This document shows, piece by piece, positions 1 through 10,413 of a DNA stretch of 10,413 nucleotides. Origin of the DNA: Anaerolineales bacterium (lineage in GTDB: Bacteria; Chloroflexota; Anaerolineae; Anaerolineales; Villigracilaceae); the NCBI GenBank assembly GCA_015489255.1, contig WGAD01000246.1, forward strand, positions 1 to 10,413, given 5' to 3'. A program made the translations under genes and the position numbers. The notes below the pieces were generated by a model, which worked only from the letters and a program-made list of their open reading frames with translations, did no database searches and had not been told where the DNA came from. Position 1 is the first letter of the stretch. The number at the start of each line of letters is the position of its first letter.

Positions 1-1
1 T

Positions 2-670
2 CAAGAGTCGCTTGTCACATTGCTTGGGCGTCATGGAGATGATGTTTCCAAACTGGTCAGGCGCTTCGGCATGGAAGGCGCCGAGTTGCTGGCGAAGCAC
101 CAGGATGAAGCGGTAGAATTCCTGGCAAAGCATCAAGAAGATGGCGCTCAGCTGTCCCGATATGTGCAGAACGTGGTTGACGTTGACCTGGCGAATCTCG
201 ATTTGGAGCAAGGTTATCAGGTCAGCGGTTTGGCGCAGGAGTTTGAGATGCCCATTGCGATCACAGGGCGTTGGGCAGACACGCCGGCGGAGAAGGCTTT
301 GAGAGAACAGGCGGTTGAGGCAATGGAATCCCTCGTGGCGCAGGGAGTGGATGTTGATGAAGCCAAACGGCTGATATCCGCCCAATTTGGCATAGATGCA
401 TTTCAGGTTAAGAGATCTGGGCAAAGCCGTGTGCAAGACTTGGACGCATTTATCCCCAAAGACATTTGGGACAGGCTGCCAGAGAGCAAGAAGGCTTCTA
501 TAAGAGAAAAGTTGCGCACCCTTTTCAAGGCAGATGTGGTAGATTTTTATCAAGACATTCCTTTGGAAAAAGTACCAGAGGGCTGGCCTGATCCACGCCG
601 CCATCTGCCCAGAGGAGCGATTCTTTTCAACCCTGATGGTACGATAGTACATGATTTGTTAGGAAAGTAA
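2..670 (+). CDS. C-terminal part of a large protein, possibly a polymorphic toxin (5' end outside window)
   Basis: The reading frame is open to the left edge of the window, so the first visible TTG (20) is probably not the start and this is the 3' end of a longer gene; 222 residues are visible. The first part is helical and charged with a repeated LAKHQ unit (two copies about ten residues apart, LLAKHQDEAV then EFLAKHQEDG), a style of repeat common in the pre-toxin stalk of polymorphic toxins. The last roughly 80 residues (from DLDAFIPKDIW to the end, with a conserved-looking GAILFNPDGTIVHD) form a distinct C-terminal module that I do not recognise. The gene is followed 16 bp later by a small acidic protein with a strong ribosome-binding site, the arrangement expected of toxin and immunity genes. 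The toxin reading is inference from architecture and neighbour; no catalytic motif was identified. Base composition is clearly more AT-rich than the genes right of 2900. Confidence 0.75.
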   Translation, partial: QESLVTLLGRHGDDVSKLVRRFGMEGAELLAKHQDEAVEFLAKHQEDGAQLSRYVQNVVDVDLANLDLEQGYQVSGLAQEFEMPIAITGRWADTPAEKALREQAVEAMESLVAQGVDVDEAKRLISAQFGIDAFQVKRSGQSRVQDLDAFIPKDIWDRLPESKKASIREKLRTLFKADVVDFYQDIPLEKVPEGWPDPRRHLPRGAILFNPDGTIVHDLLGK

Positions 671-686
671 AGCAAGGAGGTGAAGC

Positions 687-1133
687 ATGGAACCGGAGAA
701 ATTGCTGGAATATCTCGGATATGAGGTCGAAGAGAATGGCAGATTGGTGGTGATTTACAAAACGATGGACGAGTGGGAGCGTGAAAGAGATACAAAATTC
801 CACTATTATTACGATGAAAAAACAGGCATCCTCTATGGTGATTACCCGGTAGAAAAAGTCTTATTACCCATCGGGAAGGCCACAACGGTCGAGAAGGCTG
901 TCTTGATTGCGCGTTGGGAGCTTGAAAGGCTATTCCGGGATAGGGCTTATAACATGCAGCAATCGCGGCGTGTAACTGAGTTAATGTACAGAAAGGACAA
1001 AGAAGGGGTATGGCGGCGTCAGCAATATATCTGCTACAGCCCGGAAGAAGAGGAACGTATCCTACAGGAACAGGCGAAGATACTGGCACAGCAAGACAAA
1101 AAGGCCGGTATGGGTGGAGAAGGTGGAGATTGA
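687..1133 (+). CDS. Small acidic protein of unknown function, candidate immunity protein
   Basis: The product is 148 residues, soluble, rich in Glu, Lys and aromatic residues, with no signal peptide or membrane segment. The ATG at 687 is preceded by a near-perfect ribosome-binding site AAGGAGGTG at 674-682. I do not recognise the family. The first 80 residues look like a small alpha/beta domain (ending around YGDYPVEKVLL), and the rest is strongly helical and charged, ending in a Gly-rich tail. It lies 16 bp after the putative toxin 3' end on the same strand, so the two are probably co-transcribed; a small, acidic, orphan-like protein in that position is typical of immunity proteins. This role is inferred only from position and composition. 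An ordinary hypothetical protein remains possible. Confidence 0.8.
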   Translation: MEPEKLLEYLGYEVEENGRLVVIYKTMDEWERERDTKFHYYYDEKTGILYGDYPVEKVLLPIGKATTVEKAVLIARWELERLFRDRAYNMQQSRRVTELMYRKDKEGVWRRQQYICYSPEEEERILQEQAKILAQQDKKAGMGGEGGD

Positions 1134-1324
1134 GGCAATCTGCGTCCCGCGCTTTGCGCGATGAGAACCCCGGCTGTCTGTTTGGGAACGAAACACTCCC
1201 TGCCTCCTGGCAGAGATCGATACGCCCCCTTCCTGAACCGGCTCTTCCACGCTGCGGTGGTGACGTCCGCCGCGCAGCGGGTCAAAGCGGCCTGGGAGCG
1301 GCGTCAGGCCCGCGCCGCCCCGTA

Positions 1325-1344
1325 GCGCGAAATTCATTTCGCGC
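1325..1344. repeat. Perfect short palindrome inside a duplicated GC-rich motif
   Basis: GCGCGAAAT at 1325-1333 and ATTTCGCGC at 1336-1344 are perfect reverse complements around a 2-base centre. The palindrome is embedded in a 28-base stretch (1314-1341) that matches 2312-2339 at 24 of 28 positions in the same orientation; the second copy has lost the perfect symmetry. This behaves like a fragment of a dispersed palindromic repeat, not a terminator: there is no T-run. Confidence 0.7.
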
Positions 1345-1363
1345 CCCTGATGACGCTGGTTAA

Positions 1364-1473
1364 GTAACCTGAATTGCGGATAAGGAGAATGGGTGTCATG
1401 GCGAGGGCGCATCGCGCCCGAAGCCATCTCCCGACAAAACGGATACCTGTTGCTAATCCGCAACTCGGGTTAC
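1364..1473. repeat. Inverted-repeat element, copy A (short form, 110 bp)
   Basis: The 21-base ends are inverted repeats of each other: 1364-1384 matches the reverse complement of 1453-1473 at 18 of 21 positions. The interior (TGTCATGGCGAGGGCGCATC onward, from 1394) is nearly identical to copy B at 2082-2234, but about 44 bases present in B are missing between ATCTCC and GACAAAACGG. It encodes nothing, so it resembles a MITE-like or REP-like non-autonomous element. No flanking target duplication is obvious. Confidence 0.75.
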
Positions 1474-1647
1474 ATAGCACAGGGCCCTGAAAAGGCTGTA
1501 CGCGCATACGCCCCTTGGATGGTTTCAATTAACCGCTTCTTCGCGCTTATCTGGTGGGTAGCAGCCTTCGGGTTTACCGTTTCCTTTCCGCCAATTTTGG
1601 CAGAAGGGGGCTGAACATGGCAAAACACCGTTGCCAGGGACGTTGCA

Positions 1648-2022
1648 TCAAGCGGATGCCTGGTCTTTATTGCCAAAATACAAAAGTGCCAGGATAATTA
1701 CCCACACCGTAAGGCGGATGCTCATGGCGCGCAAACTGTCAGAAGCGACCACATCACGATAAGCCGTCAGCAACACCCCCAGGACGGTGATATGGGCAGC
1801 AAACGTAAGCACTGCGGCAGTCCAGGAAAAGCGGGAGCGCTTCCAGATGAGCACAGCGGTCACTGCGGCGCTCAGAACCCCCATTGTAAAATTGTAATAA
1901 GGCAGCCAGTTGATCACATAGTAATCCATCTGCTTGCCCAAAAAGATGACCTGACCTCCGGCGAAGATGGCCATGCCACCGATAATGAAAGCCAAAACGG
2001 CTGCAAAAGTCTGTCGTTTCAT
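1648..2022 (-). CDS. Small four-helix integral membrane protein, unknown function
   Basis: The product has 124 residues and is almost entirely membrane: four hydrophobic segments at roughly residues 6-28, 38-60, 66-88 and 100-117, joined by short charged loops (KRSR at 61-64, YRD at 88-90), with a short polar C-terminus. The ATG at 2022 has an acceptable ribosome-binding site (AAAGGAAA at 2034-2027 on the minus strand, four bases before the start). I do not recognise the family; general resemblance is to small DUF-type bacterial membrane proteins. It stands alone, with no partner on its strand within 350 bases either side, and is bracketed by the two related repeat elements in direct orientation. 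A weak hairpin (1618-1636) lies past its stop. Real gene likely, function unknown. Confidence 0.75.
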   Translation of the reverse strand: MKRQTFAAVLAFIIGGMAIFAGGQVIFLGKQMDYYVINWLPYYNFTMGVLSAAVTAVLIWKRSRFSWTAAVLTFAAHITVLGVLLTAYRDVVASDSLRAMSIRLTVWVIILALLYFGNKDQASA

Positions 2023-2081
2023 GAGGTTTCCTTTCTTGGCTTGTGTCCAAGTGTAACATGAATTGCTAGCAGGATATCGTT

Positions 2082-2234
2082 AACCTAAATTGCGGATAAG
2101 GAGGATGGGTGTCATAGCGAGGGCGCATCGCGCCCCAAGCCATCTCCTACATCGTCATACAGGGGATTGCTTCGCTCCTTGCGGTCGCTCGCAATGACAA
2201 AACGGATATCTGTTGCTAATCCGCAACTCGGGTT
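2082..2234. repeat. Inverted-repeat element, copy B (long form, 153 bp)
   Basis: The ends AACCTAAATTGCGGATAAG (2082-2100) and CTAATCCGCAACTCGGGTT (2216-2234) are inverted repeats matching at 15 of 19 positions. Copy B is in the same orientation as copy A at 1364-1473, and the right ends of the two copies are identical over the last 19 bases. B contains an extra internal half, so it holds a second, inner inverted repeat. It has no coding content. It lies upstream of the minus-strand membrane-protein gene, about 60 bases before its start codon. Confidence 0.8.
2111..2198. repeat. Inner inverted repeat of copy B
   Basis: GTCATAGCGAG (2111-2121) and CTCGCAATGAC (2188-2198) are inverted repeats with one mismatch. 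They enclose GGCGCATCGCGCC on the left and GGATTGCTTCGCTCC on the right. The pattern GTCATTGCGAG ... CTCGCAATGAC is one I know as a widely dispersed intergenic palindrome in many bacterial genomes. In copy A the right half of this unit has been lost, leaving only the left arm. Confidence 0.7.
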
Positions 2235-2383
2235 TGAGTAGGGTGCGCAGCAGCCGCACAGAAACCAGCGGTTTGACCCGCGCCGTTGGCTTCGCCCTAA
2301 TCAGCCAACGGGCGGCCCCGTAACGCAAAATTGATTTCGTAAAAGATGGTTTCCATTCCACGCTGTGGGTGACCGGCGGTTGC
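2235..2383. other. Noncoding repeat-derived DNA
   Basis: No gene is seen. The stretch includes a hairpin with 9-base perfect arms (CCGTTGGCT at 2283-2291 and AGCCAACGG at 2303-2311), the second copy of the 28-base motif (2312-2339), and a segment TTCCACGCTGTGGGTGAC (from 2356) resembling TTCCACGCTGCGGTGGTGAC at 1245. The order and spacing of these pieces differ from the first block, suggesting a rearranged mosaic of one repeat family. Confidence 0.55.
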
Positions 2384-2899
2384 TTAAAAAATCGGATCCC
2401 AGGGGAAGCGATACAAGAAACCCAATGCGCCTTGCCGGTAGCGCAAGACGATGCGTTGCGACCGACGAATAAGTATACACTGTATTGGTGGCAGAACGCG
2501 GGTGCCGAGTTCTGGGTGCCTGGCTTTAATGCGCAGAAAGCATTGGCCGTAAGCCAGATAATAGGGGTAAAAATCAAGGATTTCAAAAGGCTGTCGGCGG
2601 ACTTGTTGCCCGCCTGTGGGTAGCAAATTCATCAGTTTGGCCAGCCCGCGAATGGCCGCTCCCCAGGCAACCGTCACAAGAAGCGTCATCGCAGTCATCG
2701 GCTGGATGAGCCAGCAGACCAGCAGAATGCCTCCCAGGAGTATTTGTAATCCTGTCCCATAAAAACGGATGGGCAGGAAATGCGCTTGCACAGAGGCCAG
2801 GTGTTTCTCGAACGCAAACATCCACCGGGGGAGTTCACTGGCAATTGTAAAATCGACCAGGATCAGAAAAAACAGGAAATACCACAGAATGTCATTCAC
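2384..2899 (-). CDS. Small membrane protein, translationally coupled to the kinase-DUF309 gene
   Basis: I place the start at GTG 2899, giving 171 residues. This GTG overlaps the TGA of the upstream gene (GTGA, 4-bp overlap) and is preceded by GGAG eight bases away, so translation is probably coupled; frames starting further upstream would read through the upstream gene. Hydrophobic segments lie at about residues 2-20, 47-66 and 70-89, so this is an integral membrane protein with three helices and a cytoplasmic-looking basic C-terminal part. I do not recognise the family. The last 40 or so residues (after KARHPELGT) are basic, low in recognisable structure, and encoded next to repeat-like DNA, so the original stop may have been lost and the tail added secondarily. 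Function unknown; being downstream of the NTPase is the only clue. Confidence 0.7.
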   Translation of the reverse strand: MNDILWYFLFFLILVDFTIASELPRWMFAFEKHLASVQAHFLPIRFYGTGLQILLGGILLVCWLIQPMTAMTLLVTVAWGAAIRGLAKLMNLLPTGGQQVRRQPFEILDFYPYYLAYGQCFLRIKARHPELGTRVLPPIQCILIRRSQRIVLRYRQGALGFLYRFPWDPIF

Positions 2900-3777
2900 G
2901 TTCTTTGCTCCAGCAAGATTTGCGGCCAGCGGTGCGGCGGGCGGGGGGCGGCCAGCATGGCATCCAGGGATTGTTGCAGCGCGCGGACGTGCACCCCGGC
3001 GGTCACCGGCGGCCATTTGTCCAGCCACTTGCGGCTGCGGTCGCGCACCAGGGCGGCCCCGCGCAGGTTGCCGCGCTGCAAATGCAGGCAGGACACGCTG
3101 ACCTGCAGCAGCCCGCGGTACAGGTCGCGGACCGGGTGGTCGGTGGCCCGCCAGGCGTCTTCCAGCGCTTCGTGGGCCTCGAAAAAGGCTGCCGCGTTGA
3201 AGAGCCGGATGCCTTCCAGGGCTTCGGTTGCCAGGCGGAAAGGCGGCAGGCCCGCCAGCCAGGCCTGCGCTTCATCCGGATGCCGGAAGCGCAGCGCGGG
3301 GGCCTCCGCAGCGGCCAGCAGGTCGGGGTATTCGCGGGCATGACGCCGCAGCGAATAGGCCTGCCAGGCGAAGAGCGATCGTTTGCGATTCCACAACTGA
3401 AGGTGCGGCCAAAGCCGTTCGGTGTTGCCGTTCCAGAGCTTCTGACGGCTCAACCCGCGGGCGAGCGTGCGGCGCAGCAGGCGCGGGAAGACGATGCGCC
3501 AGGGGTAATCGAGCCAGATGATCAGATTGGCTTGCGGCCAGACCAGGTCGCGGACTTTGGAGTAGTTGCCATCCAGCACCCAGGCTGGGGACGAGGCGGC
3601 AGCGGCCGCCCGTCGGCGGAACGTCTCTTCGGGGACGGGCGTCCAGCCTGTCCCCCAGTGCAGCGCGTCCAGCTCAACGTGTGGGATGGCCAGCCGGGCG
3701 CTGACCTGCCGGGCCAGGGTGGTCTTGCCGCTACCGGTGACGCCCAGCAGCACGATTTTCGGGCGGTCGGGGATCAT
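2896..3777 (-). CDS. FlaR-like P-loop NTPase/kinase fused to a DUF309 domain
   Basis: The product has 293 residues from ATG 3777. The N-terminal domain (about 7-165) is an adenylate-kinase-like P-loop NTPase: Walker A G12-VTGSGKT-T20, then ELDALHWGTGW (35-45), VLDGNY (67-72) and LIIWLDYP (85-92), the pattern of the FlaR/'DNA topology modulation' group of putative kinases. The C-terminal domain (about 190-270) has the DUF309 signature FNAAAFFEAHEALEDAW (193-209), followed by a helical GLLQVSVSCLHLQRGN block. Both domains are well-formed and in one uninterrupted frame. DUF309 usually occurs as a stand-alone small protein; its biochemical role is unknown to me. The nucleotide substrate of the kinase part cannot be told from sequence. 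The start 3777 fits the promoter (see 3785-3792) and would give a leaderless message; a TTG further upstream would run into the divergent gene's leader. The membrane-protein gene overlaps its stop. Confidence 0.88.
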   Translation of the reverse strand: MIPDRPKIVLLGVTGSGKTTLARQVSARLAIPHVELDALHWGTGWTPVPEETFRRRAAAAASSPAWVLDGNYSKVRDLVWPQANLIIWLDYPWRIVFPRLLRRTLARGLSRQKLWNGNTERLWPHLQLWNRKRSLFAWQAYSLRRHAREYPDLLAAAEAPALRFRHPDEAQAWLAGLPPFRLATEALEGIRLFNAAAFFEAHEALEDAWRATDHPVRDLYRGLLQVSVSCLHLQRGNLRGAALVRDRSRKWLDKWPPVTAGVHVRALQQSLDAMLAAPRPPHRWPQILLEQRT

Positions 3778-3784
3778 GGGGCGT

Positions 3785-3792
3785 ATTATAAT
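3785..3792. promoter_or_regulatory. Symmetric -10 element shared by two divergent genes
   Basis: ATTATAAT is its own reverse complement, so a consensus TATAAT is present on the plus strand (3787-3792) and on the minus strand (3790-3785). On the minus strand it ends seven bases before ATG 3777, placing the expected transcription start at or beside the start codon (leaderless message; no Shine-Dalgarno is seen there). On the plus strand the expected start is near 3799, leaving a leader of about 28 bases with GAGGAG at 3815-3820 before ATG 3828. No good -35 hexamer is seen on either side. Confidence 0.6.
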
Positions 3793-3827
3793 CGGCTTGC
3801 GGTTCAATTTTCTTGAGGAGAACAAGC

Positions 3828-5180
3828 ATGGACTGGCTTCCTGACGATCAGATTCTGCCGCTCAGCCGTGAACACGTCTTCTGGACGTGGTCGGCGCAGG
3901 CGGAAGTGGACCCGATTCCGGTCAAACGCGCCGAAGGCGTCTATTTCTGGGATACGGACGGCAAGCGTTACCTGGACTTCAACTCGATGACCATGTGCGT
4001 CAACGCCGGACACGGCAACCGCAAGATCATCGCCGCCATTCAGGAGCAACTGGAGCGCTTGCCCTACGCCGCGCCGGGCATGGCAACCGACATCCGCGCG
4101 CGGGCGGCGCAGCTGGTGGCAGCCCACACCCCCAGCGGGGCGCTGAAGAAGGTGCTCTTCACCCTGGGCGGCGCGGACGCCAACGAAAACGCGGTCAAAC
4201 TGGCGCGGGCCTACACCGGACGCCACAAAATCCTGACGCGCTACCGCTCCTATCACGGCGCCACCGCCGGCGCCATGGCGCTGACTGGCGACCCGCGCCG
4301 CTGGGTGTGGGAGCCGAACCTGATGCCGGGCGTGGTGCATTTCCTCGACCCCTACCGCTACCGCTCCACCTTCCACCGCAACCGCCCCGACGTTTCCGAA
4401 GAAGAATTCACCGCCGACTACCTGGCGCACCTGGAAGAGATCATCCAATACGAAGGCCCGCAGACCATCGCCGCCATCCTGCTGGAGACGGTCACCGGCA
4501 CGAATGGCGTCATCATCCCGCCGGACGGCTATTTGCAGGGCGTGCGCGAAATTTGCGACCGCTACGGCATTGTGATGATCGCCGATGAAGTGATGAGCGG
4601 CTTCGGGCGCACCGGCAAATGGTTTGCCGTGGAGCACTGGGGCGTGACGCCCGACATCATCACCATGGCCAAAGGACTGACCTCGGCTTACGCGCCGCTG
4701 GGGGCGGTGGCCATGAAGCCCGAAATCGCTGCCCGCTTCGATCACGAGACCTATCAGGGCGGCCTGACCTACACCGCGCATCCGGTTTCGCTGGCCGCGG
4801 CGGTGGCCAACATTCAGGTGATAGAGGAAGAAGGCCTGATCGAACGCGCTGCGGCGCTGGACCCTGTGCTGCGGGCCGGGCTGGAACGCCTGCGCGACAG
4901 GCACCCCTCGGTGGGCGAGGTCCGCTCCATCGGCCTGTTCGGCATCCTGGAACTGGTCAAAGACCGCCGTACCCGCGAGCCGCTTTCGCCCTGGAACACC
5001 ACCAACGCCCCCATGAAGGCGCTGCGGCGCTTCTGCCGCGAAAACGGCCTGTTCCTGTACACCCACTGGCACACCGTGTTGGTCATTCCGCCGCTGGTCA
5101 TCACGCCGGCGCAATTGCAAGCAGGGCTGGACGTGTTGGACGCCGCCCTGGAGATCACCGACCGGGCGCTGGATGATTGA
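3828..5180 (+). CDS. Class III PLP-dependent aminotransferase
   Basis: The product has 450 residues, the usual size for class III (omega) aminotransferases, which move an amino group from an omega-amine or amino acid to a keto acid in the cytoplasm. Fold-type I landmarks are all present: [14 protein letters not shown] (cofactor-phosphate binding region), [21 protein letters not shown] with the pyridine-nitrogen aspartate D253, and the Schiff-base lysine K282 in [15 protein letters not shown]. The N-terminal [10 protein letters not shown] and general layout recall the taurine-pyruvate / beta-alanine-pyruvate type, but substrate specificity cannot be read from the sequence. Start ATG 3828 is chosen because GAGGAG (3815-3820) lies seven bases before it. 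It is transcribed alone, divergent from the kinase-DUF309 gene; a hairpin follows at 5205-5232. Identification of the family is firm; ornithine, GABA or taurine-like substrates all remain possible. Confidence 0.93.
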
Positions 5181-5204
5181 AAAATATGCGTTTTATAAGA
5201 AATA

Positions 5205-5232
5205 CCCCCCTGTAACTTTTTAGGCAGGGGGG
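5205..5232. promoter_or_regulatory. C6/G6 hairpin between aminotransferase and groES
   Basis: CCCCCCTG (5205-5212) and CAGGGGGG (5225-5232) are perfect inverted repeats around a 12-base T-rich loop. No T-run follows on either strand, so it is not a standard intrinsic terminator, though it may end the upstream transcript. Its right arm stops seven bases before the candidate -10 of groES and its loop covers the -35 position, so it may instead act on groES transcription. Confidence 0.45.
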
Positions 5233-5239
5233 CATCTGA

Positions 5240-5245
5240 TAAAAT
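5240..5245 (+). promoter_or_regulatory. Candidate -10 element for groES
   Basis: TAAAAT at 5240-5245 would start transcription near 5252, giving a leader of about 43 bases to ATG 5295. The corresponding -35 position (5217-5222, TTTTTA) is poor. No CIRCE operator (TTAGCACTC-N9-GAGTGCTAA), the HrcA site often found before groES, is seen here. Confidence 0.35.
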
Positions 5246-5294
5246 GGCAGCGCAATCGTTCCAACAAACCCAATCCTTGCTAAGGAGTGTAACC

Positions 5295-5570
5295 ATGAGC
5301 GACATGAACATTCAACCCCTGGGTACTCGTGTGCTGATTCGCCCGATCGAACAAGAAGCCAAGACCTCTAGCGGCATTTTGCTGCCGGAAACCGCCAAAG
5401 AGAAACCCCAAATGGGCGAGGTGATCGCCATCGGCGACGAAACCGAAGATATCCCCGTGGAAGTGGGGCAGAAGGTGCTGTTCCCGAAATACACCGGCAC
5501 CGAAATCAAGATCGACGGCGAGGAACACCTGATCATGGAAGCCAGCGACCTGTTGGCGATCGTCAAATAA
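5295..5570 (+). CDS. groES: Co-chaperonin GroES (Hsp10)
   Basis: The product is 91 residues, the normal GroES length. GroES forms the seven-membered lid of the GroEL folding chamber in the cytoplasm. Visible hallmarks are the N-terminal strand IQPLGTRVLIRP, the mobile loop around 21-36 with the GroEL-binding SSGILLP, the stretch GEVIAIGDE, and the C-terminal VGQKVLFPKYTGTEIKIDGEEHLIMEASDLLAIV. Start ATG 5295 is chosen because AAGGAG (5282-5287) lies seven bases before it; an in-frame ATG further up (5244) lacks a site. Oddity: groEL does not follow; the gene has its own terminator (5606-5642) and is followed by a flavoprotein gene, so groEL must lie elsewhere. Family assignment is firm. Confidence 0.97.
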   Translation: MSDMNIQPLGTRVLIRPIEQEAKTSSGILLPETAKEKPQMGEVIAIGDETEDIPVEVGQKVLFPKYTGTEIKIDGEEHLIMEASDLLAIVK

Positions 5571-5605
5571 ACGCCTCTGCTGGTTTTCTCAATCAACGTC
5601 ATGGG

Positions 5606-5642
5606 ACGGGATGGCTGCCAACGCGCAATCATCCCGTTTTTT
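5606..5642 (+). terminator. Intrinsic terminator of groES
   Basis: ACGGGATG (5606-5613) pairs perfectly with CATCCCGT (5630-5637), followed directly by a T-run to 5642. It ends the groES transcript and separates it from the thioredoxin-reductase pair. Confidence 0.8.
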
Positions 5643-5685
5643 CTGATTTACCGGTATCATAGACATACACCAAGGAGGTGAACCC

Positions 5686-6663
5686 ATGTTTTCCTTGAAT
5701 ATGTCTGGCAGCAGCCAGGCAGATGCAGATACCCTCTATGATGTGATCATCGTAGGCGCTGGTTCCGCTGGCCTGACGACGGCCATTTATACCAGCCGCG
5801 ATGGCTGGAAGACGCTGGTGCTGGAAAAGGCCAGCGTGGGCGGCCTGGCGGCTTCTACCCACCTGATTGAAAACTACCCGGGTTTCCCGGAAGGCGTGGA
5901 AGGGCCGGAACTGATGGAAAAGTTCCAGCAGCAGGCCGAACGCTTTGGCGCCCAGGTAGTCGATTTCGATGAGGTCACCCAGATAGACAAGGGGGCGGAT
6001 GGCATCTTTACCTTGCACACCAGCGAAGGCCAGACCTTTAAAGGCCGGGCGGTGTTGCTGGCAACGGGCAGCCAGCCGAAAAAACTGGGCATCCCGGGCG
6101 AGGCGGAATTCGCCAACAAGGGCGTTTCCTATTGCGCCACCTGTGACGGCCCGCTCTACAAAGACGAGGACGTGGTGGTCATCGGCTGCGGAAATTCCGG
6201 TTTGCAGGAAGCCGAAATCTTGCTGCAATACGCCAAAAGCGTGACCTTCGTTGAATTTCTGGATCACTCCATTGCCGAAAAAGTTTTGCAAGACCGTGTG
6301 CAAGGCAACCCCAAGACCAAATGCCTCTTCTCGCACATAGCGGTGGAAGTGAAAGGCGACCAATTTGTCAAGGCGGTGGTGGTCAAGAATCGCGAAACAG
6401 GTGAATTGACCGAAATCCCCGCCAAGGCGGTCTTCATCTACGTCGGCTACCAGCCGGATACAGATTTCGTCAAAGGGCTGGTCGATTTGAACGACTACGG
6501 CTACATTATCACCGATCGCCACATGCGCACCTCGGTGCCGGGCATCTTCGCGGCGGGCGACGTGCGCGCCGATAACCTGGCACAGGTTGCGGTGGCGGTG
6601 GGCGATGGCGCCAAGGCGGCAGTGGCCATTCGTGAATATTTGCAAAATTCGAACCAGGCGTAA
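5686..6663 (+). CDS. Thioredoxin-reductase-family flavoprotein lacking the NADPH motif
   Basis: The product has 325 residues with the low-molecular-weight thioredoxin reductase layout: FAD motif GAGSAG at 24-29, redox centre C150-A-T-C153 ([10 protein letters not shown]), a nucleotide-binding-like domain at about 160-250, and the C-terminal FAD motif GIFAAGD with D292. Two canonical NADPH features are missing. The HRRxxxR motif that grips the 2'-phosphate is replaced by EFLDHSIAE (from E190, aligned with H179 of the neighbour), and GGGDSA has become GCGNSG (167-172). The Arg of the RQ motif is also Ala (A299-Q300). Such changes are known in thioredoxin reductases that do not use NADPH, for example ferredoxin-dependent flavin thioredoxin reductases of clostridia; the donor here is therefore inferred to be something else. 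Start ATG 5686 has a perfect AAGGAGGTG site at 5672-5680. The canonical paralogue starts 11 bases after its stop, so the two form an operon. Confidence 0.92.
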
Positions 6664-6674
6664 GGAGTGCAACG

Positions 6675-7613
6675 ATGAACGCCAAACTTCCTGTCCGCCA
6701 GGTGGACGCCCTGGTGATCGGCTCCGGGCCGGCAGGCCTTTCTGCGGCCATTTATCTTTCTCGCGCCAACCTGAACACGGTGGTGCTTTCGGGGATGGAC
6801 CTGGGCGGACAGGTTTCCATTACCTACATGGTGGAAAACTACCCGGGCTTCCCGGATGGCATTTCCGGTGAGGGGCTGGTGGAAGCCTTTCGCACCCAGG
6901 CGGAGAAATTCGGCGCCGAGATCGTCTTCGACGTGGCCGTGGAAGTGGATTTTTCGCGGCGCCCCTTTGTGGTCAAAACGTATGGCGAAGAGATCCACGC
7001 CCGCACGGTGATTGTGGCGACCGGCGCCACCGCCCGTAAACTGGACGTCCCCGGCGAGGAAGCCTTTACCGGGCGCGGCGTCTCCTATTGTGCCACTTGC
7101 GACGGACACTTCTTCCAGGGGATGGACGTGGTGGTCGTCGGGGGCGGCGACAGCGCCGTCGAAGAGGCGCTTTTCCTGACGCGTTACGCCTCCTCGGTGA
7201 CCATCATCCACCGCCGGGATCAGCTGCGCGCCAGCGCTTTGCTGCAAGAGCGTGCCCGCGCCAACGATAAAATCGCTTTCATCTGGAATACGGTGGTCAC
7301 CGAAATCCTGGGCGATGAAGCGGTTCATTCGCTGCGGCTGAAGAACGTCCAGACGGGTGAAGAATCCCTCCTGGAGACGAAAGGCGTCTTCATCTTCATC
7401 GGCCACACGCCGAACACAGCGCTTTTCCAGGGGCAGCTGGAGATGGACGAACGCGGCTACCTGGTGGTGGACGCACGGATGCACACCAGCGTGCCCGGCG
7501 TGTTCGCAGCGGGCGAAGCGGCAGACCCGCATTTTCGCCAGGTGATCACCTCGGCGGGCATGGGCGCTGCGGCGGCGATGGAAGCAGGCCATTACCTGGA
7601 AAACGAGCGTTAA
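6675..7613 (+). CDS. trxB: Thioredoxin-disulfide reductase (NADPH type)
   Basis: The product has 312 residues, normal for bacterial TrxB, which passes electrons from NADPH through FAD and a disulfide to thioredoxin in the cytoplasm. All expected motifs are present: FAD motif GSGPAG (16-21), redox C139-A-T-C142, NADPH motif GGGDSA (156-161), HRRDQLRA (179-186) for the 2'-phosphate, and FRQVITSAG near the C-terminus. One oddity: the usual AAGD at the FAD pyrophosphate/ribityl site reads AAGE (E281), a conservative change in a very conserved position. Its AAGGAG site (6662-6667) overlaps the stop of the preceding gene, so the two are translated from one message. An 18-bp hairpin begins in its own stop codon and should end the operon. 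Confidence 0.96.
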
Positions 7614-7654
7614 CGAACAAACAGGGCGGAGGCATTTCCGCCCTGTTTGTTCGT
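7613..7654. terminator. Long hairpin terminator after trxB
   Basis: Left arm 7613-7630 and right arm 7637-7654 are perfectly complementary over 18 bases around a 6-base loop (GGCATT). The stem begins on the last base of the trxB stop codon. There is no separate T-run after it, but the right arm is T-rich (CTGTTTGTTCGT). It probably acts as a transcription terminator and 3'-end stabiliser. Confidence 0.75.
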
Positions 7655-7681
7655 AACCCAGAATATGTGACAAAAAGAACT

Positions 7682-7709
7682 TTGCAAGCCCGAGGCTTTA
7701 TGTTATATA
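7682..7709 (+). promoter_or_regulatory. Candidate promoter for the mdh-citrate synthase unit
   Basis: TTGCAA (7682-7687) and TATATA (7704-7709; overlapping TTATAT with a TG two bases before) are separated by 16 bases. The start would fall near 7716, leaving a leader of about 44 bases to ATG 7760. It lies just past the trxB terminator, where a new promoter is needed. Confidence 0.45.
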
Positions 7710-7744
7710 GGGTATTGCCATTGGATTTTCGTCATTTCATCTAA

Positions 7745-8695
<951 letters not shown>

Positions 8696-8710
8696 GTTTT
8701 GGATTGACAA

Positions 8711-8734
8711 GCCGCTCATGTCCACATGGGCGGC
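8711..8734 (+). promoter_or_regulatory. Hairpin between mdh and citrate synthase genes
   Basis: GCCGCTCATG (8711-8720) pairs with CATGGGCGGC (8725-8734) through ten base pairs, one of them G-U in RNA, around a 4-base loop TCCA. No T-run follows, so complete termination is unlikely. It may be an mRNA processing or stability element that sets the ratio of the two enzymes. Confidence 0.45.
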
Positions 8735-8765
8735 CTTCCCTATCCCTGTTTCTGGAGGAGACACA

Positions 8766-10067
8766 ATGATTCTCAAAGAAAAAATCTCTGCAATGCTGCC
8801 CGAATGGCGCGAGCGCGTGACCAAGCTGCTCAAAGAGCACGGCAGTGTGGTGGTCGGCGATGTGACCATCAAGCAGGTCTATGGGGGGATGCGCGGCGTC
8901 AAGGCGCTGGTAACCGATATTTCGTATGTCGATCCAAACTCGGGCATCCGCTTCCGCGGGCACACCATCCCCGAGGTGCTGGAAAAACTGCCGAAACCGG
9001 ATGGCGCCGAGATGCCCTATGTGGGCGGCCTCTACTACCTCTTGCTGACGGGCGAATTTCCGACCAAAGAGGAGGCCGAGGCGGTTGAGGCGGAATGGGC
9101 CAAAAACGCCGAGGTGCCGGCGCACGTCTTTGACGTGCTGCGGGCGATGCCCAAAGATACGCACCCGATGGCGCTGTTTTCCATGGCCGTTTTGGCGCTG
9201 CAAGGCGAATCCAAGTTTGCCCGGCGCTACGCTGAGGGCATGAACAAATTCGAGTACTGGGATCCGGCCCTCGATGACGCCATGGCTCTGACGGCCAAAC
9301 TGCCGGTGGTGGCGGCTTTCATTTACCGCTTGAAGTACAAGGATGGCGCGGAACCGAAGTACGACCCGAACATGGATTATGGCGCCAACTTCGCCCGCAT
9401 GATGGGCGTTGATAACCCGGGTTACGCCGACCTGGCGCGCTTGTACTTCATCCTGCATTCCGACCACGAAAGCGGCAACGTCAGTGCCCACACCATGCAC
9501 CTGGTTGGTTCGGCCCTGGCCGACCCGTACTACGCTTTCTCGGCGGCGATGGACGGTCTGGCCGGCCCCTTGCACGGCCTGGCGAACCAGAAGGCATTGG
9601 GTTTCCTGATGTCGATCCGCGACAAGTTCGGCGGTGTTCCCTCCCAGGAGCAGCTGCGCGAATTCTTGTGGGATACGCTCAACAGCGGCCAGGTGATTCC
9701 CGGGTATGGGCACGCGGTGCTGCGCGTCCCCGATCCGCGTTATGTGGCGCAGTTTGAGTTTGCCAAGAAGAATTTCCCCGATGACGAACTCTTCCGCCTG
9801 GTGCAACTGATGTACGATACCGTTCCGCCGGTGCTGCAGGAGCAGGGCAAGGCGAAGAACCCGTGGCCGAACGTGGATGCCATCAGCGGCACGCTGCAAT
9901 ATTACTACGGCGTGACGGAATTCGATTTCTACACCGTGCTCTTTGGCGTAGGCCGCGCCCTGGGCGTGACGGCCAACTACGTTTGGGCGCGCGCGCTGGG
10001 GCAGCCGATCGAGCGCCCCAAATCGCTGACCACGGCCATGCTGGAAGAAGCCGCCCAGAAGGCCTGA
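8766..10067 (+). CDS. gltA: Citrate (Si)-synthase, eukaryotic/mitochondrial type
   Basis: The product has 433 residues and condenses oxaloacetate with acetyl-CoA to citrate. It matches the mitochondrial (type I) enzyme far better than the usual bacterial hexameric type: LHSDHESGNVSAHTMHLVGS, DGLAGPLHGLANQ, SGQVIPGYGHAVLR, QGKAKNPWPNVDAISG, and the C-terminal YYTVLFGVGRALGV. Catalytic residues are H270, H316 and D371, exactly four positions below the pig-heart numbers 274, 320 and 375; the oxaloacetate-binding histidine is H234 or its neighbour H231 in HSDHE. Small differences from mitochondrial sequences are E-S-G for E-G-G and DAISG for DAHSG. Start ATG 8766 is chosen for the GGAGGAG site immediately before it; an in-frame ATG at 8718 has none. 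It has no mitochondrial-like leader. It lies 70 bases after mdh and ends in a strong terminator. Confidence 0.95.
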   Translation: MILKEKISAMLPEWRERVTKLLKEHGSVVVGDVTIKQVYGGMRGVKALVTDISYVDPNSGIRFRGHTIPEVLEKLPKPDGAEMPYVGGLYYLLLTGEFPTKEEAEAVEAEWAKNAEVPAHVFDVLRAMPKDTHPMALFSMAVLALQGESKFARRYAEGMNKFEYWDPALDDAMALTAKLPVVAAFIYRLKYKDGAEPKYDPNMDYGANFARMMGVDNPGYADLARLYFILHSDHESGNVSAHTMHLVGSALADPYYAFSAAMDGLAGPLHGLANQKALGFLMSIRDKFGGVPSQEQLREFLWDTLNSGQVIPGYGHAVLRVPDPRYVAQFEFAKKNFPDDELFRLVQLMYDTVPPVLQEQGKAKNPWPNVDAISGTLQYYYGVTEFDFYTVLFGVGRALGVTANYVWARALGQPIERPKSLTTAMLEEAAQKA

Positions 10068-10090
10068 CCCGTCGGCAGATTGCAATCACC

Positions 10091-10123
10091 AAAAACAGCC
10101 GCCGAAGTGGCGGCTGTTTTTTT
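10091..10123. terminator. Bidirectional intrinsic terminator
   Basis: AAAAACAGCCGCC (10091-10103) and GGCGGCTGTTTTT (10109-10121) pair perfectly around GAAGT. T-runs are present at the 3' side on both strands. It lies between the converging citrate synthase gene and the minus-strand gene at the right edge, and can end both transcripts. Confidence 0.9.
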
Positions 10124-10137
10124 GTTTTGAGAGGCGC

Positions 10138-10413
10138 TCAGGGGGTGGTGTTGGCGCCTTGCCAGGAAAAGACGCGCTTTTCGCTGGGGCTGCCGGCCAC
10201 CGTCCAGATCGGTTCGCCGTTGTCGTCCACGCCGCTCTGGCGGACGGGGATGACCCACCAGCGCATGACGTGCGGCACATCGTCGTTGGGGCGGAAGGTC
10301 ACCGGCACGATGTACTTGGTGTCGGTCACATAGTCCACCACCTTGCGTCCCTGGTCGGCGGTCACGTCTTCTACGGTCACCATGTAGGCTTCGTTGTCGC
10401 GCAGGGTGCCTAC
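10138..10413 (-). CDS. C-terminal part of an unrecognised protein (5' end outside window)
   Basis: The frame runs from the right edge to a TGA at 10140-10138, showing the last 91 residues; the start lies beyond the window. The visible part looks like a beta-rich domain with aromatic strands: LRDNEAYMVTVEDV, TKYIVPVTFRP, MRWWVIPVRQSG and EKRVFSWQGANTTP. No catalytic motif or membrane segment is visible. The character suggests a beta-sandwich module of a surface or multidomain protein, but this is inference and I name no function. It converges on citrate synthase and shares the terminator at 10091-10123. GC content and codon use resemble the neighbouring core genes. Confidence 0.7.
   Translation of the reverse strand, partial: VGTLRDNEAYMVTVEDVTADQGRKVVDYVTDTKYIVPVTFRPNDDVPHVMRWWVIPVRQSGVDDNGEPIWTVAGSPSEKRVFSWQGANTTP

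Follow-up and report, generated by a model that had tools for sequence, protein, structure and literature searches.

The stretch of Anaerolineales DNA analyzed here (10,413 nucleotides of contig WGAD01000246.1; hereafter, the window) encodes at 5686..6663 on the + strand a thioredoxin reductase (TrxR)-like FAD disulfide reductase that most probably takes its electrons from NADH and not from NADPH. Judged from its sequence and that of its relatives, the protein is likely to be an unfused, AhpF-core-like, predicted NADH-dependent disulfide reductase that serves PDO. A first-pass annotation had described a TrxR paralogue that has lost the NADPH-binding motif and receives electrons from ferredoxin, another flavoprotein or an unusual donor. 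The loss of HRRxxxR on which this was based is real, but the loop GCGNSG is still an intact GxGxxG, and the site appears to have been rewritten in the direction of NADH, as in AhpF. Because the Gly/Glu pattern matches both AhpF and the rule for NAD enzymes, we interpret the finding as a nucleotide switch rather than a loss, and the donor proposed earlier is probably wrong.

The gene is an intact open reading frame of 325 amino acids, and in the sequence upstream of it we read the Shine-Dalgarno-like element AAGGAGGTG (5672..5680, +). The redox center and both FAD motifs are intact, as first described: the first FAD (ADP-binding) motif GAGSAG lies at residues 24-29 (5755..5772, +), with G24, G26 and G29 invariant among 16 aligned clade members, the redox-active CATC at residues 150-153 (6133..6144, +) and the second FAD motif FAAGD at residues 288-292 (6547..6561, +). 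Both CATC cysteines are present in 121/121 sequences of our homologue set, which consists of the query and its best 120 homologues, all at an identity of 59% or more, out of 7996 retained from 8000 scored candidates. Alignment places the pyridine-dinucleotide pyrophosphate loop GCGNSG, a GxGxxG of NAD type, at residues 167-172 (6184..6201, +), and E190-F-L-D-H-S-I-A-E (residues 190-198; 6253..6279, +) stands where HRRxxxR is expected. The replacement of the RQ arginine by alanine was likewise confirmed: by alignment with AhpF, which has K-Q, the RQ position is A299-Q300 (6580..6585, +), and A299 is kept in 121/121 sequences of the homologue set. The protein scores 356 bits against TIGR01292 (thioredoxin-disulfide reductase; cut-off 343), a model that is blind to the electron donor.

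The argument for NADH centers on the nucleotide site. The region comprising GCGNSG and E190 aligns with GGGNSG...VTLLEFAPEMKADQVLQDK of Escherichia coli AhpF, in which GGGNSG occupies residues 362-367 and the Glu is E385, and E. coli Lpd carries GGGIIG...VVEMFD by sequence comparison. Relative to canonical TrxB, the loop has changed from GxGxxA to GxGxxG, and HRRD has been replaced by E190-F-L-D; Q174 takes the place of the Glu of GxGxxAxE, which counts against the NADH reading. The notable change within the loop is Ala to Gly (with Cys at the second position), since Asn for Asp in GGGDSA is ordinary and is also seen in the aligned E. coli TrxB loop, GGGNTA. In NADH enzymes of this fold, Glu contacts the ribose. 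The second Rossmann strand comprises residues 185-189 in a predicted AlphaFold model of the reductase (pLDDT 91.6; 96 sequences), and E190 is thus at the NAD-diagnostic place because the strand ends at residue 189. Inspection of the pocket in a structural model had been suggested in the first-pass annotation; the model is confident and positions the Glu directly after strand 2, with the pocket viewed, ligand-free, as secondary structure and fold matches.

Published work gives this pattern its meaning. According to PMC5817062, the Rossmann loop reads GxGxxG in its NAD version and GxGxxA in its NADP version, strand 2 of NAD-preferring enzymes usually ends in an acidic residue, and such a residue is unfavorable to the 2'-phosphate; an E. 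coli glutathione reductase engineered from NADP to NAD use carries the replacements A179G, A183G, V197E, R198M, K199F, H200D and R204P (PMC5817062). E. coli AhpF used NADH, and TrxB and GorA used NADPH (PMC4960239). The same paper describes NADH-dependent tellurite reduction by Staphylococcus TrxB and a preference of E3 for NADPH in tellurite reduction, although its authors name NADH as the normal cofactor of E3, and the donor is therefore not always readable from the family (PMC4960239). Neither is the Gly rule absolute, given that the pyrophosphate motif for NAD(P)H in TrxR and FNR is described as GXGXXA/G (PMC8564101). Because of these caveats, our argument rests on the pair of Gly and Glu and on the loss of all basic residues of HRRxxxR.

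The changed motifs are neither a sequencing error nor a product of chance, because they are kept across the 121 sequences of the homologue set: E190 in 118/121 and G172 in 119/121, alongside N170 (119/121), L192 (118/121) and R204 (119/121). Four of the best 120 of 7996 homologues carry an organism name, namely Chloroflexi, Anaerolineae (twice) and Thermoflexia. The three exceptions at E190 are P0102, with Ala at 190, and P0109 and P0111, with Tyr at 190 and Ala at 172. In these last two, which have lost Glu and Gly together, the motifs are GYGDAA and YYKP, and two residues are inserted. Inside the GCGNSG loop, C168 (window 6187-6189) is Cys in 95/121 and Ala in 23/121 sequences of the homologue set; it might be redox-sensitive.

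A coupling between the two positions was also observed in a broader set of 119 rows assembled for tree building, in which Glu at 190 is accompanied by Gly at 172 in 29/29 rows. Among rows of NADPH type, a pattern that also took in L059 (HQF) and L079 (HRK), position 172 is Ala in 71/72 and Cys in one; of the remaining 18 rows, 13 have Ala and five have Gly without Glu, a further sign that the Gly rule is not absolute. Correction for phylogeny left six independent pairs differing in Glu, four concordant for Gly, none opposed and two the same (p 0.125), and the 29/29 coupling is thus descriptive. As a pattern across the tree, it is supportive of the NADH reading rather than proof of it.

In the trees, the reductase groups within a well-defined, supported clade that is distinct from typical TrxB of the NADPH type. 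This clade comprises 25 rows with an SH-aLRT of 99 in the 119-row tree (134 rows minus 30 near-redundant canonical ones, plus 15 others), and 15 rows with a support of 100/98 in a tree of 56 of these 119 rows from which the motif columns were removed. The first-pass annotation had likewise set the protein apart from ordinary TrxB, and in both trees, whose rows do not include FFTR sequences, it falls outside the main NADPH-TrxB group. Support for the branch isolating the NADPH group is only moderate (83 in the 119-row tree, 91/94 in the 56-row tree); one HRR row (L055) lies outside this group, and a Zixibacteria row that carries the Glu motif lies inside it in the 56-row tree. Glu occurs at four separate places in the 56-row tree, namely AhpF, a Chloroflexota group typified by L023, the clade of the reductase and the Zixibacteria sequence; without the motif columns, this state needs seven changes, at least six of them on starred branches.

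Other placements were considered. A position nested within NADPH-TrxB, with drifted motifs, is not supported, the clade being separate even without the motif columns. A recent tandem duplication is not supported either: the neighboring reductases of the window are 41% identical and belong to different tree groups. The Thermotogales NADH-preferring group was suggested by the best PDB sequence match of the reductase, 7jyp from Thermosipho africanus (287 bits), but both trees split the two. Within the sampled class, clade members at an identity of 57% or more were found in 13/298 genomes; G044, G049, G148 and G151 passed the E-value at 44-47% identity but have HRR and were left out of this count. 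Among the best 80 of at least 591 matching stretches on named genome contigs, the only clade member is L051, from an Anaerolineales bacterium, a scan that does not show the spread of the clade.

Several known systems invite comparison. AhpF, an NADH:peroxiredoxin reductase, resembles the reductase in having GxGxxG and Glu at the same positions of its core, but it has a fused N-terminal double Trx-fold domain, which our domain and profile search did not find in the 325-amino acid reductase, and it lies on a separate tree branch. Profile scores do not favor AhpF for the reductase over TrxB2, its canonical neighbor in the window: against the AhpF profile TIGR03140 (cut-off 503), the reductase scores 259 bits and TrxB2 254 bits. 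TIGR03143 ("AhpF_homolog") describes a TrxR part followed by a PDO-like part. The reductase matches the first part with 289 bits (cut-off 688) and the clade PDO of L155 the second with 111 bits, the two being separate genes in the clade; the match of the reductase is not specific, because TrxB2 scores higher on the first part (328 bits). Low-Mr NADPH-dependent TrxB shares the fold, the FAD and CATC motifs and the passing of TIGR01292, but the reductase has NAD-type nucleotide motifs instead. The TR of Thermotoga maritima is said to prefer NADH (PMC5627308, citing earlier work). The T. maritima and T. africanus TRs have also lost HRR, but they carry QNLP or QLLE with GGGDSA, not GxGxxG with Glu, and are on another branch. 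Glu is thus not the sole route to NADH, because the Thermotogales TRs have Gln with GGGDSA. A second Chloroflexota group (L023, L024, L026, L029 and L037) is TrxR-like and has GGGNSG with Glu at the HRR position. One of its members, L023:1147-2421:+, has an N-terminal glutaredoxin (mycoredoxin-like) domain and so resembles AhpF in layout, but with a single carrier domain. A recurrent association of NADH-type motifs with dithiol carriers emerges, the two being fused in AhpF and L023 and lying near each other in the clade.

The carrier encoded near the clade reductases is PDO. It is a same-strand neighbor in 12/16 clade loci (L051, L150-L160) compared with 2/79 other TrxR loci (L056, L125; Fisher p 3e-10, kinship ignored). 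Its distance to the reductase match is at most 350 nt in 10 of these 12 clade loci, about 1.2 kb in L160 and 1.9 kb in L051. Leaving the window aside, the class sample has 12 clade members, and each has PDO in its flanking stretch, the PDO of L138 being cut by the end of its stretch. At the level of genomes, PDO scored over the cut-off in 13/13 clade-bearing genomes of the 298-genome class sample compared with 152/285 others (Fisher p 0.0004, kinship ignored), PDO being common anyway in this class (165/298); a 41-genome sample of relatives has PDO in 4/4 clade bearers and 21/37 others. The L155 PDO scores 232 bits against TIGR02187 and 82 bits against the N-terminal half of AhpF, in addition to its match to the C-terminal part of the fusion profile TIGR03143. 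Taken together, these neighborhoods and co-occurrences point to PDO as a reasonably likely main acceptor. In the PDO gene at G022:C39:19393-20022 (L176/L199), TGA replaces the codon for the first Cys of the C-terminal CPYC, and a single internal TGA likewise occurs in many further PDO genes from the class.

The observed motifs, their conservation, the fold, the clade and the gene neighborhoods are consistent with the following mechanism. The reductase would be a low-molecular-weight enzyme of the TrxR/AhpF-core type, presumably a homodimer, whose second Rossmann domain would bind NADH at its GxGxxG loop, with E190 touching the 2'- and 3'-hydroxyls of the adenosine ribose. FAD would accept the hydride, and the electrons would move on to the disulfide of CATC. 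Following the domain rotation that is usual for such enzymes, a Trx-fold carrier would be reduced, which in most clade loci seen is probably the nearby PDO with its two Trx folds (CxxC and CPYC). The reductase and PDO together would constitute an AhpF split over two genes and may feed peroxiredoxins and other thiol enzymes. In Sulfolobus, a TR reduces a PDO that serves peroxiredoxins, a system described as NADPH-driven (PMC7465337). The likeness is the pairing of TR and PDO; the clade differs in that its motif points to NADH and its genes are in Chloroflexota.

In the remaining four clade loci (the window, L147, L148 and L149), no PDO is nearby; TrxB, malate dehydrogenase and citrate synthase are found instead, and PDO is present elsewhere in the four genomes of this tandem type. 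The order in the window, all on the + strand, is class-III aminotransferase, groES (Cpn10; 5244..5570, where the domain begins at residue 22 and the actual start is probably close to 5300), the reductase, a second TrxR (6675..7613), malate dehydrogenase (7760..8695) and citrate synthase (8718..10067). The second TrxR is the canonical NADPH-type TrxB2 (GGGDSA, HRRDQLR and RQ). G022, G030 and G035 have in common the order of reductase, TrxB, malate dehydrogenase and citrate synthase, and the two reductase genes are separated by 11 nt in the window, 80 nt in G035, 185 nt in G030 and 106 nt in G022 (outermost start). The genome of the window has one PDO, on contig C231, which begins at that gene and continues with a glutaredoxin, a dinitrogenase-cofactor-type protein, an AhpC-TSA/TlpA-like protein and an OsmC-family protein. 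Elsewhere in the window, 2896-3825 (-) encodes an apparent fusion of a C-terminal DUF309 (78 bits) and an N-terminal, sub-threshold match to a P-loop kinase-like AAA domain, and two open reading frames at the start of the contig, 20-670 and 687-1133 (both +), have no Pfam or NCBIfam match.

The tandem arrangement could also be taken to indicate that the enzyme is NADH-dependent with ordinary thioredoxin as its acceptor, or as one of two acceptors, the gene pair feeding a single thioredoxin pool from NADH and NADPH. The 11-nt distance to a canonical TrxB would fit, as would the retention of the pair in G022, G030 and G035 and the one thioredoxin over the TIGR01068 cut-off in the genome, which could be the acceptor; nevertheless, PDO is the recurrent neighbor in the other clade loci seen, whose flanks were screened for PDO, and we consider this alternative unlikely. 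For the tandem itself, the simplest conjecture is that NADH and NADPH both feed the reduction of a single thiol pool. It is a doubtful, more far-reaching proposal that a block of the window type couples NADH- and NADPH-type TrxRs to malate dehydrogenase, here of a type that presumably produces NADH, and to citrate synthase in a joint setting of thiol redox, possibly through a mixed NADH/NADPH heterodimer; elsewhere in the phylum, the same enzyme would serve PDO in the manner of a split AhpF.

We regard as improbable a pyridine-nucleotide-independent reductase fed by ferredoxin, flavodoxin or another flavoprotein, the type of donor proposed in the first-pass annotation. HRRxxxR and the RQ arginine are both gone, and the former loss is shared with FFTR and Desulfovibrio TRi; yet GxGxxG is kept in 119/121 sequences of the homologue set together with a conserved Glu at the NAD-diagnostic place, so that the dinucleotide site looks recast toward NADH and not degraded. 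Marks of two nucleotide-independent reductases are absent: the sole Trp of the reductase is residue 41, and there is no Trp-bearing C-terminal tail of the cyanobacterial kind; motif comparison found EFLD and an intact GxGxxG in place of the TQ/NGK of TRi. FFTR likeness was judged by bit scores, and as weak evidence the clade profile scores 246 bits with Gloeobacter 5j60 and 119-146 bits with 6gna, 6gnc and 6gnd, less than the 332 bits with 7jyp, such scores not showing the donor. Neither 5nii, which we take to be TRi, nor 6gna-6gnd, presumably clostridial FFTR, are among the matches listed in two fold comparisons of 50 rows each. Several TrxR-like lineages are described as not using NAD(P)H (PMC5627308, PMC10880999), including Desulfovibrio TRi with TQ/NGK in place of HRRD and a degenerate GGGxxAxE (PMC5627308), and the tail with Trp is described for the cyanobacterial ferredoxin TrxR (PMC12796991). 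Three other TrxR-like paralogues, L192:444-1436:-, L143:482-1726:- and L024:3233-3931:+, have a broken loop (GNNDEA or GNSDEA) and SPT or VPT for HRR; going by these motifs, they seem more promising candidates for taking electrons from something other than NAD(P)H. In L192 and L143, PDO is in the same stretch as the paralogue.

It is highly improbable that the reductase accepts both nucleotides, or uses NADPH, through an alternative mode of binding: R204 (119/121 in the homologue set) can be imagined near a phosphate and the family NAD(P)H motif allows GXGXXG (PMC8564101), but all four basic positions of HRRxxxR, the 2'-phosphate site, are replaced and an acidic residue is put in, making NADPH unlikely as the preferred donor, in agreement with the loss of NADPH use claimed in the first-pass annotation.

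The NADH reading has consequences for how TrxR sequences are classified. At least one survey calls TrxRs without GxGxxA and HRRxxxR non-NTR and probably FFTR (PMC10880999). The clade illustrates how this rule can mislead, given that the motif can be switched toward NADH, as revealed by the Gly/Glu pair, and the main value of our analysis lies in correcting how a missing HRRxxxR is read. If the NADH reading is true, NADH would power PDO and thiol-peroxidase chemistry in this clade (13/298 class genomes), which would connect thiol repair with catabolism, and two positions would largely suffice to divide TrxR families into NADH, NADPH and truly nucleotide-free types. Our literature search, which covered titles and abstracts of open papers, returned none reporting an NADH-type TrxR in Chloroflexota.

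The host had been described as an anaerobe. Its genome, a 2.2-Mb draft of 401 contigs that is 86% complete, encodes a heme-copper oxidase subunit I (G000:C116:1160-2479, 482 bits), and a strict anaerobe is unlikely for this reason; the genes on contig C116 suggest aerobic or microaerobic respiration. The same contig has a weak AhpC/TSA-superfamily match (39 bits) at C116:3580-3969, and eight matches to this superfamily are present in the genome. A peroxiredoxin of the AhpC/TSA type at G000:C62:4086-4484 (L163, L171) has an in-frame TGA at the position of the peroxidatic cysteine (TFV*ATE). It is read as probably a selenoprotein because the genome encodes SelB (C30:1431-3311, 330 bits). A thioredoxin-like match under the cut-off (39 bits) at G000:C85:2243-2509 (L201) also contains one in-frame TGA and is possibly another selenoprotein.
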